Below, in pieces: positions 1 through 43,998 of a DNA stretch of 43,998 bases. Below the pieces are notes generated by a model. That model did no database searches and was not told where the DNA came from. It saw only the letters and a program-made list of their open reading frames with translations. The position numbers and the translations under genes were made by a program. Positions within the stretch are counted from its first letter, which is position 1. Each line of letters opens with the position of its first letter. This stretch comes from a virus. The stretch covers positions 1 to 43,998 of IMG/VR virus record IMGVR_UViG_3300046616_000300. One strand, 5' to 3'.

Positions 1-107
1 TGGCCGGGCCGAAGCACACCTGAGGAGATTGCTTCTCGTATCTTGTCTTCTACTAACAAGCGCAGCGTCGCGCCGCGCTTGGGGATTTGGAGGCTTGATT
101 CACTCAT
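1..107 (-). CDS. GntR-family transcriptional regulator, N-terminal fragment (cut by window edge)
   Basis: The minus strand reads from an ATG at 107-105 to the left edge without a stop, giving 35 codons. The residues run through L-V-E-D-K-I-R-E-A-I and end with S-G-V-L-R-P-G, which is the first helix and turn of the GntR winged-helix domain (pattern 'LREAIxxGxLxPG'). An AGGGAG ribosome binding site lies 9 bases upstream of the ATG. Only the start of the DNA-binding domain is present, so the effector domain (FCD, UTRA or other) and the target genes cannot be read. It is transcribed away from the gamma-glutamyltransferase gene. Confidence 0.8.
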   Translation of the reverse strand, partial: MSESSLQIPKRGATLRLLVEDKIREAISSGVLRPG

Positions 108-497
108 CTACGCACTCTCCCTCATATGGTCTTAATTAGGCTATTCACAAAAATGACAATTCAAACTCGGTTTGACGCAACTATCGGGGGACGTTGGTGC
201 GCTGCTCAGAATCATACATTTCGCCGAACAGATTGTCTGATTGTATGTGAAGAATCCAGTGCGCTGCCACAAAGTCGAATTTCGAGCACTGCTGCAGGCA
301 TCGCGCGTGACAGAAAGAAGGGAGTATCAGGGGGCGGACGACTTGAGTGACGGGGGATATGGCGGAACACATAAATGAGGGAGCCAGGTGAGAAAAAGCA
401 CCCAAGCGTTATAGCGGTGAAATGAGGAAGCCTGCACAGCAAAGGTGCAGGCTAGGAGCCGGCGATGCGACAGCGGGCTGCCGCATGCTTCAAACGA
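108..497. other. intergenic region between the GntR start and the ggt stop
   Basis: No convincing gene is seen. The short open frames lack ribosome binding sites and protein-like composition. It must hold the promoter of the GntR gene. An inverted repeat at 430-452 (8-base arms GCCTGCAC/GTGCAGGC, 7-base loop) lies 45 bases past the ggt stop. Confidence 0.6.
430..452 (-). terminator. possible weak terminator after ggt
   Basis: A perfect 8-bp stem with a 7-base loop lies just downstream of the ggt stop. On the minus strand only a pyrimidine-rich stretch follows, not a clean T-run. It may therefore be a weak intrinsic terminator or simply an RNA-stabilising hairpin. Confidence 0.4.
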
Positions 498-2234
498 TTA
501 CTTCGCCAGCAACGTCACGCCCCTCCCCCTCGGGTCTGCAACGGGCGCAGGGACTCGACCCTCGACCTTGATCGCCTGGACATCACCGTTAAAACCCTGA
601 TCAGCCAGGTTATAGCCCTTAGCTTCAAGGTCGGTTGCTAACTGCCCAGAGATAGGAGCATAAGGCTCCCAGAAAATGGTGTTCGCCGGCAGCAACTGGT
701 GATGGAAGCGCATCGTTGCAACTGCATCCTTCAATGGAAGCTGGAAGTCATAGGTGTTGCTGACCACCTGAAAGATCGAGGTGAAAATCCGCGAGCCGCC
801 TGGTGTGCCAATGACCAGAGCAACTTTTCCGTCCTTCAGGAAAATTGTCGGTGTCATCGAAGACAACGGACGCTTTCCAGGTTCAATCGCGTTGGTGTCA
901 TTGCCCACAACTCCCATCTGATTCGGCACACCCGCAAGGGCGGAGAAGTCATCCATTTCGTCGTTGAGCAAAATGCCGGTCTTGCTGGCGACCACACCAG
1001 AGCCGAAGAATCCGTTGAGCGTATAAGTGTTAGAGACCGCATTCCCCCATTTGTCTACGATTGAAAAGTGAGTGGTTTGCGGCTTTTCCGGGGAGGCGAT
1101 GTTCAGACCTGCGACTACTTTACCAGTGTCCGAGGGCACTGAAACATTGACCTGCTCTGCACGGCTGGCCAAATACTTTTCATCCAGCAACTGCTCCACC
1201 GGCACTTTGTAGAAATCAGGATCACCCAAGTATTGAGCGCGATCCGCAAACACACGCTTCTCGATTTCAGCGACCAGGTGCATGTAGCTGACGGAATTAA
1301 GCGGGACGCCCTGGAAATCCTTTTGGCGCGCTTCCTTCATCTTCAAAAGCTGCACCAGAGCAATACCACCAGAGCTGGGAGGCGGCGCCGTGACGATATG
1401 AAAGCCATTCCAGTTCGCCTGTATCGGCTCTCGCCAGACCGCCTTATAGCCCTTGAGATCCGCTGCACTGATCAAACCACCATGAGCGCCCATATCACTG
1501 ACGATCAGTTCGGCGGTCTCGCCGCTGTAAAAGCCATCCGGCCCTTGTGCGGCGATTCGCTTCAGCACCGCCTCCAACTCAGGTTGCTTGAATGTTGACC
1601 CCGCGTGCAATTTACCGAAGTACTCGGCGAAATTGGTTTTCCCGGAGAATCGCTTTTCATTTTCGGTCGCTGCCAGATTGGCTAACGTGTCATCGACGGC
1701 AAAACCCTCATGCGCATAGTGAATCGCTGGCGCGATCAGATCCGCCCACTTGAGTTTGCCAAAACGCTGATGAGCTTCCCACATGCCGGATACCGTGCCA
1801 GGCACGCCCACTGCGCGGTGGCCAATGACACTTCCGTCAAGATTATCAGCCGCAATCACTTGGCCTTTGCTGTCGACAAACATGTCTCGCGTCGCCTTGA
1901 GCGGCGCACGCTCGCGGTAATCCAGGAAGTACGGTTTGCCCTCGTGATAAACCGTCATGAACCCGCCACCACCGATATTTCCAGCCTCGGGGTAGGTCAC
2001 CGCCAGCGAAAACGCAATGGCGACTGCCGCATCGATGGCGTTACCGCCTTTGGCGAAGATGGCATTGGCCGTGTCCGCGGCCAAGCGGTCTGGTACAGCC
2101 ACTGCAGAAGCGTCCAACTGGGAAAGAGGGCTTGCTGACGCCAGCTGAGGAACGCTAGCGGTGAGGAGCGACGCACACAGCGCGCTCAACAAAGCACACC
2201 GACGTGCCAAGTCGAGCAAAGAGTTTTTGCACAT
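498..2234 (-). CDS. ggt: gamma-glutamyltransferase (glutathione hydrolase), periplasmic
   Basis: The protein has 578 residues, the usual length for bacterial GGT. These enzymes hydrolyse or transpeptidate gamma-glutamyl compounds such as glutathione in the periplasm. A signal peptide covers about residues 1-35 (basic start, Leu/Ala-rich core, ending near Ala-Ser-Ala). The autoprocessing site is the Thr-Thr-His at 387-389; Thr387 would become the N-terminal nucleophile of the small subunit. Further family signatures are MDDFSA near 427, KRPLSSMTPT near 454 and GTPGGSR near 476. The start has an AGGTGG site a few bases upstream. The residue aligning with the gating lid tyrosine of E. coli GGT (Tyr444) is Met440. 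The gene is separated from the upstream symporter gene by a strong terminator, so it has its own promoter. Confidence 0.95.
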   Translation of the reverse strand: MCKNSLLDLARRCALLSALCASLLTASVPQLASASPLSQLDASAVAVPDRLAADTANAIFAKGGNAIDAAVAIAFSLAVTYPEAGNIGGGGFMTVYHEGKPYFLDYRERAPLKATRDMFVDSKGQVIAADNLDGSVIGHRAVGVPGTVSGMWEAHQRFGKLKWADLIAPAIHYAHEGFAVDDTLANLAATENEKRFSGKTNFAEYFGKLHAGSTFKQPELEAVLKRIAAQGPDGFYSGETAELIVSDMGAHGGLISAADLKGYKAVWREPIQANWNGFHIVTAPPPSSGGIALVQLLKMKEARQKDFQGVPLNSVSYMHLVAEIEKRVFADRAQYLGDPDFYKVPVEQLLDEKYLASRAEQVNVSVPSDTGKVVAGLNIASPEKPQTTHFSIVDKWGNAVSNTYTLNGFFGSGVVASKTGILLNDEMDDFSALAGVPNQMGVVGNDTNAIEPGKRPLSSMTPTIFLKDGKVALVIGTPGGSRIFTSIFQVVSNTYDFQLPLKDAVATMRFHHQLLPANTIFWEPYAPISGQLATDLEAKGYNLADQGFNGDVQAIKVEGRVPAPVADPRGRGVTLLAK

Positions 2235-2370
2235 AAACCACCTGTATTTTTATTAATAATTGGCAGCAACGTTTGACGAGTCCAAGTGTGCGACTGAGCT
2301 ATTACAACCGCACAACTCGGCGCCTGAAGAACAGCAAAAGCGGAATAGTTATTATCTGTACTGCACGTAC

Positions 2371-2411
2371 AAAAAGAGCCCTCGGCGTGGATCACGCCGA
2401 AGACTCTTTTA
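2371..2411 (-). terminator. intrinsic terminator of the symporter gene
   Basis: Arms 2375-2389 and 2393-2407 form a 15-bp stem with two G-U pairs and a 3-base loop. On the minus strand it is followed by TTTTT. It begins about 10 bases past the symporter stop and separates that gene from ggt. Confidence 0.85.
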
Positions 2412-2419
2412 AAGGGAGG

Positions 2420-3679
2420 TTACGCTTGCTCCCCTACTCGCTCGACACGTGAAGGTTCGAGACTGGCCTTCTCCCACTTGGCAATAACCAAGGGGGCGAT
2501 TGCATTACCCAGCACGTTCAACGTTGTTGTTCCGCTGTCGATAATTCTGAAGATACCAGCGATCAACGCGACCCCTTCCAAAGGAAGCCCGGCAGATGCC
2601 AGGGTGGCAGACAGAATAATGATGGCAAAGCCAGGCACTCCAGCGGCTCCCTTCGACGTCAATACCATCGTGACCACCAGCAGAATCTGCTGAGTCAGCG
2701 ACAGGTCGATGCCGTACAACTGAGCGATAAAGATCGTCGCTACGCCGAGGAAGATGGACGCACCATCCAGGTTGAACGCATACCCCACCGGCACCACGAA
2801 GCTGACGATTCGTTGAGGGACGCCATAGTTCTCCAACTTTTTCATCAGCTGCGGCATGACCGCGGCGGACGCCGCACTGGAGAACGCCAGAATCAGCTCA
2901 TCCCTGAAGTACTTGATCAACTTGAAGACATTTTCGCCAATCAGGTAGCAAATGCCGCCAAGAAAAATCAAGGCAAAAGCAATCAGCGCGAGGTAAACCA
3001 CACCAATCAACTTGAGCAACGGTAACAACGAGGCAAAGCCAAAGGTCGCGACGGTCGCACCGATCATGCCGAATACGCCGATAGGCGCATAAGCCATGAC
3101 AAACGAGACCACCTTGAACATCGCATCAGACAAACCTTGAACAACAGCAATGACAGGAGCGCTTTTCGCTTTTGGCAGTGTGTTCAATGCCATTCCCAGG
3201 AGCACGGCAAAAAACAGCACTGAAAGCAACTTCCCTTCCGACATCGCCACAATCACGTTATCGGGAACAATGTTCTGCAAAATAATCAGCGCGCCTTTCG
3301 AGGGCTCCATGTTAACCGTCGATGTACTGTGCGAGATGCCAGCAATTTCAGTACCTTTACCAGGCTCGAAGAAGTTGGCGAAGCACAGTCCGAGGACAAT
3401 GGCCAAACTGGTAATCGCGAAGAAGTAAGCCAGCGATTTGGCGCCCATGCGTCCGAAGGACTTGTTATCGCCGCCACCGGCAATACCGAGAATCATGCAG
3501 CAGAAAACAATGGGAACAACAACCATCTTCATCATCTTGATGAAAATGTCGCCAAGGGGTTTAAGAATTTCGGTACTGACCCAGACCTGATTTTGTGGAT
3601 GGGTATTGAAGTACCAACCGACAAGCACGCCGAGCAAAAGCCCAGCAACAATTCGCCAAACCAATGGGATACGTTTCAT
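2420..3679 (-). CDS. DAACS-family amino-acid:cation symporter (SDF family)
   Basis: The protein has 419 residues and is an inner-membrane secondary transporter of the dicarboxylate/amino acid:cation symporter family. The family core is present: re-entrant loop HP1 with the Ser-rich SSAAS motif, the unwound TM7 motif as NLDG, HP2 with SKGAAGVPG, and TM8 D-S-G-T-T-T-L-N. Asp381 matches the residue that binds the substrate amino group (Asp394 in Glt-Ph). The arginine that binds the side-chain carboxylate in glutamate/aspartate carriers (Arg397 in Glt-Ph) is Thr384 here, and the sodium-site aspartate (Asp405) is Asn392. This argues against a plain glutamate or C4-dicarboxylate carrier and suggests a neutral substrate, which is inference. 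A substrate related to GGT products is possible from adjacency only. Confidence 0.9.
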   Translation of the reverse strand: MKRIPLVWRIVAGLLLGVLVGWYFNTHPQNQVWVSTEILKPLGDIFIKMMKMVVVPIVFCCMILGIAGGGDNKSFGRMGAKSLAYFFAITSLAIVLGLCFANFFEPGKGTEIAGISHSTSTVNMEPSKGALIILQNIVPDNVIVAMSEGKLLSVLFFAVLLGMALNTLPKAKSAPVIAVVQGLSDAMFKVVSFVMAYAPIGVFGMIGATVATFGFASLLPLLKLIGVVYLALIAFALIFLGGICYLIGENVFKLIKYFRDELILAFSSAASAAVMPQLMKKLENYGVPQRIVSFVVPVGYAFNLDGASIFLGVATIFIAQLYGIDLSLTQQILLVVTMVLTSKGAAGVPGFAIIILSATLASAGLPLEGVALIAGIFRIIDSGTTTLNVLGNAIAPLVIAKWEKASLEPSRVERVGEQA

Positions 3680-3789
3680 GTCTAGCCTTTTTGTTGGAAT
3701 GAAAGGACTGCTTGAGGGCAGTAGCTAGATTCATGAGCTTCCAGCTCATTAAGGTTTCCTGGCGCCATATTCGTGCGCCAGGTTCTTTA

Positions 3790-4215
3790 TTACTTGGCGA
3801 AGAGTTGGCTCATATCCTTGAACGCTTTGAACTCAAGCGCGTTACCACACGGGTCGAACAGGAACATCGTGGCTTGCTCACCGACCTGCCCTTTGAATCG
3901 AATGTAGGGTTCGATAACAAATTCAGTACCGAAGGACTTCAGGCGCTCGGCCAGTGCTTCCCATTGCGCCCATTCCAGAATGATGCCGAAGTGGGGAACC
4001 GGTACGTCGTGGCCGTCAACCGGATTGCTGTGAACGCTTTCTTGAGAAGCGGTCTTTGGATGCTCGTGGATGACCAGTTGATGACCATAAAAATCAAAAT
4101 CGACCCATTGATTGCTGGAGCGCCCCTCGGAGAGTCCAAACACTTCGCCGTAGAACGTACGCGTAGCGGCCAGGTCGTAAACAGGAATTGCCAGGTGGAA
4201 AGGAGAAAGACTCAT
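3790..4215 (-). CDS. VOC (glyoxalase/dioxygenase fold) family protein
   Basis: The protein has 141 residues, the size of a single VOC protein with two beta-alpha-beta-beta-beta units. It opens with [10 protein letters not shown] followed by T-F-Y-G-E-V-F-G-L, the classic VOC start, and ends with D-P-C-G-N-A-L-E-F. Likely metal ligands are His7, His75 and Glu128. Many members are uncharacterised dioxygenase- or glyoxalase-like enzymes, and the substrate cannot be told from sequence. It lies on the same strand as the symporter with a 110-base gap. The next 230 bases up to the LysR gene are AT-rich and could hold its promoter. Confidence 0.85.
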
Positions 4216-4442
4216 CGGGACTCCGAATGCAGTTTTTATAGGTTTATGAAGTCGGACAGCACGCTTACTGTCCGACAGCTTCTTTGAAGATGGATTTATG
4301 CTAAAGCGGCTCCACCGTAAATAAAATCAATATATATTTTTCATAAACACAAATTATTTTTATCAATTATTCAACGCAAAATACACCGCTCGTCACGGCG
4401 TATCGGAGTACTTATGCCCGGTTTAGAAGGCTCCTGATTTTC

Positions 4443-5369
4443 CTACTGGTCCCAACCTGCCTGAATAGCGCGGGTGATCTCGTCGACGAATACGCGTGTT
4501 TTGGTTGGAACGAGTCGCCCCGGCGGCATCAACGCGTAAACCCCGCCACTCTCCGAGCCCTGCCATTGCGGCAGGACAGGCACAAGTTCACCATTGCGAA
4601 CCGCGGGCCCCGCTAGCCAATCCGGAGTAAGGATGATGCCGACGCCTTTAGCAGCCGCTTGAAGCAGTGACTCTGAATTGTCCGAAATCAACGGGCCAGT
4701 TGGCCGTACCGTCCGGTGCTGACTGCCGTTTTTCAGTACCCAGTCTGGCCAGCTTGAGTGACTACTGAATCCCAGGCAGGCATGTTCAGCCAACGCTTCA
4801 GGCGTCTGAGGTTGACCCTGCAAAGCGATATAGCTCGGGGATGCATAAAGCAGGTTGCGAAAAGGCGCGATCTGCTTGGCGACGAGCGTGCTGTCGCGCA
4901 ACACTCCCACGCGGATAGCCACGTCAAACCCCTCCGCCACTACGTCGACGTAGCGATCGGCAAAACGCGCATCCACCCGGATTTTTGGATGCTGTGCGAT
5001 GAACGCGGGCAACAATGGCGCCACCCATCTGCGTCCAAAGGTGACGGGGAGTGACACCCGGAGCAATCCCTGTGGACTGGCCGCAAAGTTACTCGCCTCT
5101 TGGCCGGCACTGTCCAATTCATCCAACAATGCACGTACACGTTGATAGTAAAGCGTTCCAACTTCAGTCAGAGAGACGCGCCGCGTGGTGCGGGACAACA
5201 GTCGAATTCCGAGTCGCTCTTCCAGTTGCCCGATCCTTCGCGAGATGATCGTGGCGTCTCGTCCTATGACCTTGGCCGCATCTGTGAAACTGAGGGCCTC
5301 CACTACCGCCACGAAGGCCGATAGCTCGTCCAGTGTCACGCGACCTAACAATTCCTGCATATTATTCAT
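4443..5369 (-). CDS. LysR-family transcriptional regulator
   Basis: The protein has 308 residues from the ATG at 5369; an in-frame start further upstream (5453) adds 28 residues unlike LysR proteins. The winged helix is at about residues 10-70 (LDELSAFVAVVEALSFTDAA, then a recognition helix leading to RLLSRTTRRVSLTEVG). A substrate-binding domain of the type common in the 'transcriptional regulator, LysR, C-terminal PBP2_CrgA-like' group follows. The asparagine-rich start has only a weak ribosome binding site, so a start three codons later (ATG at 5360) is possible. The regulated gene is unknown; the neighbouring VOC gene is on the same strand rather than divergent. Confidence 0.9.
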   Translation of the reverse strand: MNNMQELLGRVTLDELSAFVAVVEALSFTDAAKVIGRDATIISRRIGQLEERLGIRLLSRTTRRVSLTEVGTLYYQRVRALLDELDSAGQEASNFAASPQGLLRVSLPVTFGRRWVAPLLPAFIAQHPKIRVDARFADRYVDVVAEGFDVAIRVGVLRDSTLVAKQIAPFRNLLYASPSYIALQGQPQTPEALAEHACLGFSSHSSWPDWVLKNGSQHRTVRPTGPLISDNSESLLQAAAKGVGIILTPDWLAGPAVRNGELVPVLPQWQGSESGGVYALMPPGRLVPTKTRVFVDEITRAIQAGWDQ

Positions 5370-5803
5370 GACGTTTATTCGTTCAGACCTGACTTCCCAA
5401 CATTGTGCGTCTATTAAATGTTTTCGGAAATCAGCCGATCGAAGAGGACACACTCATGAAATGTTGAAAGAGCATTGGCGGCGACCCAGGTTTCGGATTC
5501 GCCACAGCCCGGCGATTTGCGCGAGACCGTATTCGCGTCTCGCCAAGTCAAAAATCACCAGAGGGGAACTATGCAGTTCAAGATGATTCGACTCTAGTCA
5601 CCACAAACCTGTGTAACCCCGACTGTAAAAGTTGGAGAAGACTGCCTGACGAGCCGTCAACTAGGTTCATCCCTGCCTGCATCGCCATACTTCCTGCGGG
5701 AACATGGCACACAGAAATCTTGCGTCCCTCTCCTCCGAAGGAGATGAGGGCTCCACCGAGAGCCAGTCGTTTTGTAGGGGTAAAAATGCCTAAAAATAAA
5801 AAA
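5370..5803. other. intergenic stretch between LysR gene and tRNA-Pro remnant
   Basis: No gene is supported. The first part should contain the LysR promoter. An inverted repeat with 7-base arms (GCGAGAC/GTCTCGC, 5521-5543) is the only clear structure. An 8-codon frame with a good ribosome binding site starts at 5571, but nothing supports its being made. Confidence 0.5.
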
Positions 5804-5830
5804 GGGTCGCGAGATAAAATCTCGCAACCC
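5804..5830 (-). terminator. intrinsic terminator of the tRNA-Pro transcript
   Basis: Twelve-base arms at 5804-5815 and 5819-5830 (one G-U pair) with a 3-base loop are followed on the minus strand by TTTTTTATTTTT. It sits 11 bases past the CCA end of the tRNA remnant and would have ended the tRNA transcript before the phage integrated. Confidence 0.9.
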
Positions 5831-5841
5831 CTTGAATTATA

Positions 5842-5889
5842 TGGTCGGGACGGAGTGATTCGAACACTCGACCCCTAGCACCCCATGCA
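5842..5889 (-). other. prophage attachment site attL: 3' fragment of tRNA-Pro(GGG)
   Basis: Read on the minus strand this is the 3' part of a tRNA. It has the loop A-T-GGG-G-T (anticodon GGG, proline), the 3' anticodon-stem strand GCTAG, the variable loop, a T-arm with 5-bp stem GAGTG/CACTC around TTCGAAT, the acceptor strand CGTCCCG, the discriminator A and CCA. The acceptor sequence is that of Pseudomonas proline tRNAs. The 5' strand of the anticodon stem (expected CTAGC) matches only in its last two bases, and no D-arm follows. The identity therefore breaks at about 5889. This is the expected host-side remnant after integration into the 3' half of a tRNA gene; the intact copy should be at the far end of the prophage. 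Confidence 0.85.
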
Positions 5890-5969
5890 CGCAGGACCCA
5901 TGCAAGCCCCTTTGTAATGGCCGTTTTTACTGGCGCTCGCTGCAACCGAATGCCTACAAGAGCTTATAG

Positions 5970-6000
5970 GTGCGTGAGAAAGTCACGCAAAAGTCACGCA
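5970..6000. repeat. tandem and inverted repeat beside attL (candidate integrase/Xis arm sites)
   Basis: AAAGTCACGCA occurs twice in perfect tandem (5979-5989, 5990-6000). The complement of its core, TGCGTGA, precedes it in inverted orientation at 5971-5977. It lies about 80-110 bases inside the phage from the tRNA fragment, where tyrosine integrases and excisionases bind arm-type sites. The role is inference from position. Confidence 0.5.
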
Positions 6001-6099
6001 CGCCTTTTTGGTACCATCCCCCGGCGTCCTGCCAACCGTACCCTTCCCTCTTTTGCGATTGACCACTGCTACGCTGAAATCTCCACGGAGGATTTCGCG

Positions 6100-6309
6100 A
6101 TGCCAAATTCTGACTTGCTCCCTTCCCTGCTGTTCAAGCTCAACGAAAACCAACTCGCCTTGGAGGCTGCCATCATGGAGCTTTCGAACTGGGTCGAGCA
6201 GTGCGGTTCGGCCGACGTCGCCGACAACGTGCGCGGCGCCCTGGAAGCGATCGATAAGAATGAAGAATTCATCAAGATCACGCTCGCGGTGATGATGACG
6301 CCGGAGTGA
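6100..6309 (+). CDS. small prophage protein of unknown function (69 aa)
   Basis: The protein has 69 residues. The start at 6100 has a GGAGG site 9 bases upstream; an upstream in-frame extension has no site and is not protein-like. It is predicted mostly helical, beginning with LLPSLLFKLNENQLALEAAI and ending acidic. I believe similar short proteins occur near the ends of other Pseudomonas prophages, but I know of no function. It is the first gene inside attL and is on the plus strand, opposite to the late genes, so it belongs to the accessory (lysogenic-conversion) set rather than the structural operon. Confidence 0.75.
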   Translation: MPNSDLLPSLLFKLNENQLALEAAIMELSNWVEQCGSADVADNVRGALEAIDKNEEFIKITLAVMMTPE

Positions 6310-6416
6310 CGACTATCAGCTGTGGATACAACAGGTCGACTCCAGGTTGCCGACGATGATCCAATGCTAAAGTAAAAAAATAAGTCCTTTCCTCCTTTTC
6401 CTTTCGAGATTTATTA

Positions 6417-6977
6417 ATGTCTAAATTCGTCACCGCAGACTTCGGATCAGCGGCCCCGCTACCTAAAAAACCCGTAGATGCACTTGTCAAGCAGCGTACA
6501 GTTTTCAACGACGACCGAACTCACCGATTCACGCTCTTCCGGCACTGGGGCAACCCAGAGCATTACGCGTGCGGAATCAGCATGAACCCTTCAGGTGCGG
6601 CGGAAGAAGGGGACGATCCAACTGTTGATCGCATGGTATGCAGAGCAATGGACTTGGGCTTCGGCGCCTATTACCAGCTCAACGTGATGTCAATTCGCGG
6701 TACCGATTCGTCGCACCTTGCCACAGCATCGGAAGTCAACCTCTCGGAAAACGACGATCACATTCGGCGGATCGCAGCTGGGGCAGGAATAGTTATAGTG
6801 AGTTGGGGGAATGCCGGTCACAAGCGAGGACTCGAGGTGGAGAAAATTCTGCGAGAGGTGTGCGACCCAGCAAAGGTCTTTTGTTTAGGCCTCAACCAGA
6901 ACGGGTCTCCAGTCCATCCGCTCTATCAAAAGAAAAACGCTAAATTGCAGCCCTACATAATCACACCGCGATTCTAA
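6417..6977 (+). CDS. DUF1643 family protein
   Basis: The protein has 186 residues. The block from about residue 38 on matches the DUF1643 pattern: R-F-T-L-F-R-H-W, then S-M-N-P-S-G-A-A-E-E-G-D-D-P-T-V, Y-Q-L-N-V-M-S-I-R-G-T-D, V-S-W-G-N-A-G and C-L-G-L-N-Q-N-G-S-P-x-H-P-L-Y. The conserved Asn-Pro-S-G, Trp-Gly and His-Pro-Leu-Y elements suggest an enzyme-like pocket, and the fold is often likened to uracil-DNA-glycosylase-like proteins. No activity is established that I can name. DUF1643 proteins recur in phages and islands. The ribosome binding site is weak (GAG only). Upstream DNA is AT-rich and likely carries its own promoter. Confidence 0.8.
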   Translation: MSKFVTADFGSAAPLPKKPVDALVKQRTVFNDDRTHRFTLFRHWGNPEHYACGISMNPSGAAEEGDDPTVDRMVCRAMDLGFGAYYQLNVMSIRGTDSSHLATASEVNLSENDDHIRRIAAGAGIVIVSWGNAGHKRGLEVEKILREVCDPAKVFCLGLNQNGSPVHPLYQKKNAKLQPYIITPRF

Positions 6978-7123
6978 AGGGGTAAGGTAAAGTACTCAGG
7001 ACCAATGAAACCGGGCACTTCCTTACTTTGGAATACCCGGCTTTAACCTGCTTTACACGGTCAGTGGTAAAAAATTGGTACGGACTTCCGACCGCCATCG
7101 GTTGATTTAACGTTGAGGCAAGT

Positions 7124-7402
7124 ATGGATATTGAAAAGCTCTCGCTCCTGCTGAAACCCTGGCTACGTGTGGACACTTGGCATACCGGTCATCCGATGGA
7201 CGACCAGCGCTTCCACCGTGCGTTGAAAGCAGCATTTGATGAGTTTGGCGTACAAATAAGCTCGGACGATTTTCGGAAAGCAATCGCCGCCTGCTTGAAA
7301 GATCACCGCCCAGGGGACGTAGGGGCATTCGAAAGCGATATCGAAGAGTTCGCGCAACGTGGCGAGGATATCGCCGGTTATCTGTTCGACCTGAAGCCTT
7401 AA
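7124..7402 (+). CDS. hypothetical protein (92 aa)
   Basis: The protein has 92 residues, is soluble and is rich in charged and aromatic residues (start MDIEKLSLLLKPWL, then a W-H-T-G-H-P segment). The ATG is preceded by GAGG at a normal distance. I do not recognise the family. It is on the plus strand between the DUF1643 gene and the first R-x4-H protein, in the accessory block next to attL. It could be a small partner of its neighbours, but nothing in the sequence proves this. Confidence 0.65.
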   Translation: MDIEKLSLLLKPWLRVDTWHTGHPMDDQRFHRALKAAFDEFGVQISSDDFRKAIAACLKDHRPGDVGAFESDIEEFAQRGEDIAGYLFDLKP

Positions 7403-7674
7403 GCATTCGCGGTGGGGGCGTTTCTTGGCGCCACCATGTCAAGGTGATCGTGAAATACTCATAACATCTTGATCTAAAAGACAAAACAAGGACTTTTCAG
7501 CCCCTCAAAACTGCTACATCACCCTATAAGAATCAATAACTTAGCGCTGTATATTCCTACAGTGGTGCCCATTCTTCGGTGTCGACAATCCAAAATCCCC
7601 TAACCACCACCCTAGAGAAGTGAAAGCCCTCTGCACATACAAATCCTGTATAAATGTAGGGGTGAAACAGTCCT

Positions 7675-8304
7675 TTGGAGAGATGCCTTTTGGCCAGCGT
7701 TGGTGCATCGGTGCGTAAAGCGATTGATGATTGGATGTGCGGCGACTTGGAATTCGCCATGCTTCATGCTTGCAACGCCGTAGATGGAACTGCGAGCAAG
7801 CTGCACCCCGGTTTAGGCAGCAATATCCGCTTCACAGGGTTACTCCGCGATAACTATGCAATCTTCGGCCCAATGGGGCTTCCAGGCATTAATCTGGCGG
7901 ATACTCGCTGGCCAATTAAAGTAGAACGCCCGAAAGCACATGGCGGCTTACCTGACATAGCAGATGTAATCTACGGGATACATCGCTGTACCCACGGACA
8001 CGGCGGAGAACTTCCTGATGGTTTCGGCCTTTGGCCGGACGCCGCAGGGCCTGATAGGAGTACGCGATTTAGTGTCGAGAGAGGGAAAATCCAATTGTCC
8101 GATCGGGTTATTTTCGGACTTCTTGGCGTTGCTATTTTCTCGCCGGCTAACATCGGGCAAAGCGTGCCGGAGGGATACCATTTGACGTTTGCCGGGACAG
8201 CTCTACCGATAAACGAATGGTGGGGGCGCACGACGGATTTTCTTAAGTTGGCCGAGCTGGAAGTGATGCCTTCTGTGATCATAGACTTCAAGCACTGGCG
8301 CTAG
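7675..8304 (+). CDS. hypothetical protein with R-x4-H motif (possible HEPN-like), TTG start
   Basis: The protein has 209 residues from a TTG at 7675. A stop codon four codons upstream fixes the start at or after this point, and the next candidate is a GTG at 7711. The coding region is well behaved to its stop. The N-terminal third has helices around D-D-W-M-C-G-D-L-E-F-A-M-L-H-A-C-N-A-V-D. The middle contains I-H-R-C-T-H-G-H-G-G-E-L, in which R-C-T-H-G-H is an R-x4-H motif like the catalytic motif of HEPN RNases. I do not recognise a named family. The neighbour at 8703 has a comparable motif, so the two may form a pair (inference). Confidence 0.65.
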   Translation: MERCLLASVGASVRKAIDDWMCGDLEFAMLHACNAVDGTASKLHPGLGSNIRFTGLLRDNYAIFGPMGLPGINLADTRWPIKVERPKAHGGLPDIADVIYGIHRCTHGHGGELPDGFGLWPDAAGPDRSTRFSVERGKIQLSDRVIFGLLGVAIFSPANIGQSVPEGYHLTFAGTALPINEWWGRTTDFLKLAELEVMPSVIIDFKHWR

Positions 8305-8702
8305 CCTACAAGTTCATTTTGTGGCATCAAAGCCTGGGATGCCGCATAAAAGTCGCCAAAGGCCTTTGTAATCAAGTCTTTGAACTACAAATCAGCCCCG
8401 AAAAAACCATCTTTTGCGACTCTTTAGAACCCAACAAACATTGTTCCAAACAGTTGCATTTTGGAGAAAATATCCCCCTTCGAAGAAATCCCATCTCCGG
8501 CGTTCTGCCGTAAACACAAACCTACTGCTCGTCGTCCTACCCTCGCCCAATTGTCTTGCCTCAATCACTGTACATCCGAACAGCACCTTTAAAGCATGAC
8601 CAGGCCCAGAACTGATCCATTCAATCAACGAGATCATTGACGACTACCATGACAATACCTAACCGACCACCATCACCGAAAAAAGCAACGGGAGTAAGGT
8701 AG
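8305..8702. other. AT-rich intergenic region between the two R-x4-H genes
   Basis: About 400 bases without a supported gene. Short frames on both strands (8319-8513 plus, 8392-8637 minus) lack a convincing ribosome binding site. The last 60 bases lead into the AACGGGAGTAAGG ribosome-binding region of the next gene. A promoter for that gene is likely here but I cannot single one out. Confidence 0.5.
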
Positions 8703-9656
8703 ATGACACCAGAAAGGATCGTTGAGTTATGCGGGATGTTCTGTACGGAAACGGCTTCTGGAACATACTCTGCAAAGTCTCAGCAATATAGATTGCTGGA
8801 AAATGGAATATCGTTTCACTTACTTAATTATGACGCGCTTTCAACCGCAATAATTGGCCTTTCTGAAGTGCTACTACGGCCAAACTTAAACACCATAGTT
8901 GATTCTGACCACTACGCTCTTTGGGGGTGGTGTGGAGAATTATTACTAGGACCAATGGCACAAATAAAAATACACAACAACAAACTTATGGACCAAGAGA
9001 TAAACAATCTGTATCAAACCTGTATTCGTGCGGCACTTGCTAAGTGTGACCGCCCTACCCAGCAGTTGCCGAGAGAGGAGCAAAGAAAAAAAGACATTCG
9101 AGCGTTTATGAACCCTGATGGTGGACAGCGATTGAAATCATCTTCGGACATGATTCTCGCTTACCTTGCCTTCCCTCTACTCGAGGCACTTCTAAAACAA
9201 GTTTGCAACGAGTTTATTACGCCAGACTCAAAAACAATAAAAAACTTTACAAGAACCACCTTTAACAACCCAAAACATATAGTCCATGTCGGCACAGAAA
9301 TCAGCAGCTTAAAAATTTTACTCAATCTTTTATATGATCATGTAGCATCTGCAGACTTAAAAACACTCATCGACAAATATCGATTCCATATAAGTGACGT
9401 TGGCGCCAAGCTAGATGCATTTGAACTGATTTACGATTGGCGCTGCGCCTCCCTCCATGGAAACACAAATTTTCCGACTATAGGTGGGGTTATACTTAAC
9501 TTCTGCCTACTAATCTCTGTCTACCAAATTAAAGATGAATATGAACTATGGCGTGAAGAGGGAAATATATCTTGGTCAGGCTGCGAAAGAAGGGGGATAA
9601 CCATTGACAATTTTTATCCACCTGGATGCTTCTTACCTTCATTACCAATCGAGTAG
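8703..9656 (+). CDS. putative HEPN-domain protein (317 aa), accessory gene
   Basis: The protein has 317 residues. The ATG is preceded by GGGAG and AAGG at good spacing. The C-terminal half looks like a HEPN domain: a helix (AFPLLEALLKQVCNEF), a second (SLKILLNLLYDHV), and then F-E-L-I-Y-D-W-R-C-A-S-L-H-G-N. The last element is an R-x4-H followed by G-N, comparable with the R-N-x-x-x-H-G of Swt1/Abi-type HEPN RNases. Codon use is clearly more AT-rich (many AAA, AAT, TTA) than the phage structural genes, a sign of separate acquisition. It converges on the Rz gene with a 36-base gap. An RNase or abortive-infection role is inference from the motif and place. Confidence 0.7.
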   Translation: MTPERIVELCGMFCTETASGTYSAKSQQYRLLENGISFHLLNYDALSTAIIGLSEVLLRPNLNTIVDSDHYALWGWCGELLLGPMAQIKIHNNKLMDQEINNLYQTCIRAALAKCDRPTQQLPREEQRKKDIRAFMNPDGGQRLKSSSDMILAYLAFPLLEALLKQVCNEFITPDSKTIKNFTRTTFNNPKHIVHVGTEISSLKILLNLLYDHVASADLKTLIDKYRFHISDVGAKLDAFELIYDWRCASLHGNTNFPTIGGVILNFCLLISVYQIKDEYELWREEGNISWSGCERRGITIDNFYPPGCFLPSLPIE

Positions 9657-9692
9657 ACAAGCTGCACGGCCATAAACTCTCCGGAACAAAAC

Positions 9693-10208
9693 TCAACGAG
9701 CAAAAGCATGCACATATGCCTGACATGCTCGCAGAGCAATCAATCCTTGGTCGCCGGCGTCGGTGATGGCGACAATTCGTTGAGCAAGCGCTGGGTCAAG
9801 TCGGGCGCGCGTTCCTCCATGAACCACGCTGCCGGTGCCGGTATCGGCTGACACTGCACAGCCACCGGCTGAATCCGTGGCGTCGAGAAGGACTGACAGC
9901 CGCAAATCAGAAGTGGCAAGGCGATCGCGCAGACGCGCCTGGTTTGCTTGAGCATCGCTCAGTTCCTTGTAGTGGATTTGTTCACTGGCCGACAGGCGCT
10001 GCTCGAGTGCCAGGCGCTTGTCCTGATCGGCGCGCACCTGGGCGGCCGCCGCGTTGCTGATGGTGTCCAGATCGGACTGGTGCAGTAGCGCCTGACCGGC
10101 GAGCTGCTTACCGTAGCGCCAGTCCTGCACCTTCCACACGCCACCGGCGGTGAATAACAGCAGCGCCAGCACGCCCACCAGCGCCAACTTCAGCGCGGCG
10201 GGACTCAT
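9693..10208 (-). CDS. Rz: Rz-like inner-membrane spanin
   Basis: The protein has 171 residues: an N-terminal signal-anchor (about residues 7-24, LALVGVLALLLFTAGGV), then an Ala/Gln/Arg-rich coiled coil (about 40-105) and a short C-terminal part. This is the layout of an i-spanin, which spans the periplasm with Rz1 and fuses the membranes after the endolysin has cut the wall. The ATG overlaps the endolysin stop (ATGA). The nested lipoprotein frame inside its 3' half is the matching o-spanin, which makes the assignment firm. Confidence 0.88.
   Translation of the reverse strand: MSPAALKLALVGVLALLLFTAGGVWKVQDWRYGKQLAGQALLHQSDLDTISNAAAAQVRADQDKRLALEQRLSASEQIHYKELSDAQANQARLRDRLATSDLRLSVLLDATDSAGGCAVSADTGTGSVVHGGTRARLDPALAQRIVAITDAGDQGLIALRACQAYVHAFAR
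9740..9955 (-). CDS. Rz1: Rz1-like outer-membrane lipoprotein spanin, nested in Rz
   Basis: The protein has 71 residues, read in a different frame wholly inside the Rz gene. It starts M-L-K-Q-T-R-R and has the lipobox L-L-I-C-G-C (lipidated Cys about residue 20), followed by a proline-rich mature part (P-I-P-A-P, S-P-S-P-T-P). Length, lipobox, proline content and nesting are all those of lambda Rz1. It should sit in the outer membrane and bind the C-terminus of Rz. Confidence 0.85.
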   Translation of the reverse strand: MLKQTRRVCAIALPLLICGCQSFSTPRIQPVAVQCQPIPAPAAWFMEERAPDLTQRLLNELSPSPTPATKD

Positions 10209-10630
10209 GGCACATCCTTGAAGAACACGTGGTGACCAAGCGCCAGCGTCTGCTTGGCGCCTTTCACCCAGGCCGGTGGTTTCGACATGGTGGTCGCGTA
10301 GTAATGGGTGGCACCGCCGGTGGGGTCCGGCACCTTTCCATCGATTACCTGGTCAGCGGCAATCCGCGCCTGCGCGAGCTCACGGAACGGGATCTGCTTG
10401 GCGCCACTCAGGTAGGCGAAGTTCGGGTCGTTCCTGTTCCAGCAACTGAACTGGTACGGCTTCTGGCACACACCGGCATAGCCCTCCCCCCACCACGACT
10501 TGTCTTTGCCGTCGTTCACGCGGTTGCGGATGGTGCAGGCCACGGCGATCTGGCCGGCCAGGGATTCGCCGCGGGCCTCGCCCCACAGCGTGCGGGCGAG
10601 GATGTCGCGGTCTTTCTCGGATACGGTCAT
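10205..10630 (-). CDS. endolysin, SleB-type cell-wall hydrolase
   Basis: The protein has 141 residues of the Hydrolase_2 (SleB-like) family, which cleaves peptidoglycan glycan strands. The motif L-W-G-E-A-R-G-E at residues 15-22 carries the expected catalytic Glu18. It is followed by A-V-A-C-T-I-R-N-R-V, the W-G-E-G-Y-A-G-V-C-x-K-P-Y-Q-F-S-C-W segment and G-A-T-H-Y-Y, all typical. The start is the ATG at 10630 with GGAG 7 bases upstream; a GTG one codon before is too near the site. There is no signal peptide, so it needs the holin to reach the wall. The holin genes are about 30 kb away at 40.4-40.9 kb. Confidence 0.9.
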   Translation of the reverse strand: MTVSEKDRDILARTLWGEARGESLAGQIAVACTIRNRVNDGKDKSWWGEGYAGVCQKPYQFSCWNRNDPNFAYLSGAKQIPFRELAQARIAADQVIDGKVPDPTGGATHYYATTMSKPPAWVKGAKQTLALGHHVFFKDVP

Positions 10631-10643
10631 CACTTTTCTCCGG

Positions 10644-10669
10644 GCAAAAAAATCCCGCTCGATGGCGGG
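10644..10669 (-). terminator. terminator-like hairpin upstream of the endolysin gene
   Basis: CCCGC/GCGGG stem with a 6-base loop, followed on the minus strand by A and seven Ts. It lies directly before the endolysin ribosome binding site. It is inside the late operon, so it would be bypassed by antiterminated polymerase. Confidence 0.6.
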
Positions 10670-10691
10670 TGCGTTGTTCGGTGGCTGCGCG

Positions 10692-11057
10692 CTACATCAC
10701 GTCGATGGCTATCGCTTCCGGATCAGCGACGATCACCGGAACCGCTGGCTCGATCGGCCAGACCGGCGCGGCGTACCACGTCGGCTGAACCGTGACCTTG
10801 CCCAGGGCAAACTTGTAAGTCTTCCAAGCCTTCAGGCTGACGATCAATGCGGCCTGCTCGGTCTGATCCTCATCGGTGGCTTCGCCAACATCGATGCCAT
10901 AACCCAGCGTGTCGACGCGGTCTTGAATGCGAGCGATCTGCGTCACCGCTTTGGCGTTCTTCGCGGCCAACTCGGCTCTGGCCTTGGCCAGTTGCTCGAC
11001 TTGAACGGCAGCGTCCTTCATGTCCTTGGTGACCAACTGCGACCAATCAATGCTCAT
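10692..11057 (-). CDS. tail-fibre assembly chaperone-like protein
   Basis: The protein has 121 residues from the ATG at 11057 (GAGGT site 5 bases upstream). An N-terminal coiled-coil (QLVTKDMKDAAVQVEQLAKA) is followed by the block LIVSLKAWKTYKFALGKV and then a proline/tryptophan tail (W-P-I-E-P-A-V-P). The last two elements resemble the C-terminal region of caudoviral tail-fibre assembly proteins, and its place after the fibre genes fits. The start overlaps the end of the preceding gene by 11 bases. The chaperone role is inferred from similarity of pattern and position. Confidence 0.65.
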   Translation of the reverse strand: MSIDWSQLVTKDMKDAAVQVEQLAKARAELAAKNAKAVTQIARIQDRVDTLGYGIDVGEATDEDQTEQAALIVSLKAWKTYKFALGKVTVQPTWYAAPVWPIEPAVPVIVADPEAIAIDVM

Positions 11058-11382
11058 CGGTGACCTCACTCGCATCGGCAGGTTCTGGAAGGGGCTGGGG
11101 CAACTGGACAAGGCCGTCTGGCACATCTACCAAGGCGGCGGGAAAGGCTTGTTCCGGACTGAAGTTCGCGGGGATTGGCAGGAACATGGCCAACTTGATT
11201 TCGCCGCTGGTTTTTTCAATATCACCAATGAACCACTTACTGGTGATGGCGACGCCAGGCAGCGTGCTGCCTTCGGTCAACGGCGAGAAATCGAACACCT
11301 CGCCGTTGACCATCAAAGTCTCCCCGCGTTTCTCAATCTCCAAAACATCATCGCAGCGTGTCGGCCACAACTTGATCTGCAT
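11047..11382 (-). CDS. hypothetical protein following the tail fibre (111 aa)
   Basis: The protein has 111 residues from the ATG at 11382, with a strong GGGAGG site 7 bases upstream that lies inside the fibre gene. The ATG shares one base with the fibre stop (TAATG), so translation is coupled. The sequence starts M-Q-I-K-L-W-P-T-R-C-D-D and is beta-rich with a long proline-rich acidic tail. I do not recognise the family. The fixed position between fibre and fibre chaperone suggests a role in the fibre or its assembly. Confidence 0.7.
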   Translation of the reverse strand: MQIKLWPTRCDDVLEIEKRGETLMVNGEVFDFSPLTEGSTLPGVAITSKWFIGDIEKTSGEIKLAMFLPIPANFSPEQAFPAALVDVPDGLVQLPQPLPEPADASEVTDEH

Positions 11383-12557
11383 TAGAACCACCTCCCTATG
11401 CAAATAATTCGAATATTGGTAACTGTTTGAGCTGTTGGGCCATTGCGATAAACAAGAGACACGCTGGACGTCGAGACGGCGTATCCATAAGAGAACCCAA
11501 ACTGATCGTTGGATGCCGAAGGCGCACCGCTCCCCGCCACATAAAAAGATGCATCAATGAACGTAGCTGGCAATGCGAGGGGGCCTACCACGGTGAAAGT
11601 GTTCGCCGCCACAGCCGGTGAGCCGACTGGTTTTGCAACACAGATAAGCGTCCCGTCTGCAAACTTGGTGTAGGAGCCCGCCGCGTTTGTACCCGCCTCG
11701 ATAATCGAACCTGTCGGCACTCCACCCGATTGCGAAACCGTGCCGAGAATGGCGGCCGCAGCGAGCCTTGTGGCCATACCGATGGTGTTGCCCGTCCCGC
11801 CCTGAGCAGTACTCAGCGCCGTAGTCAGGCCCGTAAGGCTGGTGATATCAGTATTGGCACCATTCAATGCAACGCCACGCCAGTTACCCCACGTTGTGGC
11901 TCCAAGGCGTTTGCGAACAGAAACAACTGGAACGGCTGTGCCTTCTTGGAAGGCCAACTGAGCAACCTCTTGATTGTACCGAGTAACGATCATCGAGTAA
12001 GGCGCCCCCGGGATTGGCACGTTGAGTGCAACCCCGATGATGCGTACAAACCCCGGAATGATTGCCAAGTTGGCGTCGGTAAAAGCCATCCCTCCGTTGA
12101 GGGCGCCGAGACCAAAGGCGGCACCAACGCTGAGCACGCGCCCCGCCGTCGTATCAACGTCACTGGTCATGACGTCTGATGAAATGGCGGTCCCAACGGC
12201 AGTTAGCCCGGTACCACCTTTACTTTGCGGCAGAACATCGTAGTTACCGGTCGTACCCAGCGCTGCGAGCTTTGCCCCGTAGGTATTGACCAAGGCTCGC
12301 AGCGCATCCGCCGAGTCCTTCACGTAACCTTGCATCGGCGCGAGGGCGTAACCGCCGGCGGCGTTGGTCGCGCCCTTGTAGTTAGGCGAAATCGACATCG
12401 CCGTGTCGCTGGCAATGTTGGTCACCTCGTACCAGGCGCCATCGGGGCCGCGAAAGGCATCGCCCACACGTGCATTCGCGATGAAGGCCGTGCTCGAACC
12501 GATCACGGCGCTCGAATTCAGGGTGACAGAGACCGTTCCTGATTTGTACCAGGGCAT
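11382..12557 (-). CDS. tail fibre protein
   Basis: The protein has 391 residues. The N-terminal part (WYKSGTVSVTLNSSAVIGSST, and W-Y-E-V-T-N near 43) is the type seen at the start of many Pseudomonas phage fibres and would attach to the tail tip. The middle has the S-K-G-G-T-G and A-Q-G-G-T-G-N repeats typical of fibre shafts. The C-terminal part (A-D-G-T-L-I-C-V-A, Y-V-A-G-S-G) resembles the receptor-binding tip domains of such fibres. It decides host range at the cell surface. An AGGAAG site precedes the ATG. There is no sign of an inversion system next to it. Confidence 0.88.
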   Translation of the reverse strand: MPWYKSGTVSVTLNSSAVIGSSTAFIANARVGDAFRGPDGAWYEVTNIASDTAMSISPNYKGATNAAGGYALAPMQGYVKDSADALRALVNTYGAKLAALGTTGNYDVLPQSKGGTGLTAVGTAISSDVMTSDVDTTAGRVLSVGAAFGLGALNGGMAFTDANLAIIPGFVRIIGVALNVPIPGAPYSMIVTRYNQEVAQLAFQEGTAVPVVSVRKRLGATTWGNWRGVALNGANTDITSLTGLTTALSTAQGGTGNTIGMATRLAAAAILGTVSQSGGVPTGSIIEAGTNAAGSYTKFADGTLICVAKPVGSPAVAANTFTVVGPLALPATFIDASFYVAGSGAPSASNDQFGFSYGYAVSTSSVSLVYRNGPTAQTVTNIRIICIGRWF

Positions 12558-12579
12558 GGCAACTTCCTATTGAATTAGT

Positions 12580-13257
12580 TTAAACGGCGAGCTTTGCGAA
12601 TACCGCAGGCAAGAAGAAAGCGAATGGATTGGTGAATCCGTCCGTTACTGCATAAAGCACTCCAGAGTTAAAGTCCCACAAAGTTTTAAGCAGCCGTCCC
12701 GAAGCAGAGCCCGTCAGCATGTTCATACCGAACGTGTTGATCAGCAGGTATTCGTTTTCTGGAAAGTTGAATGAAACAGTGTAAAAACTTCTCGTACTAC
12801 CAGTTGCGGACGTTTCGGATCTAACGTAGGACCAGTTTTGAAACGCCCGAGTAAATAACGCAGTAGGCGTACCAGAATCAAACAGCAACTTTGAAGACCC
12901 ATCCCAGAGCCGCATCCCATAAGTGGCAACGGGTTGTGCTCCGAATGTCGCCGCGAAATACCGCCCGTTCGGCTGGTTGGTGTTCACGTCGTAGGCCCTA
13001 ACGTAAAAGCCTGTCCAGTTGCCGGCCGACCCGATCACCTGCATGGCGGTGAGCCCTGCGATTCCTCCTGTATCTGGACGGCAAAACACCAGCGGCGGCT
13101 CCTGACTGGTGATGGCACGAGGAAAGGAAGTGGACGATCCAAGTCCTGACTCCTGTGTCGGCGCATAACGACCGCTGCAGATCACGTTGAGCCGGGCAAA
13201 CTCCGAGTCGATAACCACCTGATTGCTGTTGTTGATGAAACTCAGCCCAAAAGTCAT
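12580..13257 (-). CDS. tail-tip/fibre-region protein, DUF6453-like
   Basis: The protein has 225 residues. The start is the ATG at 13257, overlapping the stop of the upstream gene (TAATG); a longer in-frame reading has no support. It contains the block Y-G-M-R-L-W-D-G-S-S-K-L-L-F-D near residue 130, which is nearly repeated in the upstream gene (Y-G-M-R-V-W-G-P-D-G-A-L-Q-L-D). The pair therefore shares a domain, which I associate with DUF6453 phage tail proteins found after J. Its role is probably a tail-tip or fibre adaptor, unproven. Confidence 0.7.
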   Translation of the reverse strand: MTFGLSFINNSNQVVIDSEFARLNVICSGRYAPTQESGLGSSTSFPRAITSQEPPLVFCRPDTGGIAGLTAMQVIGSAGNWTGFYVRAYDVNTNQPNGRYFAATFGAQPVATYGMRLWDGSSKLLFDSGTPTALFTRAFQNWSYVRSETSATGSTRSFYTVSFNFPENEYLLINTFGMNMLTGSASGRLLKTLWDFNSGVLYAVTDGFTNPFAFFLPAVFAKLAV

Positions 13258-13580
13258 TAGGCAAACCTTATGACCATCAAACGCATGGTCCCGCTGGTGG
13301 AAAGGCTGGCCGCGAAGGTGCGCGTGTAGTTGTAAACACGCGCAACCCCCGAGAGCATTTCGGTTTCGAACTGGAAAGATAAATCTGCGTTGTAAGGGCC
13401 TACCGGAATAACGATCGCCACCGAGTTGGAGGCATCGCAACCTGGCACCGAGAAGTCCTGATTCGCTTTCGCGGCGGTTGCAAAGCTGACCTGGGTCGAC
13501 AGCACAACCCGCATGGTGAAAGAGTTCTCATCGAGCTGCAGCGCGCCATCGGGTCCCCAAACCCGCATTCCATAAGCCAT
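13257..13580 (-). CDS. tail-tip/fibre-region protein, DUF6453-like (short)
   Basis: The protein has 107 residues, is beta-rich and starts with M-A-Y-G-M-R-V-W-G-P-D-G. The same motif occurs inside the next gene, which suggests a shared domain and possibly an old duplication. The start is 3 bases past the J stop, with GGGTGAAAA in front. Its stop overlaps the next start (TAATG). It is likely a structural component of the tail tip complex. Confidence 0.7.
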   Translation of the reverse strand: MAYGMRVWGPDGALQLDENSFTMRVVLSTQVSFATAAKANQDFSVPGCDASNSVAIVIPVGPYNADLSFQFETEMLSGVARVYNYTRTFAASLSTSGTMRLMVIRFA

Positions 13581-13583
13581 TTT

Positions 13584-16500
13584 TCACCCCAGATAGCCGA
13601 GTCGGACACGCAACACGTTGTTGGCGTCGTAGACCGAGACGTTCAGCGAGTTGATCACCAGCCGCCCCTGACCGGGGACAATGCCGTTGATCTCCAGCGT
13701 TCCGTCTTTATTCAAGATCCAGCCTTGCTGGCCGGCGATGTAGTTGGTCGAGCTGATGTAGCTGCCGATCTTGGCGTTGGTGATGGTGCCGTCAGCGATG
13801 AACGCCGAGTTCATGAACACTTGGCCGCCCTGTACCGCAAACGGAACAGACACGGCGCCGCCGGCGATGGTGTTGACGATGGCGAAGCGATCGGCGCTGA
13901 CCAGAAACTGGCTTTGGAGCCCTGCCGGGGTATTTTCGATACCCAGTCCAATCCCGGCAGCGATGTACTGCCCAGTGGAGGTGCTGTATTGCATCTTCAC
14001 CGACCAGGTCGCAGCCAGCTTGCCGTTCACGTCGTTGATGATCGAGGCGTTGGTCTCGATCATCGTCTGCTGTTGGCCGATCTGCACGCCCTGACTGTCG
14101 AGCTGCGAGCCCTGCCCATCGACCGTCGTACTCAGTTGGGTGATTTGCTGAGCAGTGGCTTGCTGGTTGGTGACCACGACCTGTTCAAGGGTGGTGATGC
14201 TGGCTTCGTTGTCACCAATCTTGGCTTCGAGCGTTGTCTGCCTCCTCGCCGAAGCCTCATTTTCTGACGCACGAACTTTCTCCTCCGTAGCAATGGCCGC
14301 CGTGCTGGTCCAGCCTTTCAAGGCATCGGCAAGCTCCCCTTCCCCGTTGTCATCCCGAAACGACGCACGCAGCGCTTCGAAAGCTGTGGCCTGCGCGGTG
14401 ACTTCGCCATCCAACTCAAGGATGTCAGTGGTGTTTGTCGCGACCTGCTGCGCCAAACCATTGACCGTTTCCACCGACTGCCCCACATCCAACCAATAGA
14501 CCGCGTTCGGCGGTGGCGTATTGATCGGCACCGGCACCTTGGCCTGGTAAAGCAACTGGCCAGAACGTACGATCGCGTTCTTGATGTAGGTTTTGGTCGG
14601 GTCGTAGGTTTCGTCAAGCGCATCGATCTGCGTTTGAAGCCCTGGGATTTTCTCGATCTCGTTTAGCAGGTCTTGGCCGAGCTCGGTCTCAGTGATCTGC
14701 CCCTTGATCATCTCCAGAATCGGACCAGCGTTCGAGCTCGACTGGCCCAATACCCCATTCACTATCGGATAGAAGGGGCCGAGGTTGCCGATCCGGTCTA
14801 CCAGGCGCGCCCAGAAAAAGAACGAGGTGCCCGCCAGTAGGCTCTGCATCGAATAATCACTTTGCGGGTAGGCCAGATCTGCCAGCTTGGTCGCTGCGGC
14901 CAGGTTGTTGGCCGGGCCATACCAGAGCTCCGTGCGCTGGGTGTCCTCGGCTCCTGCTGGAAAACCCCATTTGAGGCGAATGCCGAATAGCAGCGAGGTG
15001 GCCGTCAGGGATGACACAGCCGGTGGCAAACCCGCTTTGCCCTTGAGGTTGGTCAGGATCGAGTTGCGCCAGATCGACGAGATGTCGAAGGCACTGACGG
15101 CCCGCACCCGCGCCACATAGGCACCAGCGTAAATGCCGGTGACGTCGACGCTGGTCATCCCGGTGCGTTGCAGCTTGATCCAGTTGCCGCTGTCCTTGCG
15201 CCACTCCACGTCATAGCCGACCGCGCCGTTCACAGCCGGCCAAGTGATCGTCATGGTGGCAACGGCAATGCCTTGGGAGACAACCGAACTCGATGTGAGC
15301 GTCACGCTGGCCGGAGCCGGTACCACAGTGATCGGAATCACGCTGATTGGCCGCTCTTCCAGGCGGGCGCCAGTGTCGATGTGCGCGAACTTGCTTGGGT
15401 CGTACTGAACGGCCGAGATTTCGAATACGCCCGGCTCTGGCCGAGACACGGCGGTCACCCGGTACAGCGGCACAGCCAGGTCGTCCGCATCTAGCGCCCA
15501 GACAAGCTCGCGCTCTGGCACTGCCGAATACGCGACAGTGACAGTCACCGCACGCCCCGCCACGGACTGCACGGTGCGCCCTTCGCACTTGCCATTGGGC
15601 AGGTTCAGGATCAGTCGGTCGCCAACCTTGGCTTGAGTGTCGCGGTCCAGGGTGATGGTGCGACCCGCAACTGCGGTGATTCGCCCGCCGATTGCGCGGC
15701 CCGCCAGTAGCTCGTCGGCCACCGGGATGACGTACCCAGGCAGAGGGATGCGACCATCCAGACCAACCTTGAACGAGATCCCGCGATCCTTGGAGTTGGT
15801 CAGTAGCGCCCACTTGCCGCGGCGCTGCGCCTCCGATTCGCGGGAACAGCCAATCGCGCTGATCTCCAGCGGGTTGTCGCCGTAACGCCGTTGCAGCTTC
15901 GGATCGGTCACCGACGTGACGTCGGTGTCGTAGTTGTTCGCCGGGTTGTCGTAGCTGATCAGGGCTCGGCTGTAACGGGTACGCTCCGAAGCGCTCGAGT
16001 AGGTGAACGTGCCGTCGATAACGTTCGCCCGGGTGTAGGCGAAGTCGAAATCAGTAGCCCGCGGCATGTCGGACAGGCTGAACAGTTGGCCTTGCGCCCA
16101 GTAGGTCATGCCGCGGTAAATCGCCGAGATGTCGCGCAGCAGCGACCAGGCGTCGGCCTTGCCCTGCAGGTTGAGGTTGCAGATGAAGCGCGGCTCTTGC
16201 CCGCCCTTTCCGTCTGGCACCAGTTGGTCGCAATACTGGGCGATGCGGTACAGCTCCCACTTGTCCACCTGCCAAGACTTGATCCGTCGGCCAAGGCCGA
16301 AGCGGTCATTTACCGTGATGCCGTAGGTCACCCATGCAGGGTTATCGGTCCAGGCTTGCTTGAATGTACCGTCCCAAATACCGGTATAAGAGCGGGTGTC
16401 AGGATCGTAATTGCTTGGCACCTGCCATTTACGGGCGCGGCAGTCTACGGTCACAGCAGGGATGTTGCGGAACTGCTCGGCCGAAAACTCGATGTAGAGC

Positions 16501-17186
16501 AGCGCTGTGTTCGGGTAGCGCAGCTTGGCGTCGATGACTTCAGTGAAGCCGGCGATCTGCATGGTGTCGGCGATTTTGTTGTTGTTCTGGTTCAGGGTCA
16601 CTCGGGTGACACGAATCAGCCAGCCGCTGGTCGCCACCGGAAGGTCAACTCGGCGAGTGCGCTCGTAGGTACTGGTGGTCTTGCCGTCTACAGCCTCGCT
16701 CAGCACTTGCTGATATGCGCCGCCATCGGTGGCCAGCTCAACCTTGTACTCGATCCGATAGCCATTCACGTTGCCACTGGCATCGACCGATTGCAGGGCG
16801 GGCCAGGCGAAGCGCAGGCGCACGGCCGACAGCTCGGTATTGCTGATTGCTCGCACATAGGGCGTACCGCTGCGCAGCTCGATGCCGAGTGAGGTTTCGT
16901 TCTCGATCGACGGAATGCCTTGGATGTAGCCCTGCTCGACGGAGCCGCTGCGGTACTCCCACTTCACGTTCGGGAAGTTCATGTTGCCCTGGGGGTCTTG
17001 CAGGGGCGTGTTGTCGAGATAGATGTCCTTGGCGGTCGGAATGCCAGCGAACTCGCCCTCTCCCATGGCGATAAGGATCTTGGCCATGGCCACCGAGCGC
17101 AGGCTATCCGGCGCCTCGGTCGGGGTCTTTGGCTTATCCGATCCGCCCTTGGCTCCGAAGATTTCAACCTGCTGTGCTGCGCCCAT
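13584..17186 (-). CDS. J: tail tip (host specificity) protein J
   Basis: The protein has 1200 residues from the ATG at 17186 (GGAGG site). This is the central tip protein of lambda-like tails, which binds the receptor and starts DNA ejection. The N-terminal half carries the conserved J blocks (G-E-G-E-F-A-G, the T-Y-G-I-T-V-N-D-R-F-G-L-G region near 330). Fibronectin type III-like segments follow at about 660-860 (V-R-A-V-S-A, W-R-K-D-S-G-N-W). A long coiled coil at about 1000-1110 (E-A-K-I-G-D-N-E-A-S, Q-I-T-Q-L-S-T-T-V-D) and a C-terminal domain complete it. The length is close to that of lambda J (1132 residues). No frameshift is seen. Confidence 0.95.
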   Translation of the reverse strand: MGAAQQVEIFGAKGGSDKPKTPTEAPDSLRSVAMAKILIAMGEGEFAGIPTAKDIYLDNTPLQDPQGNMNFPNVKWEYRSGSVEQGYIQGIPSIENETSLGIELRSGTPYVRAISNTELSAVRLRFAWPALQSVDASGNVNGYRIEYKVELATDGGAYQQVLSEAVDGKTTSTYERTRRVDLPVATSGWLIRVTRVTLNQNNNKIADTMQIAGFTEVIDAKLRYPNTALLYIEFSAEQFRNIPAVTVDCRARKWQVPSNYDPDTRSYTGIWDGTFKQAWTDNPAWVTYGITVNDRFGLGRRIKSWQVDKWELYRIAQYCDQLVPDGKGGQEPRFICNLNLQGKADAWSLLRDISAIYRGMTYWAQGQLFSLSDMPRATDFDFAYTRANVIDGTFTYSSASERTRYSRALISYDNPANNYDTDVTSVTDPKLQRRYGDNPLEISAIGCSRESEAQRRGKWALLTNSKDRGISFKVGLDGRIPLPGYVIPVADELLAGRAIGGRITAVAGRTITLDRDTQAKVGDRLILNLPNGKCEGRTVQSVAGRAVTVTVAYSAVPERELVWALDADDLAVPLYRVTAVSRPEPGVFEISAVQYDPSKFAHIDTGARLEERPISVIPITVVPAPASVTLTSSSVVSQGIAVATMTITWPAVNGAVGYDVEWRKDSGNWIKLQRTGMTSVDVTGIYAGAYVARVRAVSAFDISSIWRNSILTNLKGKAGLPPAVSSLTATSLLFGIRLKWGFPAGAEDTQRTELWYGPANNLAAATKLADLAYPQSDYSMQSLLAGTSFFFWARLVDRIGNLGPFYPIVNGVLGQSSSNAGPILEMIKGQITETELGQDLLNEIEKIPGLQTQIDALDETYDPTKTYIKNAIVRSGQLLYQAKVPVPINTPPPNAVYWLDVGQSVETVNGLAQQVATNTTDILELDGEVTAQATAFEALRASFRDDNGEGELADALKGWTSTAAIATEEKVRASENEASARRQTTLEAKIGDNEASITTLEQVVVTNQQATAQQITQLSTTVDGQGSQLDSQGVQIGQQQTMIETNASIINDVNGKLAATWSVKMQYSTSTGQYIAAGIGLGIENTPAGLQSQFLVSADRFAIVNTIAGGAVSVPFAVQGGQVFMNSAFIADGTITNAKIGSYISSTNYIAGQQGWILNKDGTLEINGIVPGQGRLVINSLNVSVYDANNVLRVRLGYLG

Positions 17187-17200
17187 GCTTTCCTCCAGGC

Positions 17201-17225
17201 AATAAAAAACCGCCTCATGGGCGGT
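17201..17225 (-). terminator. terminator-like hairpin between I and J
   Basis: ACCGCC/GGCGGT stem (17209-17214, 17220-17225) with a 5-base loop and a T-run on the minus strand, directly before the J ribosome binding site. It is an in-operon terminator expected to be overridden by antitermination. Confidence 0.65.
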
Positions 17226-17245
17226 CGTGGTGTTTGGTGGTCTGG

Positions 17246-17854
17246 CTACATCTGGTCTTCGGCGTAAATGGCGGCGCTGATGATCGCGCCCCCCCAGCGG
17301 CGCTTGCCGATGCAAAGCGGGACCGGGTTGCCGGATGCCGTAGTGTTCTTGGCGCTGCCGAAGGCATAACCGGGGGTGTTCTCGGGGGCAGCGCTGGTCT
17401 TCAAGCCTTTGGCTTGCGGGCTGAGAAGCTGGATTACGCCGCCAGCAGTCAGTGCAATACCGCCACTGAGCAATGACCCACTAATAGCTAATGCAGCTGG
17501 CGTACTACCAGGCACGAAGAACGACGCGGCGACCATTGCCACACCGACGATGGTCTGCAGCGCACCGGCCCGTTTACTGCCAGTAATGACTGGCGCGATG
17601 CGAATTTCTCCAACCCCACAATACCCCAGCTCTCGCTCTTCCAAATTCTTGGAGCCGCGAAAGACCGCAAATTCAATGCCTCTGGACTTTGCATTGGAAA
17701 TGAAGCGCTCAAAGCCTTGGATCTGAACGCAAAGCGCCTTGATCGCCTCAGCAGGTGTTCTAACCGATAGCCGGAACTCCCGGCCAAACTGCCTGAGAGC
17801 CCCATAGAGCTTTACTGTTGTGAGTGGCTGATAATCGATCGCGACGATTGACAT
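17246..17854 (-). CDS. I: tail assembly protein I
   Basis: The protein has 202 residues. It begins with the ubiquitin-like beta-grasp segment of lambda I proteins (V-K-L-Y-G-A-L-R-Q-F-G-R-E-F-R-L, then P-A-E-A-I-K-A-L). Two hydrophobic glycine-rich stretches follow (G-A-L-Q-T-I-V-G-V-A-M-V-A-A, I-S-G-S-L-L-S-G-G-I-A-L-T-A-G-G) and the L-L-S-P-Q motif. It acts with K and J in building the tail tip and is not a known virion part. A GGGAG site precedes the ATG. In lambda, I follows K directly; here 3.7 kb of accessory genes separate them. Confidence 0.9.
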   Translation of the reverse strand: MSIVAIDYQPLTTVKLYGALRQFGREFRLSVRTPAEAIKALCVQIQGFERFISNAKSRGIEFAVFRGSKNLEERELGYCGVGEIRIAPVITGSKRAGALQTIVGVAMVAASFFVPGSTPAALAISGSLLSGGIALTAGGVIQLLSPQAKGLKTSAAPENTPGYAFGSAKNTTASGNPVPLCIGKRRWGGAIISAAIYAEDQM

Positions 17855-17870
17855 TATTTCTCCCGCCCAT

Positions 17871-17892
17871 AAAAAAACCGCCCGAGGGCGGC
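17871..17892 (-). terminator. terminator-like hairpin upstream of I
   Basis: CCGCC/GGCGG stem with a 4-base loop (17878-17891) and seven Ts on the minus strand, placed between the lipoprotein gene and the I ribosome binding site. Confidence 0.65.
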
Positions 17893-17910
17893 ATTGTTTT
17901 TACTCATTGT

Positions 17911-18258
17911 TCATATGCACTTTTTAACCGCGTCGGATACATCACCCCTGCCAGCCTGCATCCAGGCAATGCGCTGGAAGTGACGGACAGATGCGCCGGT
18001 GGCTGTCTTATCGATTTCAAGGAGCTCATCCGTTTGTCCGACGCCGGGATTGGACATAACCAATCGATAACCGCGCTCAGTCTCGGTCATTGTCGAGCCC
18101 GCGTTCGAGTCTTGCCACTTTGGAAAGACGCAAAGCGCATATTGCTTGGGAGACTTCTTTGTCGCGGAAGAGAAAACCGGACTTCCTGATTTCAAGTCAG
18201 AAGGCGTTGTACACCCAGTCAGCAACGCTACCGCCATCGCTCCTACGATCAATTTCAT
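17911..18258 (-). CDS. small lipoprotein, possible moron or superinfection factor
   Basis: The protein has 115 residues. The ATG at 18258 has AAGGAG 8 bases upstream; the GTG three codons earlier overlaps that site. The N-terminus is a lipoprotein signal (M-K-L-I-V-G-A-M-A-V-A-L-L-T-G-C), with the lipidated Cys about residue 16. The mature part has two further cysteines and no recognised domain. Surface lipoproteins in tail-gene regions of temperate phages sometimes block superinfection. That is only a possibility here. The gene is on the late strand, directly before I. Confidence 0.75.
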   Translation of the reverse strand: MKLIVGAMAVALLTGCTTPSDLKSGSPVFSSATKKSPKQYALCVFPKWQDSNAGSTMTETERGYRLVMSNPGVGQTDELLEIDKTATGASVRHFQRIAWMQAGRGDVSDAVKKCI

Positions 18259-18411
18259 GCGGGTCACTCCTTGTGGGAAAGCAGCACTCTAGCGCGGCCC
18301 TGTCCGGGCATCCAGTATGGAGGAAAGGTCAGTGGCGGGATTGGACCCAGGCATAGTAGCATTACGCCATACAACTTCTTAATCATTGCATTTCTCAAGG
18401 CATCTACAAAC

Positions 18412-19239
18412 ATGGATAGTTTTTCCATACCACCAACAATTTTCGTCGCATTCGGCGTGATCACTGCGGCCTTGCTGGCCGGCTTCTTCTCCTACCTGAA
18501 TCTAGTTAGCGCGAAGGAAAACAAGGTTTCAGAATTCCGTCTCGCTTGGATTGATGGGCTGCGTGAGGAGATCGCAACCTACACTGCCGCGGTCCGCGAG
18601 CTTGTGAGGGTTGATGGAAACAAGCTCTATGAACAGAACGATAAAGAGGAGAAAACGCTAGTCGAACTAAAACGTGAACGTCACCTTGAAACTCGCGATG
18701 CTTATGGAAAAGTGGTGGAGAGCCTTTCAAAAATCCAAATGAGGCTGAACCCGACGCACATCAAAGAGTTTCCGGACGGTGCAGAGGCCACGCTAATGGC
18801 TAACATCCTCAAAACGCGTCAGCTGTTTAACGATCGTCGATACTCTGAGGCCGGAAAGTTCAGCGATGACATTCGGGACAGTGCAACCCCGCTGCTTAAG
18901 GCGACTTGGGACCTAGTGAAGAATGGTGAGCCTGGTTATCAAAAAATCAGAAAAATCGCTGCTCGGACCATCGTTATTGGGATGGTCCTAGTTGGCGCCA
19001 TATTTGTTGGATTGTGCGCCACCGCATTCATACAAGTGGAATCTAAGCATCTCAGCATAGAAAGCCAGAGCACAAACTCCGTATTGACGCCCCCAAGCAG
19101 CCAAAAATCTGAAATTCATCAGAACGAAAACGGCAATGCCAACGCCTTGCTCGACAAAAGCTCAAACGGCGCAGCCAATCCAGCTACTAATGACAAGTCG
19201 CCGGCAAAAGAGACTCGAGGCAGCACTCCACAGAGTTAA
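18412..19239 (+). CDS. two-TM membrane protein of unknown function (275 aa)
   Basis: The protein has 275 residues from the ATG at 18412; upstream in-frame sequence is not protein-like. A first TM lies at about 9-31 (I-F-V-A-F-G-V-I-T-A-A-L-L-A-G-F-F). Then comes a charged, helical stretch of about 155 residues (W-I-D-G-L-R-E-E-I, E-K-T-L-V-E-L-K-R-E-R), a second TM at about 187-210, and a Ser/Asn/Pro-rich disordered tail. The large segment between the TMs is probably cytoplasmic. I do not recognise a named family. It is on the plus strand inside a late operon of the other strand and ends in a strong terminator, which marks it as an added (moron) gene. Exclusion or defence roles are possible but unproven. 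The ribosome binding site is weak (AAGG, 13 bases away). Confidence 0.75.
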   Translation: MDSFSIPPTIFVAFGVITAALLAGFFSYLNLVSAKENKVSEFRLAWIDGLREEIATYTAAVRELVRVDGNKLYEQNDKEEKTLVELKRERHLETRDAYGKVVESLSKIQMRLNPTHIKEFPDGAEATLMANILKTRQLFNDRRYSEAGKFSDDIRDSATPLLKATWDLVKNGEPGYQKIRKIAARTIVIGMVLVGAIFVGLCATAFIQVESKHLSIESQSTNSVLTPPSSQKSEIHQNENGNANALLDKSSNGAANPATNDKSPAKETRGSTPQS

Positions 19240-19246
19240 CGCTCAT

Positions 19247-19271
19247 AGCCCGTCCCGAACGGGCTTTTTAT
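19247..19271 (+). terminator. intrinsic terminator after the two-TM gene
   Basis: AGCCCGT/ACGGGCT stem (19247-19253, 19259-19265) with a 5-base loop, followed by TTTTTATTT on the plus strand. Confidence 0.85.
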
Positions 19272-19297
19272 TTCTCCCAATCTAGGTAGGAGCACCA

Positions 19298-19627
19298 ATG
19301 CATAAGGTTTTGCTGGCCGTCAGAATTGCCCAGAGAGGCGAGGTCCTTTGCTACCTCAGTCATGATCTTACCCTTCCCTTCGTACCATTCCCGGGCTTGC
19401 GATTTGAGCAAGGCATCAGCTGCCGCCTGTGGGAGACGCCGACAGGCAAGGAGCTTGATCCGGAGGTAGAGCGCGTCATCTACGACCTCGATGAAGAGCA
19501 GTTCGTATGCCTGTTCACCGTGGATTTGCCGTTGAGCGCGACATTCTGGCAGGCGGATGCCGAGTTCAAACCTGGCTACGTGAGCAGCCTGGAGCAGCAT
19601 TTTCGCCATATGCCCATCCCTATGTAA
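19298..19627 (+). CDS. hypothetical protein (109 aa)
   Basis: The protein has 109 residues with a good GTAGGAG ribosome binding site. It is soluble and beta-rich, with V-L-L-A-V-R-I-A-Q-R-G-E-V at the start, a central R-L-W-E-T-P-T-G-K and an acidic D-L-D-E-E-Q-F-V. I do not recognise the family. Only about 25 bases separate it from the preceding terminator, leaving little room for a separate promoter. It is probably read by leak-through from the two-TM gene. A second terminator follows directly. Confidence 0.7.
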   Translation: MHKVLLAVRIAQRGEVLCYLSHDLTLPFVPFPGLRFEQGISCRLWETPTGKELDPEVERVIYDLDEEQFVCLFTVDLPLSATFWQADAEFKPGYVSSLEQHFRHMPIPM

Positions 19628-19632
19628 CTACA

Positions 19633-19654
19633 AGCCCGGCCCGTCGGGCTTTTT
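19633..19654 (+). terminator. intrinsic terminator
   Basis: AGCCCG/CGGGCT stem (19633-19638, 19645-19650) with a 6-base loop, followed by TTTTTC on the plus strand. Confidence 0.75.
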
Positions 19655-19692
19655 CATGCCAGCAAAGACACCTCCTAACGGAAATAGCCCGG

Positions 19693-20016
19693 ATGACTGA
19701 CCCACTTGAGCCGCCCTTCTTGGGCCTAGATGCAGAGCTTTTCATGTTCATGCTTGAGCGCCATGCCGGCGATCCCGGTTTAGCGACGTCGGTAGCGGTG
19801 ATACAGGAGCGCCTTTCTTATCGCGCAAAACGCAATATCACCGTAGAGGAAATCGAAGGGATTGTTGAGAGTACGCAATACCGAAAGCGCAGCAAACAAG
19901 ATCCTGCCGTAGACGATACGCCTTACCTAACCACGCACGTCGCTGGCAACTTGAGCCATCTGCGCCTACTCGAAGGAGTGGCGGAAAATAGTAGTAGATG
20001 GGGCTGGAATGCGTAG
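19693..20016 (+). CDS. hypothetical protein (107 aa)
   Basis: The protein has 107 residues from the ATG at 19693 (weak GGAAA site). It starts M-T-D-P-L-E-P-P-F-L-G-L-D and continues with an L-F-M-F-M-L-E-R-H helix and I-T-V-E-E-I-E-G-I-V-E-S. It is soluble and predicted mostly helical. I do not recognise the family. It is the third plus-strand gene of the K-I cassette and converges on the YafO-like toxin gene, with a two-way terminator between them. Confidence 0.65.
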   Translation: MTDPLEPPFLGLDAELFMFMLERHAGDPGLATSVAVIQERLSYRAKRNITVEEIEGIVESTQYRKRSKQDPAVDDTPYLTTHVAGNLSHLRLLEGVAENSSRWGWNA

Positions 20017-20036
20017 TACAACCCAAGATAGCAAAA

Positions 20037-20059
20037 AGCCCAGCTGGTGGGCTGGGTTT
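20037..20059. terminator. two-way terminator between convergent accessory genes
   Basis: CCCAGC/GCTGGG stem (20039-20044, 20051-20056) with A-run on the left and TTT on the right, so it can work on both strands. It separates the plus-strand gene ending at 20016 from the minus-strand toxin gene ending at 20066. Confidence 0.65.
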
Positions 20060-20065
20060 CAAGTG

Positions 20066-20506
20066 TCAGTACTTGTCGCGAAACCGGCTAGCAACGCGGA
20101 CTAAGTAATTCATGATCTCGCGCTCACGCGCCTTGCCGTGCGCATTAGGGTGAAGGAAGGCGATTAGAGAATAGCGATCTTCCTCGTACAGCCCCTGCGT
20201 ATAGACCAGGGCTGCATCCTGATGAGGCGAATTCATAGGGCAGGTTCTGTCATGCTGCGGGCGCTTATCAGGGAAAATCGTGGGCGGTATAGCTATATGA
20301 ATGTGCATTAGGCCGGCATCAATAGCCGCCTCTGGTTTCACATAAGCAGCCTCACGCCCGAAATACTGGGGGATACACAAACGATTGCTGGAAATGTACC
20401 GGGTGAAGTCGCCAATCAGGGCGTTCAGCAGTCCTGGGTAGTCTGTCAAAACGTCACGAAAAAGGGCTTCATAGGTCTCAGGGTTAAACTCGACGACTAC
20501 TGACAT
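20066..20506 (-). CDS. YafO-family toxin (ribosome-dependent mRNA interferase)
   Basis: The protein has 146 residues; E. coli YafO has 132. From residue 33 on the pattern follows YafO closely: D-F-x-x-Y, F-G-R-E-A, M-H-I-H-I-A, D-A-A-L-V-Y-T-Q-G-L-Y-E-E-D, L-I-A-F-L-H-P-N-A-H-G-K-A-R, and a terminal A-S-R-F-R-D-K-Y. YafO associates with the ribosome and cleaves mRNA near the start region. The gene lies 3 bases after an exported-protein gene on the same strand, with which it must be co-transcribed. No gene resembling the YafN antitoxin is adjacent. The family assignment is from memory of the YafO sequence; activity is inference. Confidence 0.85.
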   Translation of the reverse strand: MSVVVEFNPETYEALFRDVLTDYPGLLNALIGDFTRYISSNRLCIPQYFGREAAYVKPEAAIDAGLMHIHIAIPPTIFPDKRPQHDRTCPMNSPHQDAALVYTQGLYEEDRYSLIAFLHPNAHGKAREREIMNYLVRVASRFRDKY

Positions 20507-20509
20507 CCA

Positions 20510-21055
20510 CTAGCTCACAAGGCGGTGGAGGCGATCTGTAGCCATATCAGCCAAGGCCTTAAGTCCGCTGGTATCGATATCACTCTCGAAGATCTGCGGG
20601 TCATTCAGGCGCTGATTGATCAATATCTCGTTGCGCACAGCCAAAGACCGAGCCTTGGCTAGCTGCCGGCGAAGCGATTGATATTCTTCGCCGATGACGG
20701 GAAGTGCAGCAAGGGGGGCATCATTCCTATTCGCCTCCTCTAGAGCCCGAAGACTCTGCACGACTTCAGCATAAGGGTGTTCGCTCAACACGTATTTCGG
20801 TATGACGGTGTCGGCCGAGAGTATGTGGCAGCTCTCTTCTAAAGTCTTGTGCATTAGTCGAAGGGCTGCGATAGCGGTTTTGATGCTTTGCCGCAGCTTG
20901 GCCTTTTGCTCAAACTCATGTTTTGAGCTAACGCCTGGCTTGATGATCTCGACCACTTGAGGCGCAGCGGCAGCAATTTGAGCGCACGAGGTCGAAACAC
21001 TCAGCGCTAAGCTGAGTATCGCCACCTTCGAAAATGGAACCTTTGCGCGGGACAT
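20510..21055 (-). CDS. exported protein of unknown function upstream of the YafO-like toxin
   Basis: The protein has 181 residues with a strong AGGAGG site. An N-terminal export signal (K-V-A-I-L-S-L-A-L-S-V-S-T-S-C-A-Q-I-A-A-A-A-P) could be cleaved after the Ala run. The Cys at about 24 lacks a standard lipobox (Ser at -3). The rest is helical and charged (H-E-F-E-Q-K-A-K-L-R-Q-S-I-K-T-A, E-Y-Q-S-L-R-R-Q-L-A-K-A-R) with no recognised domain. It is the first gene of a two-gene unit with the YafO-like toxin and has its own sigma70-like promoter. An exported protein in the place of the antitoxin is odd. It may be an unrelated lipoprotein-like moron, or the pair may work together. Confidence 0.75.
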   Translation of the reverse strand: MSRAKVPFSKVAILSLALSVSTSCAQIAAAAPQVVEIIKPGVSSKHEFEQKAKLRQSIKTAIAALRLMHKTLEESCHILSADTVIPKYVLSEHPYAEVVQSLRALEEANRNDAPLAALPVIGEEYQSLRRQLAKARSLAVRNEILINQRLNDPQIFESDIDTSGLKALADMATDRLHRLVS

Positions 21056-21102
21056 GCTGCCCTCCTAGGGCCGTGAATCAGGTATCTATCGTTACGGACT
21101 AA

Positions 21103-21131
21103 AGGATAGCGCCAGAGGCATTACAACTCAA
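21103..21131 (-). promoter_or_regulatory. sigma70-like promoter of the exported-protein/toxin pair
   Basis: On the minus strand TTGAGT (-35, 21131-21126), a 17-base spacer and TATCCT (-10, 21108-21103). The start codon is about 48 bases downstream of the -10. Confidence 0.55.
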
Positions 21132-21146
21132 TTCATCATTATGAGG

Positions 21147-21167
21147 AGCGGTCGCTTTTCGACCGCT
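21147..21167. repeat. perfect inverted repeat in the divergent intergenic region
   Basis: AGCGGTCG, a 5-base CTTTT loop and CGACCGCT. It lies 16 bases upstream of the -35 of the minus-strand promoter and 100 bases before the plus-strand gene at 21269. No T-run follows on either strand, so it looks more like an operator or an RNA hairpin than a terminator. Confidence 0.55.
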
Positions 21168-21268
21168 GACCTTGTAATACCCCCTAGACGTCAGCCGTCT
21201 GTACGAATCTCCAGTAACGCCCTGCTCCTGCTCCATAGTAGCTTTTAGCCATCCAGAGGAATGAATTG

Positions 21269-21550
21269 ATGACCCTATCAAATGTGCAAAGGGCGGACTT
21301 GCTCAGGCATGCCTTCAAAAGCACTCCAATGATTCCGAATGGCCTTTATCATTTTCGTTTGACCGTATTTGAGGTTTTGGAAGGCAGTTCAATCGACCCT
21401 GATGACTTCGCCAACCGTTTCGCCCCTCCCGGAAAACCTATGGGTAGTGGGCATTGGGAAATGCTTCCCATAGTGTGTGATTACATGGAATTAGCTAAAG
21501 AACCGGAGCTCCGCATCATTGAGATGCTGAAGCTAGTGAACGCAATTTAA
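21269..21550 (+). CDS. hypothetical protein (93 aa)
   Basis: The protein has 93 residues from the ATG at 21269, with AGAGGA 8 bases upstream; a TTG one codon earlier is less likely. It begins M-T-L-S-N-V-Q-R-A-D-L-L-R-H-A-F and holds a V-F-E-V-L-E-G segment and a C-terminal helix (R-I-I-E-M-L-K-L-V). It is soluble and I do not recognise the family. It is divergent from the exported-protein/toxin pair and is followed 80 bases later by another small gene. Confidence 0.7.
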   Translation: MTLSNVQRADLLRHAFKSTPMIPNGLYHFRLTVFEVLEGSSIDPDDFANRFAPPGKPMGSGHWEMLPIVCDYMELAKEPELRIIEMLKLVNAI

Positions 21551-21629
21551 AGGATACCCCAGTCCTTTTCCTGCAAGCCCAAGGACTGGAAAAGCGCCAA
21601 TTTCGGCGCGCTAACGACCTGGAGGTCAA

Positions 21630-21878
21630 ATGGAAAAGCTTTCACCATTCGAAAAGGGCGTCTTGATGTCGCTTGTTTCGATCGCAGCGACGATTCGAGC
21701 AACCCCGGGCTTTGACGGCGAAGCGCTTACGAAAGCTGCACAATACTTCACCGACAATCCCGCTCAGGGTTGCGACAGTGGAGACGCGAAAGAAGCTTAC
21801 GAATGGCCGCTGAACCTCTTGCAAACAGATTTGGCACAGCTTCAGCAGATGCTGCACGCGGATAAAACTCGTAACTGA
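21630..21878 (+). CDS. hypothetical protein (82 aa)
   Basis: The protein has 82 residues with a strong TGGAGG site. It starts M-E-K-L-S-P-F-E-K-G-V-L-M-S-L and is acidic and helical; I do not recognise it. It ends before a strong intrinsic terminator that closes the plus-strand part of the cassette. A minus-strand frame coupled to the K stop (21748-21975) overlaps its 3' half. I favour the plus-strand gene because of its ribosome binding site and terminator. Confidence 0.65.
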   Translation: MEKLSPFEKGVLMSLVSIAATIRATPGFDGEALTKAAQYFTDNPAQGCDSGDAKEAYEWPLNLLQTDLAQLQQMLHADKTRN

Positions 21879-21900
21879 GTTCAATTTCCCCGCTTTTCGA

Positions 21901-21937
21901 AAGCCGCCACGCGGGTACTCCGCTGGCGGTTTTTTTG
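21901..21937 (+). terminator. intrinsic terminator closing the K-I accessory cassette
   Basis: A composite hairpin: outer stem GCCGCCA/TGGCGGT (21903-21909, 21924-21930) and inner GCGG/CCGC, followed by seven Ts on the plus strand. Confidence 0.8.
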
Positions 21938-21974
21938 TGTGATTCAATCATCTGAAATACCTCGGCGGCCGTCA

Positions 21975-22739
21975 TTATGTGATTTGTACTGCATCCGTGT
22001 GCCTAAGAATCAGCCGTGCCCGATCCAGCCAAGGCCCACCGAACACGATGACTTCCGACGGCCTGCCGTACAGGTGGTGCAGCAGAAATGGTCCAGGGCC
22101 GAAGGTCGCCGCATCCTCGCCCGGTAGTGCCGGATTGGAGCCAAGAAAGATCCCGGCATGGTTCGGGTAAACGGTCCGCCCTACTTCCATCACGATCATG
22201 TCGCCGCGCTGCGGATGGTCGACACGGACAAAGCCGGCCGCCTCGTAACTCGCTTCGTAAAGGCTCACAGCGTCCGCACTTTCCCACCAGCCGTCCTCCC
22301 GCTTGAAGGCCTCAAACTCCAGCCCCAGTTCGCGCTTGTACCAGTCCGCGCAAACCTGCCAGCAGTCCCATGCGCCGTGCACAAAGGGGCGATTGAGCAG
22401 CGGCGTGTTACCGGCCGGGGTGATGCTGCGCAGATCGCCTTCCGGCCAGCTGAGGATGTGCCAGGGCAGCTCGGTAGCCTCGCACATGGCCAAGTCATGC
22501 GGTGATGGTCGGCTGGTGGCGTCAGGGTGCGAGTGAACGATACCGATCACCTCACCCAGGTCCTCCGCCGCGGCGTAGTCCTCCGGATCAATCCGGAACT
22601 CTTCGCTAGGCGTGGCCGCGATGTTTCGGCACGGGAAGTATTGCTGCTTTCGCCCAACCGCCAGCAGCAGGCCGCAGCACTCTTTCGGGTACTCAGCAGC
22701 CGCGTGCGCCTGGACCACCAACAGGATGTGCTTGCGCAT
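21975..22739 (-). CDS. K: tail assembly protein K (JAMM + NlpC/P60 peptidase)
   Basis: The protein has 254 residues from the ATG at 22739 (AAGGAG site). Two enzyme domains lie in order. An N-terminal Mov34/MPN/JAMM domain has the metal motif H-S-H-P at 69-72 and Asp82. A C-terminal NlpC/P60 cysteine peptidase has Cys126 (G-A-W-D-C-W), His194 (N-H-A-G-I-F) and His221/222. This two-domain layout is that of lambda K, which acts with I at tail-tip assembly and may process the cell wall. It ends TAATG, overlapping a possible start of a minus-strand frame. Confidence 0.92.
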   Translation of the reverse strand: MRKHILLVVQAHAAAEYPKECCGLLLAVGRKQQYFPCRNIAATPSEEFRIDPEDYAAAEDLGEVIGIVHSHPDATSRPSPHDLAMCEATELPWHILSWPEGDLRSITPAGNTPLLNRPFVHGAWDCWQVCADWYKRELGLEFEAFKREDGWWESADAVSLYEASYEAAGFVRVDHPQRGDMIVMEVGRTVYPNHAGIFLGSNPALPGEDAATFGPGPFLLHHLYGRPSEVIVFGGPWLDRARLILRHTDAVQIT

Positions 22740-22741
22740 GG

Positions 22742-23494
22742 TCAGCTCCTTGCGATCAGTGAAACTGCGGGGAAGCCGCCGTGTGGAAGTTGGTTGTTGT
22801 CGCCGAAGCGCAATTTGCAGGACTTGAGCCCGCCCTTGCACTCGTCCTTGCTCAGGTCGCCGGTCGGGTTGTCGTCATCATCGAACATGGCCCCGCCGGT
22901 GTAGCCGCAGTTCGGCCCGCGGTATCCACCGGTCATAGCCCAATGGCAGAAGGTGGTCATCTGGCGCCCCGGCAACCCGTGATTGTCGATTTCACCCGGG
23001 GAGGAAAGCTCCCACTGCACAGCCTCGCCGTCCTCATTGGTTTTCTGGTCGATGTACCAGATTTCCAGCGCCTCTTGCGTGGGGTCAGCAGTCGGGTTGC
23101 CATTCGGAAAGTTCACCGCGTCCAGGTACTGCGCCATGGTTTCGCGGACTGTCAGCTGGAACTTCAACAGGTCGTCGAAGGCCAGACACAGCGCCGTGAT
23201 GCGCCCGTTGACGTTGCCAGTGCTGAAAACGGGTCGCGTTGCGCTGCCATTGCTGTCCGCGCCGATGCCCTCAATCTGCACTGGCCAGGCCGCGTACTCG
23301 TTGCCCTGCCACCAGATCGACTTGGCTGGCAGTTCGTCGACTGAACTCTCGTAGGCCAGCAGCTCGGCGGGCGTGTGCGGGATGGCGTGACCATGGAAGC
23401 GCAGCACATCGGCGCCGTATTCCGAGCCGTCAATTTCAAACAGCCGCACCTCCCCGCCGGGCTCCAGCTTCTGGATGTCCGTTATCAATGCCAT
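22742..23494 (-). CDS. L: minor tail protein L
   Basis: The protein has 250 residues from M-A-L-I-T-D-I-Q-K-L-E-P-G (ATG at 23494), the usual L start. The C-terminal domain has four spaced cysteines (F-C-H-W, N-C-G-Y, E-C-K-G, S-C-K-L), matching the conserved cysteines that hold an iron-sulfur cluster in lambda L. It is part of the tail tip between M and the J/K/I group. It ends 2 bases before the K start. Confidence 0.92.
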   Translation of the reverse strand: MALITDIQKLEPGGEVRLFEIDGSEYGADVLRFHGHAIPHTPAELLAYESSVDELPAKSIWWQGNEYAAWPVQIEGIGADSNGSATRPVFSTGNVNGRITALCLAFDDLLKFQLTVRETMAQYLDAVNFPNGNPTADPTQEALEIWYIDQKTNEDGEAVQWELSSPGEIDNHGLPGRQMTTFCHWAMTGGYRGPNCGYTGGAMFDDDDNPTGDLSKDECKGGLKSCKLRFGDNNQLPHGGFPAVSLIARS

Positions 23495-23505
23495 GCGGCA
23501 GTTCC

Positions 23506-23844
23506 TTATGGGTGAAAGGTTTGTTCGAGGATGCCGGTCAGGGCGTAGACGTCGCCGCCCTTGTGCGCAGACTTGTAGCCCGCGCACTTGTAGAGACCGA
23601 GTTCGCCGAGTGGCGGTGTCCACAGGAAGGCTTTCGCCCCCGCATGGCGATCGAGGAAGGCGATGATCTGCTTGATCGTGACGGCCTTGCCGGTGTAACT
23701 GAACGGCCAGGACTGGGATTTGTTGTTGATGCCGTCCGACACCGATTGGCTGTAGCTGTCGCCAAATTGCTTGGAGCGCACCCGCTGACTGATGTCGCCC
23801 TCGGCCCCTTTTTCGATCTGCCAGGTGAATCGCTCAAGCGCCAT
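23506..23844 (-). CDS. M: minor tail protein M
   Basis: The protein has 112 residues, the length of lambda M (109). It begins M-A-L-E-R-F-T-W and carries the family's F-G-D-S-Y-S-Q motif, W-P-F-S-Y-T-G, the Lys-Ala-F-L-W-T-P-P segment and a final T-F-H-P. It joins the tape measure and L in the tail tip. It lies 6 bases downstream of the tape-measure stop. Confidence 0.92.
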   Translation of the reverse strand: MALERFTWQIEKGAEGDISQRVRSKQFGDSYSQSVSDGINNKSQSWPFSYTGKAVTIKQIIAFLDRHAGAKAFLWTPPLGELGLYKCAGYKSAHKGGDVYALTGILEQTFHP

Positions 23845-23850
23845 AAATCG

Positions 23851-26838
23851 TCACCCTTTGATCGCTCTGGTAATGCTGCCGCCCTGCCCCAGATCCTTGC
23901 GCAGTAGCTGTCGATACTTCTGCTCGACGAAGTCGCCAAGCTCCTTGCCGAACTGCTGAAGCGACGGATCGCTGGAGGTTGCGCTGGTGCTGCCATCGCT
24001 GGCGACATTCACTTGCACGCTGATTTGCGTAGCGCCGCCACCGCCCATGGCTTGAATGCCAGCCCCGCCACCAGAGGTCAGTGGCGTAACGCTGCCACCA
24101 TTCGCCCCGGTCATGAGGAATGACCGGCCGCCCTCGTTATACAGCTCAGGCCCCAGCTCGTTGACCTCGTACAGCGAGTTTGCAGCGACCGGGCCGCCAG
24201 CAGCGCGGTAGCCAGAAAAATCAACATTCGTGTATCCGGCCTGGGTCGAGCCAGCCGAAACTGGAGCATCGCCGCCGCCGAAGTACGCACTGGCGGCAGT
24301 GCTGGCAAGACTCGAAAGGAGCCCGGAAGCCGCCTGCCTTGTCGCAATGCGCGCCATGTCGGCCAATATCGACTTGGTGAAGTCGGAAAACGCGAACTTG
24401 CCTGATATGGCGAAGTTCGCGACTGCGTCCTCCATTCCGCTGAAAGCATTGGTGAACAGACTTTTCGTCTGCCCGGCCACGTCGCGCGCCGACTCCAGGT
24501 AGTTCTGCCACGCCGACGATGCGCCGGCGCTCCAGTCGCCCTGAGCGGTGGTCATGTCGTCGTAATTGGACTGCACGGTGTCGTGCAGATCCTGCTGAGT
24601 GGCTTTGAGCGCGGCCAGCTTTTGGGTGTACTCGTCGAGGCTCATGCCACGCGAGCCGTCGCCGTACTGGTTGGCCAACTCTAGGCTCTGCTGGTTGAAG
24701 CGGTCGTCGATTCCGTTTTGCTGGTCCGTCAGCCCGCGCTGCCGGTCACCCTGGCCAAGACCAGATGCAGCCCGCAATCCCTGCTGCCGAAGCGTGTTGA
24801 CCTGTTGCTGCAGGGCGCTGGTGTAGGTGTTGACCGCCAGTGTCTGCTTGTCGGTGCGCTCCTTTTCCTTCAGTGCGAGCACAGCTAGCTCTGAATCAGC
24901 ATCCTTCTGAGCCTTGACCATCGCCTGACGTGCATCGGCGATCTTCTGGTCCAGTTCGATGCCCTGGACGGCCGTGGTGGTCTTCTTGGCTTTGGCTGTT
25001 TCGAGGGCGGATATCTCGGCCTCGAAGGCTGCGGCCACATCCGCGCTTTCCTGCTTGATCAGCGCGGCGCTTCGCGCGGCATAGTCTTCATGGGATACCA
25101 GGCCGGCCTTCTGCGCCGCGTCCAGTTCCTTCTGGGCGTTTTTGTAGTCGGTGACGATGTCGGCCAGGTTGTTCTTGGCGTTGTTGAAGCCGGTTAGATC
25201 GACCTGCGAACCGGCTCCTTTCGGATCCTTGAACTGGTCGTTTATGTTCGCCAGGTTCTTGTCGATCGCCGCTTGATTCAGGCGCGGATCGTTCGGCGCG
25301 ACCCTGCGAATGTCTTCGAGCTGCCGCTTGTACTCCTTGATCGCCTCAGTGCGCTTCTGCTCATTCGTCCATGAAGACTTGGTCAGTGCATCAACCTTTG
25401 CCATCGACGAGACAGCGTCACCTTGGGCTTTCGCCTGCTCCCCTTCCCATTTGGCGATGTCAGCCTGGGCGGCCTTTTCATCCTCCAGCATGTTCAGCCG
25501 ATTGCGTCTGAACTCGATCAGGGCATCCTTAGACTTTTGGCTTTGAAACAAGCCGTCCATATTCTCTGCATCACGGAGATCGTTTTGCGCTGTCTCGATT
25601 TCCGAGTTTATGTCGCGGCGCCCGATGTTCTTCAGGTTGTCCGCGGCGCGTGCGACAGCGTTGTAACCCTTTTCCCAGAAGCTCAGGTTTTCGAGAATCC
25701 TCGGCGTGCGCTCGTTAATGGCATCCGCGTACTGTTCCGTCGCCAGCTTCACCGCGCCAGCGTGATCGCCTTGCTCTTCCAGTGCTGCGATCTGCGAGTA
25801 AACCGAGGCCGTCAGGTAGTGGTACTGCTCATTCAGCGCAGCGGACGCCTTAACCGGGTCGTCTGCCAGTTTGGAGAACTCAGCAACAGTTTCGCTGACG
25901 GCCTTGCCGGTCGCTTCCTGCATGGACACGGCAGCCTGGGTGATGCTGGTGAAACTCTCCCCCGCGATCTTGCCGTTGCCGGCCAGAAGGGCCAGAACCT
26001 CAGCAGCCTGCCCGGTCGTGCCGACAGTGGCGCTCACTTGCCGCGCCATCTCGCCCAGTTGCCCAGCACTTACACCGGCGTAGTTGCCAGTCAGGATCAG
26101 CGACTTGTTGTAGCTGTTCTGCTCTTCGCTGCCCTTGTAATAGGCGTATGCGAGCACACCCACGGCGGCGGTGGCCAGCGCGAGCGGCCCAAGAATGGCG
26201 AGCAACCCAGCAGCCCCCTCGCCTGCACCGGCGCCCAACTGAGCGACCGCACGAACACCGCTACCCCAGTCACCCGAGGACAGGGCATTCCCCAACTGAA
26301 TAACGTTTTCCTGCGCCTGGCGGGTACCGAGGCGAAGCTTGTCGAATCCGGTGGCAGTCTTTTCGAGCTTGGCGTAATCCTTATCAATCTTGCTCAGCGC
26401 GGAGTTGTACTGATCTTGGCTGATGCGACCAGCATCCAGATGCTTACCCAGTTGCTCGACCTGGCTGTCCAGCTTGGCCATGGCCGCGCGGGCTGGATCG
26501 ATTGCACCCAGTAGGCTGTTCAGGGCCTTCTGTTCGTCCAGCGTGGACTTGGCCAGCGCTGCCTGCTGCTTGTCGAGTTGCGCGGAGATCTTGGTGAACT
26601 CAACCTCGCCATAGGCGCCGGTCTTGGTCAGCTTCGCCAGGCTCTCGCGTTGCTTGGCCAGCTCCTGCGTGGTGGTCGCGCCTTTTGATAGCGACTTCTC
26701 CAGCGCCTGCATTTCGTTCATCAGGCCGACGGCGGACTGCTCAGCGCGATCACCGGCCTTCGTCAGCTTGTCGAGATCGGTCGCAGCGTTGGCGGCATCA
26801 GCCGAATCGACCTTGATGCCGAGTTCTGCAATGTTCAT
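23851..26838 (-). CDS. H: tape measure protein H
   Basis: The protein has 995 residues. The N-terminal ~170 residues form coiled coil, followed by a hydrophobic segment at about 208-234 (G-L-L-A-I-L-G-P-L-A-L-A-T-A-A-V-G-V). Long helical stretches run from about 420 to 700. The C-terminal part (S-G-M-E-D-A-V-A-N-F-A-I-S-G-K-F-A-F-S-D-F) is the lambda H C-terminal domain. It sets tail length and is ejected with DNA; the length predicts about 150 nm. The start has an AAGGTG site. It is preceded by the G/GT frameshift pair, as usual. Confidence 0.95.
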   Translation of the reverse strand: MNIAELGIKVDSADAANAATDLDKLTKAGDRAEQSAVGLMNEMQALEKSLSKGATTTQELAKQRESLAKLTKTGAYGEVEFTKISAQLDKQQAALAKSTLDEQKALNSLLGAIDPARAAMAKLDSQVEQLGKHLDAGRISQDQYNSALSKIDKDYAKLEKTATGFDKLRLGTRQAQENVIQLGNALSSGDWGSGVRAVAQLGAGAGEGAAGLLAILGPLALATAAVGVLAYAYYKGSEEQNSYNKSLILTGNYAGVSAGQLGEMARQVSATVGTTGQAAEVLALLAGNGKIAGESFTSITQAAVSMQEATGKAVSETVAEFSKLADDPVKASAALNEQYHYLTASVYSQIAALEEQGDHAGAVKLATEQYADAINERTPRILENLSFWEKGYNAVARAADNLKNIGRRDINSEIETAQNDLRDAENMDGLFQSQKSKDALIEFRRNRLNMLEDEKAAQADIAKWEGEQAKAQGDAVSSMAKVDALTKSSWTNEQKRTEAIKEYKRQLEDIRRVAPNDPRLNQAAIDKNLANINDQFKDPKGAGSQVDLTGFNNAKNNLADIVTDYKNAQKELDAAQKAGLVSHEDYAARSAALIKQESADVAAAFEAEISALETAKAKKTTTAVQGIELDQKIADARQAMVKAQKDADSELAVLALKEKERTDKQTLAVNTYTSALQQQVNTLRQQGLRAASGLGQGDRQRGLTDQQNGIDDRFNQQSLELANQYGDGSRGMSLDEYTQKLAALKATQQDLHDTVQSNYDDMTTAQGDWSAGASSAWQNYLESARDVAGQTKSLFTNAFSGMEDAVANFAISGKFAFSDFTKSILADMARIATRQAASGLLSSLASTAASAYFGGGDAPVSAGSTQAGYTNVDFSGYRAAGGPVAANSLYEVNELGPELYNEGGRSFLMTGANGGSVTPLTSGGGAGIQAMGGGGATQISVQVNVASDGSTSATSSDPSLQQFGKELGDFVEQKYRQLLRKDLGQGGSITRAIKG

Positions 26839-26865
26839 CGACTCACCTTGAATATGTGCCCGTTT

Positions 26866-27189
26866 TCACGGGCTGTTGTCACGGGCGTCAGCCATAACCG
26901 CGATGGCTTCCGACTCCATAACGCGGATGTCCTGAAACACACCGGGGCGATCCTTCGCCGGAATGCCGACGAGCTTCATCACGCTGGGCAGAACGCCGTA
27001 ATCGAGACCGGTTGCGCCGCACGCACCGGTACGCCACTGAGTCCCCATCGAGTCCATGACGAGGAAAGACGGCCAGTTGTCCGGCCAGACTTCAATGGAG
27101 TCATCGATATCTAAAGGAGAAAGCCCAAATACCGAAAGGACATCGGAGTCAGTGGTCTGCTCGTACAGCGCGCGTGCGACGTCGGTCAG
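26866..27189 (-). CDS. T extension of the tail assembly chaperone (GT), made by -1 frameshift; DUF1799-like
   Basis: A 107-codon open frame overlaps the end of G in the -1 frame and lacks a usable start of its own until an internal ATG at 27057. It begins L-T-D-V-A-R-A-L-Y-E-Q and contains W-P-D-N-W-P and W-R-T-G-A-C-G-A-T-G-L-D-Y, typical of the T half of siphophage chaperones (DUF1799-like). Entering this frame at the GGGAAAC heptamer would give a GT product of about 234 residues. In lambda the T part binds the tape measure and G binds the tail tube subunit, and neither is in the virion. H starts 27 bases past the end. Confidence 0.85.
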   Translation of the reverse strand: MTDVARALYEQTTDSDVLSVFGLSPLDIDDSIEVWPDNWPSFLVMDSMGTQWRTGACGATGLDYGVLPSVMKLVGIPAKDRPGVFQDIRVMESEAIAVMADARDNSP

Positions 27190-27569
27190 TTTCCCAGGCG
27201 GGCTTTACCGAACGCTTCGCTATAGGCCTTCACGACAGCGTCTGACACGCCAATGCAACTCTTCACCAGGGCAGTGATCGACTCGTCACTGAGTTTGTCA
27301 CCGAAGCCCCAAGACACGACCAGATCCTTGATCTGTTCGACACCTTGCTCGACTTCGGCTGCAGTGATTTCCACAAGGGTTGGCTCCGTCCCTTTGAAGC
27401 GTTCGCCGAGATCGCTTGCCTTCTGCTTCCAACTGTCGAAGAGCTCAGCCAAAGCAGTGCGGTCGCGATACTTGAACGTGAACGGAACCATTGCCGGGTT
27501 GCCACCTACCTGCGGAATAGGCACATCGACGGTAAACGTCGGCTTCGGTGCGATGGAAAACTTTGCCAT
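27186..27569 (-). CDS. G: tail assembly chaperone G
   Basis: The protein has 127 residues (lambda G has 140). It lies between the major tail protein and the tape measure. The C-terminal half is helical and acidic, as in other siphophage G chaperones. It ends G-K-A-R-L-G-N and TGA, with the stop directly after a slippery heptamer. Most ribosomes should make G; a minority should shift to make GT. An AAGGA site precedes the ATG. Confidence 0.88.
   Translation of the reverse strand: MAKFSIAPKPTFTVDVPIPQVGGNPAMVPFTFKYRDRTALAELFDSWKQKASDLGERFKGTEPTLVEITAAEVEQGVEQIKDLVVSWGFGDKLSDESITALVKSCIGVSDAVVKAYSEAFGKARLGN
27189..27195 (-). promoter_or_regulatory. programmed -1 ribosomal frameshift site GGGAAAC (G/GT)
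   Basis: On the minus strand the heptamer G-GGA-AAC sits in the G frame in the canonical X-XXY-YYZ phase, with the TGA stop (27188-27186) directly after it. Slipping back by one base continues in the T frame with CTG-ACC-GAC. Lambda uses GGGAAAG at the same place. Confidence 0.88.
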
Positions 27570-27578
27570 GAGAATTCC

Positions 27579-28226
27579 TTACGACAGGTAGCGGGTGGGT
27601 TCAGCCTGCAACGCCAGGTTGACTGTGCGGGTCAGCAGGTTGTTGCGCGATACCGCCGGCTGCTTCGAGAACGAGGTGTACGCGCCGTAGAGAACGGTAT
27701 CGGTACCTGGAAGGTTCATCCGTGCAGCCTGGATCTTCTTGCCCGCATCTGCTGCGAGCAGCACAGCGTTAAAAGCCTGGGCCGGATCATCGGCAATGGT
27801 CAGCGCCATGCTCGCAGCAGATTTATCAGTCGGGATTTGCTTGCCTTGGTCGTCTTCGAGGAAAACCACATCCAGGTAGTTTTGCTCTCCACCGGAGAAC
27901 GCGACGTCGGTCACTTGCGGGATCTGCACCCAAGTGAGGACCTTCTTGAGAGTGCCAACACCACCGCCAGCCGGATAAACCTGGATGTCGGACGTATCGA
28001 TGCCTTCGAGAGTGGTCGCCATTGCAGTGGCCGCTTTGACTCGCACTACACGGTTGTTCAGGCGGCTCCAGCCAGCAGTGACCAAGACGATGTCACCTGC
28101 TGCCAATGTGCTGCCTACCACGGTGGCAACTGCTTCTGTGGCATTGGACATCGCAGTGAATGGCAGCTCGGCGGCGTAGGTGGCACCGTGCTGGATAGTT
28201 GCGCCGTTGGGGAGTTTGTAGCCCAT
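27579..28226 (-). CDS. V: major tail (tube) protein V
   Basis: The protein has 215 residues from the ATG at 28226 (M-G-Y-K-L-P-N-G). It is beta-rich with the N-terminal P-N-G-A-T-I-Q-H-G and the central I-Q-V-Y-P-A-G-G-G-V-G pattern of siphophage tail tube subunits. Its place between tail terminator and G chaperone is the standard one. It forms the tube hexamers stacked along the tape measure. It begins after an in-operon hairpin, with a GAGGAAAAA site. Confidence 0.85.
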   Translation of the reverse strand: MGYKLPNGATIQHGATYAAELPFTAMSNATEAVATVVGSTLAAGDIVLVTAGWSRLNNRVVRVKAATAMATTLEGIDTSDIQVYPAGGGVGTLKKVLTWVQIPQVTDVAFSGGEQNYLDVVFLEDDQGKQIPTDKSAASMALTIADDPAQAFNAVLLAADAGKKIQAARMNLPGTDTVLYGAYTSFSKQPAVSRNNLLTRTVNLALQAEPTRYLS

Positions 28227-28295
28227 TGGTTTTTCCTCTTTGCAGAAATGACAAACCCCGCTCAATGGCGGGTTCCGGGTTGCCCAACGGGCGAA

Positions 28296-28712
28296 TTAGT
28301 TGGTGTCGGCGCGGTACATGAACGAGACAGGCACGGTAAAGGTGGTGTCATCAGAAATGCCTGGTCCAGGGTCAACCGGCGTCATGGTCACGACGGTCAG
28401 CGCACCCTTCGTGTTGCGCTCGTACAGCGGGAACAGTGCGGCAATCTGATCAGCCAGCGCGCCGGCGGCGCCGCGGTATTTGCCCGAAGGCGTCACGATG
28501 CTGACCTGAAATACGCCGGTGTATAGCTTGTGGTCGCCGCCGAGCGTGTTGCTGGCGGTGTCGGCTGGCAGCGTAAACGCCTTCAAGTAAGTGTCGCCGT
28601 TGCCTGGCGTGTAGGCCTCGTTCTCGACGACGACCTTCAGCGGTACCGGCAAGGCTTTCGCCCAGCTGATCAGCTTGGTTTCGAAGATCGACGCGATGAT
28701 GTTGTGGCTCAT
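28296..28712 (-). CDS. tail terminator-like protein (DUF4128/U type)
   Basis: The protein has 138 residues. It starts with a helix (I-I-A-S-I-F-E-T-K-L-I-S-W-A-K) and continues as a mixed fold with Y-T-G-V-F-Q-V-S-I-V-T-P and G-A-L-A-D-Q-I-A-A-L-F-P, the pattern of DUF4128/tail-terminator proteins. These close the tail tube at the head-proximal end. Its ATG overlaps the preceding stop (ATGA). The position before V supports the call. Confidence 0.75.
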   Translation of the reverse strand: MSHNIIASIFETKLISWAKALPVPLKVVVENEAYTPGNGDTYLKAFTLPADTASNTLGGDHKLYTGVFQVSIVTPSGKYRGAAGALADQIAALFPLYERNTKGALTVVTMTPVDPGPGISDDTTFTVPVSFMYRADTN

Positions 28713-29305
28713 ACCTGGTTGTTCCTGATGGCCTCCTGCACGATCTGCTGGAAGCGGGCCATGGTGATGCGGACCATGCCGGCGGGTGCCTGAGTCGAAT
28801 GCCCGAACTCGAGCGGAATCGCATACGGTAGGTTGTTGATGAGGTACGCAGTCTGGCCGGCGTTGAAGTCGCTGACTGCCGAGACCAGCGCGGCGATCGT
28901 CTCTTGTCCACCTGGGTCAACCTCATCGAAAGTGACGTTCTCGACGACATCAATCGAAAGGTGCCAATTGGCCCGGAAGCGCCCGCCGACGTAGCCTTCA
29001 GGGGCAAGGATGTCCATGCCGTCGTTCAACTTACGGCCCGGTTTGAGGCGACCCGCTTTCGTCAGGTTGGCCGGATCGCTACGCAGGTCACTGTTGTGAT
29101 CATCTACGGCCTTGTTGTACTGACTCGCCACAGCGTTCTGCGCCCAGATCTCAGGGTTCCCTACTGGCGACATGCGGATAACGCTGCTGCCGACCTCGAT
29201 GATGATCTCGCGCAAGCTGGCGTCGATGGCTTCCGTGGCCTGTGCAGCGAACTCGGCGAGACTCAGCGCGAAGCTACCGGACTGGCCGGAGCCAGCGCGA
29301 CTCAT
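28709..29305 (-). CDS. HK97 gp10-like neck/tail-completion protein
   Basis: The protein has 198 residues. The features are an early helical segment (R-E-I-I-I-E-V-G-S-S-V-I-R-M-S-P-V), F-R-A-N-W-H and the C-terminal L-P-Y-A-I-P-L-E-F-G-H-S-x-Q-A-P-A-G-M-V. The last is close to the typical end block of HK97 gp10-type proteins (Y-A-x-x-x-E-x-G). It helps join head and tail. Both ends overlap neighbours by 4 bases, so translation is coupled. Confidence 0.78.
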   Translation of the reverse strand: MSRAGSGQSGSFALSLAEFAAQATEAIDASLREIIIEVGSSVIRMSPVGNPEIWAQNAVASQYNKAVDDHNSDLRSDPANLTKAGRLKPGRKLNDGMDILAPEGYVGGRFRANWHLSIDVVENVTFDEVDPGGQETIAALVSAVSDFNAGQTAYLINNLPYAIPLEFGHSTQAPAGMVRITMARFQQIVQEAIRNNQV

Positions 29306-29670
29306 GACCGCACCTGCAATTCGTACAGAATCGGCGTGCCCGCTGGGTTGATCTCTTTCAGTGGTGGAACAATTGACCAGGTGCGCCCCTGGGCGATGAC
29401 CTTGTTCAGCAGATCAGGCGCCCACGCAAGCCCCTGCGCGGCGATTTTGAGTTTCTTGTCGCCCTGCTTGATCAGGCTGTTGTTCTGGAATTCTTGGCCG
29501 GTGAAGTCGAGCAAAATGCCTTGGGCGGTCTGCTCAGTGATGGTGTCGGGTGGCGCGGTCCCGGTTTCGGGGTCGTACTCGCCGATAGTGGTCGCACGGA
29601 TGGTCACGGGTTGGCCGAACTCTGTGATCATCTCCAGAGCCATCACGGCCATTTCGTCGTAAAAGGCCAT
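29302..29670 (-). CDS. head-closure / head-tail joining protein
   Basis: The protein has 122 residues from the ATG at 29670 (TGGAG site). It has the beta-barrel pattern of head-closure proteins: G-Q-P-V-T-I-R, Q-G-I-L-L-D-F-T, a central K-L-K-I-A-A-Q-G-L-A and a final Y-E-L-Q-V-R-S. It sits between the connector (29961-30464) and the gp10-like gene, where the stopper or closure protein is expected. The start follows a 7-bp hairpin at 29694-29713. Confidence 0.7.
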   Translation of the reverse strand: MAFYDEMAVMALEMITEFGQPVTIRATTIGEYDPETGTAPPDTITEQTAQGILLDFTGQEFQNNSLIKQGDKKLKIAAQGLAWAPDLLNKVIAQGRTWSIVPPLKEINPAGTPILYELQVRS

Positions 29671-29723
29671 AGTGTGGACTCCAGATGTGAGAAGCCCAGC
29701 GCAGTGGCTGGGCATGCATTCGA

Positions 29724-29924
29724 TTACTCTCGATCAGGGTCCGATTTTTGCCGCTTCAAAAAACCAGCTTTCTGCAGCCAAATATCCAACATCCGATCCG
29801 CATAATCAGCAGCTTCGAGTGCTGCAGCTGCCGGGTTCAAGTCGCTTTTTGCGATAATAATTGCCCCTAAAGCTTCCTGGCTATACCGCATCCATGCTTC
29901 AAGTTTTGGCGGAAAATCTGCCAT
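29724..29924 (-). CDS. hypothetical protein in the connector region (66 aa)
   Basis: The protein has 66 residues with a clear TGGAG ribosome binding site. It is helical and charged (P-P-K-L-E-A-W-M-R-Y-S-Q-E-A-L-G). I do not recognise a family. It lies between the connector and head-closure genes on the late strand. A small gene here could be an accessory neck component or a recent insertion, and sequence alone does not decide. Confidence 0.65.
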   Translation of the reverse strand: MADFPPKLEAWMRYSQEALGAIIIAKSDLNPAAAALEAADYADRMLDIWLQKAGFLKRQKSDPDRE

Positions 29925-29960
29925 TTTAGAACTCCATTCTATTGAAGTTCGAAACGTACT

Positions 29961-30464
29961 CTAAGCACGAACAGCAAACAACCCGCGCCGCTGCAGGTAA
30001 TCAGCAAACTGCGTGGCGCTCGGCCGGTCCGGCGCCGCCGGCAGCAGCCGGCCGCTTGTGTTCGGAATCGTTGCGTACTCGCGAGTTACTGCACCTTCGA
30101 CACGCTCCAACGTCACTGCGCCTTTGCGCTTCTCGATCGGATCAATATCGTCCTGATGGATTTCGGCAGCCAAAGCCATCTGCCCGTACTGGATGCGGGC
30201 CGGTAGGTAGTTGTCTGGCTTGATCTCATAATCCAGTTCGACACCGCGGCGCGGCCAAGCCAATGCCTGTTCGCTGTCCGTCTTGCGCCCCTTCCAGGTC
30301 TTGCCATCCATCGCCAAGGCGGCCCGGCGCAGCAGTGCTTCTTGCGCAGACTCGTCCGCCGGGATGGTCACGCCGAACTTACCGGCGTACATGACCAGGT
30401 CCGCGGCGCTCGCGTAGCTTTCGGCGTCAGGCTTGCCGGTGCCGTCCTCGATGATGAGTGTCAT
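29961..30464 (-). CDS. head-tail connector protein (annotated family: putative DnaT-like ssDNA-binding)
   Basis: The protein has 167 residues. It starts I-I-E-D-G-T-G-K-P-D-A-E-S-Y and includes W-K-G-R-K-T-D-S-E-Q-A-L-A-W-P-R-R-G and G-Q-M-A-L-A-A-E-I. This is the pattern of the phage family often labelled 'DnaT-like ssDNA-binding', whose members lie in head-tail connector positions and are better seen as adaptor proteins. The ribosome binding site is weak. Confidence 0.75.
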   Translation of the reverse strand: MTLIIEDGTGKPDAESYASAADLVMYAGKFGVTIPADESAQEALLRRAALAMDGKTWKGRKTDSEQALAWPRRGVELDYEIKPDNYLPARIQYGQMALAAEIHQDDIDPIEKRKGAVTLERVEGAVTREYATIPNTSGRLLPAAPDRPSATQFADYLQRRGLFAVRA

Positions 30465-30526
30465 GGATCAACTCGCTGGAATGAGCTTTGAATGATTGGG
30501 CGTCAGTGATGCTGACACCCGCAGTA

Positions 30527-31099
30527 TCACGCCTTGGACAGATCAGCGACGAGCTTTTCCAAGGATTCTTTCGATGCATTGGCGCGGTAGGTCACGCCAG
30601 CAGCATCGAGCTTAGTCTTCAGAGACTCGACTTCCAGGCCTTCGCTCGCTTTCAGCTCGGCGAGCTCACTGCGCAGCGTCTCGTTCTCCGCAGCAAGGTC
30701 GTCGCGCGCACCGGCCAGATCGATCATCTGAAGACGGATGCCATCAAGCGCATGAAACAGGCGGATTGCGAGTTCACCGGCTTCCGGCTTTTCAATCTCG
30801 CCAGCGTCGAGCCCGTCAATGACGGCGCGGACCGTTTCGCTTTCGATGCGCAGCTTGCTGATCAGGTCTTCCAGTTCAGCCTGGTTGTTACCAGCACCAA
30901 CAACCAGCACCCGGCGTGACTCCATTTCCTTCAAAGTCACTTCGACGCCAATGCTCTCGTAGGCATCAACCACGCTCGGCCAGTCGCCAACCACCAGCAC
31001 GCTGGTCACGCCGGCTTCTGGTCGTTCGAAGTGCTCTGGGTTTCGGTAACGCTTTTGCGGATCAAAATCCGACTTCTGAGCGGAATAGATGAGTTCCAT
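30527..31099 (-). CDS. structural-region protein with C-terminal HeH/SAP-like segment
   Basis: The protein has 190 residues from the ATG at 31099 (GGAG site). The N-terminal part opens M-E-L-I-Y-S-A-Q-K-S-D-F-D. The middle is a long acidic coiled coil (D-L-A-A-E-N-E-T-L-R-S-E-L-A-E-L). The last 35 residues (L-K-T-K-L-D-A-A-G-V-T-Y and S-K-E-S-L-E-K-L-V-A-D-L) match the short HeH/SAP-like helix-extended-loop-helix pattern. It lies between capsid and connector. A virion or assembly role is inferred from position. Confidence 0.7.
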   Translation of the reverse strand: MELIYSAQKSDFDPQKRYRNPEHFERPEAGVTSVLVVGDWPSVVDAYESIGVEVTLKEMESRRVLVVGAGNNQAELEDLISKLRIESETVRAVIDGLDAGEIEKPEAGELAIRLFHALDGIRLQMIDLAGARDDLAAENETLRSELAELKASEGLEVESLKTKLDAAGVTYRANASKESLEKLVADLSKA

Positions 31100-31148
31100 G
31101 AATATCTCCAGGGCGACCACTAATGGTCGCCCGTTACGAGTAGGCCGA

Positions 31149-32096
31149 TTAAGGAGCAGAGAGGTCGATCAGGACGCCGGCAGTGACCTTGTCGCTGGTC
31201 GCGTACTTGGTCCAGTTGGCACCGGCACCGATTGCAGCCAGGTTCGGGTTCACACCACCGACGGAATCCTTCCAGCTGTAGCCCAGCAAGTCGAGGTTGA
31301 AGGTGCCCTCGGCGCGGAAGCCCATCGCCAAGTTTTCCTGGGTGTCGATGTTGTAGGAGCGGAACCCCGGAGCCTGGGACTCGGTGATTTTAATCGCACC
31401 CGCTTGCAGGCCGAAGATGGTTTCCGAAGGGATGGTGTCCGACACCAGGACAGGCTTGCCCATGGTGCCGGGCTGGCCGCCGTAGATGACCACGCCAGCT
31501 TCTTCGTAGACCTTCTCGGTGATGGCCTGATCGACCATATCGAAGTAGGTCGCCGAATCCATGGTCCACAATGCGATGCGGCCGAAGCGGTCACCAAACT
31601 TGCGCATGCCCTTGGTCAACGCCTTCTTGCCGTCGGTGGCAAAGCTGGCGGTAGCTACCATGTTGGCGTTCGCGCCGATGGCAGCTTTCAGGGCGGCCAT
31701 TGCATACTGGATGTAGCCTTCCAACACCGCATCGGCGTAGTCCTGGCCCACCAATTCGGAGAACTCTTCGGGCGACCGAGCGCGGCGTTTGAAGGCCTCT
31801 TCAGTGGTTTCGTACGGACCGTACTTGAAAGGTACCTTTACGCCGACCATCTCGCCGGAGCCGATCTTCTGGCCGGCAACGGCAGCGACGGAGTTCACAT
31901 CGCGGTGAGCGATAGAGCCGCCAAGTTTGTAGAACGAACGCTTACGCAGGTCGCCTTCGATCAGTTCGTTATCGAGAATCAGCGCACCATTGGAAGAGGC
32001 ATTGAAGACATCGAGGACATCCTGGATGCGCTCCAGGTAAGCGGTTTGGGCAAGGTCGTTGTAAACGATCATGTCCGAGGTGACGGTAGTCGCCAT
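31149..32096 (-). CDS. major capsid protein
   Basis: The protein has 315 residues. It directly follows the scaffold-like gene and precedes connector genes, the standard capsid position. It begins M-A-T-T-V-T-S-D-M-I-V-Y-N-D and contains K-V-P-F-K-Y-G-P-Y-E-T-T and the W-T-M-D-S-A-T-Y-F-D block. These I associate with a capsid family of GC-rich siphoviruses, with an HK97-type fold expected. The length is normal for capsids without a fused delta domain. No sign of frameshift or truncation. Confidence 0.87.
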   Translation of the reverse strand: MATTVTSDMIVYNDLAQTAYLERIQDVLDVFNASSNGALILDNELIEGDLRKRSFYKLGGSIAHRDVNSVAAVAGQKIGSGEMVGVKVPFKYGPYETTEEAFKRRARSPEEFSELVGQDYADAVLEGYIQYAMAALKAAIGANANMVATASFATDGKKALTKGMRKFGDRFGRIALWTMDSATYFDMVDQAITEKVYEEAGVVIYGGQPGTMGKPVLVSDTIPSETIFGLQAGAIKITESQAPGFRSYNIDTQENLAMGFRAEGTFNLDLLGYSWKDSVGGVNPNLAAIGAGANWTKYATSDKVTAGVLIDLSAP

Positions 32097-32107
32097 GGGT
32101 TACTCCA

Positions 32108-32827
32108 TTATTTGGGCAATTTCAGGTACGCGTCTTGGCCATGAGCTGTGAGGTATTCACGCTTGGCTACTGGCGTCATTTCAGAACGTTTCAATGCGGC
32201 CCCACCGCCATGACCAGCACCCCCGGCCCCGCCGCCAGATGCTTTGCTACCCGCGATCAACGGCGCAAACGCCGTGTTGTTTGCGAATTCTGCTTTCAGC
32301 TCGTCAAGCGTTGATGCTGAGAGCTTGCCCTGCTTGTCGAGGACGACCACGACGGGCTTTCCATCGCGCTGCTCAACACTCAGTCGGCGCTCAATGTGTG
32401 GCAAAAGTGCTTCTGCACTGCCGGGGATTGCCAGCGCAGACGCGATGTCAGTAGCGGTACGGCCGACCGTCAAATCCCGGATCTGCCCGCTCATCGTTTG
32501 GCGCTCCTGCTCCAGCGTGCCGTTCAGCTCAGCTTCGCGGCGGTTATATTTTTCAGACCAGGAGCGCTCGAGCTCTTCGACGTTTCCGGACTTGCGGGCA
32601 GCCTCTTCACGCTCCAGCCGGGCCTGGTCTTCGGCGTCTTTGCGAGCCTTTTCCGCGGCTTTCTTCTCGCCGAGCAGCTCTTCGACCTTCGACTTCAGGC
32701 CGGAGACGTCTTCTGGTTGCGGCAGGCCTTCAATACCGAGGACAAACTTGCCTTCCTTCTCGGTGTAGAGCGATTTAACGGAGTCATCGAGACCGTCCAG
32801 AGTGTCCAGCTGATATTTCAAACCCAT
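32108..32827 (-). CDS. capsid scaffolding-like protein (DUF6651-like)
   Basis: The protein has 239 residues. A short N-terminal domain (L-D-T-L-D-G-L-D-D-S-V-K-S-L-Y) is followed by a long charged coiled coil (about 45-115). Then comes a G-K-L-S-A-S-T-L-D-E-L region, a Gly-rich linker and a basic C-terminus. This layout is that of scaffolding proteins encoded directly before the capsid gene. It is not expected in the mature virion. The GGGAG site and leader are duplicated upstream at 33270-33317. Confidence 0.82.
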   Translation of the reverse strand: MGLKYQLDTLDGLDDSVKSLYTEKEGKFVLGIEGLPQPEDVSGLKSKVEELLGEKKAAEKARKDAEDQARLEREEAARKSGNVEELERSWSEKYNRREAELNGTLEQERQTMSGQIRDLTVGRTATDIASALAIPGSAEALLPHIERRLSVEQRDGKPVVVVLDKQGKLSASTLDELKAEFANNTAFAPLIAGSKASGGGAGGAGHGGGAALKRSEMTPVAKREYLTAHGQDAYLKLPK

Positions 32828-32830
32828 TTG

Positions 32831-32877
32831 CTTGTCTCCCAGAGACGATTTGCAGGCCCTGCCCGCAGATATGAAAA
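32831..32877 (-). repeat. leader repeat, copy A (in front of the scaffold gene)
   Basis: On the minus strand this runs from the T-run of a terminator through GGGCAGGGCCTGC and CGTCTCTGGGAGACAA, where GGGAG is the ribosome binding site of the scaffold gene. Copy B at 33270-33317 matches it at roughly four of five bases, with one single-base length difference. Confidence 0.85.
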
Positions 32878-32878
32878 A

Positions 32879-32897
32879 GCCCCGTCATTGACGAGGC
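32879..32897 (-). terminator. terminator hairpin linked to leader copy A
   Basis: GCCTCGTC/GACGGGGC stem on the minus strand (one G-U pair), a 3-base loop and TTTTT, just before the leader of the scaffold gene. Confidence 0.65.
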
Positions 32898-32914
32898 CTG
32901 TGTAAATCGTTGGC

Positions 32915-32940
32915 ATAAAAAACCCCGGCGGCTGCCAGGG
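32915..32940 (-). terminator. terminator of the acidic-protein gene
   Basis: CCCTGGC/GCCGGGG stem (32934-32940, 32923-32929), a 4-base loop and six Ts on the minus strand, about 60 bases past the stop of the acidic gene. It forms a tandem with the hairpin at 32879. Confidence 0.75.
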
Positions 32941-33002
32941 CTTGATTCAAAGCATGTAGGTCCGCGAATGGGCGGGCCTTTTGGGTGTTACATTTTTCCG
33001 TG

Positions 33003-33188
33003 TCAGTCGTCTTGATCTAACTGATCAAGAAAATCAACGTCATCATCTGCTTCGTCTTCTTCGTCTTCTTCGTCTTCTTCGTCAAAAACTGCTTGAGCGT
33101 CATCTTCGACCCATGACTCGTCATCATGGAATTCATGATCGAGCAGGTGGTCGTGTTCGGGCTCGGGAATATCTCGTTCTTCGCTCAT
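33003..33188 (-). CDS. extremely acidic 61-residue protein (moron gene)
   Basis: The protein has 61 residues, of which more than half are Asp or Glu; the only basic residues are one Arg and a few His. The C-terminal half is a run of E-D-E-E-D-E-E-D-E-A-D-D-D encoded by a 9-bp tandem DNA repeat (plus-strand CTTCTTCGT units, about 33050-33087). It has its own sigma70-like promoter and a terminator, unlike the late genes around it. Such charge is typical of DNA mimics, which include several anti-restriction and anti-CRISPR proteins. That role is a hypothesis here. The start has only a weak ribosome binding site (GGTAAG). Confidence 0.7.
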   Translation of the reverse strand: MSEERDIPEPEHDHLLDHEFHDDESWVEDDAQAVFDEEDEEDEEDEADDDVDFLDQLDQDD

Positions 33189-33219
33189 GACTTACCGAAA
33201 CAAAATTGAAAGAAGGGAT

Positions 33220-33248
33220 TGTATATGCAGATCCTTTCCCTCCGTCAA
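33220..33248 (-). promoter_or_regulatory. sigma70-like promoter of the acidic-protein gene
   Basis: On the minus strand TTGACG (33248-33243), a 17-base spacer and TATACA (33225-33220). The start codon at 33188 lies about 30 bases past the -10. This is one of the best promoter matches in the late region. Confidence 0.65.
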
Positions 33249-33269
33249 CGATCACGGAACAGCTTGGCG

Positions 33270-33317
33270 TTGTCTCCCAGAGACGAGGATGTAGGCCCTG
33301 CCTGCGGGCATAAAAAA
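33270..33317 (-). repeat. leader repeat, copy B (orphan copy without a gene start)
   Basis: It is the counterpart of copy A, including the T-run, GGCAGGGCCTAC and CGTCTCTGGGAGACAA. No ATG follows the GGGAG at working distance; instead the promoter of the acidic gene follows. The two copies bracket the acidic gene, about 440 bases apart. Confidence 0.85.
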
Positions 33318-33332
33318 CCCGCCGAAGCGGGT
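33311..33332 (-). terminator. terminator with UUCG tetraloop
   Basis: On the minus strand ACCCGC-TTCG-GCGGGT (33332-33317) followed by TTTTT. It closes the gene at 33350-33661 and leads into leader copy B. Confidence 0.8.
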
Positions 33333-33349
33333 GTCTGATAATTGCCTGT

Positions 33350-33661
33350 TTAACCGGGTGTGAAGCGATAACTGTATGGTCCGATTCGCTCCAGCTTGAT
33401 CATGTCACCTGGCTGAAGTCCGTGATCGTCAAGAAACCTCGTAACAACAAATTGCGACCTACGCCGAAAAAATTTGTGTCTACCAGCTATATCGTCATTG
33501 ATCGGAGGGAGGCTGCCGTACTGAACTAAAGCGAGCTTGGTAGCCAGTTCGCGATCAGTATCGCCGCCAAATATCTCGGGCTCCAACCAGTCTAAAACCT
33601 TGGTAAGCCTGATGTACGTGCGCTTTTTGTTGGTCTGTAGGGGGAAAATCCGATAGGTCAT
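33350..33661 (-). CDS. hypothetical protein (103 aa), likely moron
   Basis: The protein has 103 residues from the ATG at 33661, with GGAGAG 7 bases upstream; an upstream GTG (33682) overlaps no site. It starts M-T-Y-R-I-F-P-L-Q. The second half is basic and beta-rich (F-F-R-R-R-S-Q-F-V-V-T-R-F-L, G-L-Q-P-G-D-M-I-K-L-E-R). That pattern could bind nucleic acid (a B3- or AbrB-like barrel is conceivable), but I cannot assign a family. An AT-rich stretch upstream (33690-33750) may hold its own promoter. It ends in a strong terminator, so it forms a unit separate from the minor head gene. Confidence 0.65.
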   Translation of the reverse strand: MTYRIFPLQTNKKRTYIRLTKVLDWLEPEIFGGDTDRELATKLALVQYGSLPPINDDIAGRHKFFRRRSQFVVTRFLDDHGLQPGDMIKLERIGPYSYRFTPG

Positions 33662-33751
33662 ACCGCTCTCCAACTGGGTCACTAAGAGCCGCTATGGTTG
33701 CAACTGGAGATAGGCTATTCAACTTATTTTAAATCTATATAAAACAGATAG

Positions 33752-34843
33752 TTACACCTTTATTCCTGCTTTTTCGAACGCCAAGGGTTCCAGCTTTTTC
33801 ATTTCAACGAGAGTCAGTGGTGCGAAATTGCGGTCAAGCTGCAGTTCGGAGAATCGCTCGATGCTCAGGCCACCTTCGCGGAAAAGCTTGGCGCGTACTG
33901 GGCCGATGGCCTTGTCCTGAAACGCTGTCGGCTGCTGCTTGAGCCAGTCGTAGTAGCTGAGGTCTGCCCTCACCTGCTGTGCACCGGCTTCGCCGATGGA
34001 TGCCCGGGTGGCGTCCTTGGCGAACAGCGCACTGAACCGCGTCACCGCCACTACCGTCGAGCGACAGTTGATGTGGATCGGCGGCCGCGGTCCTTCAGTC
34101 AACTTGAACCGGCGTTTATCAAGCGTCCGGCACTGGCTGGTCGTCTTCGAATCCAGGGTGCTGACCCACTCCACCGACTGCACGACATCGGAGTTCGCTT
34201 TCAGCGTCTCCATGCGTGCCTGGGTGGCGACGTGCTGCACTGCTGTCCGCACGATGGCGCCAGCGTTCCGGTTAGTCGTGGCCAGAATGCCGTCGTTGTA
34301 CTGAAGCGCCTTGGTCCCGCGGATGTTCTTGATGATCTGGAAGTTGGTCTGGCCTTCGAAGAAGCCCTGCCGGATCGCGCCAGTGAGGCGCTGTCGCTCG
34401 GTGGCGGTGAAGCCATCGATAAATGACTTGAGCAGTTTGCCGCCGTCCGCTCCGCGCACGCTGAGCGGGCTAGTCAGGATCGCTGCTCGGATCGCAGCAG
34501 CACCTGGCACCGCGGCATCGAACGTCACGCCCACCGGCGCCGCGCGGGTCAGGCTGGTTGCTTCAAATTCAGCCTCGTAGTTCGCGATATCCACTAAGTC
34601 GAGGTGCAGCTTCTCGCTGTACCGATCGAAGATGCCCAACAGCAGGCTATCCACTTCACTCAGCAGCCGCTCCAGCCTGACGACGGTGTAATCCGTCAGG
34701 TCCGCACGAGTCAGCCGCTCGCGAATGGAGCGGTCAATCTCCTTGAGGAACGGTGCGAACTTCGCGACCTCCCCCGACTTCAGTTGCTCGAGGAAGACGG
34801 CGTGCCGAATCGTGGCATCAAGGATTGCCTGGTTTGCCGCCAT
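33752..34843 (-). CDS. minor head protein (SPP1 gp7 / Mu F family)
   Basis: The protein has 363 residues. The family core is clear: V-Q-S-V-E-W-V-S-T-L-D-S-K-T-T-S-Q-C-R-T-L-D, R-P-P-I-H-I-N-C-R-S-T-V-V (the H-x-N-C-R signature). These proteins bind the portal and travel with the head; in SPP1 gp7 helps DNA exit. It follows the portal gene and its start overlaps the portal end by 26 bases, so the two are translated together. Confidence 0.9.
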   Translation of the reverse strand: MAANQAILDATIRHAVFLEQLKSGEVAKFAPFLKEIDRSIRERLTRADLTDYTVVRLERLLSEVDSLLLGIFDRYSEKLHLDLVDIANYEAEFEATSLTRAAPVGVTFDAAVPGAAAIRAAILTSPLSVRGADGGKLLKSFIDGFTATERQRLTGAIRQGFFEGQTNFQIIKNIRGTKALQYNDGILATTNRNAGAIVRTAVQHVATQARMETLKANSDVVQSVEWVSTLDSKTTSQCRTLDKRRFKLTEGPRPPIHINCRSTVVAVTRFSALFAKDATRASIGEAGAQQVRADLSYYDWLKQQPTAFQDKAIGPVRAKLFREGGLSIERFSELQLDRNFAPLTLVEMKKLEPLAFEKAGIKV

Positions 34844-36278
34844 TCGGGATTACCTCGTCGTCGTCCAGTTCGGGACCGGGATTCTCCGTTTCCAGTTCAT
34901 CGCGGATCTGTTCGTCGGTCTTCTCGGGATCAATGACGCCGCGATCACGCAGGTACTGCCAGAAATCGCCCGCCGGCAGCTTGCCGCCCTGCACCGCGTT
35001 GAACAGTGCAGAAAGGATCGTCGCGTCCAGGGTGATCTGGCTGAAGTCCTGATTGAGCTTGTAGAGCGTTTCGCCCGGGGCGTTCACAAACTCAGCCATC
35101 CAGACCAAGCACTGGCTGTAAGCCTCGCTGACGTTGCTCACCACCAGCGACAGGACACTGTGTTCGGCGGCGCTGTCGTTGTCGGCCTGGGTTGCCGTCT
35201 TCACTGCACTGCCTCGCTCGATCAGTCGGGCACCGAGCGACACCATGTCGTCCTTCTTGGCGTCCATGGCCTCTTTGGCCACCGTGTTTGGCTGCGCCTG
35301 CCATACGCCGCAAGTGCCATTGACCGGCAGCAGCCAGGGCGCACGGGAGCCGAGGAAGATGCCGTTCTTCTCCATGTGGTCGCGCCATTGCTCATCGAGC
35401 CCCGCCATCCATGGTTGCGGCTGCCCCACCAGGTAGGCCGCCTCTTCGTAGTCCGCGCTGTTGCGGTAATGACCAATGTTCACTTCTGCCATGTCGTATA
35501 GCGGCGAATCGTCAATGCTGGTGTCGTTGTTCTCGCTGCCCAGGAACTGGAACGGGATCACCTTCCATTGCTGGCCGGCACCATTCAGCGGAGAGAAAGG
35601 CGCAGTGACCATTGTTGTGGTGCTACTACCCTCTTCCCACACTTCCTGCGTATAGATACCAGCACCATCGAGACGTAACACTCGGTACTGCACGACCTGC
35701 TCACTGCCAAAACCGTCATCGGTATCGACGTCGACCGTTTCTCGCAGCACGACAAGACTCAGCAGATGCTGACCGCCGACCTTGCGCGTCTTCCAGTTGA
35801 TGATGGCTTCCGCCGGGTAGCTTGCAACACTCGCCCGAGCTCGGCCCGCTTGTTCATCCGCCTTACTCACAGTGCCGGACTTCACAGCGGCATAGTCCAC
35901 CAGCAGCCCGTGACGACCGACTTCGAGCAGATGCCCAATGACCGATTGCGACTGCTGGTAAATGCTCACGCCCTGCCCGTCGATATCCTTCGACACGTAG
36001 TCAAGGGCACCTGGGACCGTGAGTGTCGGCCAGGTGCGAAACACAGCACCCACCAGACTGTGCTTCGTCCGGCCGGTGGCGTTGTAGAACACCGCGCGCT
36101 TCTTGTACGCGTCGTAGCGATCCTTGTTGTCTTGGCTAGTGTCCGATGCGTTCGGTCGCGGCAAGTAATAATCGCCAGCCGCCTTGATGGTTTCCGACCC
36201 CTTGCAGACGTCGCGCACCAAGCGCCAGCGATACTGCGCCGCCTTATACTCGGGACGGGTAAAAGTGACGTCCGTCAT
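34818..36278 (-). CDS. portal protein (DUF4055 family)
   Basis: The protein has 486 residues. It begins M-T-D-V-T-F-T-R-P-E-Y and contains the family blocks Y-L-P-R-P-N-A, R-A-V-F-Y-N-A-T-G-R-T, E-V-G-R-H-G-L-L-V-D-Y and the W-K-T-R-K-V-G-G segment. A late S-Q-I-T-L-D-A-T-I-L-S-A-L and an acidic C-terminus follow. Twelve copies form the ring through which DNA is packaged. The start overlaps the terminase stop by 4 bases. Confidence 0.9.
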   Translation of the reverse strand: MTDVTFTRPEYKAAQYRWRLVRDVCKGSETIKAAGDYYLPRPNASDTSQDNKDRYDAYKKRAVFYNATGRTKHSLVGAVFRTWPTLTVPGALDYVSKDIDGQGVSIYQQSQSVIGHLLEVGRHGLLVDYAAVKSGTVSKADEQAGRARASVASYPAEAIINWKTRKVGGQHLLSLVVLRETVDVDTDDGFGSEQVVQYRVLRLDGAGIYTQEVWEEGSSTTTMVTAPFSPLNGAGQQWKVIPFQFLGSENNDTSIDDSPLYDMAEVNIGHYRNSADYEEAAYLVGQPQPWMAGLDEQWRDHMEKNGIFLGSRAPWLLPVNGTCGVWQAQPNTVAKEAMDAKKDDMVSLGARLIERGSAVKTATQADNDSAAEHSVLSLVVSNVSEAYSQCLVWMAEFVNAPGETLYKLNQDFSQITLDATILSALFNAVQGGKLPAGDFWQYLRDRGVIDPEKTDEQIRDELETENPGPELDDDEVIPNGGKPGNP

Positions 36279-37576
36279 CGGGCGACTCCCATTTTCATTG
36301 AGGTGACCGGCTTCACGATCGGGTACTCGCGGTGGATGAAGTAACCGCCGCCGTCGTTGGCGTGGTCGTTGCCTTGGCTCTTGTCGGGCTCGCCATTGGG
36401 CGCCCAGATCTGCTGTTCAAGGCCATCGGCGTAAGTCGGGCATGTGAAGGGGTTGACCAGGTAGCGCCGCTCTCCCTGTGCATTGCAGAACATGGCATTC
36501 ATGGCGTTGATCCGGTCCTTCACCGGAGGGTTGGCCGCCGGTGCGATGACAGCGAAACCGGCCTGCTTAAGCATGGCTAGGTCCGTGACGCTGGCATTGA
36601 CTGACTTGCGCGAGTCACCGGAGGCATCGGGGTAGATCCGGATCTCGCAGGACTTCTCGAAGTCGTTGCCGTTGTGGCGCCAGTAGCGCTCCTTAATGCG
36701 GCGGATCATGTCGGGCGTGTCGTACCCATCCATCAGCTCATCCACGGCACGCGGCAGACCTTGGTCACGTTTGACATGGGTGATCGCCGCCATCTTGCTG
36801 ACGTTGAAGTCCATGCCGATGAAAAGCGGTTCACCGGGCTGAACAGTGTCAAAACACTGGTTCAGCTTGCGGTCGTACGCGTGGTAGATCGAGCCGGACG
36901 TCAGGTTAACGAACTGACCGTTGAGGTAAGCGCGGATCAGCTGCTCGGGATACGATTCCATCAGCGATGGGATGTAGTCGTCCGGCAGGTTCAGTTCGTT
37001 GTCGAAGGTGCTGGCCTGAATCAGGCCATACATTTCCTTCAGTGCGGGCTTGTCACGCAGTTGCTTTACGAACTGAAGGAAGACGAATTTGAAACCTTCC
37101 GGCGTCGTAGTCACATCCACGCCGTTCTTCAGCCCAGGCAGGTTGTAGCGCATCCGGGCAATGATCTTACGCCAAGCCTGCTGAGCCTTTAGCGACGTCA
37201 GCACATCCAGCTCATCCACCAGGGCGTGGCCGATTTTGAAGCCGACGATTGTCTGCGGCTTCTCCATCGAGCGACAAATCACGGTGCCGCGATACTGCCG
37301 GCCGCTGTAGATGTGAACCTCATGGTTTGCCTGATTGATCTTGGTCTTCAGCCCCCAGTCGTAGGCCACCTCTTCCATTGTTGGATAGAAGATGTCGCGG
37401 ATCTGCGGGTAGGTCGGTGCGAAGTAGCCCGCGTTTACACCTGGCCACTCCATGAAATGCTTGCTCAGTGCCGAGCATCCGACCCAAGTCTTTCCAGAGC
37501 CGAAGCCAGCAACGAAGGCACGGAACTTGTGGGGCAACAAAAGGAACTGCGACTGCGGAACGTTAAGGCTCGGCAT
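36275..37576 (-). CDS. terminase large subunit
   Basis: The protein has 433 residues from the ATG at 37576 (AGGAAG site). The packaging ATPase domain carries Walker A A-G-F-G-S-G-K-T (23-30), Walker B A-L-V-D-E (118-122) and a coupling T-T-T-P-E-G motif. The C-terminal RNase H-fold nuclease has F-I-G-M-D-F-N and Y-P-D-A-S-G-D. It cuts and pumps DNA into the prohead with the small subunit. It overlaps the small-subunit end by 14 bases. Confidence 0.93.
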   Translation of the reverse strand: MPSLNVPQSQFLLLPHKFRAFVAGFGSGKTWVGCSALSKHFMEWPGVNAGYFAPTYPQIRDIFYPTMEEVAYDWGLKTKINQANHEVHIYSGRQYRGTVICRSMEKPQTIVGFKIGHALVDELDVLTSLKAQQAWRKIIARMRYNLPGLKNGVDVTTTPEGFKFVFLQFVKQLRDKPALKEMYGLIQASTFDNELNLPDDYIPSLMESYPEQLIRAYLNGQFVNLTSGSIYHAYDRKLNQCFDTVQPGEPLFIGMDFNVSKMAAITHVKRDQGLPRAVDELMDGYDTPDMIRRIKERYWRHNGNDFEKSCEIRIYPDASGDSRKSVNASVTDLAMLKQAGFAVIAPAANPPVKDRINAMNAMFCNAQGERRYLVNPFTCPTYADGLEQQIWAPNGEPDKSQGNDHANDGGGYFIHREYPIVKPVTSMKMGVAR

Positions 37577-38024
37577 TCGACTTCCTCGCATCCACCACAT
37601 CTACCTGAATACGGGTTGGGATCGCCGGTTCCTCGTCAGGCTCGTCCTTCCGGTTGCGATTGACGTAGATGTCGCCGACTTCCTTCGCGGCCTGCTCCAG
37701 GATCTGCATAGCCAGGCCGATGTTCTTCATTGTCTCGGCCCTCTCGACAAACCGCCCAAGGGCTCGGAGCCTGAACGCACGATTGGCGATCGGGATCTCG
37801 GCTGTCTCTTCGCGGAATCGCTTCCGGGTATCGTGGAACAGGGTTACCCACTTCGCGGCGAGCCCTTTCCCCGCGCTCTTCGTCGGGTCATGCGTCTCCA
37901 CTTGCTGGCGTGACACAACCAACCCATATTCGACCTTGACGGCTTCCACCACCTGAGAGGGCGTGTCAAAGCACGCCAGAGCCTGAACGATGAAGCTCTT
38001 CACCTCATTTTTCAGGACTGCCAT
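37563..38024 (-). CDS. terminase small subunit (DUF2280 family)
   Basis: The protein has 153 residues. The N-terminal part is a helix-turn-helix of the DUF2280 type (F-I-V-Q-A-L-A-C-F-D-T-P-S-Q-V-V-E-A-V). It is followed by R-Q-Q-V-E-T-H-D-P-T-K, a central coiled region (F-V-E-R-A-E-T-M-K-N) and a basic/acidic tail. It recognises the phage packaging site. It has a GGAAGAG site and overlaps the large subunit. Confidence 0.88.
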   Translation of the reverse strand: MAVLKNEVKSFIVQALACFDTPSQVVEAVKVEYGLVVSRQQVETHDPTKSAGKGLAAKWVTLFHDTRKRFREETAEIPIANRAFRLRALGRFVERAETMKNIGLAMQILEQAAKEVGDIYVNRNRKDEPDEEPAIPTRIQVDVVDARKSNAEP

Positions 38025-38055
38025 AAATTCTCTTCCGTCTAGAGCCTGTCAATAT

Positions 38056-38679
38056 TCAGGCCGACTTGAGCAGACAGGTTCCGCAGGCCCTCGATATGTT
38101 CAATTTCCCCACCTCGGCCAGCTTGTTCGCAGCGTCTACCAACTCCTGCACGTCAGGGCTCGCACCGTAGCGACGAACCACACCGACGAACTCCTCGACG
38201 TCATGTCCGCGCATCTCAAGCTTGGGCAATCCTTCCTGTGTGAACCTGGGGGCGCCGTGCTGATCCTTGGCCTGGGCGATGTGGTAGAGCTCATGCTCAA
38301 CCAAGGCGCAGAAGTCAGAGTCGGAGCACTGGGCGCAGTAATCCGCAGCCAAGGTGATGATGTAGGCCGGCACATCGCCGAACCAATCCATCATCTGTTG
38401 CTCCATCCGGGCCTTCTGCCATCCACCCGCTCGGAACGCCACTTGCTCGGCCTGACCTACTACCGTTCGACCTTTCTTGCTGAATGCAGCGGATGCCCAC
38501 ATCACACGGATGTCAGCGTCGATCAGATGGGCATGGTCTTCGTTGTGGATGCTGCCGGTGTCGGCGAGGATCTCGGCTTGGAGCCAGTCCCATACTTCGG
38601 GCGCAGGTATTAGGCGGATGCGCCACTCGACGGACTCGGATAAATCTAGGAGTGATACTGGTGGTTGGGGCCTGACCAT
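38056..38679 (-). CDS. putative phage metallopeptidase
   Basis: The protein has 207 residues. The zinc motif H-E-L-Y-H is at 129-133, in C-A-L-V-E-H-E-L-Y-H-I-A-Q. A C-x-x-C pair (C-A-Q-C) precedes it. This is the 'putative phage metallopeptidase' family often found beside terminase genes in phages of Proteobacteria; the substrate is unknown. It lies between the holin and terminase blocks and ends 31 bases before the small-subunit start. It is divergent from the plus-strand gene at 38790. Confidence 0.85.
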   Translation of the reverse strand: MVRPQPPVSLLDLSESVEWRIRLIPAPEVWDWLQAEILADTGSIHNEDHAHLIDADIRVMWASAAFSKKGRTVVGQAEQVAFRAGGWQKARMEQQMMDWFGDVPAYIITLAADYCAQCSDSDFCALVEHELYHIAQAKDQHGAPRFTQEGLPKLEMRGHDVEEFVGVVRRYGASPDVQELVDAANKLAEVGKLNISRACGTCLLKSA

Positions 38680-38718
38680 CGCGAAAACTCCGTACTCGAA
38701 AAATACTATCTCGACTTA

Positions 38719-38745
38719 TTGACCTTCATTTATGGCAGGTATAAA
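38719..38745 (+). promoter_or_regulatory. sigma70-like promoter of the 38790 gene
   Basis: TTGACC (38719-38724), a 15-base spacer and TATAAA (38740-38745). The spacing is short but both hexamers are good, and the start codon lies 45 bases downstream. Confidence 0.5.
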
Positions 38746-38789
38746 TTGCCAGTCACAAGACACTCTTTTCCAAACCATCCGAGGTCGCC

Positions 38790-39113
38790 ATGCAACACTT
38801 TGAGCCAGGTTCGTTCTCTGACGTTTTCAACACACCTATCGGTGATTCTGTGTGGAAGTTTCTGCACAAGGAGACATCCTTTGCGTGCTTGGAAACGACC
38901 ACGTATCTAAAACGACCTGCGCTCGAGGGATTGCAACCACATCTGGTTGCCGAGTTCGGCGATGAAATTCGAGCGGATCGGGTCAAGCAAATGACTGGGC
39001 GTATGGTTCGGCAGCTGATGGAGAATCGCGGGTACCAACTGGACCAGACAGACGTTGGCATCCGGGTAGGCGATCTCTACAAAACTGCCGCACGCTACGT
39101 TAGGCGCACCTAA
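38790..39113 (+). CDS. hypothetical protein (107 aa)
   Basis: The protein has 107 residues on the plus strand, opposite the late genes, with a GAGG site. It begins M-Q-H-F-E-P-G-S-F-S-D-V-F and includes H-L-V-A-E-F-G-D-E-I-R-A-D-R-V-K-Q-M-T-G-R-M-V-R-Q-L-M-E, a strongly helical segment that resembles DNA-binding small proteins. The C-terminus is basic. I do not recognise the family. Its own promoter and reversed orientation mark it as a gene likely expressed in the lysogen. Confidence 0.72.
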   Translation: MQHFEPGSFSDVFNTPIGDSVWKFLHKETSFACLETTTYLKRPALEGLQPHLVAEFGDEIRADRVKQMTGRMVRQLMENRGYQLDQTDVGIRVGDLYKTAARYVRRT

Positions 39114-39445
39114 GGTAATTCGGCTACCCCACTCGGTAGGCGTGTTTGATCGCCTCCCAGTCGGGTTGCTTGATTGTCATGGGTGTACTCAGATGTTTGA
39201 AATGGTGGCGTGGCTACGGATACTGGCGGGGATTAATTCAAGGAAGGAGTCGGAGCTATGCCGGAAAACTGATTCATTCCCCGCTGGTTAAGGATTAACG
39301 CAGTGGTTTGAGGCAAAGGTTTAGGCGAATCCTCAGAGTCGATCCCCCTTGGCCACACTTGTTTTCATATAGTGGCGAACGGGAGATTGCTTCGACCTAC
39401 CATGCGGCACTCTCATTCAAGTGCTCACATGACAGACCGACTTTC
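39114..39445. other. gap with a micro-ORF
   Basis: Apart from the 18-codon frame at 39124-39180 I find no supported gene. A GGAAGGAG site at 39242-39248 is followed by a 4-codon frame (M-P-E-N, stop), which is probably meaningless. Late transcription from the minus strand passes through this stretch. Confidence 0.5.
39124..39180 (-). CDS. micro-ORF, 18 codons, related to the micro-ORF at 39933-40013
   Basis: It reads M-T-I-K-Q-P-D-W-E-A-I-K-H-A-Y-R-V-G and stops (ATG at 39180, TAG at 39126-39124). The first 33 bases closely match the start of the 26-codon frame at 40013. The Q-P-D-W-E-A-I-x-x-x-Y-R pattern resembles the first helix of small helix-turn-helix proteins. It could be a leader peptide, a remnant of a longer gene or a true small protein. 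No clear ribosome binding site is seen. Confidence 0.35.
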   Translation of the reverse strand: MTIKQPDWEAIKHAYRVG

Positions 39446-39679
39446 TTAGCTTTGAGCATCATGCACGGTCACCCTCACTCCCGTAGCCACAATCTCGTAC
39501 TCAGTCTCAGAAATCTTTTTCACGTCACCACCAGATTGCATTTCGAAATGCTTCAGGCCTTCATGTCGAACCATGCCGTTTGGCGAGCGCTCAATGGTCT
39601 CGTCCTGATAGATGTTAATCACGTAGTGCAAGTTATCCGTGCCAACCCCAACTATTTTTCCAACATATTTATCTGCCAT
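39446..39679 (-). CDS. hypothetical protein (77 aa)
   Basis: The protein has 77 residues from the ATG at 39679 (AAGGGG site). It begins M-A-D-K-Y-V-G-K-I-V-G-V-G-T-D-N. It is beta-rich and soluble, and ends V-R-V-T-V-H-D-A-Q-S. I do not recognise the family. It lies on the late strand between the holin and terminase blocks, among other small genes. Confidence 0.68.
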   Translation of the reverse strand: MADKYVGKIVGVGTDNLHYVINIYQDETIERSPNGMVRHEGLKHFEMQSGGDVKKISETEYEIVATGVRVTVHDAQS

Positions 39680-39747
39680 GTCCGAACCCCTTGCGTGAAA
39701 TCTCAAAGTAGCTCGTACTGACAGTTCAATCCAGAGCATTGAACAGT

Positions 39748-39936
39748 TCAGCTCACCATGATGTTGGTCTGTACCTGGGTGTGCCCGTGCAAGAGAGATA
39801 CGACCAGGCCCTGAGGCAGACCGGCAGCCTTTGCGGCCTTGATGGCTTGCACCAGGGCATCGTCCAGATCCTTTATCGCAGCGACAACATCAGGCGGCAG
39901 CGGCAGGGCATGGTGCAGGCGGGTCACGTTGCTCAT
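39748..39936 (-). CDS. hypothetical protein (62 aa)
   Basis: The protein has 62 residues from the ATG at 39936, which overlaps the stop of the 26-codon micro-ORF (ATGA). It starts M-S-N-V-T-R-L-H-H-A-L-P-L-P-P-D-V-V and has a helical A-I-K-A-A-K-A-A-G-L-P-Q-G segment and a L-L-H-G-H-T-Q motif. It is soluble with no recognised domain. The ribosome binding site is weak, so coupling to the micro-ORF may drive its translation. Confidence 0.6.
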   Translation of the reverse strand: MSNVTRLHHALPLPPDVVAAIKDLDDALVQAIKAAKAAGLPQGLVVSLLHGHTQVQTNIMVS

Positions 39937-40013
39937 GCAGCACGCCATAGGCAAACGGCGGCCACGGCCTTGAAGGCACCGATCGTCTCCCAGTTGGGTT
40001 GCCTTGTTGTCAT
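39933..40013 (-). CDS. micro-ORF, 26 codons, coupled to the 39748-39936 gene
   Basis: It reads M-T-T-R-Q-P-N-W-E-T-I-G-A-F-K-A-V-A and ends in TGA (39935-39933), which overlaps the next ATG as ATGA. A GAGAT site lies in front. The start region is a close relative of the micro-ORF at 39180. It could be a short translated leader that sets expression of the downstream gene, or the worn-down head of an older gene. Confidence 0.4.
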   Translation of the reverse strand: MTTRQPNWETIGAFKAVAAVCLWRAA

Positions 40014-40045
40014 ACGTTATCTCTGTAATTTAAAATAATGGCGGA

Positions 40046-40075
40046 TTGCCGGTATCGGTGAAGTTCACCTATAAC
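40046..40075 (+). promoter_or_regulatory. promoter with a perfect palindrome in the spacer
   Basis: TTGCCG (40046-40051), an 18-base spacer and TATAAC (40070-40075). The spacer ends in the perfect palindrome GGTGAA-G-TTCACC (40057-40069), a classic place for a repressor to bind. The gene at 40104 starts 28 bases past the -10. Confidence 0.6.
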
Positions 40076-40103
40076 CGCCTATTTGATCTCTCAGGGACGA
40101 ACA

Positions 40104-40310
40104 ATGCGTAAGTACAAATTGAGCTATGACCACATCGACACAACGAAAACCACAACCGGCCAAGCGTATATGCGAACAGATGCTCATGAGCTGCTGTTGG
40201 AAGCGCTGGGAATTGGCGGCAAAGATGGCCCAGTAATCTTTGTGGGAAAGTCGCTCAAGGAATCGCTCGAACTCATGAAAATCAAAAACATCCGAGTTAC
40301 CTGGCTGTAG
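40104..40310 (+). CDS. hypothetical protein (68 aa)
   Basis: The protein has 68 residues from the ATG at 40104, with AGGGA 8 bases upstream. It begins M-R-K-Y-K-L-S-Y-D-H-I-D-T-T and contains a G-P-V-I-F-V-G-K-S-L-K-E-S-L-E-L segment. It is basic and soluble and I do not recognise it. It is on the plus strand with its own, probably repressed, promoter, so its expression is separate from late transcription. Confidence 0.68.
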   Translation: MRKYKLSYDHIDTTKTTTGQAYMRTDAHELLLEALGIGGKDGPVIFVGKSLKESLELMKIKNIRVTWL

Positions 40311-40405
40311 CATTCTCGGCCACGAACAGTGTCCGAACCACGCCGCCAGTTGAAGTATCCCGCCTCTTCGCCATCTCGACTGACTCAGCCGAGGTGGCAC
40401 CTATA

Positions 40406-40600
40406 TCACTTGCTCAGCTTCTTCTGGACGATCACGCGAGCGATCATCACCAGGAGGCCCAGCGCACCATAGGCAATCGGTGGCAGCACGGCCTGTAGTT
40501 GCGGCATCAGCTGTTCAGCGATACCCAGCACGGCAACCGCGCCACCCGCCTGAACGCTGGTCATGCTCAGCGCTTGTTTCCAGTTGTCGATCAGTTGCAT
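40406..40600 (-). CDS. small holin-like membrane protein (64 aa)
   Basis: The protein has 64 residues. It starts M-Q-L-I-D-N-W-K-Q-A-L-S-M-T-S-V-Q-A-G. A hydrophobic stretch lies at about 18-34 and a stronger one at 39-57 (I-A-Y-G-A-L-G-L-L-V-M-I-A-R-V). A basic K-K-L-S-K tail ends it. I associate the pattern with Pseudomonas phage holin-type proteins (DUF7940-like). It starts 3 bases after the other holin gene stops. One of the two may be the holin and the other an antiholin. Confidence 0.75.
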   Translation of the reverse strand: MQLIDNWKQALSMTSVQAGGAVAVLGIAEQLMPQLQAVLPPIAYGALGLLVMIARVIVQKKLSK

Positions 40601-40603
40601 GGG

Positions 40604-40933
40604 TCACTCCTGCCTCTTGGGCAATTTGAAGTCGGTGAATCGGTCAGCCAGGGCAGCAACCTTCTTCACGCCGAGGGTGCCGATGATTGCGCCCAGCGCT
40701 GCCGCCAGACTCGACGGTAGGTTGAAGTACTCGAGCAGCGGGAATGCCCCGGCCGTGATCGCGCCACACAGGCAGGATTCGAGCAGGGCCTGTCGCCGCC
40801 CCCCTCCCCCGTAGATCACGCGCAAGAAGGCGATCCAACACGACAGCGCCGCGGCATAGAACATCGGGGCATGCTGGCTGAGCCAGGCCATGACGATGAG
40901 CCAGGTGTCTGGTTTGTCGGGCATGTTTGGCAT
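40604..40933 (-). CDS. phage holin (lambda-family type)
   Basis: The protein has 109 residues from the ATG at 40933 (GGGAGG site); the long upstream in-frame stretch is not protein-like. It shows three hydrophobic segments: W-L-I-V-M-A-W-L-S and F-Y-A-A-A-L-S-C-W-I-A-F-L-R-V-I (18-49), the C-G-A-I-T-A-G-A-F-P segment (61-75), and S-L-A-A-A-L-G-A-I-I-G-T-L-G (80-93). A basic R-F-T-D-F-K-L-P-K-R tail follows. It forms the membrane lesions that release the endolysin. It is the first gene downstream of the candidate late promoter. Confidence 0.85.
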   Translation of the reverse strand: MPNMPDKPDTWLIVMAWLSQHAPMFYAAALSCWIAFLRVIYGGGGRRQALLESCLCGAITAGAFPLLEYFNLPSSLAAALGAIIGTLGVKKVAALADRFTDFKLPKRQE

Positions 40934-41118
40934 CCGGATTCCTCCCTTGTGGGGAGCGATAGTTGGTCCGGCAATCCACGCCTTCCTCATCCGCTCGGAG
41001 CAAAGACGGGGGCGTGGGTGCCAGATACGAAAAGGCCCCCGCGAATGCAGAGGCCTGAATGAGGCCCTCATTCGGCGAGACGACTGAAGCGCCGGGGGGC
41101 TTGGGTAAATCGCGGCCA

Positions 41119-41147
41119 ATAAAAAACCCGGCACAGTGGCCGGGTTT
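41119..41147 (-). terminator. strong terminator between the Q-position gene and the holins (candidate tR')
   Basis: Nine-base arms AAACCCGGC/GCCGGGTTT with a 6-base loop are followed by TTTATT on the minus strand. Two more hairpins follow downstream (about 41030-41052 and the perfect repeat at 41057-41073). The place just after the candidate late promoter is that of lambda tR'. Confidence 0.8.
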
Positions 41148-41189
41148 CTATGTGTCAATCCCTAACGCGCAAGATCGACAGGATGGATA

Positions 41190-41219
41190 AATATTCTCTC
41201 ATTCTCTCACTCATTGCAA
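41190..41219 (-). promoter_or_regulatory. candidate late promoter pR' with 8-bp direct repeat
   Basis: On the minus strand TTGCAA (41219-41214), an 18-base spacer and AATATT (41195-41190). The spacer contains the direct repeat GAGAGAAT-GAGAGAAT, a possible Q-recognition element. The strong terminator starts about 45 bases downstream, as in Q-type late control. Confidence 0.5.
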
Positions 41220-41229
41220 TGGCTATTTG

Positions 41230-41901
41230 CTACGCCGCGCAACTTTCGATCAAGCCCTCGGAATCCAGCAGTTCCTGAGCAGCAGTGAGTGCCTCATTCA
41301 CCAGGTCATCCAGCGTCTTGCGGATCGATGAGCGCCACCGGTACCGGGTCGACTCTGGCTTGCCGTCGTTGTCCCAGTTGTCGATGTTGTACCAACCGAC
41401 AGGGAGAACCGCTGTTGATCGCTTCAGCGTCTGCTTGCGGTCCACGGTGTCATCCATGCCGCGCAAGCCCTTCTCGTTGAACGAATCAACCAGTGCCTTG
41501 TTCTTGGCAATGGCCTCGGCCTCACGACTGACCACTTCGACAGTGGCCGACTCATGCTTGCCGCCAACCTGCGGAATGGCCCAAGTCAGAATCGCGCACT
41601 CCCTGAACCGCTTCGGCGCTGGCGACTTGACCGAGTTCAACAGTTCCAGGATGGCGCCGTGCTTGCGATCGTCATGCGTGGAGTACTTCGCAACCAGAGC
41701 CCTCCAGTGCGCAGCCGACAGCGACTTGTGCAGGCGGCCGAACACCCAGCAGTCGGTGAGGAATGCGGCCTCCTTGCCGACGATCTCCCCCTTCTGCTTG
41801 GCGCACTGCACCTTGGGCTCAAAGTCGCACCCACCGGCAGAGTTGATGGTTTCGGCGGCCAGCGCCCGAACTACTGCGGATACCACGTTGCGATAGGTCA
41901 T
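41230..41901 (-). CDS. protein in the Q (late antiterminator) position
   Basis: The protein has 223 residues from the ATG at 41901, which overlaps the NinG stop by 4 bases. It begins M-T-Y-R-N-V-V-S-A-V-V-R-A-L-A-A-E and has C-D-F-E-P-K-V-Q-C-A-K-Q-K, a W-R-A-L-V-A-K-Y-S-T-H-D-D-R-K segment and a helical C-terminus. I see no zinc-finger set like lambda Q. Its site directly after ninG and before the late promoter and holins is exactly that of Q. The call rests on position, and other Pseudomonas phages carry similar proteins there. Confidence 0.6.
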   Translation of the reverse strand: MTYRNVVSAVVRALAAETINSAGGCDFEPKVQCAKQKGEIVGKEAAFLTDCWVFGRLHKSLSAAHWRALVAKYSTHDDRKHGAILELLNSVKSPAPKRFRECAILTWAIPQVGGKHESATVEVVSREAEAIAKNKALVDSFNEKGLRGMDDTVDRKQTLKRSTAVLPVGWYNIDNWDNDGKPESTRYRWRSSIRKTLDDLVNEALTAAQELLDSEGLIESCAA

Positions 41902-42500
41902 GCTGCTCTCCCCTTCAGCTCTCTCGTCTTTGCCCGGTACTCGATCTTGATGGCCTTTATTTCTTCTACGGTGTACTTGCGAGCCGGATGAGGACCTTCG
42001 ATCCAGGTCACCTTGTCGGCGCCGATGCGCTGCACCAGGCGGATGCGGTACTCCACCGCGTTGCCGGACAGGTTCCGATTGCACTTCACACACTGGCGGT
42101 GGATGTTCAGGGGCTCGAAACGCAGCTCTGGGCAGGCACCAACCGAGCGATAGTGACCGGCGTCCCAGCGGCTGCCGGTGATCAGGTCATGATCGTTGGG
42201 CGTCGAGTCGCAGCTGATGCACGGCAGATGAGCGTCACGCAGGCGCACGTACTCGTTTACCGCCGCCTGGGCTTCGCGCAAATGATCCGCCCGGCTCTTC
42301 AACTTTTCCTTGCGGACCTTGATCTCCCGGCGCTCTACCTGGGCCAACTCCTTGCGCTTTTTTTCCTGCCTGCCACGAGCGATGGCGACAGCACAGTCCG
42401 GCGAGCACCAGGTCTGAAAGCTCACTCTGGGTACAAATGAGGCCCTGCAGGTTGCGATCCGGCATTTCTTTGGGCGCGGCTGCTTTGCTGTGGGAGTCAT
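41898..42500 (-). CDS. ninG: NinG/Rap-family recombination protein
   Basis: The protein has 200 residues (lambda NinG has 204). It starts with basic residues and paired cysteines (C-R-I-A-T-C, W-C-S-P-D-C), followed by a long charged helix. The conserved C-terminal half has C-I-S-C-D, D-A-G-H-Y-R-S-V-G-A and N-I-H-R-Q-C-V-K-C-N-R. NinG is a structure-specific nuclease that helps phage recombination. It overlaps NinB by 4 bases. Confidence 0.92.
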   Translation of the reverse strand: MTPTAKQPRPKKCRIATCRASFVPRVSFQTWCSPDCAVAIARGRQEKKRKELAQVERREIKVRKEKLKSRADHLREAQAAVNEYVRLRDAHLPCISCDSTPNDHDLITGSRWDAGHYRSVGACPELRFEPLNIHRQCVKCNRNLSGNAVEYRIRLVQRIGADKVTWIEGPHPARKYTVEEIKAIKIEYRAKTRELKGRAA

Positions 42501-42970
42501 GCAGCCTCCTGACTCAGCAGATCAGAGAAATACACACCCTGCTGGGCAAAGCGCGCGACGATGCGGTCGGTGTAGGCCACGCCTTGGGCGCGGTTGAACA
42601 GGCTGGTCACCGGGAAACCATCGGGACCGAACAACTTGCATTCGCCCATCATGTCCAGCTTCGTTTCGTACGGGAGGTGACGCATGACCCGGTACCATTC
42701 GGCTTGGAACCCCGCATCCTCGTTCAGCAGAATCTGCACGCCGATGTGCAATTTGCAGTACTGGCGGGCGTCGGCGGCGTCACCGATCTGGGTCATCTCG
42801 GCGATACGCTTGTACATCGCAAACCACAGTCGGTTCTGGTCGAGCGTGCGGTCCTTGCCCGGGCGCAGCGACACAACGACGAACTTCTTGTCGCGGTACA
42901 TGGTGGTCAGGCTGGTGATGGCTTCGGATAGCTTGGCCTGGCTGTTGACGGAGATTTTGTCGGTCATCAC
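42497..42970 (-). CDS. ninB: NinB/Orf-family recombination mediator
   Basis: The protein has 157 residues, near lambda NinB (146). The family pattern is present: L-R-P-G-K-D-R-T-L-D-Q-N-R-L-W-F-A-M-Y-K-R-I and D-A-A-D-A-R-Q-Y-C-K-L-H-I-G-V. It binds single-stranded DNA and SSB and acts in recombination in place of RecFOR. Overlaps join it to the genes on both sides. Confidence 0.92.
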   Translation of the reverse strand: MMTDKISVNSQAKLSEAITSLTTMYRDKKFVVVSLRPGKDRTLDQNRLWFAMYKRIAEMTQIGDAADARQYCKLHIGVQILLNEDAGFQAEWYRVMRHLPYETKLDMMGECKLFGPDGFPVTSLFNRAQGVAYTDRIVARFAQQGVYFSDLLSQEAA

Positions 42971-43761
42971 AGACGCTCCTTGCGAGTCAGTTGCTCCACC
43001 GCTTTCAGTTGGTCAGCCTTGCGCAAGGCGAGTCGTCGGCGTTCTGACCGCGCATCCCATCGAGACTGAATGTCTTTGCGGCGTCGATGTGCCTGAAGCT
43101 CATCCCTGACCTGCTGCCAACGGGCGCGCAGGCTTGCGGATGGCTGAACAGGTGACCCGGTCAGCAAGCCAGCAATGGCCTGACCATCTGCGGTGATGGG
43201 CGGAATCCGCAAATCAGCCAAATACTGAGTTCCGGCTTGCTGGGTGATCAGTTGCATACGGACCGCCGATTCGATGGCTGTCACCCGCCGAGTCGGATCG
43301 AAACCAAGGGACACGCTCCATGTCACCGGGGCTGCTTCGGCGCGAGCCGCCGTTACCAGGCGCTCATAGGCGCTCATGAAGGCCATTCGGGCACCGACTT
43401 TGTCGCCAAGTTTCAGAATTGGTGCAGCGGCACTCATGGCTTGCTGGACTTCTGCGGTCATCACCACAGTTTCGATTTCATCACCGGCCATCAACGCAAT
43501 TGACCATGCCTCGTCCTTGCCCGGGCGGCCGTCGGCAGCCTGAACACGTTGCAGGATGTCAGCCATGGTCAGCTTGCCTTTCACCTCGAGGCGGCAGGCC
43601 CTCAGCGCACCGCGCACTACCGGCACTGGGTAGGCGCTCAGGTCTTCCGCCATGATCGCCGCAGTACCTGGGTTCATTTCCTGCCCCATGGCCTCGGCGG
43701 TGGCGATGATGGCCGCCGCCAACCCTGCTACCTGGGCGTCGTTCATTTCAGAGGTATTCAT
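42967..43761 (-). CDS. replication-region protein of unknown function
   Basis: The protein has 264 residues from the ATG at 43761 (GGGAG site). The N-terminal part has A-A-I-I-A-T-A-E-A-M-G-Q and Y-P-V-P-V-V-R-G-A-L-R-A-C-R, G-K-L-T-M-A-D-I-L-Q-R-V, which resembles domains near helicase loaders in other phages. The C-terminus is very basic (R-R-R-K-D-I-Q-S-R-W-D-A-R-S-E-R-R-R). I cannot name the family with confidence. The place upstream of ninB is that of late replication genes in lambda-like phages. Confidence 0.7.
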   Translation of the reverse strand: MNTSEMNDAQVAGLAAAIIATAEAMGQEMNPGTAAIMAEDLSAYPVPVVRGALRACRLEVKGKLTMADILQRVQAADGRPGKDEAWSIALMAGDEIETVVMTAEVQQAMSAAAPILKLGDKVGARMAFMSAYERLVTAARAEAAPVTWSVSLGFDPTRRVTAIESAVRMQLITQQAGTQYLADLRIPPITADGQAIAGLLTGSPVQPSASLRARWQQVRDELQAHRRRKDIQSRWDARSERRRLALRKADQLKAVEQLTRKERL

Positions 43762-43998
43762 TGCGCTCTCCCGCCTGACGCTTGGCCAAGACCATTTGTG
43801 CAGCCTGCTCAGCGGCGGAGACATTCGCCTCGGTGCGTTCCATCTGGCGGGCCGTGGCCCCGTTGATGCGCTGACCAGTCACCCACTGGGTGTGGTAGCT
43901 CTCGGCGTTGGCCAGCAGCTCGTTGAGGCTGTGGCATTTGCGCAGCACGGCGGCATCGCTGGTTTTCAGGAAGTGGGCTGCGACGTGGTGAGCGATAT
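43748..43998 (-). CDS. hypothetical protein, C-terminal part (start outside the window)
   Basis: The frame is open from the right edge to a stop at 43748, so a GTG at 43948 need not be the start. The readable part has 82 residues, ending V-L-A-K-R-Q-A-G-E-R-N-E-Y-L, with a helical middle (L-N-E-L-L-A-N-A-E-S-Y-H). It overlaps the next gene by 14 bases. I do not recognise it; it lies in the early/replication region. Confidence 0.7.
   Translation of the reverse strand, partial: IAHHVAAHFLKTSDAAVLRKCHSLNELLANAESYHTQWVTGQRINGATARQMERTEANVSAAEQAAQMVLAKRQAGERNEYL

Follow-up and report, generated by a model that had tools for sequence, protein, structure and literature searches.

Variable cargo at the tRNA-Pro attachment site of Pseudomonas prophages includes a previously unnamed, putatively HEPN-like protein family

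The DNA analysed, called the window throughout, is the 43,998-nucleotide stretch at positions 1 to 43,998 of the IMG/VR virus record IMGVR_UViG_3300046616_000300. Two of its genes, here named P1 and P2, lie between an attachment site (attL) and a lysis gene (Table 1). An earlier note on this DNA had placed both genes at attL. The attachment site is real, but the genes do not directly adjoin it: 1.8 kb lie between attL and the start of P1 and 2.9 kb between attL and that of P2, and the stretch from attL to P1 contains a 69-aa ORF, a DUF1643 gene and a 92-aa ORF. The anticodon of the partial tRNA, read by eye, is GGG; ARAGORN found no complete tRNA at attL, and in BLAST searches the region matched the annotated tRNA-Pro of a coliphage and, over 61 nt at 98%, phiPSA1-type phages. 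The GC content is 53.5% in P1 and 41.2% in P2 as against 57.7% in the phage backbone, so the second gene is indeed AT-richer, as had been noted. Scans of the P1/P2 region for promoters, terminators, Rfam families and inverted repeats gave nothing above chance. At the other end of the window (40600-43998) the record breaks off within a holin/NinG/NinB region. A scan of right-end proteins yielded no integrase, so the prophage seems to be cut off on this side.

Table 1. Features of the interval between the attachment site and the lysis gene (positions in the window).
Feature	Position	Strand	Remarks
attL, 3′ half of tRNA-Pro	5841..5888	-	left edge of cargo slot
69-aa ORF	6100..6309	+	commonest slot resident
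DUF1643 / phrog_3230 protein	6417..6977	+	cargo; PF07799 E=1.3e-29; phrog_3230 E=2.8e-31
92-aa phrog_3439 protein	7124..7402	+	cargo; phrog_3439 E=2.4e-18
P1	7690..8304	+	ORF opens with TTG 7675 (209 aa); likely start TTG 7690 (204 aa)
P1 H31	7765-7767	+	
P1 R104	7984-7986	+	
P1 H107	7993-7995	+	
P1 H109	7999-8001	+	
P1 E112	8008-8010	+	
P2	8703..9656	+	317-aa orphan, 41.2% GC
P2 E161-A-L-L-K165	9183-9197	+	HEPN-like spacing to the next motif
P2 R247-C-A-S-L-H252	9441-9458	+	HEPN-like spacing to the preceding motif
171-aa gene	9693..10208	-	spanin-like by eye; first gene of conserved lysis side
Lysis gene	10205..10633	-	cell-wall-hydrolase-like by eye; right edge of slot

Viral contigs contain the att core in at least 120 stretches. 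We took as slot intervals those in which this 48-nt core is paired with a homologue, in the orientation to be expected, of the lysis gene of the window. Such a homologue lies opposite the core, at 222-7435 bp, in 39 loci (a few of them duplicates of the same contig), so that in prophages at the same tRNA-Pro the interval spans 0.2-7.4 kb. The 69-aa ORF, for which no Pfam family scored above the cut-off, has 28 further matches in att-bearing loci, a few of them duplicates or weak, including two contigs (L002 and L003) in which it lies beside P1. The same 48-mer recurs 5′ of P1 in these two contigs, which we infer to be Pseudomonas prophages from the common att site and neighbours, and L002 has at the equivalent place a similar 175-aa gene, the counterpart of the 171-aa gene of the window. 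Among the slot occupants P1 was found in the window, L002 and L003 only (3 of the roughly 120 contigs that have the att core), and P2 in the window only. The DUF1643 gene was likewise found in the window and in no other att-bearing locus.

Other prophages fill the slot with different genes. In L152 (2982-4409, minus strand) the att core is separated from the lysis gene by an ApeA-type HEPN defence gene (ApeA_NTD1 E=8.6e-23, HEPN_Apea E=5.9e-13, PADLOC PDC-S58 E=2.3e-36) and then an acyltransferase gene. L161 (1376-1918, plus strand) carries a 181-aa DUF4145 protein with the canonical motif R-N-I-F-A-H; DUF4145 is counted among the HEPN families (PMC3710099). Since both of these lie there, HEPN-type proteins occur in the slot repeatedly. 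The slot of L130 (8723-10815, plus strand) holds an AAA_21 ATPase and a DUF4276 partner, which resemble components of AbiL, AriA and HEC-01, with weak matches to AbiLi, AriA and HEC-01A, and which are a candidate OLD/PARIS-like defence system of two genes. In L155 (7524-10567, minus strand) an MBOAT acyltransferase is accompanied by a 509-aa partner, probably for surface modification. The flanks are constant while the cargo varies and, in sister prophages, includes established defence genes; the interval from att to lysis gene is thus a genuine variable cargo slot in a group of Pseudomonas prophages, and a site for defence and surface-modification cargo. The suggestion that this prophage end is a place for added defence genes is thereby borne out.

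The 209-aa frame at 7675-8304 with R-C-T-H-G-H, described earlier, is present on the plus strand; its start is probably the TTG at 7690 rather than that at 7675. The relatives in L002 and L012 begin there with ATG, and 5′ of this codon, at a fitting distance, lies a GGAG. P1 has no match in Pfam, NCBIfam, PHROGs or PADLOC (2023) and is the founder of a previously unnamed protein family. Its closest relatives are those of L002 and L003 (71-72% identity; the two are identical to each other), followed by one in an Actinomycetes MAG (L004, 58%), those in three other viral contigs (L011-L013, 49-56%) and those in actinobacterial genomes, where the ones first aligned (L007-L010) have 41-46% identity and more were found in L024-L031. 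Members thus occur in prophages of Pseudomonas and in other phages, in actinobacterial elements linked to integrases and on chromosomes of mycobacterial type, the chromosomal copies being presumably mycobacterial to judge by their neighbours and att site. A match in Klebsiella phages (KOX1 gp56) was dropped, as the motif is absent from it. Within the close chromosomal group pairwise dN/dS is about 0.18-0.27, which shows that the family is under purifying selection. In a midpoint-rooted tree the chromosomal copies cluster together and adjoin an integrase-linked copy, consistent with domestication of the gene in that clade.

An R-x4-H motif by itself says little: 49 of the 106 open frames of at least 120 codons in the window contain one, as do shuffled sequences (P=0.40 for P1, P=0.32 for P2), and we rejected the motif alone as evidence for HEPN because it is at chance level. 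The motif of P1, R104-C-T-H-G-H109 (numbered on the 209-aa ORF), carries weight because its arginine and histidine are conserved across the family. H31, R104, H107, H109 and E112 are present in 14 of 14 distinct sequences, down to 41% identity, and D37 and D111 in 13 of 14 each, the window copy being the exception at position 111. The pattern H-R-C-x-H-G-H-G-D-E, searched blindly across 2.9 million viral contigs, retrieved members of the P1 family only. P1 therefore has the conserved R-x4-6-H of HEPN proteins (PMC3710099), and the earlier reading of it as HEPN-like is, by this conservation, probably right. Two further HEPN features are not universal. A polar N, D or H right after the arginine is typical but not obligatory; in the P1 family this residue is C in eight sequences, W in five and R in one. 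An acidic residue in helix 2, often as E-x3-[KR], occurs in many HEPN families but not in all; helix 2 of the window P1 has no E-x3-[KR], and the family has D37 and K42 in 13/14 sequences each (D-x4-K), with K or R at position 41 in 9/14.

An AlphaFold2 model of P1 based on six aligned sequences (pLDDT 81.5, pTM 0.84) has helices at 9-21, 25-43, 49-59, 61-68, 95-109 and 144-155 and strands between 117 and 142. HEPN domains consist of two alpha-hairpins; an insert separates helices 2 and 3, and the R-x4-6-H ends helix 3 (PMC3710099). The predicted helix order and motif position agree with this layout: residues 44-94 form an insert with two helices, and the motif ends helix 95-109, helix 3 of the bundle. 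The motif loop has a pLDDT below 50. In a Foldseek search against the PDB nothing scored below E=0.001; the 49 weak matches include AbiV (9bj7, six chains) and the HEPN entries 2hsb, 1o3u and 1ufb, and among them MIT and other unrelated helical bundles score like the HEPN entries. AbiV, a single-gene phage resistance protein, is the best weak fold neighbour, with scores that are not significant (E about 3-10, TM 0.22-0.39); it typically lacks the motif His (PMC3710099), which P1 has. The strands that follow the motif helix in the P1 model, ahead of the final core helix, recall Csx1-type HEPN proteins, where a beta-hairpin directly follows R-x4-H (PMC3710099); P1 differs from Csx1 in having no CARF domain, CRISPR context or sequence match. 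By hhalign, helix 2 of P1 (23-60) falls in register with a helix of Abi_C (PF14355), which has a GHG-type motif end as well, at a non-significant probability of 0.1% and with a longer R-to-H spacing in Abi_C. As hhalign linked P1 to neither Abi_C nor HepT, nor these two known HEPN families to each other, its result is uninformative for P1.

P1 thus has no significant sequence or fold match to any HEPN protein, and no significant profile match to a HEPN family in Pfam, NCBIfam, PHROGs or PADLOC. Tha, the product of gp03 of the Staphylococcus phage 80alpha, serves as a calibration: it is a prophage-encoded 301-aa HEPN RNase of defence with a C-terminal motif (PMC11087260), and in our searches it stayed below threshold in Pfam (E=0.025, 0.029) and had no match in PADLOC. 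Because a proven HEPN protein is missed in this way, the silence of Pfam and PADLOC on P1 and P2 speaks only weakly against HEPN. On the strength of the model, P1 likely has a HEPN fold.

P2 is less tractable. The 317-aa frame with R247-C-A-S-L-H252-G-N was found as described. No family of Pfam, NCBIfam, PHROGs or PADLOC matched it, and no relatives were found in viral contigs, whether queried with the 317 residues, with sub-regions or with the degenerate pattern YDWRxxxLHGN. The complete protein likewise found none when run against GTDB contigs, phages, plasmids and about 300 actinobacterial genomes, and a DNA search in E. coli returned nothing. Of the weak actinobacterial matches, those read turned out to be citrate synthase, and a Pseudomonas plasmid match (E=9) lay in a non-genic frame. 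The earlier note had put the motifs of both proteins after HEPN-type helices; this holds for P1 in its model, and for P2 R247-x4-H252 falls near the end of a helix in a single-sequence model whose helix pattern agrees with HEPN but which, at pLDDT 35.9, is unusable. An E-x3-[KR] lies upstream of the P2 motif, and the joint chance of this and R-x4-H is 0.09. Tha resembles P2 in size and in its C-terminal motif, but there is no homology between them (BLASTP E=5.7, over 24 residues outside the motif). ApeA of L152 shares with P1 and P2 the slot between att core and lysis gene and an R-x4-H, there R-N-D-I-S-H; it differs in its length of 476 aa and in being matched by Pfam and PADLOC, which match neither P1 nor P2, and P2 has no BLAST similarity to it. 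The best reading of P2, from its sequence pattern, is an orphan Tha-like candidate.

We consider it most probable, at about 0.52, that P1 and P2 are unrelated, independently acquired single-gene cargo of the slot, P1 being the type of a new HEPN-like family with the mechanism proposed below. Because the invariant residues of P1 match the HEPN site and sister slots hold anti-phage genes, both are probably phage-defence cargo. Tha sets the precedent of a prophage HEPN defence gene next to an integrase, acting by abortive infection (PMC11087260). It is like P1 and P2 a prophage gene at the integrase/att end with an R-x4-H and a single effector; its motif is R-N-S-I-M-H and its function is proven, whereas P1 is shorter and has another motif context. 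By analogy with established HEPN biology, a lysogen would make P1 at a low, harmless level and the protein would dimerise. Upon infection by a competing phage P1 would be activated, and R104 and H109, aided by the invariant H107 and E112 and by H31 and D37 of helix 2, would cleave RNA, so that translation and phage growth would stop in an abortive infection as with Tha. From its sequence pattern, P2 would act likewise through a putative HEPN-like domain at its C-terminus, preceded as in Tha by an N-terminal sensor of unrelated sequence. The dimer, the RNase activity, the trigger and the defence role are all proposed here on these grounds.

The neighbourhood of P1 could suggest another role, in which it is an integrase accessory or regulator that controls excision or integration. 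The family is linked to recombinases: in L004 the start of P1 overlaps the stop of a tyrosine integrase (ATGA), in L056 it follows a tyrosine integrase after 2 bp, in L012 the relative is near a tyrosine integrase and in L057 beside a serine recombinase. These recombinases are unrelated, of Tyr and Ser type, and the chromosomal clade keeps P1 under purifying selection with no recombinase beside it, which makes co-transfer likelier than a role in recombination. No integrase lies beside the window copy either, and the Tha inhibitor of 80alpha, for a long time listed as an excisionase, turned out to be none (PMC11087260); we regard the accessory role as improbable. Less probable still is that P1 or P2 is a HEPN-MNT toxin or that the two form one system. 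Two R-x4-H genes in tandem would fit it, and the earlier note had looked to a conserved gene pair. Yet there is no nucleotidyltransferase gene beside them (the neighbours are the DUF1643 and phrog_3439 genes and the lysis genes) and no neighbour gene of P1 is constant across loci; at the other of these att sites that carry P1, P2 is missing. As the sister phages have P1 without P2, the pair is not conserved and we rejected the two-gene system.

For P1 itself the main competing view is that it is not a HEPN protein, with H31, H107, H109 and E112 binding a metal in some other all-helical fold and R104 incidental. The several invariant histidines plus a glutamate, the likeness of H-x-H-x-[DG]-E to metal motifs, and a fold match that is no better for HEPN entries than for MIT and other helical bundles speak for this view; the invariance of R104, the helix order and motif position that follow HEPN, and the recurrence of HEPN and AbiV entries among the weak matches speak against it, and we think it unlikely. 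A broader formulation, somewhat more plausible although tentative, leaves the fold aside: P1 may represent a so far undescribed family of anti-phage nucleases whose compound site, H...R-x2-H-x-H-x2-E, either derives from HEPN or belongs to a different helical fold that depends on metal. The family would travel as one gene in phages and in elements linked to integrases, over a range from Pseudomonas to actinobacteria, and would have been domesticated in a chromosomal clade of mycobacterial type. The strongest competitor concerns P2, which could be an orphan of no relation to HEPN that has its R-x4-H by chance, and we would give this somewhat less than even odds. The shuffling results, the want of relatives and of a usable model, and the dissimilarity to both Tha and ApeA favour such a match, while the HEPN-like order and spacing of E161-x3-K165 and R247-x4-H252, with its low-confidence helix, and the HEPN proteins in the slot of sister prophages count against it.

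If the reading of P1 as slot cargo of HEPN-like type is true, it would be a compact single-gene candidate defence family missed by Pfam, NCBIfam, PHROGs and PADLOC 2023. It would offer a precise hypothesis on catalysis and, with members in phages as well as on chromosomes, a ready-made set for comparison. The att-lysis slot at tRNA-Pro would in turn be a place to mine, as HEPN, AAA/DUF4276 and surface-modification genes interchange there. Two observations were made at other P1 loci. In L056 and L058, two genomes of one order, the P1 relatives adjoin argS and an integrase is present in one only, which looks like a decayed element that left P1 behind. In L004, about 1.7 kb from the P1 relative and beside the integrase, a protein with R-N-L-I-V-H and no Pfam match (10293-11141, minus strand) is a candidate for a second unnamed HEPN-like protein.
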